A DNA stretch of 58,440 nucleotides from a virus: positions 1-58,440 of IMG/VR virus record IMGVR_UViG_3300024231_000013; one strand, 5' to 3'. Shown here piece after piece: positions 1-58,440 of the stretch. Under the pieces are notes generated by a model. The model saw nothing but the letters and a program-made list of their open reading frames with translations. It did not search any database and had not been told where the DNA came from. Positions within the stretch are counted from its first letter, which is position 1. Every line of letters starts with the position of its first letter. Position numbers and translations under genes: made by a program.

Positions 1-3000
1 AAATACCTGTAGCTCAGCATTGTTTGCTACAAAACTATTTAAATCTTTTAGATCATTTTTACTTATACCAGGCACTTCAGTACCTTGCTTACTCCAAACA
101 TATACCCTAACAGCTTGTTCTCTAGTCCAAGGCTCTCCAGGTAGTTTTTTACGTAAGTTTTTAGGCACAATACCTAATTGCTTTTTCAACGCTCTATAAT
201 CGTTCATCATAGCAAGTCTTGCTGAAGACAAATCATTCATAGCTCTAGCATAAGGATCTAGTAAGTTTTGCTTATACCAAGCCATTTGAGCATCACCTTC
301 TTTTCCTTTACCTAGTGTTTCATACAATAAACCTACAAAATCTTGAGCAGAATAAGCTATACCTCTAAATACTTTACCTCTACTAGCACCAGCTACTTGA
401 GCTTTAGCTTTTCCATAAACTTTCTCAGAAGCAATACCAGTGGCACCTTCTATTATATCGTTAAAGTCTTTGTTTAGTTTACTAGCTTTACTGAATTTAA
501 CGTAAGCTTGTTGTACTTTAGATTTAACATCTAAAACACTTAAAGCATCTCTAACGGCTTTAACGTTTTTACTAGCATCATCTGCAAAATAGAAATCATT
601 ATAACCCTCAGCAGCTTTATCCACCATCCATCTAGCTTTTGCCTGAGCAGTGCCATCACCTAAGCCTGTTATGTTTTCTAATGGAATATTTAATCCCATA
701 CTGTCTAAAAATTCCTTTATAGGTCCAGCAGCGTCTTGAGGTCTAGCGGTTAAAACAAATACATCTCTTTCACCTTTTGCATCATTTATAAATTTAGCAA
801 CGTCAAGTAAAGGTCCTTTAGCACCTTTCATAACTTTACTAAACTCTGAAAAATCCCACTCAGCACCTTGTGCCTCCATTTCACCAGCCTTTTTAGCGAA
901 CTCAGTAGCTGTTAAAGATCCAGTTTTACCATCAGGCATTGTATACAACACATTGCTTTTAGTAGTAGCTAATGTATCATCAAAGTCAAATACTCTAATC
1001 TTTTTAACTGGAGCATCAGCATTTCTAGCTATAGATAATGCTTTGTCTATATTACCTAAGTTGTTTAATATGTTTTGATTAGTGTTTTTGTTAGATACTT
1101 TAGAGAACTTTAAACTGTTAGGTGCCTTGTTATTGTTTGTATTTTTTGTTTTTACGTAATCTCTATAATTTTCAAGTATATTTCTAACCATAATGCCTTC
1201 AGCACTAAGTTTATTTCTACTAACACTACCTATTTTTTGAATTTGACTAGAGTTTAAGTTTTGAGCTATAAACTCAGCCATATTTATGCCAGTAAAATCT
1301 TTACCTATATCTAATTTATAAGTACCTATAGGTATTTGGTTAACAGCATCTTTACCTAAGAATGTTATAGGATCTACAAAATCTCTAACAGAAGCACCAC
1401 TAGCATCTTTTTGAACTCTCATTCTTTCTGATATTACCGCCTGCTGCAACTTATCAACGTTTTGCTTTACTGTTTTTCTTAAAACGCTTTCCGATATTTT
1501 ACCATTAATAAACTTATTAAGTGTAATTAAAAAGTCCTTGTTAGCGTTAAAAAGTTCAATTAAATGCTCATTATGCATTAGCTTATTTTGGTTTTTAGTG
1601 TCACCTCTTTCAGGCTTCATACTAAAACTTGTCATAGGGACCATCCCTTTAAATAAACCGGTAGCTCTATTAACTTGAGACTCTAAAACATCAGCGACAA
1701 ACCCTAAAGATTCCTTGCTTTTATTTTTGATAACAAAATTTACTAAAGATGAATAGCCTCTGTTTAAAAGTTCTCTATTTGATTTTATAGTTTCATCCAC
1801 AGTGCTTCCTTCGGCTGATAATAGTTTTTCAACCTGTAATTTAGCTTCGCTAGGTGTAACACCCTCCTTTAGTACAATGTTTTCAACTTTTCTTCTGAAA
1901 CCACCCCAGTTTCTCGGAGCAAAGACAGCCCTACTATTACTGTAATCAGAACCAGTACCTACAATAACATCATCTCCAAAAACTTTTTTAAGTAAATTAC
2001 TATAACCTTTTACTCCATTAGTTACTTCTTTATAGGTCAAAGGTCTTCCACCTAAAGTTATTCTAGTATCTCCAAATCCTACAGAGTCAACAATAGCTTG
2101 CTGCACAGACTTAGGTAAATCGTCAAATGTTTTTCCTTTTGGTATTAGATCTTTAATAAAAAATTTATACGTAGATTTTAACTTCTCGGAGTTTTCAACT
2201 GAAGTTATATTTTTTTTACCACCCTCTTTTATATTAAGTAAACCTCTAAGTTTTTTATATTTAGATATATTATCGTTTATATTTAATAATACATCTCGAG
2301 GTTCTATACCTAATTCTTCTGATATTTTCTGTATTGCTAAAACTTCTTGAGCAACTTGTATATCACTTAATCCTTTAGTTAGTTTTTTAAACTCTTTTGC
2401 TTTACTAAACTTAGCACCAGCTTTAATATCTACTCTAGCCTTAGGCTCTGCTGTTTCAGCAGCTTTTTCTACTATTAAGTTTCTAAAAGACATTGCAGCT
2501 AGACCCTTTATAGTTTGAGCTTCAGCAGCTCTGTAAACGCTACCATCTATTTTACCTAAAAGATCTTTGTAGTCTTGTACAGTTTTAGTAGGATCTTTCT
2601 CCCACTTACCTTTATCGTTTTTTCTATATAAAGCGTTTAGTATGTTGTTAGGTATAAATGTTGATTTACCCTCTATAGTACTAGGGCCAGCATAAGCATC
2701 TGGTAATAAAGAAAAATCTTTTGCAGCATTATTATCTAAGAACTGTCTTAAGTTTCTTAAACCATCAAGTTCTTTTTTCTGTATATTTCTAGTCTTCTTA
2801 GTAAATACCTCAGGGTTTAAACCAAAAGCTTTACCAAGAGTTTTAGCTAAATTAGTACCGATGTTTCTACTCTCACCAAAAGTTTTAATTGGTTTATCTT
2901 TAAGATCAGCTTCTATAGCTTTATCGATTGTATTAGCAACTTCTGAGCCACTAACTCCTAGGTTACTTGCTACAACACCAGTGTATGTTTTAAGCTTCTT

Positions 3001-5670
3001 AGGACTTATCTTTTTAACAGGTTTGTCTTTAGCCTCGACTACAACTTCTTCAGCTGCTACACCCTTAGCCTCTGTTACATCATCTGTAAACTTTTCACCT
3101 AATACTCTTTTCGATGCTTCAATTGCTCTAGCAGGTAAGAATTTATTTATATAAGCAGCTAATGGCACTCCAGATTCTGGCTTATATTCTTTTATAAGAT
3201 CAAATATACCACGTTTACCTGTTTCTATTTCGTCAGTTAATAACTGTTTATCAAAATTTGGAGCATCTCTTCTACGCTCTACTATTTTGTTTGTTATTGG
3301 TTTAAACTTTTCTAGTATATCAAAAGCACCGGCAACACCTTGTTCATCATATATTCTTTGTACCTCTTGAGAAGCTTCTTCAGATTTAGCCTCTTTTACT
3401 ATCGCTTCGTCAGTAGTTTTTACTTTTGGCGCAACTAGCTCACCCTCTACACCTTTAGTTACTGCTTTAGTCTGAGCTTTAGTTAGTTTACCTTTTTCTA
3501 TGCTCTTGTTATAGTCTTTTATAAAATTATAAACATCTCTACCGTTATTAAATTTAATACCAGTAAGACCGGCTTTCTGCAACACTCTTCTTATAGTATC
3601 ACCTATTTTAGTAAATAAGTTTTCTTCAAAAACTAAATCACCAGTAGCAATAGCATCGGAAAATAAAGTTAATGTTTCTTCTCCAACTATAGCATCAGGA
3701 TCTTGCTTGTATAGTTCTAAACGTTTCTTAAAGTCGCTATCTTTTATTTTACCAGCATCTATATTATTTAGTTCTAACTTGAGAGCATTACCTAAATTAA
3801 CAGCTGTATCTGGACTATCTACTATAGTTTTAAATAAAACACCGTGTAAAAGCTCGTGAGCTGCTACATTTACAGCAAATTCTTTTTTAGCTATTTCTTC
3901 GTTTATAACTATAGTCTGCTCACCAGTCTTAGGATCTTGTAGTATATAACCTTGCTCTGTCGATGCTTTCTTCTGCAGGTCTTTATCTTTAGCTATTTTA
4001 TCAGCTTGTTCTTGATCTTTTGCTATCTCTATATTTATAGACTCAATGCCTTTAACTATGTCAGTTACCTTCTCTGTAGTTATTTTTAATTTGTTCTCAG
4101 CACTTATGTTTGACAACCTGGCATCTATTTCTTTTAACCTCTGATCTTGAGTCTCTACTAAGGATTTATTATCACCTGCTTTTGCTATTTCAGAAGCAAC
4201 ATCTTGTCTTTCATTTAATAAATCTACAGTTTCTTTAAATAAGCTTTCTGTTATATTTAAATCATCAGCTATTTTGACATTTTTTTGAGTTATATTAAAC
4301 TTTTGCTTAATAGAATTAGACTCTTCAGTACTAATATCTCCGTCAGATACTTTTTTTCTAAGCTCTATATCTAAAATATTACCACTGTATTTGTTTTTAG
4401 CTATATTTATAGATTTATCGCTAGAAGGGTTTAATTCAAACTCATTTAAAACAGATTTAGAATTATTCTGCTCTAATGTCTTGTTTACAGAATTAACCTG
4501 AACAGCTCTATTTATAGATCTACCAGCTACACCTAAGGCTCCAGTTCCAGACATACTACCACCAGTTGCTACACCTATAATAAAAATATCAGCAAGTTCT
4601 GGCCAAAAATTATCAAACTCATCTCCTTTATTGTAGTAAATAGCATCGATGTTTCTATTTAATACCTCAGTAGTTGCTTCGGAAAAACCTTCTTTTCCAG
4701 CTTCTTTAACAACTTGCAATGTAGCATCTTTTAAGGTTTTTTCTATAACATCTCTACTTTTTCCAATTAAATTTCTAAATAGACCTTTACCTATTCTTTT
4801 AGTAGCAATCTCCAATAAACCCTCTGAAAAACCTGTCAAAGTAGATGCCGCCATGTTAGCTGCATCTAGCTTTTTACCTTCAGCTAATGCTTCTGTAGAA
4901 TAATCAGCTGCTGAGCCGGCTACAATAGAAGATATACCTACGTAAGGTATCATTGCTTGAGCTATAGATGGTATTGTACCAACAACCTCGTTAAAAGTAC
5001 GAGAAATAGCTTGAGAAAAGTCTAACTCTAAAAGGTCTTGTCCTATTGTAGTGTCGTATTGTGTAAGTGTTTTTTCTATTTTTTTAGCATCATTTTTTAG
5101 CTGATTTGCAGCTTCCAATCCTTTAACACCAGCTGAACCAATGTCGTTGGCACCTGAAAAAGCTCCTAAAGCTTGAGCTACCGCGTCTTGTGTTTTACTG
5201 TCTGATTCTTGAAACTTTTTTATATCTTCTTCAAAAGCAGATCCAGCTATACCAATAAGCGCGGTCATTTTTAATCTGTTGACAAAAGCTGGTATTTGCG
5301 CTATGTTTGATCCAGCTCTAAAGGTGTTTGCTTTGAACTTCTTAATAGCCTCAGATTCTAGTATTTTATCTAGTACTGTTTCTTCTTCTTCAAGCTCCTT
5401 AGCTTCTGGTAATTCCGAAGAAGTATCTTCCGAAGGTAACTCCGTAACGCCCGCTTGTGATGCTGTCATTGGCTGCACTACATCCGCATCCGCTGCAGCG
5501 CTTATTGGAAAATCCTGTGTCTCGTCTTTAATTTCTTGCTCTACAACTACACCTTCTTCATCTAAAACGCCTATAAAAACAGCATTACTGAATTTATTTA
5601 AAAATTCTTGTTCTTTGGCATCAGATACATCATAAGGATTACCGTCAACTTCATATCTTTTTACTGGCAT
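1..5670 (-). CDS. Giant internal virion protein, truncated at the window edge (at least 1890 aa)
   Basis: An open frame runs leftward from the ATG at 5670 to the first base of the window without a stop, so at least 1890 residues are present and the C-terminus is missing. Visible landmarks are an acidic N-terminal segment, Gly/Ala-rich hydrophobic stretches around residues 120-400, a zinc-peptidase-like motif HELLH at residues 605-609, long charged helical regions, and a HAD-like phosphatase signature (DFDDTLA with Asp1562 and Asp1564, later a FADDAS motif) near residues 1558-1680. Giant multi-domain proteins at the end of a podovirus structural block usually sit inside the capsid and are ejected with the DNA. 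That role is inferred from size and position. Both enzymatic motifs are seen, but activity is unproven. Confidence 0.75.
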   Translation of the reverse strand, partial: MPVKRYEVDGNPYDVSDAKEQEFLNKFSNAVFIGVLDEEGVVVEQEIKDETQDFPISAAADADVVQPMTASQAGVTELPSEDTSSELPEAKELEEEETVLDKILESEAIKKFKANTFRAGSNIAQIPAFVNRLKMTALIGIAGSAFEEDIKKFQESDSKTQDAVAQALGAFSGANDIGSAGVKGLEAANQLKNDAKKIEKTLTQYDTTIGQDLLELDFSQAISRTFNEVVGTIPSIAQAMIPYVGISSIVAGSAADYSTEALAEGKKLDAANMAASTLTGFSEGLLEIATKRIGKGLFRNLIGKSRDVIEKTLKDATLQVVKEAGKEGFSEATTEVLNRNIDAIYYNKGDEFDNFWPELADIFIIGVATGGSMSGTGALGVAGRSINRAVQVNSVNKTLEQNNSKSVLNEFELNPSSDKSINIAKNKYSGNILDIELRKKVSDGDISTEESNSIKQKFNITQKNVKIADDLNITESLFKETVDLLNERQDVASEIAKAGDNKSLVETQDQRLKEIDARLSNISAENKLKITTEKVTDIVKGIESINIEIAKDQEQADKIAKDKDLQKKASTEQGYILQDPKTGEQTIVINEEIAKKEFAVNVAAHELLHGVLFKTIVDSPDTAVNLGNALKLELNNIDAGKIKDSDFKKRLELYKQDPDAIVGEETLTLFSDAIATGDLVFEENLFTKIGDTIRRVLQKAGLTGIKFNNGRDVYNFIKDYNKSIEKGKLTKAQTKAVTKGVEGELVAPKVKTTDEAIVKEAKSEEASQEVQRIYDEQGVAGAFDILEKFKPITNKIVERRRDAPNFDKQLLTDEIETGKRGIFDLIKEYKPESGVPLAAYINKFLPARAIEASKRVLGEKFTDDVTEAKGVAAEEVVVEAKDKPVKKISPKKLKTYTGVVASNLGVSGSEVANTIDKAIEADLKDKPIKTFGESRNIGTNLAKTLGKAFGLNPEVFTKKTRNIQKKELDGLRNLRQFLDNNAAKDFSLLPDAYAGPSTIEGKSTFIPNNILNALYRKNDKGKWEKDPTKTVQDYKDLLGKIDGSVYRAAEAQTIKGLAAMSFRNLIVEKAAETAEPKARVDIKAGAKFSKAKEFKKLTKGLSDIQVAQEVLAIQKISEELGIEPRDVLLNINDNISKYKKLRGLLNIKEGGKKNITSVENSEKLKSTYKFFIKDLIPKGKTFDDLPKSVQQAIVDSVGFGDTRITLGGRPLTYKEVTNGVKGYSNLLKKVFGDDVIVGTGSDYSNSRAVFAPRNWGGFRRKVENIVLKEGVTPSEAKLQVEKLLSAEGSTVDETIKSNRELLNRGYSSLVNFVIKNKSKESLGFVADVLESQVNRATGLFKGMVPMTSFSMKPERGDTKNQNKLMHNEHLIELFNANKDFLITLNKFINGKISESVLRKTVKQNVDKLQQAVISERMRVQKDASGASVRDFVDPITFLGKDAVNQIPIGTYKLDIGKDFTGINMAEFIAQNLNSSQIQKIGSVSRNKLSAEGIMVRNILENYRDYVKTKNTNNNKAPNSLKFSKVSNKNTNQNILNNLGNIDKALSIARNADAPVKKIRVFDFDDTLATTKSNVLYTMPDGKTGSLTATEFAKKAGEMEAQGAEWDFSEFSKVMKGAKGPLLDVAKFINDAKGERDVFVLTARPQDAAGPIKEFLDSMGLNIPLENITGLGDGTAQAKARWMVDKAAEGYNDFYFADDASKNVKAVRDALSVLDVKSKVQQAYVKFSKASKLNKDFNDIIEGATGIASEKVYGKAKAQVAGASRGKVFRGIAYSAQDFVGLLYETLGKGKEGDAQMAWYKQNLLDPYARAMNDLSSARLAMMNDYRALKKQLGIVPKNLRKKLPGEPWTREQAVRVYVWSKQGTEVPGISKNDLKDLNSFVANNAELQVF

Positions 5671-5683
5671 ATTTTATTTAATT

Positions 5684-7411
5684 TTATATGTTAAAGTCTT
5701 GATTAGCTTTACGACCACCATCTCTACTCTGTTTTTTTACAAAATCTTCAAAATCTTTTTTACTTTGCTCTGGAGAAAGAGGCGTACTGTTTTTTAACCC
5801 TTCTGTAAAACTATTTTTAGAGCCTTTTGGAAAAGTTTTGTCTATAATTCTCATTATTTCTCTACTCTCTTTATCACCGCCGACTTCACCTTTTATTAAG
5901 TCTCTAAGTAATCTTTTACCTTGTGAACTATTTATAGGAAAAGACTTCTCTTCTTGCTCTTCTAACTCTATGATGGCATCATCTCCTTTTCCAACTTTAA
6001 ACTCTTTATCTGGTGGTCTAACTGTTATTAACCCATCTTTAAATGACATTTCTTTATAAAAACTACCTTCTTCTCCTACAGAAAATCTAGATTTCAAGAA
6101 GCTGACCGGATCTTTAAGAAAAGAGTCTATATAGTTTTTAGCTATAATAGGTGCCTCTGATTTATTACCTTCTTGTTGTTTTTTAACTTTTACAGCTGGA
6201 GGTATGTTTTTGGTGTATATTCTGTTTGGTATTTTTTCACCGTCTTTTTCAATATACTTTTTAAGACCAGGTATATTTTTTACATCTTCATCCGTAACTT
6301 CTCTAGACTCACCCATAGCTTCAAGATCTTTTCGCGTGACTTCATCTATTAAAAAAGCTTCTCTTTGCTTCATAGTAGCGTTTTCATAAGCTTTTGCTGT
6401 ATCACTTGTCCATTTTAATCTACCAGTAATAAACTGTTTTTGTTGTTTAATATCTTGAGACATTAACCCTTTTGCGTTAGCTTTTAATAGGTCCATATAA
6501 GCAACATTACTTCTTAATGATTGCTCATCAATAACCTGCTCTCTATACTGAAAACCACCTGCAGTTCTTGTAGTTATGTTTTGAAACACAAAATCTTTGG
6601 TAAGATTGTCTTTCTCATCAACTATACCAACTTGTTGAAATCTTTTATTTCTATCACTAAAGCTCATTATAGGTTGAAAAAATGTACCATCCCATTTAGA
6701 TAGATCACGCTCAAATTTTACATTAACATAGCCGTCAGATTCTTCATATTCATCTAGTTGACCAGATTCTTTAAACCTATTATACACCTCACTACCAACT
6801 TTTATTCGTGAGTTTACTGTTAGTATATTTGAGTTGTTATCATTAGCAATTACGCTTACCTCACTTTCAATACCTGGTGTTTTTCTACCACTAATAGCTA
6901 CTACGCCTATTAGGTTGGAAACTTCATCACCACTAGCAGGTGCGTGGCCACTTACTATTTGGTCTATAGTAGCTTCATTAAACTCTTGAGCTCCAGTAGA
7001 TATATTGTTTATTTGATTTTTAGTGTTGATCATGTAAGACTGAAAATCAGTAATAGATTTTCTATACTCTTGCCTTTGCTGTTTACTTAAATTAGTATTT
7101 ATACCTAATTCTGCTGAAGCTGCCATAGCTGCAGCGCTTTTATCTTGGAATATTTTAGTGAGTTCTGATCTAACCCTATCATCTTTTACACCTGATACAG
7201 ATTTCAATATTTCTTTATCGTACTGTAACTCTGTATTTACTAAGAATCTATTATTAGCTTCATCTATTTTATTCTGCTTTTCTTCAGCAATTTTCTTGGC
7301 TTTATAATAGTCTGTTATACCAGCACTAACAGTTTCACCTATTTTACCAACACCTTGAGCCCATATCTCAGCTGATCTATCTACTATTATCTGTGGGTTT
7401 CTATAACTCAT
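5684..7411 (-). CDS. Predicted structural or internal virion protein (575 aa)
   Basis: Product not recognised by name. It is rich in charged residues and predicted helix, with a Lys/Glu-rich coiled-coil-like N-terminal third (roughly residues 35-130) and a more beta-like centre. No signal peptide, transmembrane helix or catalytic motif is visible. It lies 13 bases upstream of the giant protein and 3 bases after the 257-aa protein, all on one strand, which suggests translation in one late message. Position between two probable ejection proteins suggests an internal virion component. A decoration or cargo role is also possible. Confidence 0.6.
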   Translation of the reverse strand: MSYRNPQIIVDRSAEIWAQGVGKIGETVSAGITDYYKAKKIAEEKQNKIDEANNRFLVNTELQYDKEILKSVSGVKDDRVRSELTKIFQDKSAAAMAASAELGINTNLSKQQRQEYRKSITDFQSYMINTKNQINNISTGAQEFNEATIDQIVSGHAPASGDEVSNLIGVVAISGRKTPGIESEVSVIANDNNSNILTVNSRIKVGSEVYNRFKESGQLDEYEESDGYVNVKFERDLSKWDGTFFQPIMSFSDRNKRFQQVGIVDEKDNLTKDFVFQNITTRTAGGFQYREQVIDEQSLRSNVAYMDLLKANAKGLMSQDIKQQKQFITGRLKWTSDTAKAYENATMKQREAFLIDEVTRKDLEAMGESREVTDEDVKNIPGLKKYIEKDGEKIPNRIYTKNIPPAVKVKKQQEGNKSEAPIIAKNYIDSFLKDPVSFLKSRFSVGEEGSFYKEMSFKDGLITVRPPDKEFKVGKGDDAIIELEEQEEKSFPINSSQGKRLLRDLIKGEVGGDKESREIMRIIDKTFPKGSKNSFTEGLKNSTPLSPEQSKKDFEDFVKKQSRDGGRKANQDFNI

Positions 7412-7414
7412 AAT

Positions 7415-8188
7415 CTAATCCCTTTTTGAAAAAATTGTTTTACCTGTTGCTGGATCATAGCTATTACCAGCAGCAGTAACACCTGCGCTAATTATATTAC
7501 CAACGCCGCTTATGGCGCCACTCCATGCTTGCGCTTTAGCTTGATTAGCAGAAGCCTCTTGAGCTTGAGCTTGTGATATTTGACCAGATGCTCTATCAAG
7601 ATCCATGTTTATTCTATTTTCACCAGCTTGGAACATAAACTGTTGACCAGCGGCATCAGCTGCTTGTACTCTCTGCCCTTCAGATATAGCAATACTCTGT
7701 AACCTCTGTTGTTCAGAGATTTTTGCATTCATCAAGTTTTGTTCTCCTTGAGCTCTTAATTTTTCGTTTTGAGCTTCTTGCTGTTCTATACTAGCAGCAA
7801 CACCTTGCTTACTCTGCAGAGCCGCTTGAGCTAAAGCAGTTGCACCACCAGCGCTTGCTCCAGTAGCTCTTATAGTATCTAGAGTGTTAGCTAGAGATAT
7901 GTCAGCCTGCTCTATCTGTATTTCAGCCGCCTTAGTTGCTACACCTAAGTCATCAAAAGGATTTGACAATTGCCCACTTAAATCAGATGCTAAACCACTA
8001 AGATCTTGTGTAGAAGCGTAAGGATTTGTTATTTCTTCCCTAGAATTTTTTATAGATTCTAATTCAGCCTCAGCCCTCTGCTTATCTGCCCTAGCTCTTT
8101 TGGCCGCTTTACCAGCCGCTCCGCCAGCTATAGCGCCACCTGCTAAACTCGCTGCTGCTCCTACGGCCATTGCTGTTACTACACCCAT
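7415..8188 (-). CDS. Predicted internal virion (DNA ejection) protein, T7 gp14-like in layout
   Basis: This 257-aa protein starts with a Gly/Ala-rich hydrophobic segment (residues 3-27) containing GGAIAGGAAG-type small-residue packing, followed by a long Gln/Ala/Glu-rich helical region (residues 30-215) and a second Gly/Ala/Ile-rich stretch near the C-terminus (about 222-240). A membrane-active N-terminus plus Ala/Gln-rich helices is the usual look of podovirus ejection proteins such as T7 gp14 and P22 gp7. The assignment rests on composition and on position next to the giant internal protein, not on clear sequence identity. Confidence 0.55.
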   Translation of the reverse strand: MGVVTAMAVGAAASLAGGAIAGGAAGKAAKRARADKQRAEAELESIKNSREEITNPYASTQDLSGLASDLSGQLSNPFDDLGVATKAAEIQIEQADISLANTLDTIRATGASAGGATALAQAALQSKQGVAASIEQQEAQNEKLRAQGEQNLMNAKISEQQRLQSIAISEGQRVQAADAAGQQFMFQAGENRINMDLDRASGQISQAQAQEASANQAKAQAWSGAISGVGNIISAGVTAAGNSYDPATGKTIFSKRD

Positions 8189-8191
8189 AAT

Positions 8192-8596
8192 TTATATTTT
8201 TTTTACTAATTCTTTAGAAGACTTGTCGTCTACATTCCAACCAAGCTCTTCGTGTATATTTATTAATGATTCATTTCTACCTATAGAGAACATGTACTTC
8301 ACACCGTTACTTTTACAAACTTCTTCAGCTGCATTTATTAAAAGCGCTATAGCGTGTTTTCTGTCAGCTTCTTTGTAATCTGGATTAGATACAACCCATT
8401 CCAATAAAGCTCCCTTAGAGTTAGTGTAATATATGAAACCTGCCACAATAGGCACGTCTTTTTCAACCATCAAACCTCCCTTACCATTATCAGGTAAAAA
8501 ATCTCTAGGTGGACTTTGCCATTCAGGCCATTCATCCCACCAAGAACATAAGGTTTCCCAGTCGCTCTCTTTTAATTTTCTAATATTTAATTGCAT
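8192..8596 (-). CDS. GNAT-family N-acetyltransferase
   Basis: A 134-aa protein with the layout of a small GNAT fold: an N-terminal strand-helix unit (NIRKLKESDWETLCSWW), a central strand pair around GFIYYTNSKGALLEWVVSNP, a helix starting after the acetyl-CoA-binding region (residues about 78-98), and a C-terminal FSIGRNESLINIHEELGW segment typical of the family. GNAT enzymes move an acetyl group from acetyl-CoA to an amine. The substrate here is unknown. It sits inside the tail and internal-protein cluster, 3 bases from one neighbour and 13 from the other, so it is made late. It may modify a virion protein or a host target. Confidence 0.75.
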   Translation of the reverse strand: MQLNIRKLKESDWETLCSWWDEWPEWQSPPRDFLPDNGKGGLMVEKDVPIVAGFIYYTNSKGALLEWVVSNPDYKEADRKHAIALLINAAEEVCKSNGVKYMFSIGRNESLINIHEELGWNVDDKSSKELVKKI

Positions 8597-8609
8597 TTAA
8601 TTTAATTGT

Positions 8610-10169
8610 TTAGCTACTAACAACAAAAGTAGAGTTTACAGCAAAAAGCTCTTTAGCTCCACCAGGATTAGTACTATTATCGTTTTGTAAAGTTACAGTA
8701 CAATAGTAACCTTTTATACCTGTCATATCTTCTCCAAATATAACTTCTCCAGGCATTGTTTGACCTTCGCTGTTATTAACTAGATTAGCGTAGTATTTAT
8801 TTTCTTTTCTAACAAAGCCAGCATATTCTTTATTATAAGGTGGATTGTTAGATGCGAAAGTACTAACGTAGTCTGGTCTATAAACAGGTTCGTTATACGT
8901 AGGACTTGATTGTATAGGGTTTATTATATACTCACCTTCATAATAACTATTTATTGGATTGGTAGTATCTCTTAAACTAGGTGGTAAAATCCATATAGGA
9001 TTTCCGCCACTATCTAATTCAAAACTGTCAACACCAGTAACATCTGAAATATACTCTGAAACTTCCCAACCATTACTACCTTCGTAGTTTATAGTTTTGA
9101 AGACTTTACTAGTACTTATATCTGGGTTTACTACAAAAGTAATTTTTGATTTATTAGATTCACTGTAAAATTCAGCTCTATCAACATTCGTGCTATTATG
9201 GACATATAATTTATTCCATCCAGCACTATCATATCCACCTATGCTATACATTCTGTTTGCTAAGCTAAAAGTAAACCTAGGTTTAAATGTATAAAAAGAA
9301 GGCCAACCTAAAACAGCTTCATCAAATTGAAGTGTGGTATAGTCATAGTAACCAGGACCTGGTCTAGAATTTATAGGCGTGCTTGGCTGTAGCGATAGAG
9401 TATACTGTTTAGTGTATATATCCCAACCACCTATTATTTTACCCGGTCCAAAACTAGATGAATCTACAATACTTAAATTGTCTCTAAACCAATCAATCAT
9501 ACCATAGTTTGATATCTCAGTTATACCATCTCTAGATAACCTTAAAACAGCTCCTCTATTTTTATCTACAAAATATTTTCTATATCCATAAACAGCAAAG
9601 CTTTCTGGGTTAGTGCTTATTCCAAAGTTCCCAGCGTAAGGTATTATTTGTCCAATAACAAGGTTTAGTTGGTTTACAGATACTCCACCTCCTTCAGCTG
9701 TGTATATAGCATCTTTGTCTATAAGTGCTCTACTAACTTTCTTCTCTGATAATATAATTAAATTAGAGTCTTCAGCATGTAACTTTTGTATGCTACCATC
9801 AGCCGGATCAGTTGCTTTAGTTATTTCTTCACCTACAGAGAATTGATTTGTTTGATTTATACCTGTTCTAGAATTATATATACCAGAATATATCATAGCA
9901 TTACCTCTAATACTACCATTAGGTTCATCTTCAACTAAGTAAGCTTTAGCACCTAAAGAAGTAGAAGTATTATTATAACCACCTCTAATTCTAGACTCTT
10001 CAATAGCCCAGTTAAGATCATTATCATCTTCTGGAACATTACCAGTTTGATACCAACCACCTATAGATTGAGGTATACCTCTAGAGCCAAACCATTTCAT
10101 ATCGCTAGCTGAGTCTACACTTTTTCTTAAAGTGAATGAGTTATAGTATTTTACTTCTATTAGTGCCAT
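8610..10169 (-). CDS. Tail nozzle-like structural protein (519 aa)
   Basis: The sequence is rich in Tyr, Asn, Ser and Gly and in short beta strands, with repeated blade-like segments such as SFAVYGYRKYFVDKNRGAVL followed by LSRDGITEIS and IGGWDIYTKQYTLSL. This is the pattern of beta-propeller nozzle proteins (T7 gp12, P22 gp10 and the crAss-like muzzle). It directly follows the 1520-aa nozzle protein in transcription order, so the two may share one propeller assembly or form consecutive parts of the tail tip. No enzymatic motif is seen. Confidence 0.6.
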   Translation of the reverse strand: MALIEVKYYNSFTLRKSVDSASDMKWFGSRGIPQSIGGWYQTGNVPEDDNDLNWAIEESRIRGGYNNTSTSLGAKAYLVEDEPNGSIRGNAMIYSGIYNSRTGINQTNQFSVGEEITKATDPADGSIQKLHAEDSNLIILSEKKVSRALIDKDAIYTAEGGGVSVNQLNLVIGQIIPYAGNFGISTNPESFAVYGYRKYFVDKNRGAVLRLSRDGITEISNYGMIDWFRDNLSIVDSSSFGPGKIIGGWDIYTKQYTLSLQPSTPINSRPGPGYYDYTTLQFDEAVLGWPSFYTFKPRFTFSLANRMYSIGGYDSAGWNKLYVHNSTNVDRAEFYSESNKSKITFVVNPDISTSKVFKTINYEGSNGWEVSEYISDVTGVDSFELDSGGNPIWILPPSLRDTTNPINSYYEGEYIINPIQSSPTYNEPVYRPDYVSTFASNNPPYNKEYAGFVRKENKYYANLVNNSEGQTMPGEVIFGEDMTGIKGYYCTVTLQNDNSTNPGGAKELFAVNSTFVVSS

Positions 10170-10204
10170 AGTATTATATTACATGTTTATAAGTGTTTTA
10201 CCAC

Positions 10205-13200
10205 CTACGTATTAGCTCTTTGTGCCGTTGCTATTACTTTTGTGTTAGTGTTTACATCCATTTCACAAATCCAATTTCTATTCTCTTGACTCAACGTTGA
10301 GTAATTAGTGCTAGTACCAAAATTAGCTCCTTCAGCCGCTAAAGCTAAGCCCTGTGTAATACTTGGACCATTGCTGTATGGAGTAGTGTAAGGAGTACCT
10401 GATACATCTGTACCAGCTGAGCCAACAGCGGCGTAAGAAAGTATTGTTTTATTAGAGTTTCCGTTATTTATATATCCAGTAAACTCTGTTTGAAGCGTTG
10501 CATCTGTGTAGAACTTAGTGACATACCTATGTATTCCCTCTCTAGCAAAAACCGTGCGGTCGTAACTTGTGTTGTTCTTAGCAGATATTATACCAGTAGA
10601 GTTATTCTCAAATAATTCATCTTTTATCCTATAACCAAAAGCTGTTTTATCGCCTAAGTCATAGTAAAAATCTCCAGTATCTAAAATAGCTGTAGCTCCT
10701 GCGTAGTTTATCTGACTAGTATTACCACTCCCAATAGGAGCTTCACATGACTGACAATCAGCCTGTTTTCCACCTATTCTTTGTATAACCACTCTGTATT
10801 CACCAAATTTATCGTAAGCGGTACCATAAGGACTTTTACCCACTACAGCCCATTTACCATGTTTACCATTACCAAATGTATAACTAGACCCAGATCTATT
10901 CCAAGCAGATGTTCTAAACCAGTTAGCATATGAATTACCTGGTACATCTCCATCAGATGATCCAAACTGAATATTAGTCTTTGTGTTTGAACTAGATATA
11001 GGATATGTTGCCTTAGTAGCAGTGTTATTGCTTATCTGTGGACTATTACTAGAGTTACTAACCTCACTATTGAAAGATAAAACATTACCTTCTATATCTA
11101 TAGCTGCCTCCCATTGATCTGAAGCAGTAGGTCTATATTCTATAACCCAAGAAATGTCATTGTGATTATCAATATTACTTATATAACTAGGAGTAAAAGC
11201 CTGCATCGCGCCTTGCAAACTAATATAAGCTGTACCCTTGGTTAAAGGACCTGCTAAACTAGTGTTTGCTCCAGAAGGTATTTGATTTCTTTCAAGATAA
11301 TTATACGGCTGACCACCTGGTTGACCACAAGTAGTGCTATCTGGCGCGCTTATTCCTACTAAATTAGTATCAGGAATATTTTGTGGTGCTGGGTACATTT
11401 CGGTAAATGAGTTGCCTGGCCCTGAAGTTAATTGACTAAAAGGATTAGTTGTTGAGTCATGTGCACTTAATATATAAGCATAGTTTACATCTAGATCTAA
11501 TCTATTTTTAACACTAAAACTACCATCAGCTAATTCCTCACCTACGGTTAAATTAAAGTTACAATTGTCAGATGTGCCATCAAGACCTGTTAAAGTAACT
11601 GTTATATTGTATTCACCATTAGCAGGATTACCAATAGGATCTATTACTTTTAATATACCAATATTACTAGGATCAGTATCAAACTCAAAAACATTAACCA
11701 CTTGACCGTTTTGTGTTTGATCACCGGTAGCTATATTCCAAACAAGACCGTTTTGATTGTCATCTGGATTCCTATTAGCTCCATTAGATCCATAAAACTT
11801 AATTTGCCAATCTGTTGAAAGAGGTACTTGAAGCTGTGCAGGTGGACATACTTTTTCATAATTAATAACAGGTAATTGACGTCGTCCCCAAATATCAACA
11901 CTATTAAATGTTTCACCTCCGACTATTATTGTAGGTAAGTTGTCTACTTCAGTCTCGCCTTGCGTTGGTGATGATGTAAAAGTTTGAGTGTATAGAGGCG
12001 CGTCTGTCACACTACCATCTCTACCACTTATTGTAACAACGAAATTCATTTGATTCGCATTAGCTGTGGTATATTCTCTATATACTTTATTTACTATTAT
12101 AAAAGAGTCATCTGCTAAAGCAGGTGTTGAATTTCCTTGATAATCAGTGTAACTACCTGTTCCTCCATTGCTAGTGCCTTGAATCTTTATTAATTCAAAA
12201 TCAGATGTTCGATCTATTCCATTTGGAACATCAGTTACAGTGAAAGACGCGTCTATTATAGTCTGTATTGGGTTTGTTACAGAGTCTTCAAATTGAAATT
12301 GACCTGTTACAACTGATCTAAATCTACCAAGAAGACCGTTAGCTGGTAGTGGTTGATCTGTAGTGCCGCCAGGTTCTGGACTAGAGGGATTTCCACTATA
12401 TACACCAAAGTATTCGTTTACGTACCAATCAAGATTTGCTATATTAAATATAGTTTGGTTTCCATCAGCATCTATTTGATCGTTTAAATCGCTTATTGTG
12501 CCTGAGCTACTAGTTTCCCAGTATATATCTAGTCTAGATTCTATTGGCTCTGTTTCATAAACAGCTAAATTTTGTATATTATAGGTATTTGGACTAGGGT
12601 CTATTTGACCAAATCTATCTGACGTACTGACTCTACCGATCAAAGGATTTGATTCCGCTTCGTAAAAAGCTGCATCATAGTCGTTATTGTAACTAGTACC
12701 TGAATCGATATTAAACATATCAAACATGTTAGACACTGTAGAAACTGTATCAGCAAACCTTGATGGGAAATATTGTTTATTAACAACTCCAAAATTAGTT
12801 GATATTATTGGTGGTGTTCCAGTTCCATTTGCTACACCTAAAGTGTTTTCAACTCTACCAAACAACCTAACGGAACTTCTAAATTGTTTTTGATCAGGTC
12901 CTACTTCAGATAAATCTCTAGGTATTTTATTTATATTGTCGTTTAATAATGTTATATGTGAGGTTACACCAACCTCTAAATCAGTTGTAATTGGATATGA
13001 TGTTATTGCCCCTGGAAGATATACGTTATAGTAATCTTGCTCTTGTTGTTTTACAACAACTTTCCAAGTATAAAAACCTAAAGGATTATAATTAGCATCG
13101 CTAGGATCTCCGTTATACACACCTGGATAAAGATTTAAACCAACAGGTACCGTCTGTATTGGCTCTTGTACATCAACAAATAAAGAATCACCCGGCCATA

Positions 13201-14767
13201 AACCTATATCTACACCCGATGGATTATAACCAGAATAAACCGTTGACAACTGAGTAGCGCTCAAGCTTGACGCTGAGGTATCACTTGAGTTTGACAATAC
13301 AGTTGACGTAGTTCTACTAAACCTATCAGAAAAAACAAAACCAGCTTGATAGTTTCTATTTTGTTTTAAAGTACTATTTGGATATTCTATTATATTTGTG
13401 TTCCAAGAAGTTGGGTTATTAGGACTAGTAGTTACATCAAAGCTTTTTTTAGCCCCCGCACCAACATTATAGTTTATAGTTGGTGGTGTATGCTTTGTTT
13501 GAAAGTTACTATATACGATCCTATTGCTTATTATCTCTTGACCTAGAGCTTTTACAGGAACTTTATCATACACTCTAATTAATTGATCTTCTGGAAGTGT
13601 TCTAAAAGGCTTAGTTCCAGAGTATGTGTACTTATATGTGTTTGAAGGATTTGATGCGTCAAATTGACTTGCTATTTGAGCAGGTGTTATAGTATCTACA
13701 ACTGATACAGCTAAACCATCTGACTCTTTATATAATATATCTATCTCTACTATCTTAAAATGGCTAGTTACATTTTGTAAAGTTGTTAAATAATTTGGAT
13801 CACCTAATTTAGGTAAATCTATCAATAGATCGATTTGATTTACTTTGTTCTCCATGAAATCAACGACAGTGCTTCTATAAGCCGCCGACATATCATTATC
13901 ATCATCATTCGTGTATAGAAAATAACCGTCTTGTTTAGGTATAAAGCACTCTTGTGTAAACGGTGCAAATACAGAATATTCACCGTCATCAAACTTAAAT
14001 CTATAACTAAACCTAACAAATTTATCCTCTAAGTAATCAGGATCACCTTGATAGCTAGTGTTGTAATATGGATTACCTGTACTGCCATCTGGTAAATCCT
14101 GACTAACAACATCTTTCATAGTTGTCTCGTAACTACCAATAGCTGGTGATAAATTTGGATTATCAGCTGCCATATCTGCTGTTATTTCTTGCCAAAGCAC
14201 AGGCGCACTGTAGGGCATATATTTTGCCACAGATATTGTATCTTCTACGTTGTAATAATCACTATCATCAGCTGCAGCGCTAACCCTTATTTTTCTAGGT
14301 TGATTTCTATTATCAGTCCAGAATAAAAGATCTTCTAGCAAATTTACACCATGTATAGGATTATCTTCATAAAAATTCAGAAAAGGTCCTTGTACTAATA
14401 CAGTGCTTTGTATAGATGTGTTTGGTGATATTATTAATTTAACTATATAATTTTGAGCTAGAGGTTCATATGCACCATAAGGGTTTTTAGCAACTGTATT
14501 GTCGGTCAGAAATAAAAATATGCTAGAATCTACTTCAGAAACTAAATATCCAACACATATCAGATCATCTTCTTCAGATTTAGTAACTGATTGAAAATCA
14601 AACACCATTTCATTACCTAATACGTTTTCTAATGCACCAACGTCTTCAGATTCTGATTTACTAACTTGTACGTTTATTGCGTTTCTATATTCTCCTTGAG
14701 GTAATAATCGATCGTCAAGATCTTTATTCATCTTGGACTTTATGAAAATATTTTTAAAACTAGCCAT
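10205..14767 (-). CDS. Tail tubular/nozzle protein B-like (crAss-like muzzle type, 1520 aa)
   Basis: The N-terminus has the shape of the nozzle family of P22/T7-like and crAss-like podoviruses: KSKMNKDLDDRLLPQGEYRN followed by an AINVQV segment and a repeated strand pattern (ICVGYLVSEVDSSIFLFLTD). The rest is Ser/Thr/Asn/Gly-rich beta structure, with Ig-like stretches in the middle (around residues 880-1130, for example EYNITVTLTGLDG). Nozzle proteins close the distal end of the short tail and contact receptor-binding proteins. It is much longer than T7 gp12 (about 790 aa), apparently through extra beta domains. It follows the stabilisation protein after 6 bases, the expected tail order. Confidence 0.75.
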   Translation of the reverse strand: MASFKNIFIKSKMNKDLDDRLLPQGEYRNAINVQVSKSESEDVGALENVLGNEMVFDFQSVTKSEEDDLICVGYLVSEVDSSIFLFLTDNTVAKNPYGAYEPLAQNYIVKLIISPNTSIQSTVLVQGPFLNFYEDNPIHGVNLLEDLLFWTDNRNQPRKIRVSAAADDSDYYNVEDTISVAKYMPYSAPVLWQEITADMAADNPNLSPAIGSYETTMKDVVSQDLPDGSTGNPYYNTSYQGDPDYLEDKFVRFSYRFKFDDGEYSVFAPFTQECFIPKQDGYFLYTNDDDNDMSAAYRSTVVDFMENKVNQIDLLIDLPKLGDPNYLTTLQNVTSHFKIVEIDILYKESDGLAVSVVDTITPAQIASQFDASNPSNTYKYTYSGTKPFRTLPEDQLIRVYDKVPVKALGQEIISNRIVYSNFQTKHTPPTINYNVGAGAKKSFDVTTSPNNPTSWNTNIIEYPNSTLKQNRNYQAGFVFSDRFSRTTSTVLSNSSDTSASSLSATQLSTVYSGYNPSGVDIGLWPGDSLFVDVQEPIQTVPVGLNLYPGVYNGDPSDANYNPLGFYTWKVVVKQQEQDYYNVYLPGAITSYPITTDLEVGVTSHITLLNDNINKIPRDLSEVGPDQKQFRSSVRLFGRVENTLGVANGTGTPPIISTNFGVVNKQYFPSRFADTVSTVSNMFDMFNIDSGTSYNNDYDAAFYEAESNPLIGRVSTSDRFGQIDPSPNTYNIQNLAVYETEPIESRLDIYWETSSSGTISDLNDQIDADGNQTIFNIANLDWYVNEYFGVYSGNPSSPEPGGTTDQPLPANGLLGRFRSVVTGQFQFEDSVTNPIQTIIDASFTVTDVPNGIDRTSDFELIKIQGTSNGGTGSYTDYQGNSTPALADDSFIIVNKVYREYTTANANQMNFVVTISGRDGSVTDAPLYTQTFTSSPTQGETEVDNLPTIIVGGETFNSVDIWGRRQLPVINYEKVCPPAQLQVPLSTDWQIKFYGSNGANRNPDDNQNGLVWNIATGDQTQNGQVVNVFEFDTDPSNIGILKVIDPIGNPANGEYNITVTLTGLDGTSDNCNFNLTVGEELADGSFSVKNRLDLDVNYAYILSAHDSTTNPFSQLTSGPGNSFTEMYPAPQNIPDTNLVGISAPDSTTCGQPGGQPYNYLERNQIPSGANTSLAGPLTKGTAYISLQGAMQAFTPSYISNIDNHNDISWVIEYRPTASDQWEAAIDIEGNVLSFNSEVSNSSNSPQISNNTATKATYPISSSNTKTNIQFGSSDGDVPGNSYANWFRTSAWNRSGSSYTFGNGKHGKWAVVGKSPYGTAYDKFGEYRVVIQRIGGKQADCQSCEAPIGSGNTSQINYAGATAILDTGDFYYDLGDKTAFGYRIKDELFENNSTGIISAKNNTSYDRTVFAREGIHRYVTKFYTDATLQTEFTGYINNGNSNKTILSYAAVGSAGTDVSGTPYTTPYSNGPSITQGLALAAEGANFGTSTNYSTLSQENRNWICEMDVNTNTKVIATAQRANT

Positions 14768-14773
14768 TTAATT

Positions 14774-16000
14774 TTAATGTTTTAACCATTTAGATTTACC
14801 TCTCATTGTTTGAACTATTTCATCAAGCTTTATATTAGATAATCTTATCTTTGCATTTCTAAGTTTTGCAGACTTTTCTTTCTTGAGTCTTTGTATAATA
14901 TACTCTGGTTGATTTATTCTAGTAGAAATTACAGCATGTGATATATAAGCGTACATAGCTTCTTCAATCATCTTAGGTACTCTAGTATCTAAACTAGAAG
15001 ACAAACCATCAGATATGTATTCTAATACTATTAGTTTATCAACTAAGTTAGAAGAGAAAGAAAATTTACCTTCTCTGTCATTTATAGTAAACCAACCATT
15101 AGCGTTTGCGTACTGAGGATCTAATCCATAAGCGCCTCCGTAACCATAACCAAAAGCACCTCCATAAGGACCATTTGCAAGAACATCGTCAACGTTGGTC
15201 GATCGATCGTTTTTGTAAAAGTTTGTTTTCCATCTTTCCTCTACGACTGAAGTACCCTCTATGTTGTTGCTATTAGCATCTTGAGTTGGTTGACCCTCGC
15301 TATCTTGTACAGGTGTTTGATATGGGTTTGTGGTTAGTTTTGTTGGGTATATTTTATGAGCGATACCTTGACTATCGTACCATGACATGCTAACATAGTT
15401 TACATAATCTTGAGGTATTATAATACTTAAACTATTAGGTATTGTTAATTCCTGAGAGTTTATACTTCTTAATGTATCATAGCTAAACTCTTGCATAGCT
15501 CTTTTAGCGTGAAATATAATGTCTGTTCTCTTGCAACTTGGTATCAATTTACCGCTACCAACATATGCAACTATGAAATTATTTATTACGTCATTAAGTT
15601 TTATATAAGCATAAGACCCATAATTATCTTCAGTGGTGTTTCCATAAGCTTTTTCAGAAGGCGTATTACCATAAACACCTCCATCTAACTTTTTTAATTG
15701 AACAACCACAACTGCATTTGCAGGTATGTTTACACCTATAGTAACAGTATTCACTGACACGGTGTAGTTTGTAACTTCCGTGAAGCTACCACTGATACCG
15801 GTTGGGCTTACATATACTTTAAAGTTGTTTAAATCATATTGAGGATCTGTAGTGACGGTAGAGTAAAATACTAAATCAGTGTCGAAAGTAGTAGTAAAGC
15901 TTTGTCCTGAAGTACCACCTGCATCACCTGCAAAACTTTGTGCGCCTTCGTAATATTGTCTATTGTTTTCGGTTATTAAACCACCATTTGGTAAAGGCAT
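14774..16000 (-). CDS. Tail stabilisation/adaptor protein (T7 gp11 / P22 gp4-like)
   Basis: A 408-aa protein. The N-terminal 130 residues are beta-rich. The core that follows (residues about 130-230) holds the segments YIKLNDVINNFIVAYVG, IFHAKRAMQEFSYDTLR and LSIIIPQDYVNYV, which resemble the tail-accessory adaptor of crAss-like and related podoviruses that docks under the portal. The C-terminus (about 310-405) is helical and basic. It lies between the 271-aa ring protein (6 bases away) and the nozzle protein (6 bases away), matching head-to-tail assembly order. A Gly/Tyr-rich linker near residues 270-300 is unusual. Confidence 0.75.
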   Translation of the reverse strand: MPLPNGGLITENNRQYYEGAQSFAGDAGGTSGQSFTTTFDTDLVFYSTVTTDPQYDLNNFKVYVSPTGISGSFTEVTNYTVSVNTVTIGVNIPANAVVVVQLKKLDGGVYGNTPSEKAYGNTTEDNYGSYAYIKLNDVINNFIVAYVGSGKLIPSCKRTDIIFHAKRAMQEFSYDTLRSINSQELTIPNSLSIIIPQDYVNYVSMSWYDSQGIAHKIYPTKLTTNPYQTPVQDSEGQPTQDANSNNIEGTSVVEERWKTNFYKNDRSTNVDDVLANGPYGGAFGYGYGGAYGLDPQYANANGWFTINDREGKFSFSSNLVDKLIVLEYISDGLSSSLDTRVPKMIEEAMYAYISHAVISTRINQPEYIIQRLKKEKSAKLRNAKIRLSNIKLDEIVQTMRGKSKWLKH

Positions 16001-16006
16001 ATCTTA

Positions 16007-16822
16007 TTAGCTTTTTTGATTTATTTCGTTTTGTTGTACCTCACTAGTAGCTGCTTGCACAATTTGAGGATCTCTTATTATTATACCGGCATATGCTAAT
16101 ATTCTTAATATAACATTAACTTGTTCTGACTCGTGCAACTCAAAGTCTATAGAACCAGTCCCGTCAGAGGAATCATAGTAATTACTGTTATATATATATT
16201 GACCTCTAGAACCTGTAGTAAATCCCCATATAGGGTTTATAGGTTTTCTTATGTAATCAACTTCAACTCCATCAGTGATACTAACTGGGTTGATATACAT
16301 GATATTCTGAATATTACTATTTATTGGTTGACCAGGTATATTTACATTACCCTTGTTTTCATATAAATAAGTAGGAAATCTTTTTGTTGCTTTAGTAAGT
16401 TGAGATCTTTCTATGTTGTAGAATTCTGTTCTTGAAAGTCTTTGTAGTTCTGTTATGTCACCCTTGCCATCTTTGTATGTTACAGCTCCCAACCTATAGA
16501 AGTCTACATTATTCCCGTAGTCATCTTGAGTAGGTAATGAAAATGATTTTAGTTTAGGGTTAGAAGAGTTATTGTATATAGCCGTGCCAAATGTTTTAAA
16601 TATAGCTAATTTTTCATCAAGATTCATAACTCTGTCAGAGTAGTCAGCATCTGCTTGAGGAACTCTTAATTGTTGATTTAAATCTTCAAAGTATTTCTCA
16701 AATATATCTAACTGTACCTGTGTACCTAACTTATTAAATTCTGACGGTGTTAAAAACCCTCTCTGTTCTTTATTAAGTATAGACAGAACTGTTTGATAAA
16801 CTGTATTTACATTTATAGCCAT
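16007..16822 (-). CDS. Portal-proximal ring (head-tail connector) protein
   Basis: This 271-aa protein begins with a segment like those of crAss-like ring proteins (TVYQTVLSILNKEQRGFLTP, then EFNKL), followed by QVQLDIFEKYFEDLNQQLR. The rest alternates short helices and strands and ends in a helical tail (RILAYAGIIIRDPQIVQ). Ring proteins stack below the portal to form the neck. It is separated from the preceding gene by a terminator-like hairpin at 16838-16865, so it may begin a message or depend on readthrough. Confidence 0.7.
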   Translation of the reverse strand: MAINVNTVYQTVLSILNKEQRGFLTPSEFNKLGTQVQLDIFEKYFEDLNQQLRVPQADADYSDRVMNLDEKLAIFKTFGTAIYNNSSNPKLKSFSLPTQDDYGNNVDFYRLGAVTYKDGKGDITELQRLSRTEFYNIERSQLTKATKRFPTYLYENKGNVNIPGQPINSNIQNIMYINPVSITDGVEVDYIRKPINPIWGFTTGSRGQYIYNSNYYDSSDGTGSIDFELHESEQVNVILRILAYAGIIIRDPQIVQAATSEVQQNEINQKS

Positions 16823-16837
16823 ATTTGTTTGAATTAT

Positions 16838-16865
16838 AATACAAAGGGTAGCATTACACTACCCT
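16838..16865 (-). terminator. Intrinsic terminator-like hairpin after the 277-aa gene
   Basis: On the minus strand a perfect 7-bp stem AGGGTAG/CTACCCT closes a 7-base loop (TGTAATG) and is followed by TTTGTATTATAATT. It lies 16-43 bases past the stop of the 277-aa gene and before the ring protein gene. The T tract is interrupted, so partial termination or mRNA 3'-end protection is more likely than a complete stop. Confidence 0.55.
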
Positions 16866-16880
16866 CTATATTATTACATA

Positions 16881-17714
16881 TTAATTAATCTTTTTATCTA
16901 TAGATTTGTATATCTCAACACCTTCATCTGTTTTTAAGAAGTATGCAAATGCTGAATATGGATTTTCATCAAAAGGAACCTCCATTAGTTTCCTACCATT
17001 ACTAGCCCAAGTAAAATATCTTTGATCATCTGATAATTTTATGATATTAGCTTCAGCAGCTTGTATTGCAAAATTCCTTAATTGTACATTTTCATCATTA
17101 GCTAAATCTAGGAATAAACCTGGACTCATCTTAGCGAATAACATCAAATCTCTTTTAAGCTCCTTAGAACTCATCTTAGATACCTTAGATCCTATCTCAA
17201 CTCTTAGTATTGCTTCAGCATGATCTATATCCATACCTCTAGCAGCATTTAAAGCATCAATCTGTAGTTCTAATATATCTAATTCATCTTCTGCTATTTC
17301 AACCTGATCAAGCTCTTTATATAACTTATTTTTTAAAGGGTGATATAAAGATAGTACTTTTTGAAGATTTTGTTTTTCTTTTGGAACAAATAACGAACCG
17401 TCTTTAAATATAATGTGACCTAAAGTAGCTTCCCCTTGTTGTTCTTTTACAAATGGTGAAGATTGGTTTGTTGCATATCTTATTTCTTTTTGTTCACGAG
17501 CTTCTTTATCAAAAAATAGTAAAGCATGTTTAGAAGTATGTTTACTAGGTATTGTAAATGTTACTGGTGATCTATTAGAAGTTAATATATATGTTCTATC
17601 TTTTATTTCCCAGCTTGGTTTAGCTGGTTTTTGTACTTTTGGAGCAGCTTTAACTACTACTTCTTGCTGAGGAGCAACCTCAACTTTCTTTGCTGGTGCT
17701 TTTTTTGCAGCCAT
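16881..17714 (-). CDS. Predicted head-associated protein next to the capsid gene (277 aa)
   Basis: Function not recognised. The first 35 residues are a low-complexity Ala/Lys/Pro/Val tail (AAKKAPAKK and similar). A beta-rich part follows (about 35-110, including YILTSNRSPVTFTIP), then helices with acidic clusters (about 130-220). The gene is flanked by two terminator-like hairpins (16838-16865 and 17751-17776), so it appears to be its own unit between the capsid gene and the ring gene. Its position suggests a head decoration or head-completion protein. This is inference only. Confidence 0.55.
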   Translation of the reverse strand: MAAKKAPAKKVEVAPQQEVVVKAAPKVQKPAKPSWEIKDRTYILTSNRSPVTFTIPSKHTSKHALLFFDKEAREQKEIRYATNQSSPFVKEQQGEATLGHIIFKDGSLFVPKEKQNLQKVLSLYHPLKNKLYKELDQVEIAEDELDILELQIDALNAARGMDIDHAEAILRVEIGSKVSKMSSKELKRDLMLFAKMSPGLFLDLANDENVQLRNFAIQAAEANIIKLSDDQRYFTWASNGRKLMEVPFDENPYSAFAYFLKTDEGVEIYKSIDKKIN

Positions 17715-17750
17715 AATATAATATAATTAAATAATTTATAAGAGTAATAA

Positions 17751-17776
17751 TTACCCCCGTCAGTTCAACGAGGGTA
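17751..17776 (-). terminator. Intrinsic terminator-like hairpin after the major capsid gene
   Basis: On the minus strand TTACCCTCGT pairs with ACGGGGGTAA (10 bp, one T-G wobble) around a short loop, followed by TTATTACTCTTATAAATTATTT. It begins about 20 bases after the capsid stop codon. A terminator here would raise capsid mRNA relative to downstream tail genes, a common device in phage late operons. Confidence 0.6.
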
Positions 17777-17796
17777 AGAATTACATTTGTTAGTGA

Positions 17797-19251
17797 TTAC
17801 ACTCCTTTGAATAATACAAAGTTGTTAGCACCTTGTACACATAAACATCTTTCAGATAAGAAGTTTACTTCCATAGCGTCTAGATCAGATGTAGCAGCAC
17901 CACCGGCAGAACCAGTTACCCATTGCTTCATTCTTCTGTCATTTGCTTGAGAAGCTCTATATCTTACGTGTAAGAAAGGACGTCTGATGTTTGTACCTAA
18001 TACTTGGTCATAAACTGTAGAAGTTCCAGCTGGTACTAATACACCTTCGATTGAAGAAGGTCCAGTCATACCACCACGTGTAGAAGCGTCGTTTAAGTAT
18101 TTCCAGTCAGTCTTATAGAAATCATAAGAACCTCTTCTGAATCCAGAGAAACCTAAGTTCAATGCCATTTCTTCAGAGTTTTCAAATAATCCATAAGCAG
18201 TACCACCTTGAGCACCTCCAGATATTGCAGCTAACATATCGTCAAAATCTAAAGACGTTTGTCTTTGTAAGAATAACATGTTCTCTTCAATAGCTCCTTG
18301 AGTATCTAGGTTTTTCAAGATGTCATCAAAAGTATCAAGACCCGCAGCAGCAGTAAATCCTACATTTACATTACCTCTATCTTCGATAGCAGCGAATAAA
18401 CCTTGAGTACCTTTATACCCAGCAGCAGCAGCAGATCCCGCTCCAGCTACACCAGCTTTTTCTCCTTCAACTACAGACATTTCTAAGTAGTCTTCAAAAC
18501 GTAATCTTGTTTCAGATTCAGCTTTTAAGTACCATAAATATCCAGATGTTCCGTCTTCAGTAGCAACTTCTACCCAACCGATTTGAGCCATATCAGATCC
18601 GTTTACAACGTATTTATTTCTGATAATGATTGGTGAGTTAGAGAATTGTGTGAAAGAAGGATCAACAGATACATACCCGTCAGCAGCTCCTGCATTAACA
18701 GTAGAGTTAGGAGTAACTGAACCTTTTCCGTATTCAGATCCAAATACAAATACTTTTACGCCTGTAGTTGCTAAAGCAGCTGTAGTTGTAGCGTTGTAAG
18801 GAGCTACTGTTAAAGCACCTGTAGTTAAGTTAGAACCAGTTACAACAGCTTTTAATTCAGCACCTAAAGCATCTATAGCTACGATAGTAGCCCCAGGAGA
18901 TACAACATTAGCAACATAATCCTTAGGATCTGCTGGTGTTAAATCTACAGGTATTGTAATTGTGTTTGTTTGGTCGTTAGTACACGCTTCATAAGAAATA
19001 TGTAATCTATTTTGCTCAGACCAAATTACTTGATCAGAAGTCATTGGCATTTCTGCTCCTACCATTCTTAAGAATCCAGATAATGTTCTGTTTCCGTAAC
19101 GCTCTACTTCTTGTTCGTAGATCTCTGGTAAGTATTGTTGTGCGAAAGTGTCTGTTCCAGCAGCACCGTCGTTAAACTTTAGATAATTGCTATCTAAAAT
19201 CTCTTGTTTTTGAGATGGTTTCAATGAACCAAATTGTGGAGTTAAACTCAT
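17797..19251 (-). CDS. Major capsid protein
   Basis: 484 aa, in the position expected for the HK97-fold capsid protein: portal and scaffold upstream, ring and stabilisation genes downstream. The composition is Ala/Thr/Gly-rich with few Cys. The N-terminal arm runs through FAQQYLPEIYEQEVERYGNR, a beta-rich insertion (about residues 95-215) is Val/Thr/Ala-rich, and helical spine-like segments follow. The end contains HVRYRASQANDRRMKQW. DNA in this gene is somewhat less AT-rich than its neighbours, which fits a highly expressed gene. The length is close to the roughly 490 aa of crAss-like capsid proteins. A terminator-like hairpin follows the stop. Confidence 0.85.
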   Translation of the reverse strand: MSLTPQFGSLKPSQKQEILDSNYLKFNDGAAGTDTFAQQYLPEIYEQEVERYGNRTLSGFLRMVGAEMPMTSDQVIWSEQNRLHISYEACTNDQTNTITIPVDLTPADPKDYVANVVSPGATIVAIDALGAELKAVVTGSNLTTGALTVAPYNATTTAALATTGVKVFVFGSEYGKGSVTPNSTVNAGAADGYVSVDPSFTQFSNSPIIIRNKYVVNGSDMAQIGWVEVATEDGTSGYLWYLKAESETRLRFEDYLEMSVVEGEKAGVAGAGSAAAAGYKGTQGLFAAIEDRGNVNVGFTAAAGLDTFDDILKNLDTQGAIEENMLFLQRQTSLDFDDMLAAISGGAQGGTAYGLFENSEEMALNLGFSGFRRGSYDFYKTDWKYLNDASTRGGMTGPSSIEGVLVPAGTSTVYDQVLGTNIRRPFLHVRYRASQANDRRMKQWVTGSAGGAATSDLDAMEVNFLSERCLCVQGANNFVLFKGV

Positions 19252-19265
19252 TTTGTTTAATTTTG

Positions 19266-20465
19266 TTAGTTAAATTTTCTTGTTTTTATCTTTAATTTTG
19301 AAGAATCAGCACCAGAAATAGCTTTAACCTTTAAACCATTAATAAACACATCACCACCACTAGTTTTTCTAGGTTCTGTTGAAATGTTTTTTGATTTAAC
19401 CATAACATCTCTAACAGCGTCGGCTTTGCCTTGCTCATAAAAATGTTGCGCTATCGTATCAGCGTTTCTAGCAGCATATAAAGCTTTGTGGTAACCTTTA
19501 GTGTCTTTAACTTCTCCTTTGTCATTTAGGAACGTCCCAATGAAGTTAGAAATATCAGACTGTGCTTCTGCTACCTTTTGTGGATTTTTTACACTGTACC
19601 TAAACTTACTTTCACCAACGTTGAAATCAAAACCTTTGAAATCGTCAGTTAGCAGTTCATTAGTACGTTTTAAAAATTCCGAGTGTTTTGCTTTACCAGC
19701 TTTCTGCTCTTCGTTATATCGGTTAAAAAAGTCAGTAGCTTTTTGTTGGTCTTGAGTTACGCCTGGTCTCAACTTGATCTCATCGTAATATTTACTCTTA
19801 GTTTCCTCTAAAAAGTTTCTAGCTTTTGCAACTTCTTCTTTAAATGCAAGTTTCTTCTTGCGTATGTCTCTTTGCTCGTCAATATCTTCATCATATGAAA
19901 AATCTTCTAACATTAGACTTATATCGTCACCTTCTAAATAAGGTTTCGTTTTTTTATAATATTCTTTTAATAATGTTTCGTTATCTACACTAGAGTAATC
20001 AGCGTTAAGCCTAACGTAATCACTTATGTTACCACCAGTTTCCTCCATAAAAGAAACTAGTTTTTCGATATTTTCAGGTAAAGGCTTGCCTAATACTTTT
20101 TCATCTCTTATAGCTTCTTTGTATTCAGTGGTTACTTTATCAGCCCCTTCGTTATCATCTTCACTTACTAATTGTATTGGTGAATCTACTTCTTCTTCGG
20201 ACTCCCGTATTTCTTTAACCACTGCTTCGCCGTTTGAACTGTTTTCGGGTTTTTTGACAATAACATCGCTATCATCTGTCGCTTGTGTTTGAATGGCATC
20301 AGTTTCTTTTTTTATTACTACTTTTGTAACCTCTGGCTCTGTCTCAATCAAAGGTTCTTTCATGCTAACCTTAGTAACATTGTTCTCTGGTGTAGCTAAT
20401 TTCTTAGGTGTCTTTCTTTTTTTTATTTTAAATTCACCCTCTTGTTTTACTGTTTGTTCTGACAT
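19266..20465 (-). CDS. Predicted capsid scaffolding protein
   Basis: 399 aa, very rich in Lys, Glu and Asp, with almost no hydrophobic core in the first 130 residues and long charged helices afterwards (about 150-330). It lies directly between the portal gene and the capsid gene, 14 bases before the capsid start, which is where scaffolds are encoded in podoviruses. The C-terminal part is basic (LKIKTRKF). No enzymatic motif is seen, and no protease is evident to remove it. The assignment comes from composition and position. Confidence 0.6.
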   Translation of the reverse strand: MSEQTVKQEGEFKIKKRKTPKKLATPENNVTKVSMKEPLIETEPEVTKVVIKKETDAIQTQATDDSDVIVKKPENSSNGEAVVKEIRESEEEVDSPIQLVSEDDNEGADKVTTEYKEAIRDEKVLGKPLPENIEKLVSFMEETGGNISDYVRLNADYSSVDNETLLKEYYKKTKPYLEGDDISLMLEDFSYDEDIDEQRDIRKKKLAFKEEVAKARNFLEETKSKYYDEIKLRPGVTQDQQKATDFFNRYNEEQKAGKAKHSEFLKRTNELLTDDFKGFDFNVGESKFRYSVKNPQKVAEAQSDISNFIGTFLNDKGEVKDTKGYHKALYAARNADTIAQHFYEQGKADAVRDVMVKSKNISTEPRKTSGGDVFINGLKVKAISGADSSKLKIKTRKFN

Positions 20466-20496
20466 AATATAATAATATAAAATTAATAAAGTTTTT

Positions 20497-22917
20497 TTAT
20501 CTAGGGTCGAACTGTTCTAATCCGAAACCACCTAGCGAGTCAAAACCTGAAGACTCAAAATTCTTAGGTAATTCATCGTTCTGACGTTGTGCTATAAGCT
20601 CTGATTGTTGTGTAGCTTGTATTCTAGTTCTTTCGTCTTTACGATCTTCTATATCTTTTTCTTTTCCTTTTTCAGCATCAGCCCTTGCTTTAGCTAACTG
20701 AATATTGTAATTAAATTCTTCAGCCATAAGCTCTTTTTTAATTTGAGCCTCAGCTTGCATGCGTTGCATCTCGAATTGAGATTTACCTTGTTCTATCTGA
20801 AGAGTCGTCTGAGCTAATGCTTGTTGCTTTTGAACCTCAGCCATAGCAGCTTTTTCAGCGCCCTGAGCATTTGCTTGGGCTTGAGCCTGTATATTCTCCA
20901 TTTGAGCTTTTCTATCAGCCTCCATCTTTTGCTTACGCTTTATTTTAAGCATTTGGTTAGCTAACTTAATATTAGATATCTGCCTTAAGTCTATAACGTC
21001 CTCAAGATCAATACCTCCAGACTGTAATGCTATTTGTATATTTCTTTCCAGTATCTGCTTTTCCTCTTCATCAGGTTCTAAATCTAAGAATATACCAAAC
21101 TCGTGCATGTTTAATTTCTCCACTTGCTCTAACGTATTAACATTAAAGCTACTTATAGAATTCATTAAAGCGTTTTTAGTTAATGGGAAGTTCAACATAT
21201 CAGCCGCTCTTAAACTTATATTCTCACACACTCTTACAGTTATATACATTAAGGACTGTAATATATGTTTAGTAGCTGTATTTGAAGCAGCTGCAGCTAG
21301 TTTTTGTAAACCAACTAAAGAATCCTTTGCTGGTTGACTACCATCCCTAGCCTCATTAAGTCCTGTCACGTCTCTTATCATCTGTAAATAATACTGATAA
21401 GTTTGTATAAGCGCTTGTATTTTGCTCATACCTGACGATGTTTGTAATTCTTGTATAGGTACTTTAGCTCTGTTAGGATCACCATCTTGTGTTAATGATC
21501 TACCAACTATACTACCAGTTTGGAAGTACATATTGAGAGCCTCTTGCGGATTGTAATTTGTTCCATTCCCAAGATCAACCTCAGCTAATCCGTCAACGTC
21601 TACAAATACACCATCAGGTACCATACGTGCTAATACTTGTTGTATCTTTAAGTGTGTTAGCTGTATCATATCAGCAAAACCAATAGTCTTACTAACTATA
21701 CTCTCAACTCTACCTTTGTACATTCTAGGAGCAGATATAGTGTAGTTCATATTAACTTTAGTCTGATCACTGAAAGGTCTAGTCATATTCTCTGCTAGTT
21801 CCCATTTAAGCATTTTTTCGTAACCTAATATTTTAGCACCACTGTATAATACCTCTATTGATCTACTAACTCTGTTAAAGTTATCACTCTCAGGCGGGTC
21901 AAATGTGTCGTCTTTCTCTAAAGCTTTTTCTAAGCCTTGATCAGTTTGCTTTATCTTAAATACTTGATTACTATAAGTCTTATACTCGAAGTATAAAACC
22001 TGAACATTATCATTATTACTGTCCTGTCCATTAAAGTTTCTAGTCCTAGTTGAATCACCAGGGTAGCGCTGTATCTCTATAAGATCTTCGTCTGTTAAGT
22101 CTGGGAATTGTTTTTTAACCTCCTCTAACGGTACGCTCTTAACCTCTCCTACATAGTATATATCTTCGAAGTTTGGATCTTCTGTGTAAGAGTGTACTAA
22201 ATTAACTGGATCTACATAGTCAACAGTAACTCCATTAGCTAGGTTAAAGTCAGTTTTACTAGCACCTATACCTAACACAACTAAATCGTAAGCTACTCTT
22301 TTCTTAACTTCTTCGTACTTGTTGTAATCTAATACATTGTTTATAAGCTCTTCTTCTGCTATTTCTATAGCTTGCTTATATGTTAGCTGCATGTGCAACT
22401 CTAGTTCTTCTTTACTTTTAGGTAATTGATCTTTAGGTGTATTAGTCCTACTTAAATCTATACCAAAATTCTGCTGAGCTTCTTGTATTAAATCCTGAGA
22501 AAAAGCATCTTCAGCTAAATCAGTGGCATGTTGTGTTCTTTCTTTTACAGCGAAAGGATCTGATGCAAATGATTTTATTTCGTAACCTTTATCTGTCATA
22601 CCGTTGACAACAATATCAACAAACTTAGATAGAACAGCTACAGGTTTCCAGTCTAGGTTTAAGTAGCTTAAGTCACCGTTTATAGATAACTCATCTTTGT
22701 ATTTTTGAACAGATTGTTCTCCTCTAGCGTATAATCTTAACTTATGGAAATACTGCCAATTACCAGCAAATCTACCACCAATGTTAGTCCCTCTATCACC
22801 CTTAAACCATTCGTTTTCAATAGCTCTACCTACAGCATAACCATATTCTAAGGTTTGCTTTTCTGCGTCTGGTACTACCTGACTGGGGAAAGAACTGTTC
22901 GTATTAGTATAAATCAT
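20497..22917 (-). CDS. Portal protein
   Basis: 806 aa, close in size to portal proteins of crAss-like and other large podoviruses. It immediately follows TerL: the start at 22917 abuts the TerL stop at 22918. Features typical of portals are a mixed alpha/beta body (residues about 30-560), a central helical stretch (MSKIQALIQTYQYYLQMIRDV followed by TGLNEARDG, the usual portal stem region) and a long Gln/Ala/Lys/Glu-rich helical C-terminal barrel (about 650-770). Portals form the dodecameric DNA gate at one capsid vertex. The disordered end (residues about 770-806) is acidic and Gly-rich. Confidence 0.85.
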   Translation of the reverse strand: MIYTNTNSSFPSQVVPDAEKQTLEYGYAVGRAIENEWFKGDRGTNIGGRFAGNWQYFHKLRLYARGEQSVQKYKDELSINGDLSYLNLDWKPVAVLSKFVDIVVNGMTDKGYEIKSFASDPFAVKERTQHATDLAEDAFSQDLIQEAQQNFGIDLSRTNTPKDQLPKSKEELELHMQLTYKQAIEIAEEELINNVLDYNKYEEVKKRVAYDLVVLGIGASKTDFNLANGVTVDYVDPVNLVHSYTEDPNFEDIYYVGEVKSVPLEEVKKQFPDLTDEDLIEIQRYPGDSTRTRNFNGQDSNNDNVQVLYFEYKTYSNQVFKIKQTDQGLEKALEKDDTFDPPESDNFNRVSRSIEVLYSGAKILGYEKMLKWELAENMTRPFSDQTKVNMNYTISAPRMYKGRVESIVSKTIGFADMIQLTHLKIQQVLARMVPDGVFVDVDGLAEVDLGNGTNYNPQEALNMYFQTGSIVGRSLTQDGDPNRAKVPIQELQTSSGMSKIQALIQTYQYYLQMIRDVTGLNEARDGSQPAKDSLVGLQKLAAAASNTATKHILQSLMYITVRVCENISLRAADMLNFPLTKNALMNSISSFNVNTLEQVEKLNMHEFGIFLDLEPDEEEKQILERNIQIALQSGGIDLEDVIDLRQISNIKLANQMLKIKRKQKMEADRKAQMENIQAQAQANAQGAEKAAMAEVQKQQALAQTTLQIEQGKSQFEMQRMQAEAQIKKELMAEEFNYNIQLAKARADAEKGKEKDIEDRKDERTRIQATQQSELIAQRQNDELPKNFESSGFDSLGGFGLEQFDPR

Positions 22918-25146
22918 TTATTTTATTATTTTTGAAATACTTCCGTTGTTGTCATATCGGTTAAAAGATAATTGCACTTTTTTCCTTTGTGTTTTGTATA
23001 CTGGCGAATACTTATTTTTATTACAAGCCATAGCAGCAAGTCCAGAACTTATCGTAGCATCATGCTTTGTTCTATTATTTATATTAAATCTTGCCCAGTC
23101 TTCTAGTGTTCTTTGAAAATACATTTGCCCATACCCTTCACCAGTGTAACCAACGTAATCTTCTATATATGTTTCAATAGAAGCCGCGTGAGCTTGTTTA
23201 ATATCCTCACTAGAGTTTGGTATACCACCTATTTCTTTTTCAGTCACTGACAATTTATTGTATGCTTTATCAGGTCTATTTATAGAGAAGTTTCTATAAC
23301 CTCTTCTTTTTAAATAATATAATAACCTAGGTTTATTATTCTCTGCTAATATAGGCATACCATAGAAATGTAAAGCCATTAGTACATCTTCAAAGAATAT
23401 CTCAGCTGTCTGAGGTCTAGCTATATATTCAAGGAAAAACATATTAGATGGAGCGTTGTCCATATTAAATTTAGTTAAACCATGTAAAGCTCCGTTAGAT
23501 CCTCTTTTATCTACTGTACCCGATATATCATAACTATCACATCCAAAAGCACCAATATGCTCATTACCTGGATACTTAAGGCCATTTTTAACAATAACGT
23601 TGTTTTGCAAGTTCATTGATGGAACCCAAGACACATAAAACCTACCATTACTGTTTGGTCTAAATTCAACGACAGTATCTTTAACATCACCTCTCCACTG
23701 AAAACTACCTCTTGTAACTAAACTTTTATTTCTAACCTCTTCATTGTAATCTATTTGCTCGTATATCTTAGTTAGATTATATAAAGATAATTTAGCTTCG
23801 TCTCTAAAAGCATGTTTCTCAGTTCTTGGAAACTGTCTATAATATTCGTTTAAACCATCTTGATCGTTTTTTAAACCATCAACTTCATTTTCCCAATGCT
23901 CTATTACTCCTGTGGGTATTAATTCACCGGTTGGATCTTTAATCTTTTCACTTGGCGTATCGAATACAGGTATTCCATAAGCATCGATGAATCCTTCGTA
24001 ATTCCATTCCATAGGTATGAACAAAGAATATAGTCCTGAGCTAGTCTGTCCGTTGCGGTTTCTCTCCCTGACGTCTGAAGCATAATATAATTTTTTAAAA
24101 TTAGCACCACCTTTATCTAAAGCATTTGATGTTGAACCCATCATACACTTACCTACAATTCTTTTACCTAGTCGTAAACATGTTTTTGTAACCCTCCAGT
24201 TATTTAATATATTGTCAGGTCTTTCCCATTTACCACTTTCATCGTGTACTAATATCTTTAGTTTTTCCCCATCGTACGAGTTGTCCCCGGTGTTCTTCCA
24301 GTCGATCGTGGTATCAAGACCTTGCCTCTCCTCGGAAGCAATACCTTCGTCGAGTTTCTTACGGGTAAGTTTCGAGGCTGGGACTCTATAGGCGAGCTCC
24401 GTCTTCGGCCTGTCCATACCGTCCTGGATTGGTTTGAAGAAGAAGGGATAATTAACTGAGATGGGTACCACTTTATCAGTAAACATTTTTTTCGCATCCT
24501 GACCAGATTTTGATAAAATTCCGAACCTTGAGTCTGTGGATATTGTAGCGAGATTAACCGCTTCGCTTGATGCCATGAAAGAAAACCCTGACCGTCTGTT
24601 CTTAAGATAGCACATTCCGTAGCAACGTACATCTGATTTACAAGCTTCCCAGAATATGAAGAATAATCTGTTTGATTCTCTATAGTCTGCTGCCCCAACA
24701 TCAATCTTGGACCACTGCAAGAACATATAGTGAGTGCCAGTAATATAATTAGCAACACCATTATTTTTGAACCAAAAACCTTCTTCACGTCTTTTAAACT
24801 CTTCATCAATATAGTCATACCATTTTTCTTTAAATGCGTTAGGATATTTCTCCCAGTCAAACACGCTTTTTATTTTTAATAGCTCTTTAGGATAATTTAA
24901 CTTTTCCCATTTCTGCTCTGCTCTCTTGTTTGAACGCTTGTAAACTTTTTCAGGCTCAGATGGCAAACCTATAACTAGGTTTTGTATTTGTACTACTTCA
25001 CCTAAAGTACCGTCTTTACTTATTATAACTATATCGTGATCAGCGTTGTAACCATAACTCCACTTTTTATGTCTGTTATTCTTTTTTACAACTGATGGCT
25101 TAATATAATCGTCTAGCGTTTTTACTAATGTCTGCTCGTAAATCAT
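22918..25146 (-). CDS. terL: Terminase large subunit
   Basis: 742 aa. The ATPase domain shows a degenerate Walker A region (KNRRSGFSF, residues 183-190), a Walker B motif KILVHDE (Asp302, Glu303) and a coupling motif MGSTSN (residues about 336-341). The C-terminal nuclease part begins with AFGCDSYDIS (Asp537), a likely metal-binding aspartate of the RNase H-like fold. TerL packages DNA through the portal, whose gene follows without a gap. The N-terminal 120 residues are longer than in minimal terminases. A patch at about 24270-24450 is clearly richer in G and C than the rest of the gene (see findings). Confidence 0.9.
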   Translation of the reverse strand: MIYEQTLVKTLDDYIKPSVVKKNNRHKKWSYGYNADHDIVIISKDGTLGEVVQIQNLVIGLPSEPEKVYKRSNKRAEQKWEKLNYPKELLKIKSVFDWEKYPNAFKEKWYDYIDEEFKRREEGFWFKNNGVANYITGTHYMFLQWSKIDVGAADYRESNRLFFIFWEACKSDVRCYGMCYLKNRRSGFSFMASSEAVNLATISTDSRFGILSKSGQDAKKMFTDKVVPISVNYPFFFKPIQDGMDRPKTELAYRVPASKLTRKKLDEGIASEERQGLDTTIDWKNTGDNSYDGEKLKILVHDESGKWERPDNILNNWRVTKTCLRLGKRIVGKCMMGSTSNALDKGGANFKKLYYASDVRERNRNGQTSSGLYSLFIPMEWNYEGFIDAYGIPVFDTPSEKIKDPTGELIPTGVIEHWENEVDGLKNDQDGLNEYYRQFPRTEKHAFRDEAKLSLYNLTKIYEQIDYNEEVRNKSLVTRGSFQWRGDVKDTVVEFRPNSNGRFYVSWVPSMNLQNNVIVKNGLKYPGNEHIGAFGCDSYDISGTVDKRGSNGALHGLTKFNMDNAPSNMFFLEYIARPQTAEIFFEDVLMALHFYGMPILAENNKPRLLYYLKRRGYRNFSINRPDKAYNKLSVTEKEIGGIPNSSEDIKQAHAASIETYIEDYVGYTGEGYGQMYFQRTLEDWARFNINNRTKHDATISSGLAAMACNKNKYSPVYKTQRKKVQLSFNRYDNNGSISKIIK

Positions 25147-25412
25147 TTAGATCTCCCTTCTGCAAAACCTCTAAAAGGTTTTTCTTTAGCATTGTCAGTA
25201 TCATTTATCATACTTTTCTCTTCTTCTATACGTGTTAGTATTTCAAAAGCGTCAAATATTGCTAGCTTCTTTGTAGCTGCAGCGTTCTTTAATCTATCAG
25301 CAGTTATATCATCACCTGAATCTACTATAGGTTCTTTAGCTACTTTTATTAACTCCTCAACTGCTCTTTGCCCAGCTTGGATTATACTGAGCTTGGTTTT
25401 TTTCGTGCTCAT
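25143..25412 (-). CDS. Small conserved protein before TerL, possible small terminase subunit
   Basis: 89 aa, overlapping the TerL start by 4 bases (stop and start interlocked), which points to translational coupling. It is mostly helical, with KLSIIQAGQRAVEELIKVAK near the N-terminus and LKNAAATKKLAIFDAFEIL in the middle. Small terminase subunits are often encoded directly before TerL and are helical DNA-binding oligomers, but this one is short and no helix-turn-helix is certain. The role is inferred from position. The start at 25412 lies inside the preceding gene (56-base overlap). Confidence 0.5.
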   Translation of the reverse strand: MSTKKTKLSIIQAGQRAVEELIKVAKEPIVDSGDDITADRLKNAAATKKLAIFDAFEILTRIEEEKSMINDTDNAKEKPFRGFAEGRSK

Positions 25413-25962
25413 ATTTAATTACAATATCTTTTGATTTCATACAATATAATAATTCATCGTTAACGACAAATTCGAATTCGCTGTTAGGTGTAAAGCCTAT
25501 AACATCTCCTTCGTTTATTTTAAGAGCTTCTAAGGAACTATTACCATACTTTAGTATTCCAATATGGTTTTTATCTTTCTTTAGCTCTAACTCATCCTTA
25601 TTAAGTACAGGCGCTACAAAGCATCTATTATTAAAAGGTTTCCACGAGTTATCTTTGCCATACAAATATATTTGATCTAATTGACAAAAATATTTATTAT
25701 CTTTAAAGTATTTACTACTATTTACCTCTTTACCTTTTTGGTTATAGTATCTTCTAAATACATTGTGGTGAATAATAACCTCATCACCTATTTTTATGGG
25801 GGTTTTGAAGGCTATTGGCACAGATATCACTCTAGCTTTATTATTTATAAACTTGTGACTTTCTATTTTAGAATTTAAAACTAATTTCTTATCACCTATT
25901 TTTAACTCGTTGTCGTATCTCTCTCCTATTGGCTCTACAATAAAGTCATATACACTTCTCAT
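25357..25962 (-). CDS. Possible two-domain GroES-fold protein (201 aa)
   Basis: Two successive segments look like degenerate GroES barrels. Residues 6-75 run from DFIVEPIGERYDN through ISVPIAFKTPIKIGDEVIIH. Residues 108-190 run from NRCFVAPVLNKDEL through EALKINEGDVIGF to LLYCMKSKDIVIKYE, matching the end of a GroES domain (E..Y.IMR..DILA). The usual mobile loop GG(I/L)(V/L)L is not intact. It could cap or regulate a chaperonin as T4 gp31 does, or use the fold structurally. It is coupled to neighbours on both sides by overlaps. A canonical GroES is encoded separately at 35666-35929. Confidence 0.5.
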   Translation of the reverse strand: MRSVYDFIVEPIGERYDNELKIGDKKLVLNSKIESHKFINNKARVISVPIAFKTPIKIGDEVIIHHNVFRRYYNQKGKEVNSSKYFKDNKYFCQLDQIYLYGKDNSWKPFNNRCFVAPVLNKDELELKKDKNHIGILKYGNSSLEALKINEGDVIGFTPNSEFEFVVNDELLYCMKSKDIVIKYEHEKNQAQYNPSWAKSS

Positions 25963-26189
25963 TAATACTGAAGATCGTATTCAATGGATATTGCCATATT
26001 AGAATTAAACTTCTTCCACGGCATTACCTCATTGTTTTTTTTGATGTGTATATTATAAGAGTTATCTTCTTCGCTCAGCAGTATATAAGCTATCTTGTGA
26101 CCGCCATATACTTCTTGACCTACAGAGTAATGCATTGCATCGTTCTTATAGTCTGAACCTATACTTATTTTTCTTATAATAGAACTCAC
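25962..26189 (-). CDS. Hypothetical protein (75 aa)
   Basis: Not recognised. Predicted as a small beta-rich protein, with strands around EVYGGHKIAYILLSEEDNSY and a C-terminal AISIEYDLQY. The stop shares one base with the start of the next gene, and its own start shares one base with the previous stop, so it is firmly part of the late message. No motif gives a function. Confidence 0.55.
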   Translation of the reverse strand: MSSIIRKISIGSDYKNDAMHYSVGQEVYGGHKIAYILLSEEDNSYNIHIKKNNEVMPWKKFNSNMAISIEYDLQY

Positions 26190-26446
26190 TATTCAGCTAC
26201 TTGAAGAGTTTTTGTTTCCTTAGCCTCTACCTTCTCAAAAGACCCATCAATTAGGTTTACAGTGATATCACCATACTGCTCTTTTAGCTCTGACTTAATT
26301 TCCTCTAGAGCTTTTGCAGCTTCAAAATGCATACCTAAGTATTCAGCTTTTTTAGACTCTAAGAAACCTATTTCAACTAATATGTTGTTGATCTTTCCTT
26401 GTGATTCTTTTACTGATTTTAATTGTTCATCTGTTAATTTTCCCAT
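26189..26446 (-). CDS. Small coiled-coil protein (85 aa)
   Basis: Residues 3-60 form one long charged helix with heptad-like spacing (LTDEQLKSVKESQGKINNIL, then GFLESKKAEYLGMHFEAAKA), followed by a short beta-like tail (GDITVNLIDGSFEKVE). Small coiled-coil proteins of this shape occur near terminase genes in marine and crAss-like phages, without a known role. It starts after an A/T-rich leader without a Shine-Dalgarno motif. Confidence 0.55.
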   Translation of the reverse strand: MGKLTDEQLKSVKESQGKINNILVEIGFLESKKAEYLGMHFEAAKALEEIKSELKEQYGDITVNLIDGSFEKVEAKETKTLQVAE

Positions 26447-26490
26447 TTTATTTAATTTGATTGGTTATTTTTTATATATAGTTACACTAT

Positions 26491-26856
26491 TTATTCTGAA
26501 ATTACTTCTTCTTCTTCAATAGGTGGTTGAACTTCTGCGTTTCTTGGAAATCCATAGAATTGATGTGCTGAAGCATCTCCTGGGTAAACTTCATTACTTC
26601 CGAAGTCTAAGTCATCTGTACTCATAATATCATAAGCAACACCATCGTAATAAATTGGAGGTGTTATTTCCTTTCCATCTGGGTCATAAGTACCAGGTGT
26701 TTTTACCACCTTGCCAATATAAACAACTGCTTTTGTTCCGTTGATATACCGCATTGATGTAACACCTTCTTCTGTTACTTCTTGCCAAACGTCTTTTTGT
26801 ATTAAAACGTCTTTACCTTGTTGTTCTGTATCAAATACTGTTTTATAAATATTCAT
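26491..26856 (-). CDS. Hypothetical protein following the adhesin (121 aa)
   Basis: Not recognised. The beta-rich centre (MRYINGTKAVVYIGKVVKTP) is followed by an acidic Pro/Glu-rich tail (PPIEEEEVISE). It starts 2 bases after the stop of the modular adhesin, so the two are probably made together. A tail-fibre attachment or assembly role would fit but is not shown by the sequence. Confidence 0.5.
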   Translation of the reverse strand: MNIYKTVFDTEQQGKDVLIQKDVWQEVTEEGVTSMRYINGTKAVVYIGKVVKTPGTYDPDGKEITPPIYYDGVAYDIMSTDDLDFGSNEVYPGDASAHQFYGFPRNAEVQPPIEEEEVISE

Positions 26857-26858
26857 AA

Positions 26859-29800
26859 TTATATTGTTGTTAAATCTTCTAATTGTACGTCTGCTAATGC
26901 TTTTGGATAATATTTTAAACCTTTAGTGTTACCGAAGAAATCAAAACCACTTACTGATGGTATACCAAAATCAACTCTATTAAGTGTATTAGGTGGGTAA
27001 ATTGCACCACTTGTATCTGTAAAAACATTTACTCCGTTTAGATATGCTTTAAAATCATTTTCTTTATAACTAAAGGCTATTTTATTAAAATTTAAAATAT
27101 TTGCCGATATATTACTTTTAGTTGCTACTGTTACACCATTTACATAACAAATAACTCTCATCAAATTATCTGTATTTGAATAGCTTATTTCTACTCTATT
27201 GTCAAGTGTTCCGTCTGAAATATTTATCATTCTAAAAGTACTATCATTTGCCAAAGCTGCTATCTCAGCATACAATGTTCCTTCCTCGCTATTAATAACT
27301 GGTGTTGCATTGTTACATAATTCTTGATTACGTGTAGCTGATGCTCCCGATGTTGGGATGTATGAAGTTGCGTAGGGTAGGTTTTCTACTTGAACAAAAG
27401 TTTGATAAGCTATTGTTCCAACCGAAACACCCGCCCAATTTGATGTTGAGCTTGTTGAAAAATAAGTTTTTAATGAAGCATATATACTTGAGACTGCTGC
27501 GGTAAAAGTTATTTCAGCCTTTACCCAACCATCGCTTAAGGATTTAATATTATAGCTATCAATAGATGGGTCTGCGGATATAACTGTATTATTTACGTTA
27601 TCCCAAACAATATAAGCGCTACCACTTAATGCGTGTATTTGAAAATGTATATAAGGTGCATCGTCACATTTTACATATCCTTGTTGCGTATATGTGTTTC
27701 CTATTGTTACACCTGATGGCAACTTGTAATACATTTGATTGTATTGAGTTTGTGTTACCTCATACTTAATAACATTAGAAGTTGGGCTTAAATAAAATAA
27801 ACCAACACCTCCATCTGATAAAACACCACTTTGCTTACTCCAATAAGTGCTGTTATAGTTTTGACTATCTGTTACCAAATTCGTACTCTGCGGCTCTAAC
27901 AAGAATGCCTCTGCACCAGTTGAGTAATCTATTCTTGGTGTGTTAGTTGCAGATATTACTTCTTTTACAGATACGTTGTCTATTGAGCCAGTAAAATTTA
28001 ATTGTGGTGTAAATCTTATATAATCTGTTGAGACTGCTGTAGCATAAAACTCGAAACTTCCATTATTTTGATTATAGCCGCTTAAATTAACACCTCCAAA
28101 TTTAGCATATATGCCACCAACTCCACTATTATTAATAACATCATATTTTACAAGATAAGTTTTTCCCACGACACCATTTGCAGTTCCTTGTCTTAATAAT
28201 TGATATGCATTTACACCATCATAGTTTGCACTGCCTCCACTAATAGTCCATCCAGTACCCTTAGTCCAATTACTATCTGTAGCAAAATCTCCATTAGTCA
28301 CCAATTCTGGACCTATTTGATTTGTACTTTCAATTAACCCTTGTTCATTTACAAACGTAGCTTCTGAGCCTCTAGTAAAAGTAAACTGCTCTGCAATAGT
28401 ATCAAAGTCTAAATCAAATGTTGTTGCAACTGGATTTGGATATGTAAGGCATCTTAGATTTGCATCTGTTAATGCTTCTTTGTAAACTGCTAGTGCTTTG
28501 GTTTTTCCAAAGAATTTTAAAGACCCATTTCCGTTGTAATCAAAGGATAAATTATCTAATGGCAGTGTAAACAACCAAGCACCAGTAAAAGTACCTTCTT
28601 TCGTGCCATCTATAAATAACCCTATATTTCCTTGCTCATATCTTATTGCTACTTTATGAAAATCACCAATAGACATTGGTATGCCTTGATTTGTATAAGA
28701 ACCATTTGGACTTTTTACTCTCACATAAAATAAATCAGAACCATTAACTCCAATAGCAACAGAATTTGCATCACTATTAGAGGATGCGTTGTTTAATGAA
28801 ATTAAATGAAATGTATTAGCAGATGTATCCCTTTTTATTTCAGCATAAAATACACCCTCTGTACTATTTATTAAACTAGAGTTACCACTATTGTTTGCAA
28901 TATCTTGTAGCCTAGTGTTTGTTGCTCCGTTAGTTGGTATGTAGGAGGTGCTATAAGATTGGTTTTCTAGTTGCGCTCCCCATAGTAAAACATAATCATC
29001 ATTAGTCATTTGAACTGGAAATTGAATATGTGGTCTTACTTCAACAGAAGCATCAGAGGTAAATGATAGAGAAATTCTATACCAACCATTACCATAATCT
29101 TCAATAGATTCAGATGGATTAGAATAAGCACCATTAACAGAGGCTGCTGAGGATACACTACCATCTGACAAATCAAAAGATACTTGAGCTCTATTAGCAC
29201 TTGATGAGCCATAAGAAATAAGATTCACAACAGTATAATTAATTGCCTTAACAAAAACACTCTGAGTGTAGTTTAAAGCAGAGCTAGATTTAGAAATATT
29301 TAAACTAAAACTTCCATAAACTCCAGTAGATGTTAATTTAGCTGAATTTACATCACCACTTGGAGAAGTTGCTGAATTTAATGTTGGAGTTGTTATGTAA
29401 CTAGTCCATTGACTAAAATCCTCACTATAAGGCAACAAATTCGTACTCTGTGGCTCTAATAACCAACTTCCACAACCACTATCTGGTACTACTTCTTGAC
29501 CAAGATATTCTTTTACAGATACGTTGTCTATTGTTGCAGTTGTTGCTCCAGATGTTCTGACATTTATTGTTTGAGTTGCTGCAGTTGCAATAAATGTGTT
29601 TGAATATACACCAGCACTTGTTTCATAAGCTGGTCTACTATGTGATGATTCATATACAACAAGTCCACCAGTTAAAATACTATTTATATTGTACTCTATT
29701 TTATAACTCGCTCCTATGATGAGATTTGTTATTGACTGTTGAGCAGTATTGTTTATAGATGTAGTTGATATATTTAATTTTCCATTCAAAACAGTTGAAT

Positions 29801-31175
29801 CAGACAAACTCCAATTAGCACTTCCATTTTCAAAATCACCATTTACAATTTCCTCACTTCCTAAAACATCTTGATAACTGAAACCCTCGTAGTTTATTCT
29901 TGGTATGTTTGTATCGTCTGTTATTTCTTTAATTGATACGTTTGTTACAGATAAAGTAGTTCCACTACCAGCCCAAGTTGCAATTTGAAAAGAAGATGTA
30001 TTTGCTGAAGTTAAAGTAAATGTAAAACTCCCATTACTTGAAACCGTTGCGCTTGAGGTGTTACCAATTTTAACAATAACATTTCCTTTTACATAGTTTG
30101 AAACATCAAAAGATATTTTATATTTTTTACTTGCTCCAATAGCAGCACTGTTAGCAAGTTGTGAGTTAAATGCAGCATCTGTTGCGTCAGCCTTACTATT
30201 AGCTTGGTCTACACTCCAACCAGTACCAAACGTCCAATCTTGCCCAACTTCTTTAATTGATATGTTTGTTACTTCAACATCTATATCAGCACCAAGTGCT
30301 CTAATTCGAATATTTGTACCTTGTGCGGTAAAAGAACCTGTATAAACTCCAGCCCCATTAGTAAAGGCAGCAATTGCTCCAACACCCGCTACGTATAATT
30401 GAGCGAAATTTGTACCATTTCCTGTAAGCAATTCTACAGAATAAGTATAATCTTTTCCAATAGTTAATACATTATCTTGAGTAGAATATTCAGGGCTAGA
30501 GCCTGCAGGGTGAATAATTTTATTTTCACCAATAGTCCAATCTCCACCTAAATTCCAATCTTGTCCTACTTCTTTAACTGAAACGTTGTCTATTGATAGG
30601 GTTGTACCACCTCCACCTAAAGTCTGAATACCAATATTTGCATCTGCTAAAGCAGTTACATAAAATGTAAAAACACCATTAGAGGATTGTGTTGATGTAA
30701 CAGAACCACCTAAAATAATTCTAACTGAACCTTTTACATAATCACTTATTTCAAGAGTAACTTTATATGTTTTTCCTACCGTTGCGACATTAGTTTGAAG
30801 AACCGATTTTGCGTATGCAACATCTAATAAATTTAATTTACCGCCACTTATACTAAATCCATTAATATCAGAACTAATCCAATCACTATCTGTAGCAAAA
30901 TCACCATTTGTAACTAACTCACTTCCTTCTTGTGAAAAGTTTCCATTTAAAACTTCTTCTGCACCTATCTCTGAAAAGTTACCATTTGAAACTAACTCTG
31001 GACTGATTATCTGTACATTCTCTACTAAACCTTGTGCATTAACTCGGGTCGCAGCAGAATTTCTTTGAAAGTCAAAATCTCCATCTCCATTTTCTGGCTT
31101 AATAGCATGCATGCTACCATTGTCGTATGCGGTAGGGGTTAAAAGTATTGAGGCGTCTTTCAGTAAGTTACTCAT
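26859..31175 (-). CDS. Modular tail adhesin with repeated carbohydrate-binding-like domains (1438 aa)
   Basis: A mosaic receptor-binding protein. At least five modules start with a variant of VTNGDFATDSNW and end in SIDNVSVKEV, the signature of CBM-like jelly-roll domains. Two larger blocks each contain FLLEPQSTNL, an N-terminal-type RN(S)AATRVN/TRGSEATFVNEQGLIE strand, a YIPTxGAxxTR segment and a concanavalin/LamG-like domain (HKVAIRYEQGNIGLFIDGTK and FNKIAFSYKENDFKAYLNGV). Such proteins bind surface polysaccharides, as expected for a phage of flavobacteria. The internal repeats suggest growth by duplication. No hydrolase motif is obvious, so binding is more likely than depolymerisation. Confidence 0.75.
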   Translation of the reverse strand: MSNLLKDASILLTPTAYDNGSMHAIKPENGDGDFDFQRNSAATRVNAQGLVENVQIISPELVSNGNFSEIGAEEVLNGNFSQEGSELVTNGDFATDSDWISSDINGFSISGGKLNLLDVAYAKSVLQTNVATVGKTYKVTLEISDYVKGSVRIILGGSVTSTQSSNGVFTFYVTALADANIGIQTLGGGGTTLSIDNVSVKEVGQDWNLGGDWTIGENKIIHPAGSSPEYSTQDNVLTIGKDYTYSVELLTGNGTNFAQLYVAGVGAIAAFTNGAGVYTGSFTAQGTNIRIRALGADIDVEVTNISIKEVGQDWTFGTGWSVDQANSKADATDAAFNSQLANSAAIGASKKYKISFDVSNYVKGNVIVKIGNTSSATVSSNGSFTFTLTSANTSSFQIATWAGSGTTLSVTNVSIKEITDDTNIPRINYEGFSYQDVLGSEEIVNGDFENGSANWSLSDSTVLNGKLNISTTSINNTAQQSITNLIIGASYKIEYNINSILTGGLVVYESSHSRPAYETSAGVYSNTFIATAATQTINVRTSGATTATIDNVSVKEYLGQEVVPDSGCGSWLLEPQSTNLLPYSEDFSQWTSYITTPTLNSATSPSGDVNSAKLTSTGVYGSFSLNISKSSSALNYTQSVFVKAINYTVVNLISYGSSSANRAQVSFDLSDGSVSSAASVNGAYSNPSESIEDYGNGWYRISLSFTSDASVEVRPHIQFPVQMTNDDYVLLWGAQLENQSYSTSYIPTNGATNTRLQDIANNSGNSSLINSTEGVFYAEIKRDTSANTFHLISLNNASSNSDANSVAIGVNGSDLFYVRVKSPNGSYTNQGIPMSIGDFHKVAIRYEQGNIGLFIDGTKEGTFTGAWLFTLPLDNLSFDYNGNGSLKFFGKTKALAVYKEALTDANLRCLTYPNPVATTFDLDFDTIAEQFTFTRGSEATFVNEQGLIESTNQIGPELVTNGDFATDSNWTKGTGWTISGGSANYDGVNAYQLLRQGTANGVVGKTYLVKYDVINNSGVGGIYAKFGGVNLSGYNQNNGSFEFYATAVSTDYIRFTPQLNFTGSIDNVSVKEVISATNTPRIDYSTGAEAFLLEPQSTNLVTDSQNYNSTYWSKQSGVLSDGGVGLFYLSPTSNVIKYEVTQTQYNQMYYKLPSGVTIGNTYTQQGYVKCDDAPYIHFQIHALSGSAYIVWDNVNNTVISADPSIDSYNIKSLSDGWVKAEITFTAAVSSIYASLKTYFSTSSTSNWAGVSVGTIAYQTFVQVENLPYATSYIPTSGASATRNQELCNNATPVINSEEGTLYAEIAALANDSTFRMINISDGTLDNRVEISYSNTDNLMRVICYVNGVTVATKSNISANILNFNKIAFSYKENDFKAYLNGVNVFTDTSGAIYPPNTLNRVDFGIPSVSGFDFFGNTKGLKYYPKALADVQLEDLTTI

Positions 31176-31327
31176 TATGATTTACAGTTTTCTAGTTTTT
31201 GAAGTATAGCTGTGGTGCAGGTCTTGTTTTCACAATATGTGGATCTTACACATAAAGTTTTTATCAAGCCTGGTATAAGTGAAGATTGTGTAGGCCACCA
31301 TACGCCTAGTCCTAGACCAAGTCCCAT
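31175..31327 (-). CDS. Small Cys-containing protein (50 aa)
   Basis: ATG at 31327, stop overlapping the adhesin start (TAATG). The protein starts MGLGLGLGVWWPTQ and continues with four Cys in its C-terminal half (LCVRSTYCENKTCTT and a final C). It fills exactly the gap between the 81-aa gene and the adhesin, with one base between stop and start on the upstream side, which is why it is called despite its size. Function unknown. Paired Cys might form disulfides or bind zinc. Confidence 0.55.
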   Translation of the reverse strand: MGLGLGLGVWWPTQSSLIPGLIKTLCVRSTYCENKTCTTAILQKLENCKS

Positions 31328-31328
31328 A

Positions 31329-31574
31329 TTATTTTATAGCTACAATGTCCGATACAGTAGTGTTTACACCTGCTGTGATAGAGCTAACTATGACAGGTAG
31401 GAAAGATCCATCAGGTATGTTTTTAAACACCACTGAAGAAGAACTACCTATTGCAGTTACTTCTATGTCACCACCTGTTCCAATATAAAGCGCACTGCTC
31501 TCTACATTTGTTGTACCAACTACTACAGTCTCAGCTGATGTAGCGAAATCTGGTTGATTTGCGTATTGTCCCAT
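31329..31574 (-). CDS. Small beta-rich structural-like protein (81 aa)
   Basis: MGQYANQPDFATSAETV followed by alternating Val/Thr/Ser strands (ALYIGTGGDIEVTAIG, VFKNIPDGSFLPVIVSSITA) and a DIVAIK end. Small proteins with this strand pattern and the PDGSFLPV segment are frequent in marine phage late operons, where they are presumed virion components. It lies between the holin and adhesin genes. The exact role is unknown. Confidence 0.6.
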   Translation of the reverse strand: MGQYANQPDFATSAETVVVGTTNVESSALYIGTGGDIEVTAIGSSSSVVFKNIPDGSFLPVIVSSITAGVNTTVSDIVAIK

Positions 31575-31584
31575 TATTTATTTT

Positions 31585-31992
31585 TTATTTATTTTTATTG
31601 AATAGTGGCCCTAGCTTGTCCACGATTTTTTCACCACTTCTACCTATTACATAACCTCCAATACCTATTTCTAGTAAACTCCAGAATTGAGGCTCTAATG
31701 TAGGTGTTACTAAATGTACAGATAACTGTGATATGAACTTAGTATATATTATTACAAAACCAAATGAAAGCATTAGTATTGGTCTCCAGCTTCTCTGTAG
31801 CCAATTACCGCTAGCTTCAGCTACAATAATCTCAGTCTGCATTTTTTGCAACTCTAACTGAGCATCTTGTAGTACTTTAAATATTTCATTTCTAGCATTG
31901 AGTCTTTCTTCTTCGCTAGTGAATAGGTTATCAACCACATCACCAACTTGTTTGAAAACTTTAGTGCTGAAAAATTCTAATATTTTTTTCAC
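31585..31992 (-). CDS. Holin (GTA-type 3TM family)
   Basis: 135 aa. A charged N-terminal helical part (residues 1-62) is followed by WLQRSWRPILMLSFGFVIIY, the hallmark of the 3TM phage holin family, a second hydrophobic stretch near residues 90-115 (FWSLLEIGIGGYVIGRSGEK) and a basic end. Holins open the inner membrane at the end of infection so that the endolysin reaches the cell wall. The candidate endolysin is about 2.3 kb upstream in the same message. Start and stop interlock with the 250-aa gene (shared base at 31992). Confidence 0.75.
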   Translation of the reverse strand: MKKILEFFSTKVFKQVGDVVDNLFTSEEERLNARNEIFKVLQDAQLELQKMQTEIIVAEASGNWLQRSWRPILMLSFGFVIIYTKFISQLSVHLVTPTLEPQFWSLLEIGIGGYVIGRSGEKIVDKLGPLFNKNK

Positions 31993-32744
31993 TATTTTCT
32001 AGCTTTTTTTCTTGACTTAATTAATTCTTGTCTAGCGAACTTTTTATCGTTTTTTCTTTTTTCAAATGTTTCGATGTTTTGTAAATGCTGCTCGAACTTC
32101 TTTTCTCCAATATTGTATGGATTAGCTCCTTTGTAAAAATTTGATTTCATAAGTTGATTCTCTCTCGCTGTGATCTTTCTAGACGTAGCTATATTAGGCT
32201 TACCTGACATCGGATTTTTTGGAGATTCCGTATACGACTGACTAAACTTAGGTGTTTCGCCAGCTGCTGTTCTCCCGTATGTACTGTGCCCACCAAAATT
32301 CATATTATGCATATTTGATCCAAATGTAAAACTACCGTAATCTTTAGCAATAGATGGTTTTTTGCTTAAGTCAATTTTAGGTTTAGGCGTGCTTGTTGAA
32401 ACTGGCTTTATACCCGCTGGCTTGTTTCCACCATACGAATAAGTTGTTGTTCTAGAGCCTGATTTACCAGCATTAAACTTTTTTGCCGCTGCTACGTCTC
32501 CACCTTCTTTTGCAAACTCTTTATAACTTTTGCTAGTTTTTTTACCATTTGACGAAAAAGGTTGAGTTACAGTAACTGTAGTTCTACCGCTAGCGTTCGT
32601 GCTAGAGGTCTTCTCTAAAGCACCGTATTTTACATTACTTGGTTTTGGTTCTTTTGGATCTAGGTTTGGCATAGTTAATACACTTGGTATTCCTTGTCCA
32701 GTTTTAGGCATATTCATTCTACCTGGTGATTGTTTGTAAGCCAT
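31992..32744 (-). CDS. Basic low-complexity late protein (250 aa)
   Basis: Very rich in Lys, Ser, Thr, Gly and Pro, with almost no hydrophobic core, and a strongly basic C-terminus (residues 215-250). The start MAYKQSPGRMNMP and internal patches with Met, His and Gly (SNMHNMNFGGHSTYG) resemble small basic proteins that recur in flavobacterial phage late operons. DNA or RNA binding, or packing inside the head, is plausible. No domain is recognised. Confidence 0.55.
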   Translation of the reverse strand: MAYKQSPGRMNMPKTGQGIPSVLTMPNLDPKEPKPSNVKYGALEKTSSTNASGRTTVTVTQPFSSNGKKTSKSYKEFAKEGGDVAAAKKFNAGKSGSRTTTYSYGGNKPAGIKPVSTSTPKPKIDLSKKPSIAKDYGSFTFGSNMHNMNFGGHSTYGRTAAGETPKFSQSYTESPKNPMSGKPNIATSRKITARENQLMKSNFYKGANPYNIGEKKFEQHLQNIETFEKRKNDKKFARQELIKSRKKARK

Positions 32745-32751
32745 AATTTAT

Positions 32752-33069
32752 TTATTTTTTCTTTGTTTTATTATACGCCTCTTTTTCCCAGGCTAAATTT
32801 GGAGAACCTTCGCTCATCTGTGCTCTTGAATATTTTTTACCTTTCCAGTATACGTAATTATTGTCATAGTCTAAGTCACCACGTCTCATTTGATCTATAT
32901 GTACCATTTCGTGGTCTATAACGTCTCGTTCTTGATTAGCATTTAGATTATTGTTTAGTATTATGGTACCGTTATTATTGGCTTTACCTAGAACACCATT
33001 CTCCATATCAACCCTATATATAGGTGTATTATCACTTGAATAAGGTGGGTTGTCCAGTTTAAATGCCAT
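32752..33069 (-). CDS. Small zinc metallopeptidase-like protein (105 aa)
   Basis: Contains VIDHEMVHIDQMRRGDL, a clear HExxH zinc-binding motif (His53-Glu54...His57), with a later Glu in AWEKEAY (around residue 96) that could act as third ligand. The protein is a minimal single-domain form. Phage proteins of this kind might process virion proteins or host factors. It lies between basic late proteins and the holin region. The metal motif is seen. Peptidase activity and substrate are inferred. Confidence 0.65.
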   Translation of the reverse strand: MAFKLDNPPYSSDNTPIYRVDMENGVLGKANNNGTIILNNNLNANQERDVIDHEMVHIDQMRRGDLDYDNNYVYWKGKKYSRAQMSEGSPNLAWEKEAYNKTKKK

Positions 33070-33072
33070 ATA

Positions 33073-33165
33073 TTATTTTTTATAAGGTAATATCTTGTTT
33101 AATGTTTCTTTTCTAGCAGCACAACTGCAAGGGATGTTTAACCCCTTGCTAACTGTGTCTACCAT
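33073..33165 (-). CDS. Mini-protein with CxC motif (30 aa)
   Basis: ATG at 33165, TAA ending at 33073. It reads MVDTVSKGLNIPCSCAARKE, then TLNKILPYKK. The CxCxxRKExLNKxxPY pattern recurs in longer small proteins of marine phages, and the frame exactly fills the space between two genes (2 bases on one side, 3 on the other). Function unknown. The two Cys could bind a metal. Confidence 0.5.
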   Translation of the reverse strand: MVDTVSKGLNIPCSCAARKETLNKILPYKK

Positions 33166-33167
33166 TT

Positions 33168-33473
33168 CTAACTTGGGTTTGTGATCGTATCTAAAACACC
33201 TTCCATACCAGCTGGTGTGATTTCAACAACTCTACCTCCTGGGTTTGATGTTAAAGCGTCGTTAATAGCTTTTTCTATAGCTATTGCACTAACACCGAAA
33301 TCTGAACCTACACTTTGTACGATGAAATAAGAGCCAGTTGACGTGTACAAATACACTTTATCATCTCCCATTCCATCTGGAATAAAAACAGCACGAAAAA
33401 TATCGTCTGCGTTAAACACGGCTGTCTTTTTGCTTCCGTATTGCTCATAATTAATTTTTAATCTTTGTGACAT
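33168..33473 (-). CDS. Hypothetical late protein (101 aa)
   Basis: Not recognised. Alternating strands and helices (KTAVFNADDIFRAVFIPDG, VYLYTSTGSYFIVQSV, AIEKAINDALTSNPGG, VVEITP) suggest a small alpha/beta fold. No motif for catalysis. The 59-base gap upstream of its start (33474-33532) is A/T-rich and shows only a weak 4-bp hairpin. Confidence 0.55.
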   Translation of the reverse strand: MSQRLKINYEQYGSKKTAVFNADDIFRAVFIPDGMGDDKVYLYTSTGSYFIVQSVGSDFGVSAIAIEKAINDALTSNPGGRVVEITPAGMEGVLDTITNPS

Positions 33474-33532
33474 AATTTTTTGAGTTTTTTGTCGTTTATA
33501 TTATTTTTTAGGTTTATACAGTCCTATCTGTT

Positions 33533-34036
33533 TTATTTTTTAGATTTTTTAGCTATTCTTCTTTTAAGCCTTCTCTCTCTACGCTTTAATCTCATAGCTT
33601 TTGAAGTGTTACCATCTTCTAGTGCTTGTTTACCTTTTTCTCTGGTTTTTTCAACTCTATCTGCTTTTCTTTGTACGCTTTTAGATTTAGGTGCTTCTTT
33701 TTTAGTTGGCTTAGCTGAAGACAATTCAACTTTAGGAGATGAAACTTCTACAGACTTAATACTAGCAGCCTTGTCATCAACTGGATTATATTTCATTAAG
33801 TCTCTCTTTTCTGTAGACGCTTTTTCTTTGCTATTACTTGGTTCAGTATTCATATGAAAAGCACTTCCACCCATATGCTTATGTATAGAGTGAGAACCCA
33901 TTTTCATTGGAGATCCATATTTTTTAGCTGGACTGTCTTGATCATGTCTAGCGTTTTCTAAGTAATGTAGTCTAGCACTAGGTTTTAAGTTTTTGTTGTA
34001 CGCCTGTTTGTAGTCGAATTTTACACCTTTTTTCAT
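33533..34036 (-). CDS. Basic low-complexity late protein with GSPMK-type motif (167 aa)
   Basis: Strongly basic: the C-terminal 60 residues are almost all Lys, Arg, Glu and Ser (RLKRRERRLKRRIAKKSKK). The N-terminal part contains KKYGSPMKMGSHS and GGSAFHMNTEP, a His/Met/Gly motif common in small late proteins of Bacteroidota phages. It is likely disordered and nucleic-acid binding. It could be packed with DNA in the head. No enzymatic motif. Confidence 0.5.
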   Translation of the reverse strand: MKKGVKFDYKQAYNKNLKPSARLHYLENARHDQDSPAKKYGSPMKMGSHSIHKHMGGSAFHMNTEPSNSKEKASTEKRDLMKYNPVDDKAASIKSVEVSSPKVELSSAKPTKKEAPKSKSVQRKADRVEKTREKGKQALEDGNTSKAMRLKRRERRLKRRIAKKSKK

Positions 34037-34041
34037 TATTG

Positions 34042-34323
34042 TTATTTTTTAGATTTATTTTTTTGACAAAAGTTTTTAGCTGCTCCTACGCTGCCAAATC
34101 CCCATTTTTTTAAAGCCATTGCTTTTTTAGTTGGTTCACCTTTAGAGTCTTTCATAGCTCCGGCCATGCCAGCAAATCTACAGGCAAAAGATACTCTTCT
34201 TGAGCTTGTACCCTTGGTTAGTCTTTTACCCAAGCTTTTTCCAGTTTCAGACTTGTATTTCGAACGCATCTTTCTATTCTGCTTTTCGTAAGACTTTTCT
34301 TTTATATTTAGAGGTGATCCCAT
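34042..34323 (-). CDS. Small conserved phage protein, DUF6321-like (93 aa)
   Basis: Centre reads VSFACRFAGMAGAMKDSKG, then EPTKKAMALKKWGFGSVGAA, the pattern of a small phage family of unknown function. The rest is Lys/Ser-rich. One Cys lies in FACRFAGM and one near the end (NFCQKN). It sits 1 base past the endolysin start side and 5 bases before the basic 167-aa gene. Role unknown; the family name is from memory and should be treated as tentative. Confidence 0.6.
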   Translation of the reverse strand: MGSPLNIKEKSYEKQNRKMRSKYKSETGKSLGKRLTKGTSSRRVSFACRFAGMAGAMKDSKGEPTKKAMALKKWGFGSVGAAKNFCQKNKSKK

Positions 34324-34324
34324 A

Positions 34325-34684
34325 TTAATATGTCCAAAGGACGTTTTGTGATTTATCTTTATCTATATCTACATGTATAAATGTTGAACCCATACCTATT
34401 CTCTTGAAACCAACCTCAATTAATATACTAGTTAGTTTAAATCTATCAATAGAGTTTTTACACGCAATATCAACAGCTAAGCCCTTTAAATGAGATGAAC
34501 CAGGTTTACCACCTACCTCTTTATTACGCTCAGGTGTTCTATAGCCTGAATTTATAGTTATTGATTTACCGTATTTTTTACGAACAATATCTAGCATATT
34601 TATTAGTTCATCACTCACTTTTTTACCACTACCTTTTAGGCTTGGGCAATCAAACTCATCGTAAGTAAAGTACTTAAACTTCAT
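34325..34684 (-). CDS. Endolysin, peptidase M15 family (D,D- or L,D-carboxy/endopeptidase type)
   Basis: 119 aa, the size of a minimal M15 domain. It has SGYRTPERNKEVGG, then SSHLKGLAVDIAC (zinc ligands His and Asp) and FIHVDID (third ligand His), the classic arrangement of M15 peptidases that cut peptide cross-links in peptidoglycan. There is no signal peptide or cell-wall-binding domain, so a holin is needed for release. A 3TM holin is encoded about 2.3 kb downstream. The stop overlaps the next start by one base. Confidence 0.85.
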   Translation of the reverse strand: MKFKYFTYDEFDCPSLKGSGKKVSDELINMLDIVRKKYGKSITINSGYRTPERNKEVGGKPGSSHLKGLAVDIACKNSIDRFKLTSILIEVGFKRIGMGSTFIHVDIDKDKSQNVLWTY

Positions 34685-34884
34685 TAATACGCTTTAGCTC
34701 TTGAAGTAATAGGTCCTTTTACAGAGTCACATCCACAGTCGGCTTTACTAACCTCCATACCTTGAGAACCTGAACTAGATCCTTTACCCATTGGAAAACC
34801 TTCTTTACTTAGAGGTCCATCCCATATAGCGTTTTCACCTACTTGACCGGCTAAATCTACTTTTAATTGTTTAATGTCTTTCAT
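34684..34884 (-). CDS. Small late protein with CGC motif (66 aa)
   Basis: I chose the ATG at 34884, one base after the stop of the preceding gene, over an in-frame ATG at 34959 lying deep in that gene. The protein reads MKDIKQLKVDLAGQVG, a Gly/Ser-rich middle (PMGKGSSSGSQGMEV) and KADCGCDSVKGP near the end. Not recognised. The closely spaced Cys pair recalls the 30-aa mini-protein at 33073. Confidence 0.5.
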   Translation of the reverse strand: MKDIKQLKVDLAGQVGENAIWDGPLSKEGFPMGKGSSSGSQGMEVSKADCGCDSVKGPITSRAKAY

Positions 34885-34885
34885 A

Positions 34886-35224
34886 TTAGTATTTTTTATT
34901 ACAGTTCTTCTTAAACATAGGTGTAGCAAAAACTGAATTTTGTCTATCCTGGATTCCACCGTTTATTTTTTCAGAAAATAACTGCGCTTGTTCTGAAAAA
35001 ACTGGTTTAGCATTACCCATTGTATTATATTGTTGAGGCGGTACATTTGTAATTTCACTTTGTTGCATGGGCATACCTGTCATTGGGTCGATTACGACCT
35101 GCTTCGCTGGTGTATCGTAACCCATTTGAGCTGGGCTTTCTGGAGCTGCTTCAATCTTTGCTTTTAAAGCTTCAGGAAGTTTGTTTTGATCTCCAATTAG
35201 TTTTTTGTCTAATGGTGTGTACAT
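34886..35224 (-). CDS. Hypothetical late protein, Pro/Gln/Met-rich (112 aa)
   Basis: Not recognised. Probably largely unstructured, with DPMTGMPMQQSEITNVPPQQ in the middle and a basic end (FKKNCNKKY). The TAAT junction with the next gene and a 1-base gap to the preceding gene place it firmly in the operon. Confidence 0.5.
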   Translation of the reverse strand: MYTPLDKKLIGDQNKLPEALKAKIEAAPESPAQMGYDTPAKQVVIDPMTGMPMQQSEITNVPPQQYNTMGNAKPVFSEQAQLFSEKINGGIQDRQNSVFATPMFKKNCNKKY

Positions 35225-35225
35225 A

Positions 35226-35669
35226 TTATCTATTTTTATCTCTATTAATGTTTCTTATTGATGTTCTTAACACCTTGTCAGTGTAAGTTTCCCCTGTTAT
35301 AATGCTATTTGATTTACCAACAGGTATATCTTCTTCACCTAGCATTACTTTGTATATTCTATTTATAAGTTGCTTACACTTGAAAGATACTTTGTATATA
35401 CTATATTTTATATCCTTCCTGTTTCTATGGCGCCAAACTGTTATCCAGCCTTCTTTCAAAAGCCTGTTCCAACGCCTGTTATCCCAACTATAAGAGTATA
35501 CACCCATTTCAAAGTCGTGCTTTGAAAATAGGTCCATACAATCAAGATATATTAATAGCTCTAAATCAGCATCATTAAGGTTGTTGTTCCTGCAAGCCCA
35601 CCGTCTTATTATTCGATAGTGTTTCAACAAGTTCATATCTTTTATGTCCCTTGCTTCTAGCCTTTTCAT
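35226..35669 (-). CDS. Predicted winged-helix protein (147 aa)
   Basis: Helical N-terminus (residues 1-30), then NNLNDADLELLIYLDCMDLF and WDNRRWNRLLKEGWITVWRH followed by a strand-turn-strand (RKDIKYSIYKVSFKCKQLI). This layout fits a MarR-type winged helix with a beta wing, followed by a basic C-terminal tail. It may bind DNA as a late regulator or serve in packaging. The start overlaps the GroES stop by 4 bases. The fold is inferred from the pattern only. Confidence 0.5.
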   Translation of the reverse strand: MKRLEARDIKDMNLLKHYRIIRRWACRNNNLNDADLELLIYLDCMDLFSKHDFEMGVYSYSWDNRRWNRLLKEGWITVWRHRNRKDIKYSIYKVSFKCKQLINRIYKVMLGEEDIPVGKSNSIITGETYTDKVLRTSIRNINRDKNR

Positions 35670-35929
35670 AAAACAACAACTACATCTTGAAATCTTATAA
35701 TATGATATTTTTCACCATTATGCTCTATACCGTGTCCAGCGTGTTTATCGTAGTATATTTGATCTCCAGCTTTAACACCTTCAACCTCGTTACCAACACT
35801 CACAACGTCAGCCTGTATATATCGTATATCCTCTCTTTGAGATTCAGCAAGCAGTAAACCACCTTTTGTTTTAGCGGTACCTACTTTATGTTTGTTTATT
35901 ATTAAATTCCTACCTATTGCTATCATCAA
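35666..35929 (-). CDS. groES: Co-chaperonin GroES
   Basis: 87 aa, slightly shorter than bacterial GroES (about 95). It has the basic N-terminal strand ([13 protein letters not shown]), a mobile loop with the GroEL-binding hydrophobic patch (TKGGLLLAES), VKAGDQIYYDKHAGHGIEHN and the terminal YHIIRFQDVVVVL. GroES caps the GroEL ring during folding. The gene overlaps the end of GroEL by 20 bases and comes after it, the reverse of the bacterial groES-groEL order. It presumably acts with the adjacent phage GroEL, though mixing with host subunits is possible. Confidence 0.9.
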   Translation of the reverse strand: MMIAIGRNLIINKHKVGTAKTKGGLLLAESQREDIRYIQADVVSVGNEVEGVKAGDQIYYDKHAGHGIEHNGEKYHIIRFQDVVVVL

Positions 35930-37463
35930 TCCTTAAATTATTAATTACACAATCAGTAGATAATATTGTTGATGCTACAGACGCTGCGTTTCTTAAAGCG
36001 CTCTTAGTTACTAGCAAAGGATCTATAATACCAGAACCTATCATATTAACTGTTTTACCCGTAACAACATCTAAGCCTTCACCTTCTTTCTTAGGCTTTT
36101 TATATTCTTCAATACCAGCGTTACTTAGTATTGTATTAAACGGTGCTTTTATAGCTTTCAACAACACCTGCTCTCCTACGGTCTTTGCTTTTATTTTATT
36201 TGATGCATTTAGTAGTGCAATACCACCACCAGATACAATACCTTCTTTTATTGCGGCTTTAGTAGCACAGATAGCGTCTTCAACTCTGTCTTGTTTTTCT
36301 TTTAATTCTATTTCAGAGTTTGCACCAACTTTTACTATAGCTACTTTAGCAGATATCCTACCTAATCTTCTCTCAAGTCTTATAACTTCGTTAGGATTCT
36401 TAGTAGTTTCTATTTGATCTCTTAGGTCCTTAACTAATTTTTCTACATCTGGATTATTATCCTCGACTTGTATTATAGTCTCTAGATCTGTTGTAATGCT
36501 CTTTAAGCAACTCCCTAGATATTCTGGTTGTATAAGGTCCATATCATCTCCAAGATCCTCATTTATCACTGTAGCGCCTGTTAGAAGAGCTAAGTCATTT
36601 AGTGTATCTTTTTTACTTACACCGTACGTAGGAGCATTGATAATATTTACTTTTATATTCCCTTTAACCTTGTTCATAGCTAAAGCAGAAACAACGCTTT
36701 GCTCGCAGTCAGCTATTATAAGTAAAGACTTGTTGTTTTTTATTACATACTCTAAAACACTTTGTATTTTTCTTATAGACTCAACTGGTGATTCTACTAT
36801 TAGTACTAAAGCATTGTCAAGCTCTGCAGCTCTCTTTGTTTTACTTGTAACAAAGTGTGAGTTTACAAGTCCTTTGTCATACTCTACACCTTCAACTAGT
36901 TCAACTGAAGTTTCATTGTCCTCTGTTGGTTCCATGACCACCACACCTGTTAAATCAACTAACCTAAAAGCATCACCAATTATTTTACCTAATTCAGGGT
37001 CATTATTGGTCGATATAGTAGCTACTTGATCTAGCATGTCATCAGTTACTTCTACAGAGTTTTCTTTCAAGTAATCAACAACAGCCTCAACAGACTTATC
37101 AATACCTTCTTTTAAATCTCTAGTATTTGTTTTATCTAGAACTTCATAAGCTTCAGTAAGTATTGCATGAGCAAGTACTGTAGCTGTAGTTGTACCATCA
37201 CCAGCTTCTTTTACGGTTTTACGAGCTGCTTCTTTTAAAAGCGTAGCTCCCATGTTTTCAACTGGATCTCTTAATATAACTGACTCTGCCACAGTGACAC
37301 CGTCTTTTGTTATTATTGGTTTACCCGTGTGATCTTCTAGCATCACGCATTTACCGCTAGCTCCTAACGTAGAGCTAACAGCTTTTGTTAACTTGTCTAT
37401 ACCTTTATAGACGTTTTTTCTAGCCTTCTCTCCGAAGTTTAGATTTTTAACTATTGCATCCAT
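35910..37463 (-). CDS. groEL: Chaperonin GroEL (phage-encoded)
   Basis: 517 aa versus about 545 in bacteria. Signature blocks are present: [12 protein letters not shown] (catalytic Asp equivalent to Asp52), [14 protein letters not shown] (Asp87 equivalent), [21 protein letters not shown] in the apical domain and [21 protein letters not shown] (Asp398 equivalent). It therefore looks ATPase-competent. It lacks the Gly-Gly-Met C-terminal tail and ends [10 protein letters not shown]. It is transcribed with structural genes, so its clients are probably capsid or fibre proteins. The apical substrate-binding region is diverged from host types. Confidence 0.93.
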
Positions 37464-37546
37464 AGTTTATTTAATTAAATTTTATTTGATTGTAATATAA
37501 CTAGTAATTGTATTATTACTTGTTTTGTTGGGTTTTTACCTACTAA

Positions 37547-37900
37547 TTACTCAGCAGGTGGTACAGGCTCTCCGATAGTCAATGTAACACTTGTAGGTGT
37601 AATCAAATTGTCTATCTGACTTTGTATGCTTGATTCAATACTAGCAACTTGCTCTTCACCCATCGCTCCTTTAGTCCAGGCAACTACTTCGTCGTTTGTT
37701 AATTGATCAAACGGTATAAAGTTTGTTATCTGACTTGTGTCTAGAGTTTGTGTTCCAATGTTTGTAGCTGAGTAGCTTTTACCCTCGGAGTCTTCTGAAG
37801 TACCTGTTACAATCCAGTGCACATTGTATACTACATCTGCTTCGCTATTTTGTTCTGGGTAGCAATCCACTGTTTTGCAATTCCAATCGTAAGTTACCAT
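37547..37900 (-). CDS. Conserved phage protein (DUF7936-like, 117 aa)
   Basis: Begins MVTYDWNCKTVDCYPEQN and continues YNVHWIVTGTSEDSEGKSYS, then a helix with WTKGAMGEEQVASIESSIQS and a terminal TPTSVTLTIG. This pattern recurs in small proteins next to tail fibres in marine phages. The family name is from memory. It lies between the repeat tail fibre and GroEL. An 83-base AT-rich gap (37464-37546) separates it from groEL and holds a weak AGTAAT/ATTACT hairpin. A fibre-associated role is possible. Confidence 0.6.
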   Translation of the reverse strand: MVTYDWNCKTVDCYPEQNSEADVVYNVHWIVTGTSEDSEGKSYSATNIGTQTLDTSQITNFIPFDQLTNDEVVAWTKGAMGEEQVASIESSIQSQIDNLITPTSVTLTIGEPVPPAE

Positions 37901-37926
37901 AATTTGTTTATTTATTTATTTATTTA

Positions 37927-40200
37927 TTACATATTTGTGTGACTAACTTTTTGCCAGCTACTTCCATTGTAGAAGCAAATAGTATTTAAAGTTGTATTAT
38001 ATGTCATTAATCCTTGCGCGGGTGATGATATAGCGTTTATTTCTGTTGTTGTTAATCTAGGTAGAGCCACACCTTCGGAGTTGTTAAATAGCACAGATCC
38101 TGTGTTACCGCCTTGGTCGTCTATAAGTAAATCACTACCGCTATGGTTTATTGCCCAACTCGGTATAGATGCAGATCCTCCAAATAATAACGCGTTTGTT
38201 CCCTCTATTTTTACATTACCGTTTACGTTTAGTTTAGCTGCAGGACTAGTCGTCCCGATACCGACGTTGCCGTTTTCCACTATAGTGTTACCTTGTGTCC
38301 TTATTTTTACATCTCCTGAGTTTAATGAGCCTATGTGTACTTCTTTAGAGCCATAGCCATATCCTAAATATACAGCTGCAGGGTCGTATCCTACTAAAAT
38401 ACTATTAGCAACATCTGTGCTAGTTATATAGTTTTTAACACCTAATCCATAGCCTGTTTGAGCTATTTCCAAAGGATAACTAGGACTAGTCGTACCAATA
38501 CCTACGTTACCTGAAGTACTAATACGCATTACCTCAGTACTGCCTTTAGAAAAAATCATGTGACGATTAGCTACCGTGTCTAAATTTAAACCTTCCGAGT
38601 TGGCATGTATTCTACCGTAATTTAAATTTGAACCAGTGAAAAAGTCTATAACATCGTTTGGCGATACATCTATGTTAGTACCTCCTGTTGTATTTCCTAA
38701 AGCTAATACTTCAGATAATGTGTCTGCTGTTCCAACTTGAGCATCTACATAACTTTTACTTGCAGCATCAGTTGATGCTACTGGAGTAGCCGGTATTGTC
38801 ACTTGCCCAGTAAAACTACCAGTTCCAACTACATCTAATTTAGAAGTTGGACTAGCCGTTCCAATCCCGACGTTACTTTTAAGACCAGCGCCTTGACCAA
38901 CTATGTTTAAACCTGATGACTCATGAGTGCCAGAATCCGCTAATGTACTTATTGATATTTTACTAGTGTAGTTTCTAGTTTGTTTTATTATTGTATCATC
39001 ATTACCGTCTCTAAGTATATAAAAAGCATTTGATGTGCCATGCTTTAAAGTTATACCATCTCCATCATTGGCGCTTACTTGAAACTTTGAGCTTGGACTA
39101 GTCGTTCCTATCCCGACGTTACCACTAGCAAGAATCCGCATTTTTTCAGATCCGCCTAACTCAGTTTTTAAATCGTTGTTAGCTAACTTTATGACCGCCG
39201 TTGTTGTTGAGTTATCGTACTTTAAAGAAGCTTCGTTAGTTGTAGAATCTATTTCAATAGCTGCAGCTCCACCAAAGACGTGTAGTTTCTCAGCAGGACT
39301 AGTCGTACCGATACCTACATTGCTATCAAAATAAGCATCATCAACTACTTTAAAGTCTCCATTGACTTCTAAATTATAACTACTAGGTGTATACCCACTA
39401 CTAGGGTTTATGAGTACCGCGCCCTCACCTGAGTTATTAGTACCTATTACAGAGAAATTAGCTACGGTTTTATTAGCACCTGAACCATTTCCTTTGTGAC
39501 CAGTTAATGCTAGTATAGACTGATTGTTATCTTTATCTATTATATGCGAATAAAAAGCAGCATAAGTTAAAGGAACTGTTGAACCAGGAACCATCCCGTT
39601 TCTACCTCTAAACTGTATGTTACCTATAGTATCACCATCTGCCGCCGCTGTGTCTGCAAATAAAGAAATATCTGGAGCACCTGTCAGCGTAGCGTCTGTG
39701 GAGGTTAGAAGTAGGTTGTCAACTGAACCTGTTGTTTCTATTTTCACGTTACCTACAACGTGCAGTGGAGTATCTGGGTTATTAGTCCCTATACCTACCT
39801 GTGTACCATTGTCATATAAAGCACCAATACTCAAGGTGTCTGCAGATATCCAACGCGCTGTGTAGTTTTCTGTACCAGAACCCTGTATACCCGCAACTTC
39901 TGCCCAGACATTATCTCCTCTTAAAAATTTAGTATTATCAGGCGTACCACTAGCTGACAATGATGCTGTTAATTCTACATTACCCGTTGCAGGCATTGTA
40001 GGTGTCATATTTATAAACGAAGTATTAGAAGTATCGATGCTCTGTACACTACCAACACCAATTATTGTACCTATATAAGCCGCAAGATTATCTATTGTTA
40101 CACTCCTAGTAGGTCTTTTATATAGACTTGTATCACTTATAAGCAATAAGTCTTCACCTTCTACTTGATTTATCTCAGGGTATGTATATATTATTGCCAT
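37927..40200 (-). CDS. Repeat-containing tail fibre (757 aa)
   Basis: Six copies of a V-G-I-G-T-x-x-P repeat, usually NVGIGTTSPxxKLxV, are spread across residues about 130-660, the signature of tail fibres in flavobacterial phages. The N-terminal 60 residues probably attach to the tail. The C-terminus (ALPRLTTTEINAIS, GLMTYNTTLNTICFYNGSSW) is the receptor-side end commonly seen in this fibre type. It is the second receptor-binding candidate here besides the 1438-aa adhesin. DNA repeats (ACTAGTCGT and nearby) accompany the protein repeats. Confidence 0.8.
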   Translation of the reverse strand: MAIIYTYPEINQVEGEDLLLISDTSLYKRPTRSVTIDNLAAYIGTIIGVGSVQSIDTSNTSFINMTPTMPATGNVELTASLSASGTPDNTKFLRGDNVWAEVAGIQGSGTENYTARWISADTLSIGALYDNGTQVGIGTNNPDTPLHVVGNVKIETTGSVDNLLLTSTDATLTGAPDISLFADTAAADGDTIGNIQFRGRNGMVPGSTVPLTYAAFYSHIIDKDNNQSILALTGHKGNGSGANKTVANFSVIGTNNSGEGAVLINPSSGYTPSSYNLEVNGDFKVVDDAYFDSNVGIGTTSPAEKLHVFGGAAAIEIDSTTNEASLKYDNSTTTAVIKLANNDLKTELGGSEKMRILASGNVGIGTTSPSSKFQVSANDGDGITLKHGTSNAFYILRDGNDDTIIKQTRNYTSKISISTLADSGTHESSGLNIVGQGAGLKSNVGIGTASPTSKLDVVGTGSFTGQVTIPATPVASTDAASKSYVDAQVGTADTLSEVLALGNTTGGTNIDVSPNDVIDFFTGSNLNYGRIHANSEGLNLDTVANRHMIFSKGSTEVMRISTSGNVGIGTTSPSYPLEIAQTGYGLGVKNYITSTDVANSILVGYDPAAVYLGYGYGSKEVHIGSLNSGDVKIRTQGNTIVENGNVGIGTTSPAAKLNVNGNVKIEGTNALLFGGSASIPSWAINHSGSDLLIDDQGGNTGSVLFNNSEGVALPRLTTTEINAISSPAQGLMTYNTTLNTICFYNGSSWQKVSHTNM

Positions 40201-40209
40201 GCTTGTATA

Positions 40210-40530
40210 TTATTGTTTTCTGTCGTTTTTAGTACCATCTCCGCTATCTCCTCTGTTGCTACCAGTTGGCACTCTTTTAGTTTTACCTAACTTACCCCCG
40301 ATATGGTGTATATCTGTGCTACTATTCTGCCCTATTTTTTGATTCTCTGCTTTTTTCTCTTTTCTTTGTAAAGAACTTGTCGATGTTCCCTTACCAGATT
40401 TAGAGCATGTACCATTATCTTTGTTCCATACCCAACCTTTAGCATAACACACGTCTCTTGCCGCCTTTCTAGCTCGCCCAGTAGGTGATAGCTGTTGTTT
40501 AGGTCCTCCTTTTCTTTTTGGTTTAGCCAT
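40210..40530 (-). CDS. Small basic protein, first gene of the late block (106 aa)
   Basis: I use the ATG at 40530 (MAKPKRKGGPKQQLSP) rather than an in-frame GTG at 40560. It is strongly basic and probably disordered, apart from ARKAARDVCYAKGWVWNKDN with two Cys (C27 and one later). As the first leftward gene after the divergent region it would be made earliest or most abundantly in the late message. Nucleic-acid binding is likely, function unknown. Confidence 0.55.
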   Translation of the reverse strand: MAKPKRKGGPKQQLSPTGRARKAARDVCYAKGWVWNKDNGTCSKSGKGTSTSSLQRKEKKAENQKIGQNSSTDIHHIGGKLGKTKRVPTGSNRGDSGDGTKNDRKQ

Positions 40531-40567
40531 AATTCTATTTATTATAGTATATATACTCACATAAAAC

Positions 40568-40587
40568 CACTATTTTTTACAATAGTG
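40568..40587. promoter_or_regulatory. Short perfect inverted repeat next to the late block
   Basis: CACTATT and AATAGTG form a 7-bp perfect stem with a 6-base TTTTAC loop, about 40 bases upstream of the first late gene, and it shares two bases with hairpin element A. It could be an operator or part of the late leader. Confidence 0.4.
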
Positions 40588-40631
40588 TGACAATAGCCCC
40601 TTACTATATACTCTATAAGGCTAATGTCATA
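40586..40631 (+). repeat. Conserved hairpin element, copy A
   Basis: 46 bases. The arms TGTGACAATAGCC and GGCTAATGTCATA pair over 13 positions with one G-T wobble and one A-A mismatch. The loop starts CCTTACTATATA. Copies B (41187-41233) and C (48584-48629) share the arms and the mismatch. The 3' arm carries ATGTCATAG, a start codon followed by one Ser codon and a stop. Confidence 0.65.
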
Positions 40632-40776
40632 GTTTTCGTTAGATATTTAGGACCAGGGGGCTGCACCTTATTTTTCACTTTACAAAACATTTTCGCAAAT
40701 CATTTTCATTTCACCGGGTCCCCCTTGTTTTTACGTTTACGTTTGTATATATGATGATTTATCATTTGTTTTCATG

Positions 40777-40850
40777 TGATCATTTATGTTTTTCCCCTGA
40801 TTTCCACAGCTATCTTTCACATATGATCATCCTCTTGTGTGATCATTTAT
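40777..40850. promoter_or_regulatory. Cluster of TGATCA palindromes (operator or iteron candidates)
   Basis: TGATCA occurs at 40777-40782, 40824-40829 and 40840-40845, the first and last inside the same longer word TGTGATCATTTAT (40775-40787 and 40838-40850). Related ATTTATCATTT words are nearby. Repeated palindromes just upstream of the first early promoter suggest binding sites for a regulator or replication initiator. Confidence 0.45.
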
Positions 40851-40868
40851 CATTTATTGTTATAATTC

Positions 40869-40911
40869 TTACAAACAAAATAATATATATAATGGATAAT
40901 AATAATGTAAC
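40869..40911 (+). promoter_or_regulatory. Bipartite promoter-like motif, copy 1
   Basis: TTACAAACAAAATAATA at the upstream end and GGATAATAATAATGTAAC downstream, with GGATAA starting 25 bases after the first T. It lies 52 bases (from GG) before the ATG of the 76-aa gene. Six further copies keep exactly the same spacing. Confidence 0.7.
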
Positions 40912-40945
40912 AAATAAATAATAATAACTTAAATAAATTAAAACT

Positions 40946-41176
40946 ATGTCAGTATTAAAATCAAAAAGATTTGTTGTTCGCAAATCATTAATCGGAAAAA
41001 ATCAAATCATTGAAGTAACATTCAAAAATGGAAAAGTTGCAAAGTATAATCACGATGATGTATACAATGTTATGAAAACAAAACTTGAAACAATGAACTG
41101 TTGGAGTAAATACAAATCATACACTTCGTCAACTTCGATGCCAGTTGTTACTCGTGAATTATTAATCACTGAGTAA
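40946..41176 (+). CDS. Early protein, paralogue 1 (76 aa)
   Basis: First gene of the rightward block. It is highly similar to the 75-aa protein at 41499-41726: both share KRFV(V/I)RKSLIGKNQ, a VxFKNGK segment, YNHD and KYKSYTSSTS. A predicted small beta-barrel-like N-terminal half is followed by a helix. No known domain. Being first behind a strong promoter-like motif suggests an immediate-early host-takeover function. The leader is rich in TAATAA and has no Shine-Dalgarno motif. Confidence 0.7.
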   Translation: MSVLKSKRFVVRKSLIGKNQIIEVTFKNGKVAKYNHDDVYNVMKTKLETMNCWSKYKSYTSSTSMPVVTRELLITE

Positions 41177-41186
41177 TACATAAAAC

Positions 41187-41233
41187 TGTGACAATAGCCT
41201 GTTACTATCTTAATCTAATAGGCAAATGTCACA
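41187..41233 (+). repeat. Conserved hairpin element, copy B
   Basis: 47 bases; arms TGTGACAATAGCC and GGCAAATGTCACA. The outer 7 bp (TGTGACA/TGTCACA) are perfect: the G-T wobble of copies A and C is a G-C pair here, a compensatory-type change. It follows the 76-aa gene stop by 10 bases and is followed by a T5 tract, so this copy could also terminate transcription. Confidence 0.65.
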
Positions 41234-41417
41234 CTTTTTATAACACAACATTTAGTGTGTTCCATTGCAGGCCTGATTCTGAAACAAGATCGGAAGAGTA
41301 TACTCCACTCTACACTATATTTAACTATAAGTTTTACTTATTAAAATGAGTTTTACTATAAGAGATAGTGCATTATACTTCTCTAACTATTTTTACTAAT
41401 AAATAATAATACACCTT

Positions 41418-41460
41418 TTACAAACAAAATAATATTCCATTTGGATAATATAAATGTAAC
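41418..41460 (+). promoter_or_regulatory. Bipartite promoter-like motif, copy 2
   Basis: TTACAAACAAAATAATA, then TTGGATAATATAAATGTAAC, with 25 bases from the first T to GG. It is 56 bases (from GG) before the ATG of the 75-aa paralogue. This is the best match to the consensus. Confidence 0.7.
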
Positions 41461-41498
41461 AAACTAATAATAATAATAATAACTAAATAATTTTAACT

Positions 41499-41726
41499 AT
41501 GTCAACTTTAATTTCAAAAAGATTTGTAATCAGAAAATCACTAATTGGTAAAAACCAACTAATCACTGTCAACTTCAAAAATGGTAAAACAGTTACTTAT
41601 AATCACGATAAAGTGTATGAAGTAATGAAGTCTAAACTAGAAAATATGGCTTGCTTCGTCAAGTACAAGTCTTACACTTCTTCAACTAGTGTACCAGTGA
41701 TCGCTCGAGAAGTACTAGAAAAATAG
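41499..41726 (+). CDS. Early protein, paralogue 2 (75 aa)
   Basis: Paralogue of the 76-aa protein at 40946: same length and same conserved blocks (KRFVIRKSLIGKNQ, FKNGK, YNHDKVYEVMKSKLENM, KYKSYTSSTS). The divergence is in short stretches, so the duplication is not very recent. Each copy has its own promoter-like motif and hairpin element. Function unknown. A small protein present in two early copies may be needed in quantity or may form hetero-oligomers. Confidence 0.7.
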   Translation: MSTLISKRFVIRKSLIGKNQLITVNFKNGKTVTYNHDKVYEVMKSKLENMACFVKYKSYTSSTSVPVIAREVLEK

Positions 41727-41742
41727 TACTATCCGAGTAACA

Positions 41743-41817
41743 AGTCGTAACGGTTTCACTCTGCATTTTGACTACGTGAGCTCTACTTTGTGAGGTGGTT
41801 CGATTCCACCAACGACT
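41743..41817 (+). ncRNA. tRNA-like element with acceptor stem and T arm (non-canonical)
   Basis: 75 bases. The ends AGTCGTA and AACGACT pair over 6 of 7 positions, and a perfect T arm GGTGG-TTCGATT-CCACC sits at 41794-41810, with 44 bases between acceptor and T arm, the right size for a tRNA. I could not fold a canonical D arm or a 5-bp anticodon stem with U33, and CCA is not encoded. It is either a degenerate tRNA or a tRNA mimic that RNase P/Z might cut, between the 75-aa gene and the next gene. Confidence 0.4.
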
Positions 41818-41851
41818 ACTAATAAATTAATAACTAATAAATAATAAAACT

Positions 41852-41971
41852 ATGTGTACAAAATCATATACCTTACTAAAAATATCAAGAAGAATCTTCA
41901 AGAAAGACTTTAACGAACTAACTAGCAATCAAAGATCTCAAGTAATAGATATATACTATGACTTCTACTAA
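41852..41971 (+). CDS. Small early protein (39 aa)
   Basis: ATG at 41852 after an A/T-rich leader of the same style as neighbours (AATAATAAAACT). It reads MCTKSYTLLKISRRIFKKDF and ends in IDIYYDFY. Basic helix followed by an aromatic tail. Not recognised. Called because it has a typical leader and fills the space between the tRNA-like element and the next gene. Confidence 0.45.
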   Translation: MCTKSYTLLKISRRIFKKDFNELTSNQRSQVIDIYYDFY

Positions 41972-41981
41972 ACTAAATAAT

Positions 41982-42119
41982 ATGCAATTTATACTAACTT
42001 GCCCTAATGGTAAAAAAATAGATATGTCAAGCGATATACTATTACAAATCGAAGGTAAGATCTCTCGATGCGAGGTACTTACAAGAATTAACTTTTATAA
42101 ATCTACTAATAATGACTAA
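41982..42119 (+). CDS. Small early protein (45 aa)
   Basis: Starts MQFILTCPNGKKIDMSSDIL. The stop overlaps the start of the 90-aa gene (8 bases), which implies coupling. Two Cys. Not recognised. The coding call rests on packing between neighbours. Confidence 0.45.
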   Translation: MQFILTCPNGKKIDMSSDILLQIEGKISRCEVLTRINFYKSTNND

Positions 42120-42384
42120 AACTTACAGAAATATAGAGTATACTTATATACTAAGCGAGACTTGGAATGGTATCAAGTACGATAATTATCACTGCAACGA
42201 CAGAAACTTACTAGATGGTTTAGAAACAAGTATGTTTACTAAACTAAGTGAGCAAGATATGCAAGATGAAATAGATCACTTGATCGATCAAAGACAAGAT
42301 CTATTACAAATACAAGATCTAGTGCACGAAGCGCGAAGAGATTGGTATTCTAATACATACTCAGGCGAGTATACAGGCGATTAA
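42112..42384 (+). CDS. Early protein (90 aa)
   Basis: Not recognised. N-terminal beta-like part (TYRNIEYTYILSETWNGIKY) and an acidic/Gln-rich helix (residues 42-75, LSEQDMQDEIDHLIDQRQDL). Last gene before promoter-like motif copy 3, which starts 4 bases after its stop, so it ends one early unit. Confidence 0.6.
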   Translation: MTKTYRNIEYTYILSETWNGIKYDNYHCNDRNLLDGLETSMFTKLSEQDMQDEIDHLIDQRQDLLQIQDLVHEARRDWYSNTYSGEYTGD

Positions 42385-42387
42385 GAA

Positions 42388-42430
42388 TTACAAACAAATA
42401 ATAATAACTATTGGATAATATAATAAACTA
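42388..42430 (+). promoter_or_regulatory. Bipartite promoter-like motif, copy 3
   Basis: TTACAAACAAATAATAATA, then TTGGATAATATAATAAAC; 25-base register kept. GG is 24 bases before the ATG of the 32-aa gene. The downstream part is weaker (TAATAAAC instead of TAAATGTAAC). Confidence 0.6.
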
Positions 42431-42436
42431 ATAACA

Positions 42437-42535
42437 ATGATAAAATTTTCACACAAAGTACTATTAGTACTAAAAAAAGCAAACAAAGTATTAACTAAAC
42501 TAGGTAGCGCTGCTGCTTGGGCGATAAGAAACTAA
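42437..42535 (+). CDS. Mini-protein (32 aa)
   Basis: MIKFSHKVLLVLKKANKVLT followed by KLGSAAAWAIRN. A basic, amphipathic helix. It is first behind promoter-like motif copy 3 and is followed by the next ATG after 2 bases. A membrane-active or protein-binding peptide is conceivable; nothing is proven. Confidence 0.45.
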   Translation: MIKFSHKVLLVLKKANKVLTKLGSAAAWAIRN

Positions 42536-42537
42536 TT

Positions 42538-42672
42538 ATGAGAAATATACAACTTACAGAAAGCGATTGTACCTTTGTACACTATGTACTAAGAATGTAC
42601 GCAAGTCAAACCAGTGGATTAGATCATCAAGACAAGGTGGAAATACGAGATGTCGCTGCTAAATTCAAATAG
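42538..42672 (+). CDS. Small early protein (44 aa)
   Basis: MRNIQLTESDCTFVHYVLRM and then a polar end with DKVEIRDVAAKFK. Not recognised. Two bases separate it from the 32-aa gene, and its stop is 1 base before the next ATG. Confidence 0.45.
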   Translation: MRNIQLTESDCTFVHYVLRMYASQTSGLDHQDKVEIRDVAAKFK

Positions 42673-42673
42673 T

Positions 42674-42853
42674 ATGAGTCTATTCTATTGGTCAGAAGAA
42701 ACTATAAGTTACTTTAAATTTATAAGTAGCTATTTAAGTAAAAAACAAACTATTCGCAAGATCGAGCTATTTGTAGAAATGGACTGTATTCCTGCAGAGG
42801 AAGAGACTGAAGACATGTTAGTGCAAGATCTAATAAATGTGATATACAAGTAG
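42674..42853 (+). CDS. Small early protein (59 aa)
   Basis: I prefer the ATG at 42674 over 42650 because it follows the previous stop directly. It is aromatic at the N-terminus (MSLFYWSEETISYFKFISSY) and acidic at the end (EEETEDMLVQDLINVIYK). Not recognised. Last gene before motif copy 4. Confidence 0.5.
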   Translation: MSLFYWSEETISYFKFISSYLSKKQTIRKIELFVEMDCIPAEEETEDMLVQDLINVIYK

Positions 42854-42857
42854 AAAG

Positions 42858-42900
42858 TTACAAACAAAATAATATTTCTATTGGATAATATAAATGTAAA
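42858..42900 (+). promoter_or_regulatory. Bipartite promoter-like motif, copy 4
   Basis: TTACAAACAAAATAATA, then TTGGATAATATAAATGTAAA; 25-base register. GG is 34 bases before the ATG of the 64-aa gene. Confidence 0.7.
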
Positions 42901-42916
42901 TAATAAATAATAAACT

Positions 42917-43111
42917 ATGCAGAAAATTAAATTTCAAAATTCAAGTACAATAAAACTTAACGGTACAACCTATAAAGGCTATACTGTAGGTAATCTACCA
43001 AAAAGATTTGCCTTCATCTACAACGAGAACAAAGATCAAGAAGGTATTACTCACTGGTTCAACTACAAAGGTCTAACTTATGTAGAAAAATCTACTAACC
43101 CTTGGGCGTAG
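42917..43111 (+). CDS. Small early protein (64 aa)
   Basis: Not recognised. Lys- and aromatic-rich with strands such as IKLNGTTYKGYTVG and ITHWFNYKGLTYVEK. Likely a small beta fold. First gene behind promoter-like motif copy 4. Confidence 0.55.
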   Translation: MQKIKFQNSSTIKLNGTTYKGYTVGNLPKRFAFIYNENKDQEGITHWFNYKGLTYVEKSTNPWA

Positions 43112-43128
43112 TATCTAATCCGAGAACT

Positions 43129-43368
43129 ATGAAAGAGCTACTAGCTTACTCGGAACTACAAAAAAAATCACGAGCAGACGGGCATAGACGTGCTGTTCGA
43201 GCAAACGGTGTATGTGGTGGACTAACTGACAAAGAATACAATAGTATTACAACTCGTCAGAAATCTAACTTCGCAAAAGCTAGAAAGTTCACCCACAACC
43301 GTATGTGGCAAGAAACTCACAAGAAGTTTGACACAAAGCAATTACTAATAATAAAAAAGACACTATAA
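43129..43368 (+). CDS. Small basic early protein (79 aa)
   Basis: I use the ATG at 43129. An in-frame TTG at 43102 would overlap the previous gene. It is very basic, with RADGHRRAVRANGVCGG and helices rich in Arg, Lys and Gln (TTRQKSNFAKARKFTHNRMW). Nucleic-acid binding is plausible. The stop shares one base with the next start. Confidence 0.55.
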   Translation: MKELLAYSELQKKSRADGHRRAVRANGVCGGLTDKEYNSITTRQKSNFAKARKFTHNRMWQETHKKFDTKQLLIIKKTL

Positions 43369-43571
43369 TGAGTAAAACTAAATTTAATGGATTTGAAAAG
43401 TATTTCATCCAAACAGCGTTAAACCACTCTATCAAACAAGCTGAAGAAGACGTTAAAGAACTAATAAGCGAAGGTAAAAGACCTCTCTATTCAGAAGGTT
43501 ACTTTACTATGGTAGGTAATGAAATATTAGATAAAGTAAATAGTATGACACTTAAAAAATACCAAGACTAA
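43368..43571 (+). CDS. Small early protein (67 aa)
   Basis: Not recognised. Two predicted helices (KYFIQTALNHSIKQAEEDVK and NEILDKVNSMTLKKYQ) around a short loop. One-base stop/start overlaps on both sides show tight coupling. Confidence 0.55.
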   Translation: MSKTKFNGFEKYFIQTALNHSIKQAEEDVKELISEGKRPLYSEGYFTMVGNEILDKVNSMTLKKYQD

Positions 43572-43783
43572 TGAGCGATTCAGTAAGTAAATGGCACGAG
43601 ATCCAAGAGGACAAACAAACGCTATCAGAAGAAAACATAGATTCTATTGCTATGCAAATGGATTTAAAGATGTGGGAAAGTTTTAGTGATATAATACAGA
43701 ACACCGTAGACTATGATCAAGCTATGCACATAACAGATAAAGATATATTATTAATCAAAGAACAAGTTAAAAAATTCTTATAA
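43571..43783 (+). CDS. Small acidic early protein (70 aa)
   Basis: Not recognised. Acidic and helical (EIQEDKQTLSEENIDSIAMQ, then WESFSDIIQNTVDYDQAMHI). Coupled to neighbours by one-base overlaps. Confidence 0.55.
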   Translation: MSDSVSKWHEIQEDKQTLSEENIDSIAMQMDLKMWESFSDIIQNTVDYDQAMHITDKDILLIKEQVKKFL

Positions 43784-43908
43784 TGAACGAAGAACCAGTT
43801 AGAAACCCGTGGGATTTAGTATACGAAGCGTATAAAGACCACTATTCAAGAAAACAGATAGATGAAATGCTATTCTGCGAAGTAGAAGAACTAATAAATC
43901 AATTATAG
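43783..43908 (+). CDS. Small early protein (41 aa)
   Basis: MNEEPVRNPWDLVYEAYKDH and then an acidic helix (KQIDEMLFCEVEELINQL). The start is one base inside the previous stop, the same coupling as in the rest of this unit. Not recognised. Confidence 0.5.
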   Translation: MNEEPVRNPWDLVYEAYKDHYSRKQIDEMLFCEVEELINQL

Positions 43909-43910
43909 AT

Positions 43911-44159
43911 ATGAAAGAGTGGATGAAACAAGATACAAGAATTAACGGATGGGATTTTGAGTATGTAGAAAATGACTACGACGATAAGTTTTTTCAGTGT
44001 AGAGGTGATGTGTTCTATGATGATGACCATGACGAGATGCCAGAACCAGATTTATGGGATGCAGCGATAAAGCTAGAAGATGAATTAACTAAAGCTGGTG
44101 TTAAATGTGAAGCTAACCATTCAGAAAAAGGTTGGGTCGAAGTAACAATACTAAACTAA
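43911..44159 (+). CDS. Acidic early protein (82 aa)
   Basis: Not recognised. Rich in Asp and Glu (NDYDDKFFQCRGDVFYDDDH). A C-terminal alpha/beta part (LWDAAIKLEDELTKAGVKCE, then KGWVEVTILN) looks like a small ferredoxin-like or DNA-mimic fold. Acidic small proteins are a known style of phage anti-host factor, but no specific function can be claimed. Confidence 0.55.
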   Translation: MKEWMKQDTRINGWDFEYVENDYDDKFFQCRGDVFYDDDHDEMPEPDLWDAAIKLEDELTKAGVKCEANHSEKGWVEVTILN

Positions 44160-44164
44160 AAGTA

Positions 44165-44368
44165 ATGAGTAAAATGAAAGAAATAGACGAAATAGCACAA
44201 GGTATTGCTGACGTCACTAAAGAACTTATGGAAGACAGTATTGATTGGCAAATAGCAGATCAACCTGTGAACGGAGACGAGTATAAAGAGCTACATGAGA
44301 TGGTTATGTTCTTAGCTGTAGAGAAAATGTATATGTCTACTAAAAGAAAGTATTACGAGCGTGATTAA
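44165..44368 (+). CDS. Acidic early protein (67 aa)
   Basis: I use the ATG at 44165, five bases after the previous stop, instead of an upstream non-ATG start inside the previous gene. All-helical by composition (IDEIAQGIADVTKELMEDSI, YKELHEMVMFLAVEKMYMST). Not recognised. It ends the unit, with motif copy 5 starting at the stop. Confidence 0.5.
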   Translation: MSKMKEIDEIAQGIADVTKELMEDSIDWQIADQPVNGDEYKELHEMVMFLAVEKMYMSTKRKYYERD

Positions 44369-44411
44369 TTACAAACAAAATAAAATAACTACTGGATAAT
44401 ATATATGTAAC
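44369..44411 (+). promoter_or_regulatory. Bipartite promoter-like motif, copy 5
   Basis: TTACAAACAAAATAAAATA, then CTGGATAATATATATGTAAC; 25-base register. GG is 35 bases before the ATG of the zinc-ribbon gene. Confidence 0.7.
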
Positions 44412-44428
44412 AAATAAAATAATAAACT

Positions 44429-44617
44429 ATGTACTGTAAATGCGGCGACGAAGTCCACCCTTATCGATTAAGCTTAGGATATAAAACATGTCCTCCTTGT
44501 TCTGAAGTAAAAAAATATTCCTATGTTCCTATTACTTACCACAAAACAGGTAACACAATTCAAATAGTAAGCCAGGAGCTAAGTGCGCTTGTACATAAAT
44601 CACAAAGACGAAGATAA
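44429..44617 (+). CDS. Small zinc-ribbon protein (62 aa)
   Basis: MYCKCGDEVHPYRLSLGYKT continues with CPPCSEV. The two Cys pairs (C3/C5 and C21/C24 or close) with the GxEV...RxxxGYKTC context are the pattern of short phage zinc ribbons related to the DksA/TraR tip. The C-terminal half is basic (SALVHKSQRRR). It may touch RNA polymerase or DNA. First gene behind promoter-like motif copy 5. Confidence 0.6.
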   Translation: MYCKCGDEVHPYRLSLGYKTCPPCSEVKKYSYVPITYHKTGNTIQIVSQELSALVHKSQRRR

Positions 44618-44618
44618 T

Positions 44619-45071
44619 ATGAATACACTAACACAATGGCAAGCTCGCCGAAAAGAGCTAGAAGACAAATACGTAGAGTTAATGCTAGCTAAGTACCCAC
44701 TACTAACTGATGTAACTACAAATACACAGCGTAAAAACGGTACTAGAACGTTCCAACTTAGCCACAAAAAGTATGGTTTATGTAAATTCGCTACATACAA
44801 ATCAGGTATGGTTCGTAAAATAATAAGAAGTAGGTTTAATGATTTATCTTGCTATCAACTAAATCCTCAAAGACAAACAACTAGTTATTATATGACACTT
44901 AGTGACAATAGCGAGTTAAATGTGAGATCTTGCACAGGTACACAAAGAGTAAAAATAACTAACGGCCTTACTAGATTAGTGTATCTAGAAAAATACTTAA
45001 TAAAAAACTACGACTTAGACTCAGTGCAAGATGTAATCGAAGTTGATGGTGTATTATATAAAAGAATATAA
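44619..45071 (+). CDS. Hypothetical basic protein (150 aa)
   Basis: I use the ATG at 44619, one base after the previous stop. The upstream in-frame ATG at 44583 would overlap the zinc-ribbon gene. Basic N-terminal helix (WQARRKELEDKYVELMLAKY), then Arg/Lys- and Tyr-rich strands (TRTFQLSHKKYGLCKFATY, YYMTLSDNSELNVRSC) and a helical end. Possibly nucleic-acid binding; not recognised. It is followed by the 280-base structured non-coding stretch. Confidence 0.55.
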   Translation: MNTLTQWQARRKELEDKYVELMLAKYPLLTDVTTNTQRKNGTRTFQLSHKKYGLCKFATYKSGMVRKIIRSRFNDLSCYQLNPQRQTTSYYMTLSDNSELNVRSCTGTQRVKITNGLTRLVYLEKYLIKNYDLDSVQDVIEVDGVLYKRI

Positions 45072-45353
45072 ACACGGTGGAGGGCTTAGTACGGCTACGG
45101 TATTTTAAGTGGTTAAGCTAACGAAGATCCTCTAAGGTAGTAAATAGCTAGACGAGTAGCTTAATTAGGTATGATTAAAGGCGACTAAGCACAGCGAGAA
45201 GTCTAACGACGAGGTACAGCGTGACGTCGGCTCGATGACTACACATAAGCGAATAGCTAGCGGCAACTAGGTATGGTTGCGATTACCGGGGCATTAGCTC
45301 GATCGTGGTGCGCATACTACCGACGGGTATGAGGTTCGATTCCTCACTAGTTA
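45072..45353 (+). ncRNA. Structured non-coding stretch ending in a tRNA-like T arm and acceptor
   Basis: About 280 bases without a supportable gene and visibly richer in G and C than the flanks. It contains GTTA-AGC-TAAC (near 45111), TTAAT-TAGGTATG-ATTAA (45161-45178), GCAAC-TAGGTATG-GTTGC (45263-45280), and TACC-GACG-GGTA followed by the T arm TGAGG-TTCGATT-CCTCA (45330-45346) and CTAGTTA, which pairs with TAGCTAG at 45254-45260 (one G-T). Two hairpins share the same 8-base loop but have different, still perfect stems, each preceded by TAGCTAG. It looks like a functional RNA or degenerate tRNA relics. No canonical tRNA could be folded. Confidence 0.45.
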
Positions 45354-45393
45354 CAAACAAAATTAAAATAAAGTTGGATAATATAAATGTAAT
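45351..45393 (+). promoter_or_regulatory. Bipartite promoter-like motif, copy 6
   Basis: TTACAAACAAAATTAAAATA, then TTGGATAATATAAATGTAAT; 25-base register. Its first three bases are also the last bases of the tRNA-like acceptor strand. GG is 31 bases before the ATG of the 82-aa gene. Confidence 0.7.
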
Positions 45394-45406
45394 TAAATAA
45401 ATAAAA

Positions 45407-45655
45407 ATGGCAAGATTAACAATTTACGAAAGGCTAAAGCCTGAAATCAAAGAAGCTCTAGCTTCGCAAGACGAAAAATACAGTACATCTGTAAGACTAA
45501 TTATAGCCACGCTAAGTAGTACCACATTCTATAGTGACTTAACAATAGGTGACGTTAGCTCGTTATATACATGGGCTGATATAGATTTCTTCAGAGTTTC
45601 TACATGGGATTTTAAGCATGGTGATAACATTTTAATATCAGATAAAGATGACTAA
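45407..45655 (+). CDS. Early protein (82 aa)
   Basis: Not recognised. Helical start (ARLTIYERLKPEIKEALASQ) and a Ser/Thr/Asp-rich part with aromatic residues. It overlaps the next gene by 8 bases. First gene behind promoter-like motif copy 6. Confidence 0.55.
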   Translation: MARLTIYERLKPEIKEALASQDEKYSTSVRLIIATLSSTTFYSDLTIGDVSSLYTWADIDFFRVSTWDFKHGDNILISDKDD

Positions 45656-46316
45656 GTATATAACAGATAAGTTGATAGCTAAAAAAATGGCTGAAAAAGG
45701 TTGGATTGAAGGCTGCGATGATGAGCATGCTAGAAACCAAGTGCTTGCACACTATGAATGTGAAATAACTGATCAATGGCAAAACCCTGACTTCAGTGTA
45801 TACGAAGAATCAACAGCTGATGGTTACTCTGTGTGGATTGCTACTGCTGATGACAAAAGTATAAATGTTAGTGAAGACGTATACTACTATGAAAACGAAC
45901 TTACAGATGTGTTATACGAAGCGATACCTGACTACAATCAGATATACTGTGACAACTATGACTTTGTTGAAGATGCTATTACTAGACACTACGAGGATTT
46001 ATTATGTAGAATAGAAGATGAAATTATAGATGAATTGATTGATGAAGGTTATAACCATAAAGTAGTTGACCCTATAAATACACTGCAATACATAGAGATG
46101 ATCTCTCAAGACGATCAGTTTAACAAAGACCTACCTAAACTGTATACAGGAGCTATAAATCTAACAGTAGATGAAGACTATAGGTACTTAAACTATGCTA
46201 GTCAAATAATTAAAGACAGGGCAAGGTATGAGATTGTAGCTAATCATTATGGTCTAACTATCGAAAGAGCTGTTAAAGGTGAATTAATATTTAAAGAATT
46301 AAAAAATGAAAACTAA
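45648..46316 (+). CDS. Large acidic early protein (222 aa)
   Basis: Not recognised. Exceptionally rich in Asp, Glu and Tyr (for example ENELTDVLYEAIPDYNQIYC, EDEIIDELIDEGYN), few basic residues in residues 20-150. Strong negative charge can mimic DNA and block host nucleases or polymerase, as several phage early proteins do. Here this is only a possibility. It overlaps neighbours by 8 and 11 bases. Confidence 0.6.
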   Translation: MTKYITDKLIAKKMAEKGWIEGCDDEHARNQVLAHYECEITDQWQNPDFSVYEESTADGYSVWIATADDKSINVSEDVYYYENELTDVLYEAIPDYNQIYCDNYDFVEDAITRHYEDLLCRIEDEIIDELIDEGYNHKVVDPINTLQYIEMISQDDQFNKDLPKLYTGAINLTVDEDYRYLNYASQIIKDRARYEIVANHYGLTIERAVKGELIFKELKNEN

Positions 46317-46569
46317 AGAACAAACAGTACCTAAGTGGTTTAAAGGTATGATTTACGACAAAGGTGAATTAGTAACAAACCCTTTCAGTGGAGATAGCTA
46401 CGAACTTAGTGCTGTCGAGCTATCAATGTATGACTTCATAATGGGTAGTCAATATGTAATGGAGGTAGCACCTAAAACAGTTACTGAAAAACAAATTAAC
46501 GAGTTTCATAAAGCACTATCTTGGTTTCGCAAGAATAACAGTAATGCGTATATGACGTTACTTGATTAA
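46306..46569 (+). CDS. Early protein (87 aa)
   Basis: Not recognised. Contains PKWFKGMIYDKGELVTNPFS followed by GDSYELSAVELSMYDFIMGS and a helical end (EKQINEFHKALSWFRKNNSN). Similar small proteins with this GELVxNPxSG segment occur in marine phages. It ends the unit, one base before motif copy 7. Confidence 0.55.
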   Translation: MKTKEQTVPKWFKGMIYDKGELVTNPFSGDSYELSAVELSMYDFIMGSQYVMEVAPKTVTEKQINEFHKALSWFRKNNSNAYMTLLD

Positions 46570-46570
46570 T

Positions 46571-46613
46571 TTACAAACAAAATTTATTCACTAATGGATA
46601 ATAAACTAAATAT
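46571..46613 (+). promoter_or_regulatory. Bipartite promoter-like motif, copy 7
   Basis: TTACAAACAAAATTTATTC, then ATGGATAATAAACTAAAT; 25-base register, downstream part diverged. GG is 39 bases before the ATG of the KTSC gene. It precedes the unit that leads into DNA ligase. Confidence 0.6.
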
Positions 46614-46634
46614 TAACAATTAAATTAAATACTT

Positions 46635-46868
46635 ATGAACAGATTAGTATTACCAATGCAGACTGTAGACGTTAACTCTACAGCAATTGACAGAGCGAGT
46701 TACAAGTATGATAACTACAGACTTACTCTTACGTTTAACAATGGCGGTCGCTATAATTACGAAGGCGTACCGAATCATGTCTTTGAAGGTTTAAGATCTT
46801 CACAGTCAAAGGGTAAATTCATTAACAAGTATGTCTTACCAGTTTACAAATGTAATACTGCTAACTAA
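46635..46868 (+). CDS. KTSC-domain protein (77 aa)
   Basis: Residues 12-66 follow the KTSC pattern: VDVNSTAIDRASYKYDNYRL, TFNNGGRYNYEGVPNHVFEG and SKGKFINKYV. KTSC domains are small and often fused to, or encoded with, phage or lysyl-tRNA-synthetase-related proteins. Their biochemical role is unsettled. The stop is directly followed by the next ATG. First gene behind promoter-like motif copy 7. Confidence 0.75.
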   Translation: MNRLVLPMQTVDVNSTAIDRASYKYDNYRLTLTFNNGGRYNYEGVPNHVFEGLRSSQSKGKFINKYVLPVYKCNTAN

Positions 46869-47123
46869 ATGACAGACAAAGAGTTAGATACTTTAGCTAA
46901 CAAGGTTGCTGATATTATTCTAACTGCTTTACAGAAGAAGCAAGACGAATGGGATCAGCAATTTAATGTTAGTGTCGAGCAAGAGACAAAAGAGCTAGTG
47001 CTTGAAGAGATATACCACTGGAAAGGAGAATTAAAGAGAGCTGAAGAACAAGAAGATTATGCTAAAGCTGCTCTTATACATGGAAAAATAAAATATTTAG
47101 AAAATAAAATAAAAGAATTATGA
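46869..47123 (+). CDS. Helical protein before DNA ligase (84 aa)
   Basis: Almost entirely charged helix with heptad-like spacing (DKELDTLANKVADIILTALQ, HWKGELKRAEEQEDYAKAAL, GKIKYLENKIKEL). It overlaps the ligase start by 4 bases. Possibly a coiled-coil accessory factor; not recognised. Confidence 0.55.
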   Translation: MTDKELDTLANKVADIILTALQKKQDEWDQQFNVSVEQETKELVLEEIYHWKGELKRAEEQEDYAKAALIHGKIKYLENKIKEL

Positions 47124-47947
47124 TAAAACCTATGCTCGCATACAAAGTAGACAAGAAGCCTGTCGACTGGTCCGAGAAAGTTTTCTTACAACCTAAGCTA
47201 GATGGCGTGCGTTGTATATTTACCAAAGACGGTGCTTACTCACGTACAGGTAAGGAGTTTAAAAACGTAAGACATATAACCTATGATCTACAAGACTTCT
47301 TCTCTAAACATCCGTTTACTGTACTAGACGGTGAGCTTTACAATCATGCGTTGAACAACGACTTTGAGAAAATTATATCTTTAGTTAGAAAACAAACTCC
47401 AACTGAAGACGATATGAGAAATGCACAACACCTTGTACAGTATCATGTTTATGATACTATTGCAGAAGGTCCTGTGTATGAACAAAGATTTAATTGGCTG
47501 ACTACAAATCTACCAATAGCTGCTTCATTAACTCTTATTAAAAATACATTAGTCGGTAGTTATGATGAAGCTAAGATGTTACATAATGTACACCTAGCTC
47601 AGGGCTACGAAGGCTCTATACTTAGACTAAATAAAAGTTACGAACAAAAACGTTCTTATAATTTACAAAAGTTCAAAGACTTTCATGACACTGAAGCTAC
47701 TATTGTAGACTACGTAGAAGGTAAAGGTAAGCGACAAGGCACGCTTGGTAAGTTTATAATGCTAGATGACGAAGGCGTAAGGTTTGGTTGTCCACCAGGC
47801 AAAGGCTACAACTACAAGGATTTAGCAAACATACTCATTAACATTAATGACTACATAGGTCAGCGTGCTACCTTTACTTACTTCGAACGCACTAAGGCTA
47901 ATAGCTACAGGCATCCGTTCTTCAAAACAATTAGAAATTATGAGTAA
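47120..47947 (+). CDS. ATP-dependent DNA ligase
   Basis: 275 aa with the nucleotidyltransferase motifs in order: motif I LQPKLDGVRC (Lys26 is the expected AMP-acceptor), RTGKEF, motif III TVLDGELYNH, motif IV GYEGSILRL, motif V LQKFKDFHD with a C-terminal OB-fold segment (ATIVDYVEGKGKRQGTLGKF). It seals nicks using ATP, as in T7-type ligases, and would act in phage replication and in recombination with the Erf system downstream. It is shorter than T7 ligase (359 aa), and the minimal set of motifs is intact. Confidence 0.9.
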   Translation: MIKPMLAYKVDKKPVDWSEKVFLQPKLDGVRCIFTKDGAYSRTGKEFKNVRHITYDLQDFFSKHPFTVLDGELYNHALNNDFEKIISLVRKQTPTEDDMRNAQHLVQYHVYDTIAEGPVYEQRFNWLTTNLPIAASLTLIKNTLVGSYDEAKMLHNVHLAQGYEGSILRLNKSYEQKRSYNLQKFKDFHDTEATIVDYVEGKGKRQGTLGKFIMLDDEGVRFGCPPGKGYNYKDLANILININDYIGQRATFTYFERTKANSYRHPFFKTIRNYE

Positions 47948-48026
47948 GTTAATATGGAAATTATATAACGAAAACATGATAAGTAAGGAAGTAGCTATGA
48001 TTTTATTAGATAAACATTACGAGTAA
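47940..48026 (+). CDS. Mini-protein (28 aa)
   Basis: MSKLIWKLYNENMISKEVAM followed by ILLDKHYE. It starts within the ligase stop (8-base overlap) and ends 2 bases before the next ATG. Short helical peptide; not recognised. Confidence 0.4.
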   Translation: MSKLIWKLYNENMISKEVAMILLDKHYE

Positions 48027-48028
48027 TT

Positions 48029-48526
48029 ATGAATATATTTTATTTACACAGAGATCCAGTTAAAGCTGCTAGAATACAATACAATAAGCATGTAGTTAAG
48101 ATGATCTTAGAATCAGCTCAGATGCTTTGTACTGCGCATCATCATTATGCGGAACTAAATTACCCTATGGTAGACGTTCCGTATAAGAAAGCGCATTATA
48201 ATCATCCATCAACTATATGGTGTAGACAGAATACTAAGCAGTATATGTGGTTGTATAAGCACATGCTAGCACTAGGAGAAGAATATACTAAAAGATATAA
48301 CAAAACACATTTAACAATTAAGAAATGCAAAGAAGTTTTAAAACATTTACCTCTGGGCATGCCGGTGGGTACTTTTACAGAACCTCCTCAATGTATGCCA
48401 GACGAATACAAAGTACAAGACGATAGCGTATCCGCATACTGGAATTATTACGAAAATGAAAAACATAAAATAAAGAATAAAGATGAGCAGAAAATTATAC
48501 GTACACAACTTGACAACCAATTTTAG
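48029..48526 (+). CDS. Conserved phage protein, possible pyrimidine-dimer glycosylase relative
   Basis: 165 aa. MNIFYLHRDPVKAARIQYNK, then HVVKMILESAQMLCTAHHHY, HPSTIWCRQNTKQYMWLYKH and GTFTEPPQCMPDEYK are blocks conserved in a phage family often annotated as pyrimidine-dimer DNA glycosylase-related. The His-rich helices might bind a metal or DNA. The name is from family memory; activity is not shown. If real, it would repair UV damage, useful for a surface-ocean phage. Confidence 0.5.
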   Translation: MNIFYLHRDPVKAARIQYNKHVVKMILESAQMLCTAHHHYAELNYPMVDVPYKKAHYNHPSTIWCRQNTKQYMWLYKHMLALGEEYTKRYNKTHLTIKKCKEVLKHLPLGMPVGTFTEPPQCMPDEYKVQDDSVSAYWNYYENEKHKIKNKDEQKIIRTQLDNQF

Positions 48527-48611
48527 AGGTATAAAAAATAAGATTGAAAATCTTAAAAAAAATAAAACTAAGAAAAAAGGGACTGTGACAACAGCCCATA
48601 AGGTTATATAG
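48483..48611 (+). CDS. Possible small basic overlapping protein (42 aa)
   Basis: ATG at 48483 inside the previous gene, TAG at 48611. It is very Lys/Asn-rich (MSRKLYVHNLTTNFRGIKNK, then ENLKKNKTKKKG). Its last codons run through the 5' arm and loop of hairpin element C. It may be a real leader peptide or only chance; there is no supporting leader sequence. Confidence 0.3.
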   Translation: MSRKLYVHNLTTNFRGIKNKIENLKKNKTKKKGTVTTAHKVI

Positions 48612-48629
48612 TAAGAGGCTAATGTCATA
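48584..48629 (+). repeat. Conserved hairpin element, copy C, covering a start codon
   Basis: 46 bases; arms TGTGACAACAGCC and GGCTAATGTCATA with the same A-A mismatch and G-T wobble as copy A. The inner part (TTATATAGTAAGAGG) resembles the reverse complement of copy A's inner part. The ATG in the 3' arm (48622) is the start codon of the 206-aa HTH gene, so a folded RNA would hide it. Confidence 0.65.
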
Positions 48630-49242
48630 TAAAAGAAACATAAAGTATTTAGTAAGTAGAGGCATCGTATATAGGCAAGATCCTATAAGCGATGTACCTA
48701 CTACAGAAACTGAGAAGTATATGTTCTTTGAAAATGGTACATACGAATGCTATACATTGTTTAACACTAATGCTAAGATAACCTCTTACAAAAGTCTTAA
48801 ATGGCATTTGTATGTTTTATGGTATCTAAATACCACTATGAATCAAGATCAGTTTGATAACATGGCTAAAGTTATATGTGATAAAAAAAATGGATTTGTT
48901 ACCTTTGATATTAGCTCTTGGCATTATGAAAAAATAGTATACGATGTATTAATGAGTGATCTTGACGAACCACCTAGAAATAAACTGCGTAAAGTAATAT
49001 TTAAAGACCATAACATGCTGACTGTCAGTGAAAAACTAAGTATAGTCGGTAAGTTAATAGGTAAAACTAGCAACGTAGACAGTGAAGCAATTTACCAATG
49101 TATGCTAGATATTAACGAGTTTGGTAATAAAATAACTATAAGCGGTCTAGCTGGTTTGCTTGATTGTTCAACTAGAACTATATACAGAAACATGAACAAC
49201 ACATTGAAAAAAGAAAAAGAATTATTAAACCAACAATTATGA
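48622..49242 (+). CDS. Predicted HTH transcriptional regulator (206 aa)
   Basis: Residues 160-195 form a helix-turn-helix candidate (KITISGLAGLLDCSTRTIYR, then NMNNTLKKE). The N-terminal 130 residues are an alpha/beta domain with a Tyr/Trp-rich core (MFFENGTYECYTLF, SLKWHLYVLWYLNT). The ATG lies inside hairpin element C, suggesting translational control, perhaps by its own binding. It precedes the sigma factor gene, so a role in the early-to-late switch is a reasonable guess. Confidence 0.6.
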   Translation: MSYKRNIKYLVSRGIVYRQDPISDVPTTETEKYMFFENGTYECYTLFNTNAKITSYKSLKWHLYVLWYLNTTMNQDQFDNMAKVICDKKNGFVTFDISSWHYEKIVYDVLMSDLDEPPRNKLRKVIFKDHNMLTVSEKLSIVGKLIGKTSNVDSEAIYQCMLDINEFGNKITISGLAGLLDCSTRTIYRNMNNTLKKEKELLNQQL

Positions 49243-49349
49243 GACAAGACTTTAACGAGTGGATGGCTAAGATAGGTAATATACATTACGCTAACGATAA
49301 TTTAATGGCTAAAGCTTTTGAAAAAATAGATCAATATGAAGAAATATAA
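49239..49349 (+). CDS. Mini-protein (36 aa)
   Basis: MRQDFNEWMAKIGNIHYAND followed by NLMAKAFEKIDQYEEI. It overlaps both the HTH gene stop (4 bases) and the sigma gene start (14 bases), so it probably couples their translation. Not recognised. Confidence 0.4.
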   Translation: MRQDFNEWMAKIGNIHYANDNLMAKAFEKIDQYEEI

Positions 49350-50115
49350 TGTACAGAATTATATAAGATATAAAACAGATGTTAAAACATCTATAGCCAA
49401 CCTTGAAGGTAAATTTTACGATGAATACACTAAAGACGAACTTATAATAAAATTTATGCCTTTAGTAGAGAATTTGGCTAGAAAGTTTTCAACTAGTGAT
49501 CAAGCCTCTGGAATACTAAGTATTAATGACTTAATACAAATAGGTAATGAAGCATTAATAAAGGCTGTAAATAAAATAGACTGGTTAGTTATAGATGAAT
49601 CACCTGATGTTGAAAAAACTTTAAAATCATTTTTAAGTAAAAGAATTAAAGGTGCAATACGTAGAAGAATAGATATAAACAAGGGTAGTATGAGAATACC
49701 AGAGCATAAACTTAACGAGATACGTAAAAATCCTGACAACGAAGATTTAAGTAAAATATTTATAACTAGCATGTTTGCTTCGTTAGATAACAAGCATACA
49801 AGTAAAAGTAATACTTACAAGAATGACGATGTTGAAATGAGTTACGACGTTGCAGATGAATCTGAATCTTATAATATAGACTTGATGAATGCATATCTCA
49901 TGGGTATAATGAAACAGTACTTAAGCAATGCCGAGTATGAAGTAGTAAGACTAAGTTACGGTATGGACTGTGACAAGCACTCAGCTAGAGAAATAGCTGT
50001 TGAGTTAAATATAACTGGAGTTAGTAATTATGTGCGAATATCTGAGATAAAAAAGGCTGCAATAGACAAATTAATAGCTAACGTAGATAGCTCGCAAGTG
50101 ATTGACTTTCTGTAA
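49336..50115 (+). CDS. Phage RNA polymerase sigma factor (sigma-70 family)
   Basis: 259 aa. Region 2 is visible at about residues 35-115: FMPLVENLARKFSTSDQAS, LSINDLIQIGNEALIKAVNK and SFLSKRIKGAIRRRIDINKG. Region 4 lies at about 190-245: LSNAEYEVVRLSYGMDCDKH, SAREIAVELNITGVSNYVRI and EIKKAAIDKL, a helix-turn-helix for -35 recognition. There is no clear region 1. It would redirect host RNA polymerase, probably to late or middle promoters. The seven bipartite motifs are candidate targets, but they precede genes likely to be expressed before the sigma factor. Confidence 0.8.
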   Translation: MKKYNVQNYIRYKTDVKTSIANLEGKFYDEYTKDELIIKFMPLVENLARKFSTSDQASGILSINDLIQIGNEALIKAVNKIDWLVIDESPDVEKTLKSFLSKRIKGAIRRRIDINKGSMRIPEHKLNEIRKNPDNEDLSKIFITSMFASLDNKHTSKSNTYKNDDVEMSYDVADESESYNIDLMNAYLMGIMKQYLSNAEYEVVRLSYGMDCDKHSAREIAVELNITGVSNYVRISEIKKAAIDKLIANVDSSQVIDFL

Positions 50116-50178
50116 GTTAAGTGAAAAAATTTATGTAAAACTTAAAATTAATATGTAATTATATATGTATAGACTAAT

Positions 50179-50730
50179 ATGAAATTAAATACCTTAAATG
50201 ACAAACTGGCGTCTGTCCAGACAAGATTTAAATCGAAAAAAAGTAGATTTAATTCATTCGGCAAGTACAACTTCAGATCTGCCGAAGACATCCTAGAAGC
50301 AATAAAACCCTTTCTGTTAGAGTTAGGAGTTAGTGTAAGAATCAATGAAGAAATTATTAGTGTTGATCCATTACCAATGATGCAGTCAACCGCTACAATT
50401 AGTGACGGTGACAATGCTATACACGCTACAGCTATAGTTGGCGTGGATTTAAATCAAAAAGGTATGAATGTACCTCAGCAATTTGGTAGTGCATCTTCGT
50501 ACGCAAAAAAATATGCGTTAGGTAATCTATTTTTGATTGACGACACCGCCGACAGCGATGCAACGAATACTCACGGTAAAGCACCGAAAGCTAAAAACAC
50601 GTTAACCTCGGAAAAAGATCCAGCTTATCCAAAAGCAGTGGAGTTTATTAAAAAAGGAGGTAAGTTATCAGCTATAAAAGCTAAATACAATATCTCTAAA
50701 GAGATAGAAACTAAATTAACAACTTTATAA
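50179..50730 (+). CDS. erf: Erf-family single-strand annealing protein
   Basis: 183 aa. The family core is clear: GKYNFRSAEDILEAIKPFL, TISDGDNAIHATAIVGVDL, NVPQQFGSASSYAKKYALGN and LFLIDDTADSDATN. Erf proteins anneal complementary single strands during recombination and replication restart. The C-terminal part (about 140-183) is a Lys-rich DNA-binding tail. The PD-(D/E)XK exonuclease follows after 1 base, giving the usual annealase-exonuclease pair, with an SSB-like gene next. A 63-base A/T-rich gap precedes it without a recognised promoter. Confidence 0.85.
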   Translation: MKLNTLNDKLASVQTRFKSKKSRFNSFGKYNFRSAEDILEAIKPFLLELGVSVRINEEIISVDPLPMMQSTATISDGDNAIHATAIVGVDLNQKGMNVPQQFGSASSYAKKYALGNLFLIDDTADSDATNTHGKAPKAKNTLTSEKDPAYPKAVEFIKKGGKLSAIKAKYNISKEIETKLTTL

Positions 50731-50731
50731 T

Positions 50732-51472
50732 ATGGATGATTTAACAAGAAAAGATATATTAGAAAAGCTTAAGATAGATGAGCATTACTATGGAGAGTTT
50801 GGTCAACAGTTTAGAAGTAATTCTGATATATCTACATTGTTAAAAAACCCTTTAGCCCTTAACCAACGTCAAGGCACTAATATTAATTTTTTAGTTGGTG
50901 GTTATTTCCACACAGCTATATTAGAGCCAGATAAACTAAAGAATTTTAAAATAGTAGAATCTACGACAAGAAATACAAAGGCTTATAAGGAGATTTCAGG
51001 CGGTGAAATGTGTCTACTACAACACGAAGTAGACAAGACAGAACTACTAATTGATACAATGAAACAGAACAAAGTTTGTATGGATCTAATCAATGGTATT
51101 AATGTCGAGTATGAACAACCTGGAGTTAAACAGATTGAAGGGTTATGGTGGAAAGGTAAAGCAGATATCGTTAATCACGATGAGAAATTAGTTATTGATC
51201 TTAAAACAACAGGTGATATATCAAAATTTAGAAGCTCAGCTTTTCGCTATAACTACGACAGTCAAGCGTACATCTATCGAAGACTGTTCGGCTATGACTT
51301 AGTGTTTATAGCTATAGATAAGAACACACATCAAATAGGAATATTCGACTGTTCAGATGCTTTCTATGAAAGCGGTTTAGATAAAGTACAAAGAGCTGTA
51401 GAGCAGTATAAACTGTTTTACGAAACACCGGATTTCGATCCACAACAATTTTTTATTAACAAGACTTTATAA
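50732..51472 (+). CDS. PD-(D/E)XK exonuclease (recombination partner of Erf)
   Basis: 246 aa. GGYFHTAILEPDKLKNFKIV matches the N-terminal block of RecE/Cas4-like phage exonucleases, and WWKGKADIVNHDEKLVIDLK followed by TTGD supplies the catalytic Asp...(D/E)-x-Lys set. NYDSQAYIYRRLFGYDLVFI is the usual C-terminal helix-strand unit. It would resect double-strand ends so that Erf can anneal them. Confidence 0.8.
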   Translation: MDDLTRKDILEKLKIDEHYYGEFGQQFRSNSDISTLLKNPLALNQRQGTNINFLVGGYFHTAILEPDKLKNFKIVESTTRNTKAYKEISGGEMCLLQHEVDKTELLIDTMKQNKVCMDLINGINVEYEQPGVKQIEGLWWKGKADIVNHDEKLVIDLKTTGDISKFRSSAFRYNYDSQAYIYRRLFGYDLVFIAIDKNTHQIGIFDCSDAFYESGLDKVQRAVEQYKLFYETPDFDPQQFFINKTL

Positions 51473-51484
51473 CAAAAGGAAATT

Positions 51485-51796
51485 ATGGCAAGTATTATTA
51501 AAGCAAACATCAACTTAAATGAAATACCTAAAGACAAGATCTACAAGGGTAAGAAAGGTAACTATTTACCAATTACAATAACAATCAACGATGAAGTTGA
51601 TAACTATGGTAACCAAGGGCCTGTAGTAGTAGAACAGTCTAAGGAAGAACGTGAGGCTAAAGCGCCTAAAGTTTATTTAGGTAATGTAAAGGTTGTATGG
51701 ACTAATGGTGACAATGTTGCTGCAGCACCTAGAGATGGTCAACCGCAACAAGCGGCTCCACAGTTAACTGCTCAAGAAGATGATCTACCGTTCTAA
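51485..51796 (+). CDS. SSB-like single-stranded DNA-binding protein (103 aa)
   Basis: Predicted OB-like N-terminal part (SIIKANINLNEIPKDKIYKG, YLPITITINDEVDNYG, VYLGNVKVVWTNGDN), then a Gln/Ala/Pro-rich linker and the terminal EDDLPF. An acidic DDLPF tail is the hallmark by which SSB proteins recruit partners. At 103 aa it is shorter than host SSB. Genes for Erf, exonuclease and primase-helicase lie on either side. Start interlocked with the next gene. Confidence 0.7.
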   Translation: MASIIKANINLNEIPKDKIYKGKKGNYLPITITINDEVDNYGNQGPVVVEQSKEEREAKAPKVYLGNVKVVWTNGDNVAAAPRDGQPQQAAPQLTAQEDDLPF

Positions 51797-51903
51797 TGTA
51801 TAGGAATAACGGAGAGACAGCGTGTCAGATTTGTCATGCTGGAATGGACATAGAAGAATTTGAATTCTGTGACATATGTCCTCATTGTAGAGATGGAGAT
51901 TAA
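51796..51903 (+). CDS. Small zinc-ribbon protein (35 aa)
   Basis: MYRNNGETACQICHAGMDIE then EFEFCDICPHCRDGD: two CxxC pairs plus another Cys form one zinc ribbon. The ATG overlaps the SSB-like stop by one base. It may bind the primase or DNA; not recognised. Confidence 0.5.
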   Translation: MYRNNGETACQICHAGMDIEEFEFCDICPHCRDGD

Positions 51904-51920
51904 CAATTAAATTAAATTAA

Positions 51921-53642
51921 ATGCAGACAACAGAGATCAATGGATTTGCGATTGACGCGTTCAATCAGCATGGCCTAGAAGAGGGTAAAAAACAGGGTGT
52001 ATGCCCTTTGTGCTCTCATAATAGGAAACCCAAGAATCAAAAAGCAAAATGTGCTTCTTATGATTGGGAACGGGGTCTCGGTACTTGTCACAACTGTAAC
52101 AAATCATTTCAATTACACACCTATCAGCGTAAAGGTAAAGCTGAGAAAGTATATATAAAACCTGAAGTCAAAACAAATCCAGAAAAACCTGAGTTTGTAA
52201 GTGATAAGGTTATCGAATGGTTTGGAACAAGAGGTATATCAGCTCAGACTCTTATTGATTTACAAATCAGTGAGGGTCCTGAGTGGATGCCACAGACCGG
52301 TAAAACCGAGAATGTTATAAAGTTCAATTATTTTATGGGCGGTGAGTTAACAAACGTTAAATACCGAGATGGAAGAAAGAACTTTAAATTATATAAAGGG
52401 GCTGAGAAAGTCTTTTATAATATAGATAGTATTGTAGGCTATGAATATTGTGTTATAGTAGAGGGCGAGATGGATGTGTTAGCGCTGCATGAAGCAGGTA
52501 TTACAAACGCTATATCAGTTCCAAATGGTGCTACACTTAACTCTAACAACTTAGACTACTTAGATAGTTGTATTGATTACTTTGAAGACAAAGAAAAGAT
52601 TATATTAGCTGTAGACTCTGACGAAGCTGGACAAGCATTGCAGACAGAGTTAATTAGAAGGCTAGGATCTGAGGTTTGTTTTCTATCAACATTTGAAGAC
52701 TGTAAAGACGCAAATGAATACTTACAAAAATATGGTAAAGATAAACTTACAGAAAGAATCACTGGCGCGAGGCCCGTACCTCTTGAAAACGTTACTACGT
52801 TCAGAGATATCGAGGATGAAGTCACTGACTTTGTTCGTAATGGTTTTAAGCCTGGCTTCCAAATTGGTTTACAGAACTTTGACGATATATTTTCTACGTA
52901 TACTGGTCAATTTATTACTGTCACTGGAATACCTTCTTCAGGGAAGTCGGATTTCGTGGATCAAATGGTTGTTGGCTATAACGCGAACTACGGTTGGAAA
53001 ACAGCTTTCGCATCTCCAGAGAATGTACCGACATATCTACACGCTCATAAATTAATGCGTAAGACTTGGCAAGGTATGCCAACTAAAGAAGATATCGGTG
53101 GAGATAAATGGAATCAAATAGCAGATCATTGTAATAGTAATTACTTTCACATTGATATGGAACGTTATACTTTAGAGTCAGTGCTTAAAAAAGCCGCTGA
53201 GCTAGTTAAACGTAAAGGTATTAAATGCCTAGTTATAGATCCATTTAATAAAGTTAGAGACGTAGACTGTAAGACAGAAGATGTTAACCGTTACACAATG
53301 GAGTATCTTACTAAGATAGAAACATTTGCTAAGAAGTTTGATGTACTTGTATTTATTGTAGCTCACCCAACTAAAATGTATAAAGACAAAGATGGTAAAA
53401 TTGAAGAACCTACAATGTATAACATTAAAGGTGGTGGTGAATGGTACGATGCTTCTTATCACGGTTTATTAGTACATAGAGATTATGAGAACAAAACAGT
53501 TAAAGCTAAAGTACTTAAAATAAAGTTTCAAAACCTCGGTGAAAACGGAGCTGAAGCACATTTTAAATGGGAACCAAGATCAGGTTGTTTTCTTCCTCAT
53601 GAACCTTTAGATGTATCAGCTGATAAAATGCCTTGGGAATAA
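51921..53642 (+). CDS. Bifunctional primase-helicase (T7 gp4 / Twinkle type)
   Basis: 573 aa, in order: zinc-binding domain (Cys28/Cys31 and Cys56/Cys59), a linker, a TOPRIM primase core with VEGEMD (Glu181) and AVDSDEAGQA (Asp232, Asp234), and a RecA-like DnaB-type helicase with Walker A GIPSSGKS (residues 336-343), SPENVPTYL, a Walker B LVIDPFNK and a later HPTK motif. It unwinds DNA at the fork and lays primers. It is the central replication enzyme here. A polymerase must lie outside this window or come from the host. Confidence 0.9.
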   Translation: MQTTEINGFAIDAFNQHGLEEGKKQGVCPLCSHNRKPKNQKAKCASYDWERGLGTCHNCNKSFQLHTYQRKGKAEKVYIKPEVKTNPEKPEFVSDKVIEWFGTRGISAQTLIDLQISEGPEWMPQTGKTENVIKFNYFMGGELTNVKYRDGRKNFKLYKGAEKVFYNIDSIVGYEYCVIVEGEMDVLALHEAGITNAISVPNGATLNSNNLDYLDSCIDYFEDKEKIILAVDSDEAGQALQTELIRRLGSEVCFLSTFEDCKDANEYLQKYGKDKLTERITGARPVPLENVTTFRDIEDEVTDFVRNGFKPGFQIGLQNFDDIFSTYTGQFITVTGIPSSGKSDFVDQMVVGYNANYGWKTAFASPENVPTYLHAHKLMRKTWQGMPTKEDIGGDKWNQIADHCNSNYFHIDMERYTLESVLKKAAELVKRKGIKCLVIDPFNKVRDVDCKTEDVNRYTMEYLTKIETFAKKFDVLVFIVAHPTKMYKDKDGKIEEPTMYNIKGGGEWYDASYHGLLVHRDYENKTVKAKVLKIKFQNLGENGAEAHFKWEPRSGCFLPHEPLDVSADKMPWE

Positions 53643-53900
53643 ATGGGTAAGAAAAAGTCACCATGGGATATGGGTGATTATACTCCGACAAACGAAGAGG
53701 CTGAAGCTATGAGATGGTGTGTAAGAAATCAAATATACATATCGCCAGTAGCCATAAGAGAGTCTAGATGGACTATAGAGATACTAAATAACGGTAAGAC
53801 TAGTACAGATCCAAACAACTATAGGAAGTTGGATATATGGATTAAGATGTACAGCTACTATAAATATTATTACAACAAGTATGAAAACAAGATTCAATAA
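53643..53900 (+). CDS. Hypothetical protein (85 aa)
   Basis: MGKKKSPWDMGDYTPTNEEA, a helical centre (MRWCVRNQIYISPVAIRESR) and a Tyr-rich end (IWIKMYSYYKYYYNKYENKI). Directly follows the primase-helicase stop and overlaps the next gene by 20 bases. Not recognised; small proteins of this pattern after the helicase are common in marine podoviruses. Confidence 0.5.
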   Translation: MGKKKSPWDMGDYTPTNEEAEAMRWCVRNQIYISPVAIRESRWTIEILNNGKTSTDPNNYRKLDIWIKMYSYYKYYYNKYENKIQ

Positions 53901-54522
53901 TGCTAATGAAGCATATGAAGGTGTTATAGATGAAATACTACAAAAAGGTATTGACTTTGGTGATACAAAGGCTATATTCAATTGTGGTTTTTATATAGAT
54001 AATCCTTCAGACAAGGTTATAACAAACGTTGAGCGTAAGTGGAATAAAAAATACGCTGCAGCTGAATGGGCTTGGTATTTATCTGGCGATCCTAGTATTA
54101 ACAAATTAGGAGAACTATACGGTAGTATACCACCTATATGGGAACGTATGGCCGACAAGTACGGTTTAGTTAATTCTAACTACGGTTATCAATGGCAAAG
54201 AAATAACCAACTAGGTTATGTAGTTGATAAACTAAGAGAAGACACAGACACGAGGCAAGCAGCTATAAGTATATATGATGCTAAAGAGCATAACAGGTTT
54301 ACGTACGATACGCCTTGTACTTATGCTATACAGTTTTCTATTATAGACGAAAAGCTTTGTATGTCTGTCTATATGCGTTCTAATGACATCTGGTACGGTT
54401 TCTGTAATGATCAGTATCAATTTGCATCATTGCAGGAGATGGTTGCAGATATGTTGTCTATTGAAACGGGCTGGTATTATCACCACGCTCACAACATGCA
54501 CCTATATAACAATAAACTATAA
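53881..54522 (+). CDS. Thymidylate synthase-fold enzyme, probably dCMP hydroxymethylase or methylase
   Basis: 213 aa with TS landmarks at E. coli-like positions: Cys146 in YDTPCTYAIQF (nucleophile), Arg166-Ser167 and Asp169 (MRSNDIWYG), His207 and Tyr209 (HNMHLYN). At position 177, TS has Asn, which binds dUMP. Here it is Asp (GFCNDQYQF). Asp at this site is what dCMP-specific relatives such as T4 dCMP hydroxymethylase have. It therefore likely acts on dCMP, which would give a modified cytosine. The protein ends right after the His-x-Tyr motif, 50 residues shorter than E. coli TS. The ordinary TS role is the alternative. Confidence 0.75.
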   Translation: MKTRFNNANEAYEGVIDEILQKGIDFGDTKAIFNCGFYIDNPSDKVITNVERKWNKKYAAAEWAWYLSGDPSINKLGELYGSIPPIWERMADKYGLVNSNYGYQWQRNNQLGYVVDKLREDTDTRQAAISIYDAKEHNRFTYDTPCTYAIQFSIIDEKLCMSVYMRSNDIWYGFCNDQYQFASLQEMVADMLSIETGWYYHHAHNMHLYNNKL

Positions 54523-54526
54523 AATT

Positions 54527-55276
54527 ATGTATTATTTATACCATATACCAGGTAAAAAGATCGGTGTTACACGTGATCTTAATAGTCGGGTAACTCTTCA
54601 ACAGGGTTACAAACCAGACGAATACGAAGTTCTACTTACTAGTAAAGATATAGATTATATATCTGACAAGGAAATAGAACTTCAAAAGTCTTATGGCTAC
54701 AAAGTAGATATAAAACCATACAAAAAACTATTTAATCAAATGAATATAAACGCAACAGAACAAACATCAACGTTTCCAGTACCTTTAAACAAGCTTAAAG
54801 GCCAACTTATGGATAATATAGGTTTAAAATGGTCCACTGACAATGGAGTATTTAGCTTAGATAATCAAACTATTGACTGGATAGTTAAAAATGCTAGAAC
54901 ATCTATGTTTAATGTAAACAGATGTTATATATACAACAAGGCATATGCTAATAAGTTTATAGAGCAAGATACAGAATCAAACAGGTTTGACGATATACGT
55001 CAATGGGCTAAAGATAAAGGTATATATAAATCAGGTGACGCAAGAACTCAGTTTGTAAAACTTATGGAAGAGGCCGGTGAGCTTGCTCAAGCTATATTAA
55101 AGAATGATGAACCTGAAGTAATAGATGCTATTGGCGATATGGTTGTTGTATTAACTAACTTAGCAGAGCTTAGAGGCTATAGCATAGAAAAGTGTATAGA
55201 CAGTGCATACGACGTTATAAAGTCTAGACAAGGTAAAATGATTAATGGAACGTTTGTTAAACAAGAGAGCTTATAA
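54527..55276 (+). CDS. Fusion of a GIY-YIG-like domain and a MazG-type nucleotide pyrophosphohydrolase
   Basis: 249 aa from the ATG at 54527, which fits the upstream stop; an upstream in-frame ATG lies deep in the previous gene. Residues 1-68 (YYLYHIPGKKIGVTRDLNSR, GYKPDEYEVL, EIELQKSYGYKVD) follow the strand-strand-helix pattern of GIY-YIG domains but lack clear catalytic residues. Residues 152-240 are MazG-like: KLMEEAGELAQAI (Glu181, Glu182, Glu185) and EVIDAIGDMVVVL (Glu197, Asp200, Asp204) bind Mg2+. MazG enzymes cleave NTPs or dNTPs to monophosphates. Next to a dCMP enzyme it might remove dCTP or dUTP. Confidence 0.7.
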   Translation: MYYLYHIPGKKIGVTRDLNSRVTLQQGYKPDEYEVLLTSKDIDYISDKEIELQKSYGYKVDIKPYKKLFNQMNINATEQTSTFPVPLNKLKGQLMDNIGLKWSTDNGVFSLDNQTIDWIVKNARTSMFNVNRCYIYNKAYANKFIEQDTESNRFDDIRQWAKDKGIYKSGDARTQFVKLMEEAGELAQAILKNDEPEVIDAIGDMVVVLTNLAELRGYSIEKCIDSAYDVIKSRQGKMINGTFVKQESL

Positions 55277-55278
55277 TT

Positions 55279-55638
55279 ATGAAGATAAAAACAAAGGATG
55301 AAATAGTACGAAAAGTACTTAGAAAAATGGATGAACGTAGCTTAGTAGGTCAAAAAAAGTACGGAGCTACAATGATGCAAGAGATAGAGGGCCAAGAGAA
55401 AGATCTTAATAGGTTTTTAGTTGATGTTCAAGAAGAGTTGATGGATGCATTATTATATATTGAAGCTGCTAAGCGTTGTTTGTCAGACGAGGTTGAAGAG
55501 TTGATGATGAAACATCATGCTTATGAAGATGAAAGGATGAAGGTTATAACGCAAAATGGTAACAGTGGTTTACATTACGACAACTTAGGAGACTTAGATG
55601 TTAACTATGAAGTAATCGGTTATCATGATAAGAGGTAA
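55279..55638 (+). CDS. MazG-like all-alpha NTP pyrophosphatase family protein (119 aa)
   Basis: RSLVGQKKYGATMMQEIEGQ, then KDLNRFLVDVQEELMDALLY and IEAAKRCL resemble the metal-binding helices of all-alpha NTP pyrophosphatases in a short form (EELMDALLYIE supplies Glu and Asp ligands). The end is acidic and unstructured. It stands 2 bases after the MazG fusion and overlaps the endonuclease gene by 14 bases. A structural or regulatory role is possible because only part of the ligand set is evident. Confidence 0.55.
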   Translation: MKIKTKDEIVRKVLRKMDERSLVGQKKYGATMMQEIEGQEKDLNRFLVDVQEELMDALLYIEAAKRCLSDEVEELMMKHHAYEDERMKVITQNGNSGLHYDNLGDLDVNYEVIGYHDKR

Positions 55639-56080
55639 GAGACCTTTTAAAAAGAAAAGAGGTCCTGTTGTAAGTAAGAAAGTTACTTATGACGGGATCA
55701 AATTTGCTTCAGGTTTAGAACGTTATATGTATATGGCGTTGAAAAAAGCTAAGATAAAAGCCAAGTACGAAGGAGAAACATTTGTATTACTAAGTGGCTT
55801 TCATTTTGAAAATGAAGTATATGAAAGACAATCAAATGGAAAGGGTGAATATAAAAATAGAGGATGCAAACGTATCTTACCTATTAAGTACACGCCTGAT
55901 TTCATAGGAGATGATTTTATAATAGAAACAAAAGGTAGAGCTAACGAGTCTTTTCCAATGAGATGGAAGTTATTCAAAAGATTAGTTATGAACCAGTTTC
56001 CAACAGTTACATTATATAAACCACAAAATCAAAAAGAATGCGACAGAACGATAGAGCTAATCCTTTCCAAAAGAAAATAA
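55625..56080 (+). CDS. PD-(D/E)XK endonuclease, endonuclease I-like resolvase
   Basis: 151 aa, basic. YDGIKFASGLERYMYMALKK (Glu), IKYTPDFIGDDFIIETKGRA (Asp and Glu-x-Lys) supply the nuclease core, and the layout is like T7 endonuclease I and phage DUF1064-type proteins that resolve branched DNA before packaging. The N-terminus is Lys/Arg-rich. The last 43 bases overlap a small downstream gene. Confidence 0.75.
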   Translation: MIRGKRPFKKKRGPVVSKKVTYDGIKFASGLERYMYMALKKAKIKAKYEGETFVLLSGFHFENEVYERQSNGKGEYKNRGCKRILPIKYTPDFIGDDFIIETKGRANESFPMRWKLFKRLVMNQFPTVTLYKPQNQKECDRTIELILSKRK

Positions 56081-56208
56081 TAGCTAGACAAAGGTATGCA
56101 GAGAGAAAGATTGACAAATGGGTTAAATGGAGCTGGGAAGTAAAAGGCAAAGTAAGATCAAGAGATATAGAACAATTACATAAAAGATATAATATTATAT
56201 GCACATGA
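56038..56208 (+). CDS. Small basic protein (56 aa)
   Basis: MRQNDRANPFQKKIIARQRY, then AERKIDKWVKWSWEVKGKVR. Strongly basic helix. The start lies in the endonuclease gene and the stop overlaps the next ATG by 4 bases. Not recognised; DNA binding is plausible. Confidence 0.45.
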   Translation: MRQNDRANPFQKKIIARQRYAERKIDKWVKWSWEVKGKVRSRDIEQLHKRYNIICT

Positions 56209-56357
56209 AAGAAAACGAAGAAGAAACAGCTTGGATAATAGAAGTAGGTTTTTACCCAGGTATACTGCTTGGATTTAGATCTTACGTGGAACAAGAATTT
56301 TCAATACACGTATTATATATGCCATTTTTTGATATATCACTAAAGGTATTTAAATAA
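56205..56357 (+). CDS. Conserved small phage protein (50 aa)
   Basis: MKENEEETAWIIEVGFYPGI, then LLGFRSYVEQEFSIHVLYMP and FFDISLKVFK. The pattern (VGFYPG..G.R.Y.....HVLY.P..D) recurs in small proteins located before ribonucleotide reductase genes in marine phages. Hydrophobic strands suggest a small beta unit, perhaps membrane-associated. Function unknown. One-base overlap with the next gene. Confidence 0.6.
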   Translation: MKENEEETAWIIEVGFYPGILLGFRSYVEQEFSIHVLYMPFFDISLKVFK

Positions 56358-56518
56358 TGGACAAGGACTTAGTAATAGAAAGCGTAAGGTTATTTATAGA
56401 CAACGTGCTTTACGATATGAAGAAAGTATCTAAGTCTACTACTAAGCCTGTTATATTGGCTCATATAGATGCTTGGAAAAATGAATTAGAAACAATAAAA
56501 CAATTTACAAAAACATAA
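56357..56518 (+). CDS. Small protein before nrdB (53 aa)
   Basis: MDKDLVIESVRLFIDNVLYD, MKKVSKSTTK, and a helical end (LAHIDAWKNELETIKQF). Start and stop share single bases with neighbours. Not recognised. Confidence 0.5.
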   Translation: MDKDLVIESVRLFIDNVLYDMKKVSKSTTKPVILAHIDAWKNELETIKQFTKT

Positions 56519-57486
56519 TGGGATTATTTGATGAAAGAATAGCATACAAGCCATTTGAATACCCTGAGTATTACACCGAGGGTTGGTTAAAACAAGCACA
56601 AGCATTTTGGTTACATACTGAGATCTCAATGCAAAGCGATATAAAAGATTGGAATGAAAAACTTAACGAAAAAGAAAAACATCTCGTCGGAAACATTTTA
56701 CTTGGGTTTGCTCAGACAGAATGCGCAGTGTCCGACTATTGGACTCAGAAAGTTGTTGGATGGTTTCCGAAACACGAGATCCAGCAAATGGCAATGATGT
56801 TTGGCTCGCAAGAGACTGTACATGCCGTTGCTTATAGTTATTTAAACGAAACTTTAAAATTAGAAGATTATGAAGCATTTTTACACGAACCTGCTACGGC
56901 AGATCGTTTTGATAACCTCGTTTCTTACGATGGCAACAATACAACTGGTATTGCTAAATCTCTTGCTATATTCTCAGCCTTCGCTGAAGGTGTTAGTCTT
57001 TATTCTGCCTTTGCAGTGTTGTATTCTTTTCAGTTACGTAATCTACTTAAAGGAATTGGGCAGCAAATGAAATGGTCTGTAAGAGACGAATCATTGCATA
57101 GCAAAATGGGTTGTCAATTATTTAGGCATATGTGTCAGGAAGACAATCAGTTACTTAACTTGTGTAGAGAGGATGTTGTAAAGGCAGCAGAGACAATGGT
57201 TGACTTAGAGATTAAATATATTGAGAAGATGTTTGAAATGGGTGATATAGAAGGTATATCAGCTAATGATCTAAAGCATTTTATAAAAAAGAGAACAAAT
57301 GAAAAACTTGTGGAACTTGGTTATGTCGACCTGGGTAACTACTTCGCATATGACGAGAAGGCAGCAGCTAATCTTGATTGGTTTTACCATCTTACCGGGG
57401 GCGTCACTCATACTGATTTTTTCGCTATTAGGCCGACTGATTATTCAAAAGCTGGAGAAGATGAAGACTACGAAGACATTTGGTAA
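56518..57486 (+). CDS. nrdB: Ribonucleotide reductase class I, beta subunit
   Basis: 322 aa. Di-iron ligands are visible at Glu68 (AQTECAV), Glu99 and His102 (GSQETVHAVAYSY), Glu157 (AFAEGVSLY), Glu191 and His194 (RDESLHSKMG). The radical Tyr is at 106, seven residues after Glu99 as in E. coli R2 (Glu115-Tyr122). The C-terminus ends in an acidic DEDYEDIW, likely the R1-binding tail. It makes the tyrosyl radical that lets NrdA reduce ribonucleotides. The gene comes before nrdA, the reverse of the usual bacterial order. Parts (about 56690-56960) are less AT-rich than the surroundings. Confidence 0.92.
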   Translation: MGLFDERIAYKPFEYPEYYTEGWLKQAQAFWLHTEISMQSDIKDWNEKLNEKEKHLVGNILLGFAQTECAVSDYWTQKVVGWFPKHEIQQMAMMFGSQETVHAVAYSYLNETLKLEDYEAFLHEPATADRFDNLVSYDGNNTTGIAKSLAIFSAFAEGVSLYSAFAVLYSFQLRNLLKGIGQQMKWSVRDESLHSKMGCQLFRHMCQEDNQLLNLCREDVVKAAETMVDLEIKYIEKMFEMGDIEGISANDLKHFIKKRTNEKLVELGYVDLGNYFAYDEKAAANLDWFYHLTGGVTHTDFFAIRPTDYSKAGEDEDYEDIW

Positions 57487-57524
57487 AATAGAATTAAATA
57501 AAAATGAAATTATAAAACAATTAT

Positions 57525-57755
57525 ATGAAAGAACAGACGCTGATTGAGATGAAGAATAAGATTGAGACCTTAGGCTTGATCAATCAAAAACTAATAAGTG
57601 AATTAAACCAGACAGCTACAATAGCTATAGGTGTATTAGAAACAATTAAACAAATGCCAGATTATGATAAAGCGATCGAAAGAGTTAAGGAACAGGCTGC
57701 TAAACAAGCTAGTGAGGCAAAAGCGGTTAACTCCTTGGAAGAGATTAGCGACTAG
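57525..57755 (+). CDS. Helical protein between nrdB and nrdA (76 aa)
   Basis: MKEQTLIEMKNKIETLGLIN, a helix with TATIAIGVLETIKQMPDYDK, and EQAAKQASEAKAVNSLEEIS. It is almost entirely helical and may form a coiled coil. It lies between the reductase genes and overlaps the following small membrane protein. Not recognised. Confidence 0.55.
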   Translation: MKEQTLIEMKNKIETLGLINQKLISELNQTATIAIGVLETIKQMPDYDKAIERVKEQAAKQASEAKAVNSLEEISD

Positions 57756-57930
57756 GGCAGGATATATGGGCAGTGGTTTTTTAATCGCTGCTCAATGGAC
57801 TATAGATCCAAAACTTTACATGGTAGGATTTATACTAGTAATAATACAAACAAGCTCTAGGAAACAATGGAACTTAGTGGCTTTAAATATAAATGGGTTA
57901 ATAGCCTGGTTAATACACTTAATTACATAA
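57712..57930 (+). CDS. Small membrane protein before nrdA (72 aa from a GTG start)
   Basis: Reads RLTPWKRLATRAGYMGSGFL, then IAAQWTIDPKLYMVGFILVI and NLVALNINGLIAWLIHL: two hydrophobic segments, so probably an integral membrane protein. The GTG at 57712 or the ATG at 57766 (54 aa) may be the true start. The W-K-R-x-x-T-R-x-GY prefix before the ATG looks coding, which favours the longer form. The stop overlaps the nrdA ATG by one base. Function unknown. Confidence 0.5.
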   Translation: MRQKRLTPWKRLATRAGYMGSGFLIAAQWTIDPKLYMVGFILVIIQTSSRKQWNLVALNINGLIAWLIHLIT

Positions 57931-58440
57931 TGTGGAACAATGAATGGAAAAAAGGAGAAGATTACCCTGCGTGGGGTAATACGGACGTATACAAGAAGAC
58001 AATATCCGGGGGATATTTACTTGACGGAGAAACGCCTAGAGAGGCATACCAAAGAGTCGCTAAAACAGTTGCTCGTAGGTTATATAAACCAGAGATGGCT
58101 GAAACCTTTTTTGATTATATTTGGAATGGTTGGCTTTGTCTTGCTTCTCCTGTCCTTTCCAACACTGGTACAGATCGCGGTCTTCCTATTAGTTGCTTTG
58201 GTATCGACGTTGCTGACTCTATACAAGACATAGGACAGAAAAATCTAGAGATGATGCTACTCGCTAAGCATGGCGGTGGAGTTGGTATCGGTATAAATCA
58301 AATAAGACCCGCCGGCGCTAGAATAACAGGTAATGGAACATCAGACGGAGTCGTACCTTTCTGCAAGATATATGACTCAACAATTCTTGCAACTAATCAA
58401 GGGAGTGTCCGTCGTGGAGCTGCCTCAGTTAATATCAACA
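57930..58440 (+). CDS. nrdA: Ribonucleotide reductase class I, alpha subunit, truncated at the window edge
   Basis: 170 residues from the ATG at 57930, running off the window. It begins MWNNEWKKGEDYPAWGNTDV, and has LASPVLSNTGTDRGLPISCF (the N-terminal active-site Cys within the SNTGT..LPISC block), GGGVGIGINQIRPAGARI and IYDSTILATNQGSVRRGAAS. No ATP-cone is present before the catalytic barrel, so dATP feedback is probably missing. It reduces ribonucleoside diphosphates to supply DNA synthesis. Confidence 0.9.
   Translation, partial: MWNNEWKKGEDYPAWGNTDVYKKTISGGYLLDGETPREAYQRVAKTVARRLYKPEMAETFFDYIWNGWLCLASPVLSNTGTDRGLPISCFGIDVADSIQDIGQKNLEMMLLAKHGGGVGIGINQIRPAGARITGNGTSDGVVPFCKIYDSTILATNQGSVRRGAASVNIN

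Follow-up and report, generated by a model that had tools for sequence, protein, structure and literature searches.

The window, a stretch of 58,440 bases that comprises the whole IMG/VR record IMGVR_UViG_3300024231_000013, contains seven copies of a bipartite element that are most probably the core promoters of a single phage regulon, read by the host core RNA polymerase together with a sigma factor encoded by the phage. The case is built from sequence: the elements and their register, a purine at the predicted transcription start (+1), a peak of start codons at the same base, and the co-occurrence and co-variation of the elements with the sigma gene. In the proposed mechanism, the host core enzyme would carry the product of gene 49336-50115, and for this holoenzyme the -10 element would be GATAATA and the upstream (-35) element TTACAAAC, with initiation on a purine 7 bases after GATAAT. 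The promoters would drive the small rightward genes beside the divergence point, and the last copy would drive a gene run that includes the sigma gene itself, creating positive feedback. A helix-turn-helix (HTH) protein encoded beside the sigma factor might, less certainly, help to read the upstream elements. We infer the feedback, the timing class of the promoters and the role of the sigma factor as the reading protein.

The record is a fragment, since a giant gene is severed at the left end of the window. The terminase and portal proteins were nearest to those of Manatee Spring podovirus (MW202828), the Flavobacterium elemo phages, Cellulophaga phages including phi38:1 and phi13:2, and Tenacibaculum phage Gundel. 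The minus strand carried the structural genes; the rightward strand, from position 40,946, carried many small genes and then genes of DNA metabolism. The promoter cluster appeared early by its position, with the copies lying within the non-structural genes. The motif-carrying viruses are likely an uncultured group infecting marine flavobacteria, with a host in the Flavobacteriaceae. A short blastn search found no convincing copies of the motif in cultured phages, and no isolate of the group was present in the phage collection searched.

The motif TTACAAAC-N17-GGATAA occurred in seven exact copies in the window, all on the + strand and with a start-to-start register of 25 bases, just as an earlier note on this DNA had described, while dinucleotide-preserving shuffles of the window gave no exact match (largest count, 0 in 100). 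The invariant block was longer than the note had described: TTACAAACAAA-N13-TGGATAATA was identical in 7/7 copies. Base 38 after the first T, the predicted +1, was a purine in all seven, and the predicted leaders were 11-43 bases long. The claimed distance of 24-56 bases to the first ATG was correct if the count to the start codon begins at the first G of GGATAA. Each copy had been placed just after a stop codon; this was so for the copies at 42388, 42858, 44369 and 46571 (within ~5 bases), whereas those at 40869, 41418 and 45351 lay in longer intergenic stretches. The predicted promoters were as follows.

40869-40907, + strand: promoter copy 1, predicted start 40907 (G), predicted to drive gene 40946-41176 (exact motif, +1 purine, matrix score)
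41418-41456, + strand: promoter copy 2, predicted start 41456 (G), predicted to drive gene 41499-41726 (exact motif, +1 purine)
42388-42426, + strand: promoter copy 3, predicted start 42426 (A), first gene 42437-42535 (exact motif, +1 purine)
42858-42896, + strand: promoter copy 4, predicted start 42896 (G), first gene 42917-43111 (exact motif, +1 purine)
44369-44407, + strand: promoter copy 5, predicted start 44407 (G), first gene 44429-44617 (exact motif, +1 purine)
45351-45389, + strand: promoter copy 6, predicted start 45389 (G), first gene 45407-45655 (exact motif, +1 purine)
46571-46609, + strand: promoter copy 7, predicted start 46609 (A), first gene 46635-46868 (exact motif, +1 purine, gene order)

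By gene order, copy 7 stood at the start of the rightward run to which the sigma gene belongs. Generic scans for sigma-70 promoters and terminators gave nothing above shuffles, and a literature search on the motif letters returned nothing relevant.

Two scans of IMG/VR, one with the gap left free (6-24 bases) and the other with a fixed gap, yielded 285 pairs of TTACAAAC and GGATAAT, of which 232, supplied in part by the fixed-gap scan, had a spacing of 25, and other distances were represented 1-7 times each. A weight matrix identified 96 sites in the window and ten relatives, confined to a single strand in each genome, and none in reversed sequence or in the shuffled genomes tried. When two mismatches were allowed, 1-14 copies were found in 32/32 related virus records, almost all on one strand, with 0-2 matches for reversed-pattern controls; these records were picked for holding a motif match, so that the counts show multiplicity and strand bias rather than prevalence. 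Conservation in related phages had been set beforehand as a test on which the promoter reading could fail, and the motif proved to be conserved. The stringent form was present in 3 of ~85,000 bacterial and archaeal genomes, all three being Flavobacteriaceae MAGs with one or two copies each. No shared motif was found on the late strand.

Across the relatives the full element was tTACAAAc-(T/A)AAATACGA-N8-tgGATAATA. The middle block has drifted in the lineage of the window, for example to AAATAATA, and the window copies have no CGA. Of 338 unique sites, in the choice of which this position had played no part, 97% had a purine at the predicted +1, 38 positions after the first T; for most downstream neighbours of this base the value was ~65%. 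In 25 of 217 motif sites (~12%) the start codon coincided exactly with the predicted +1. Counted from the first G of GGATAA, three sites had the start codon at 16-20 bases and 37 had it at 21-24 bases. This peak, and the gap that follows it, are as expected if transcription begins at that base, implying two predicted classes of mRNA, one leaderless and one with leaders of at least 8 bases. The element is thus best read as a putative sigma-70-type promoter with GATAAT at -12 to -7 and TTACAAAC at -38 to -31; by the same predicted +1, AAATACGA, the third block in many relatives, is best placed at -29 to -22. Both signatures, purine and start codons, put the predicted start 7 bases beyond GATAAT, and together with the first G of GGATAA, which was not kept in relatives, they led to the rejection of GGATAA as the 5' end of the mRNA. 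The ATG within TATAAATG was rejected as a start-stop mini-ORF, its G being the predicted +1.

T4 late promoters, to which the phage sigma gp55 directs the host core polymerase, consist of one -10 element, TATAAATA, and have no -35 element. The system proposed here would likewise combine a phage sigma with the host core enzyme. Unlike the T4 late promoters, it has a conserved upstream block, and TATAAATG, which had been thought to recall them, adjoins and spans the predicted start, downstream of the true -10, so a T4-type promoter defined solely by a -10 TATAAATA was rejected. The lack of a match to the sigma-70 consensus, also asserted, was not borne out: GATAAT matches 5/6 of TATAAT in sigma-70 geometry, and a divergent relative has TATAATA in the same register. 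The accompanying statement that the copies do not match the Bacteroidota consensus was right, as they read TGGATAATA and not TAnnTTTG (PMC9723704).

The fixed register had suggested a sigma-type protein as the reader, and the window does encode a sigma factor whose gene tracks the motif.

49336-50115, + strand: sigma-70-family factor of 259 aa, proposed promoter reader (phrog_351, profiles, fold, motif co-occurrence)

The product matched phrog_351 (1.5e-19), and Pfam Sigma70_r2 fell just under the cut-off. A profile built from 39 sequences matched SigA/RpoD chains over region 2, with values as low as 5e-12, and more weakly over a second stretch in region 4, and the best PDB matches of the AlphaFold model (pLDDT 76) were sigma factors. 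The protein is therefore a member of the sigma-70 family. The gene was present in 30/32 motif records; the two exceptions are contigs that stop shortly beyond the motif cluster, at the end that should carry sigma. Conversely, the motif was present at 62 of 79 viral loci found with the sigma protein; all copies shared the strand of sigma and nearly all lay upstream of it, although these loci come from related phages and represent fewer independent events than their number. Most of the loci without the motif were cut short upstream, and one, L349, had structural genes in the expected place of the cluster. Seven sequenced relatives had neither sigma nor motif. On this sequence evidence the phage's own sigma factor is the likely reader of the motif, and the viruses of the group very probably reprogram the host polymerase with a promoter code of their own. 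The sigma gene lies downstream of the promoters, a position that counts against the sigma factor as their reader. No consistent TAnnTTTG box, as a host-type promoter for the first sigma molecules, was found before the cluster or the sigma gene.

Sigma loci with intact clusters that lack the canonical motif had their own version of the promoter. In L302 it was TATAAGTTTGAYACGA-N9-GATAATA (~8 copies) and in L364, whose sigma is 51% identical, AAAACGAC-N8-TATAATA (11 copies), both in the canonical register. In L372 and L370 (sigma 41-43%), ATACGA occurred ~20 bases ahead of GATAATA or TGATA, the block being shifted to the -35 position. Where genes share their first codons, the promoter was of the GATAATA form in L344 and of the TATAATA form in L364. 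Because TATAATA copies are also present in L344, and L374 resembles a mixed assembly, L344 may be a mosaic. Pairs of promoters within one genome agreed at base -13 with a value of 0.77, far above the 0.35 obtained on shuffling, as expected if one trans-acting reader sets this base. Sigma residue 111 (R or A) was associated with base -13, but the association was lost on correction for kinship; the tree showed only three changes, and independent pairs were too few.

The sigma of L302 was 85% identical to that of its canonical relatives despite the new upstream element, so that sigma alone may not read this element. A second candidate is encoded next to the sigma gene.

48622-49242, + strand: conserved protein of 206 aa with a weak C-terminal HTH, possible sigma partner (HTH_11, locus conservation)

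The HTH_11 match (E 0.007) was below the cut-off, and the model (pLDDT 86) had no fold match in the PDB. The neighbour was found in 75/79 sigma loci, where it often overlaps or touches the sigma start. It was missing in L364, in whose lineage TTACAAAC has been lost, and in L302 it was only 55% identical to that of close relatives with the canonical element. These patterns are a lead, not a demonstration, that the HTH protein may contribute to promoter recognition. A fuller scheme, in which sigma would read the -10 and a translationally coupled HTH partner the upstream blocks, with whole promoter sets switching by lineage and mostly keeping the same register, is conceivable but on balance doubtful; if true, such a code would prevent cross-talk between related phages' regulons.

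The same observations bear on another explanation, that the blocks are operators or activator sites bound by a phage factor such as the HTH protein while the polymerase keeps a host sigma. The joined upstream blocks exceed the usual length of a -35 element, and the HTH gene is conserved beside sigma, absent where TTACAAAC was lost and diverged where the upstream block is altered. However, GATAATA matches a -10 element in both position and sequence, the purine start lies at the canonical distance from it, and the motif co-occurs with a sigma gene of the phage's own, all of which makes this explanation unlikely.

Reading of the elements by a housekeeping or alternative host sigma, as ordinary early phage promoters, would suit the early-looking position of the cluster, as early phage genes usually use the host holoenzyme, and the one or two copies in the three Flavobacteriaceae MAGs. 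We nevertheless consider it quite improbable, since 1) published flavobacterial sigma motifs are the TAnnTTTG box or other known types (PMC9723704), 2) many genomic copies would be expected in hosts, yet only 3 of ~85,000 genomes had the stringent motif, and 3) the promoter variants follow the phage sigma lineage.

There is little to recommend the elements as leader or RNA elements of the 5' UTR, serving translation or processing rather than transcription. They do sit in 5' regions on the coding strand, and at one site, L004, the start codon would fall at -6, which a sigma promoter does not explain and which would need transcription from further upstream. However, the distance from motif to start codon varied from 7 to ~60 bases across sites, while that from the -10-like block to the purine was fixed, and no Rfam family matched in the motif region. 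Promoters for a single-subunit, T7-like phage polymerase can be given hardly any weight: AAATACGA recalls the T7 promoter TAATACGA, a short exact resemblance seen in many relatives, but PF00940 was found in 0/34 related records (the T7 positive control was found) and was absent from the window, whose left end is truncated, the window copies are without CGA, and the conserved block reaches -38. The giant virion protein was also considered as a virion polymerase and rejected, simple searches for the catalytic motifs of both polymerase types giving nothing convincing in three giants; the window's copy is truncated.

With the phage sigma factor retained as the likely reader, the closest precedents are two phages of other hosts. 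In the Salmonella phage 7-11, the sigma SaPh711_gp47 recognizes late promoters of the form GTAAtg-(16)-aCTA, which occur in several copies, work with the host RNA polymerase and start 6-9 bases from the downstream element (PMC8948821). The promoters of phiEco32 gp36, tAATGTAtA, serve middle and late genes and have a single element with no -35 (PMC8948821, PMC4331800). The window's system looks like one that works as these do, and two features of their type, a sigma-70-family protein encoded by the phage and several near-identical elements of fixed spacing upstream of phage genes, were found. As in 7-11, there is a phage-encoded sigma and bipartite, multi-copy promoters with fixed spacing, here predicted from the DNA; unlike the 7-11 promoters of late genes, these have another consensus, lie in a non-structural cluster with none found on the late strand, and are accompanied by a third block in many relatives and by an HTH gene coupled to sigma. 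With phiEco32 the system would share a phage sigma that redirects the host polymerase, and distant sigmas in relatives use different promoter sequences; in contrast to the single element of gp36, an upstream block is present, and no sequence relation is claimed. Set against both precedents, the host phylum is another, other genes are served, a third block and an HTH gene coupled to sigma are present, and whole promoter sets switch from one lineage to the next.

Phage sigma regulons are thus of an already known kind, and a strong, coherent sequence case for one in Bacteroidota appears to be new; the literature searched contained no report of such a regulon in a phage of that phylum. The results provide a promoter set with predicted starts, together with a named candidate reader and a possible partner for it, and both promoter and reader have natural variants, so that promoter-sigma co-evolution can be tested in small experiments. 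Annotation of these uncultured genomes could also use the motif as a search signature, and the elements are possible orthogonal promoters for Bacteroidota, in which genetic tools from other bacteria work poorly (PMC9723704).

The sigma-A promoters of flavobacteria have a -7 box, TAnnTTTG, and 5.5% of the mRNAs in that set are leaderless (PMC9723704). The phage promoters resemble them in the likely host family and in their short AT-rich leaders, and differ from them in consensus, in the positions of the elements and in the proportion of start codons at the predicted +1, ~12% as against 5.5% leaderless.

The genes at window positions 40946-41176 (76 aa) and 41499-41726 (75 aa) were paralogues lying side by side, each with its own copy of the putative phage promoter, and both had relatives in 44 of the 79 viral sigma factor loci. 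Hairpin-like and T-arm-like stretches were located in the same part of the window:

40587-40630 and 41187-41240: related hairpin-like stretches, GTGACAATAGCC ... GGC-AATGTCA
41733-41820 and 45072-45349: stretches that both terminate in a tRNA T-arm-like sequence, GGTTCGATTCC

The hairpin-like stretch at 41187-41240 lay 3' of the first promoter-gene unit, had a T run on its 3' side and resembles a terminator that the generic scan missed. The T-arm-like stretch at 45072-45349 was immediately 5' of promoter copy 6. Neither ARAGORN nor Rfam detected a tRNA or RNA family in the two T-arm-like stretches.

Two other window genes had counterparts in the related Manatee Spring podovirus (MW202828) and the Flavobacterium elemo phages:

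1-5670, - strand: giant protein, open-ended, N-terminal 1890 aa
35910-37463, - strand: phage-encoded GroEL-like chaperonin (phrog_5725)

In these relatives, giants of ~3,700-3,860 aa occupied the equivalent place, and both the GroEL-like chaperonin and GroES were found.

Some of the related records were irregular. Frameshifts break the sigma genes of two loci, L374 (10001-10760) and L368 (10001-10754). The pieces of the L374 sigma gene resembled two different lineages, so this record is probably a mixed assembly. Another relative, G016 (L293-L296), had 22 motif sites and early clusters that were near-duplicated at both contig ends, reflecting either a duplication or an assembly end overlap.

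The phage-type promoter was also present in Flavobacteriaceae MAG chromosomes, at L228 149-181 and L229 4273-4305 (also L254, L255 and L256), enclosed in a repeat of ~190 bases that terminated in a signal-peptide start, beyond which the copies differed in sequence. One MAG had two copies, the second with GTATAATA. This may represent a module that is mobile or derived from a phage. In another Flavobacteriaceae MAG locus (L227 4718-4750; L253), the motif followed a tRNA-Asp gene by 3 bases and preceded a gene with the N-terminus MKKIIYIDMDG, at which point the contig stopped; this site may be the border of an integrated element or satellite.
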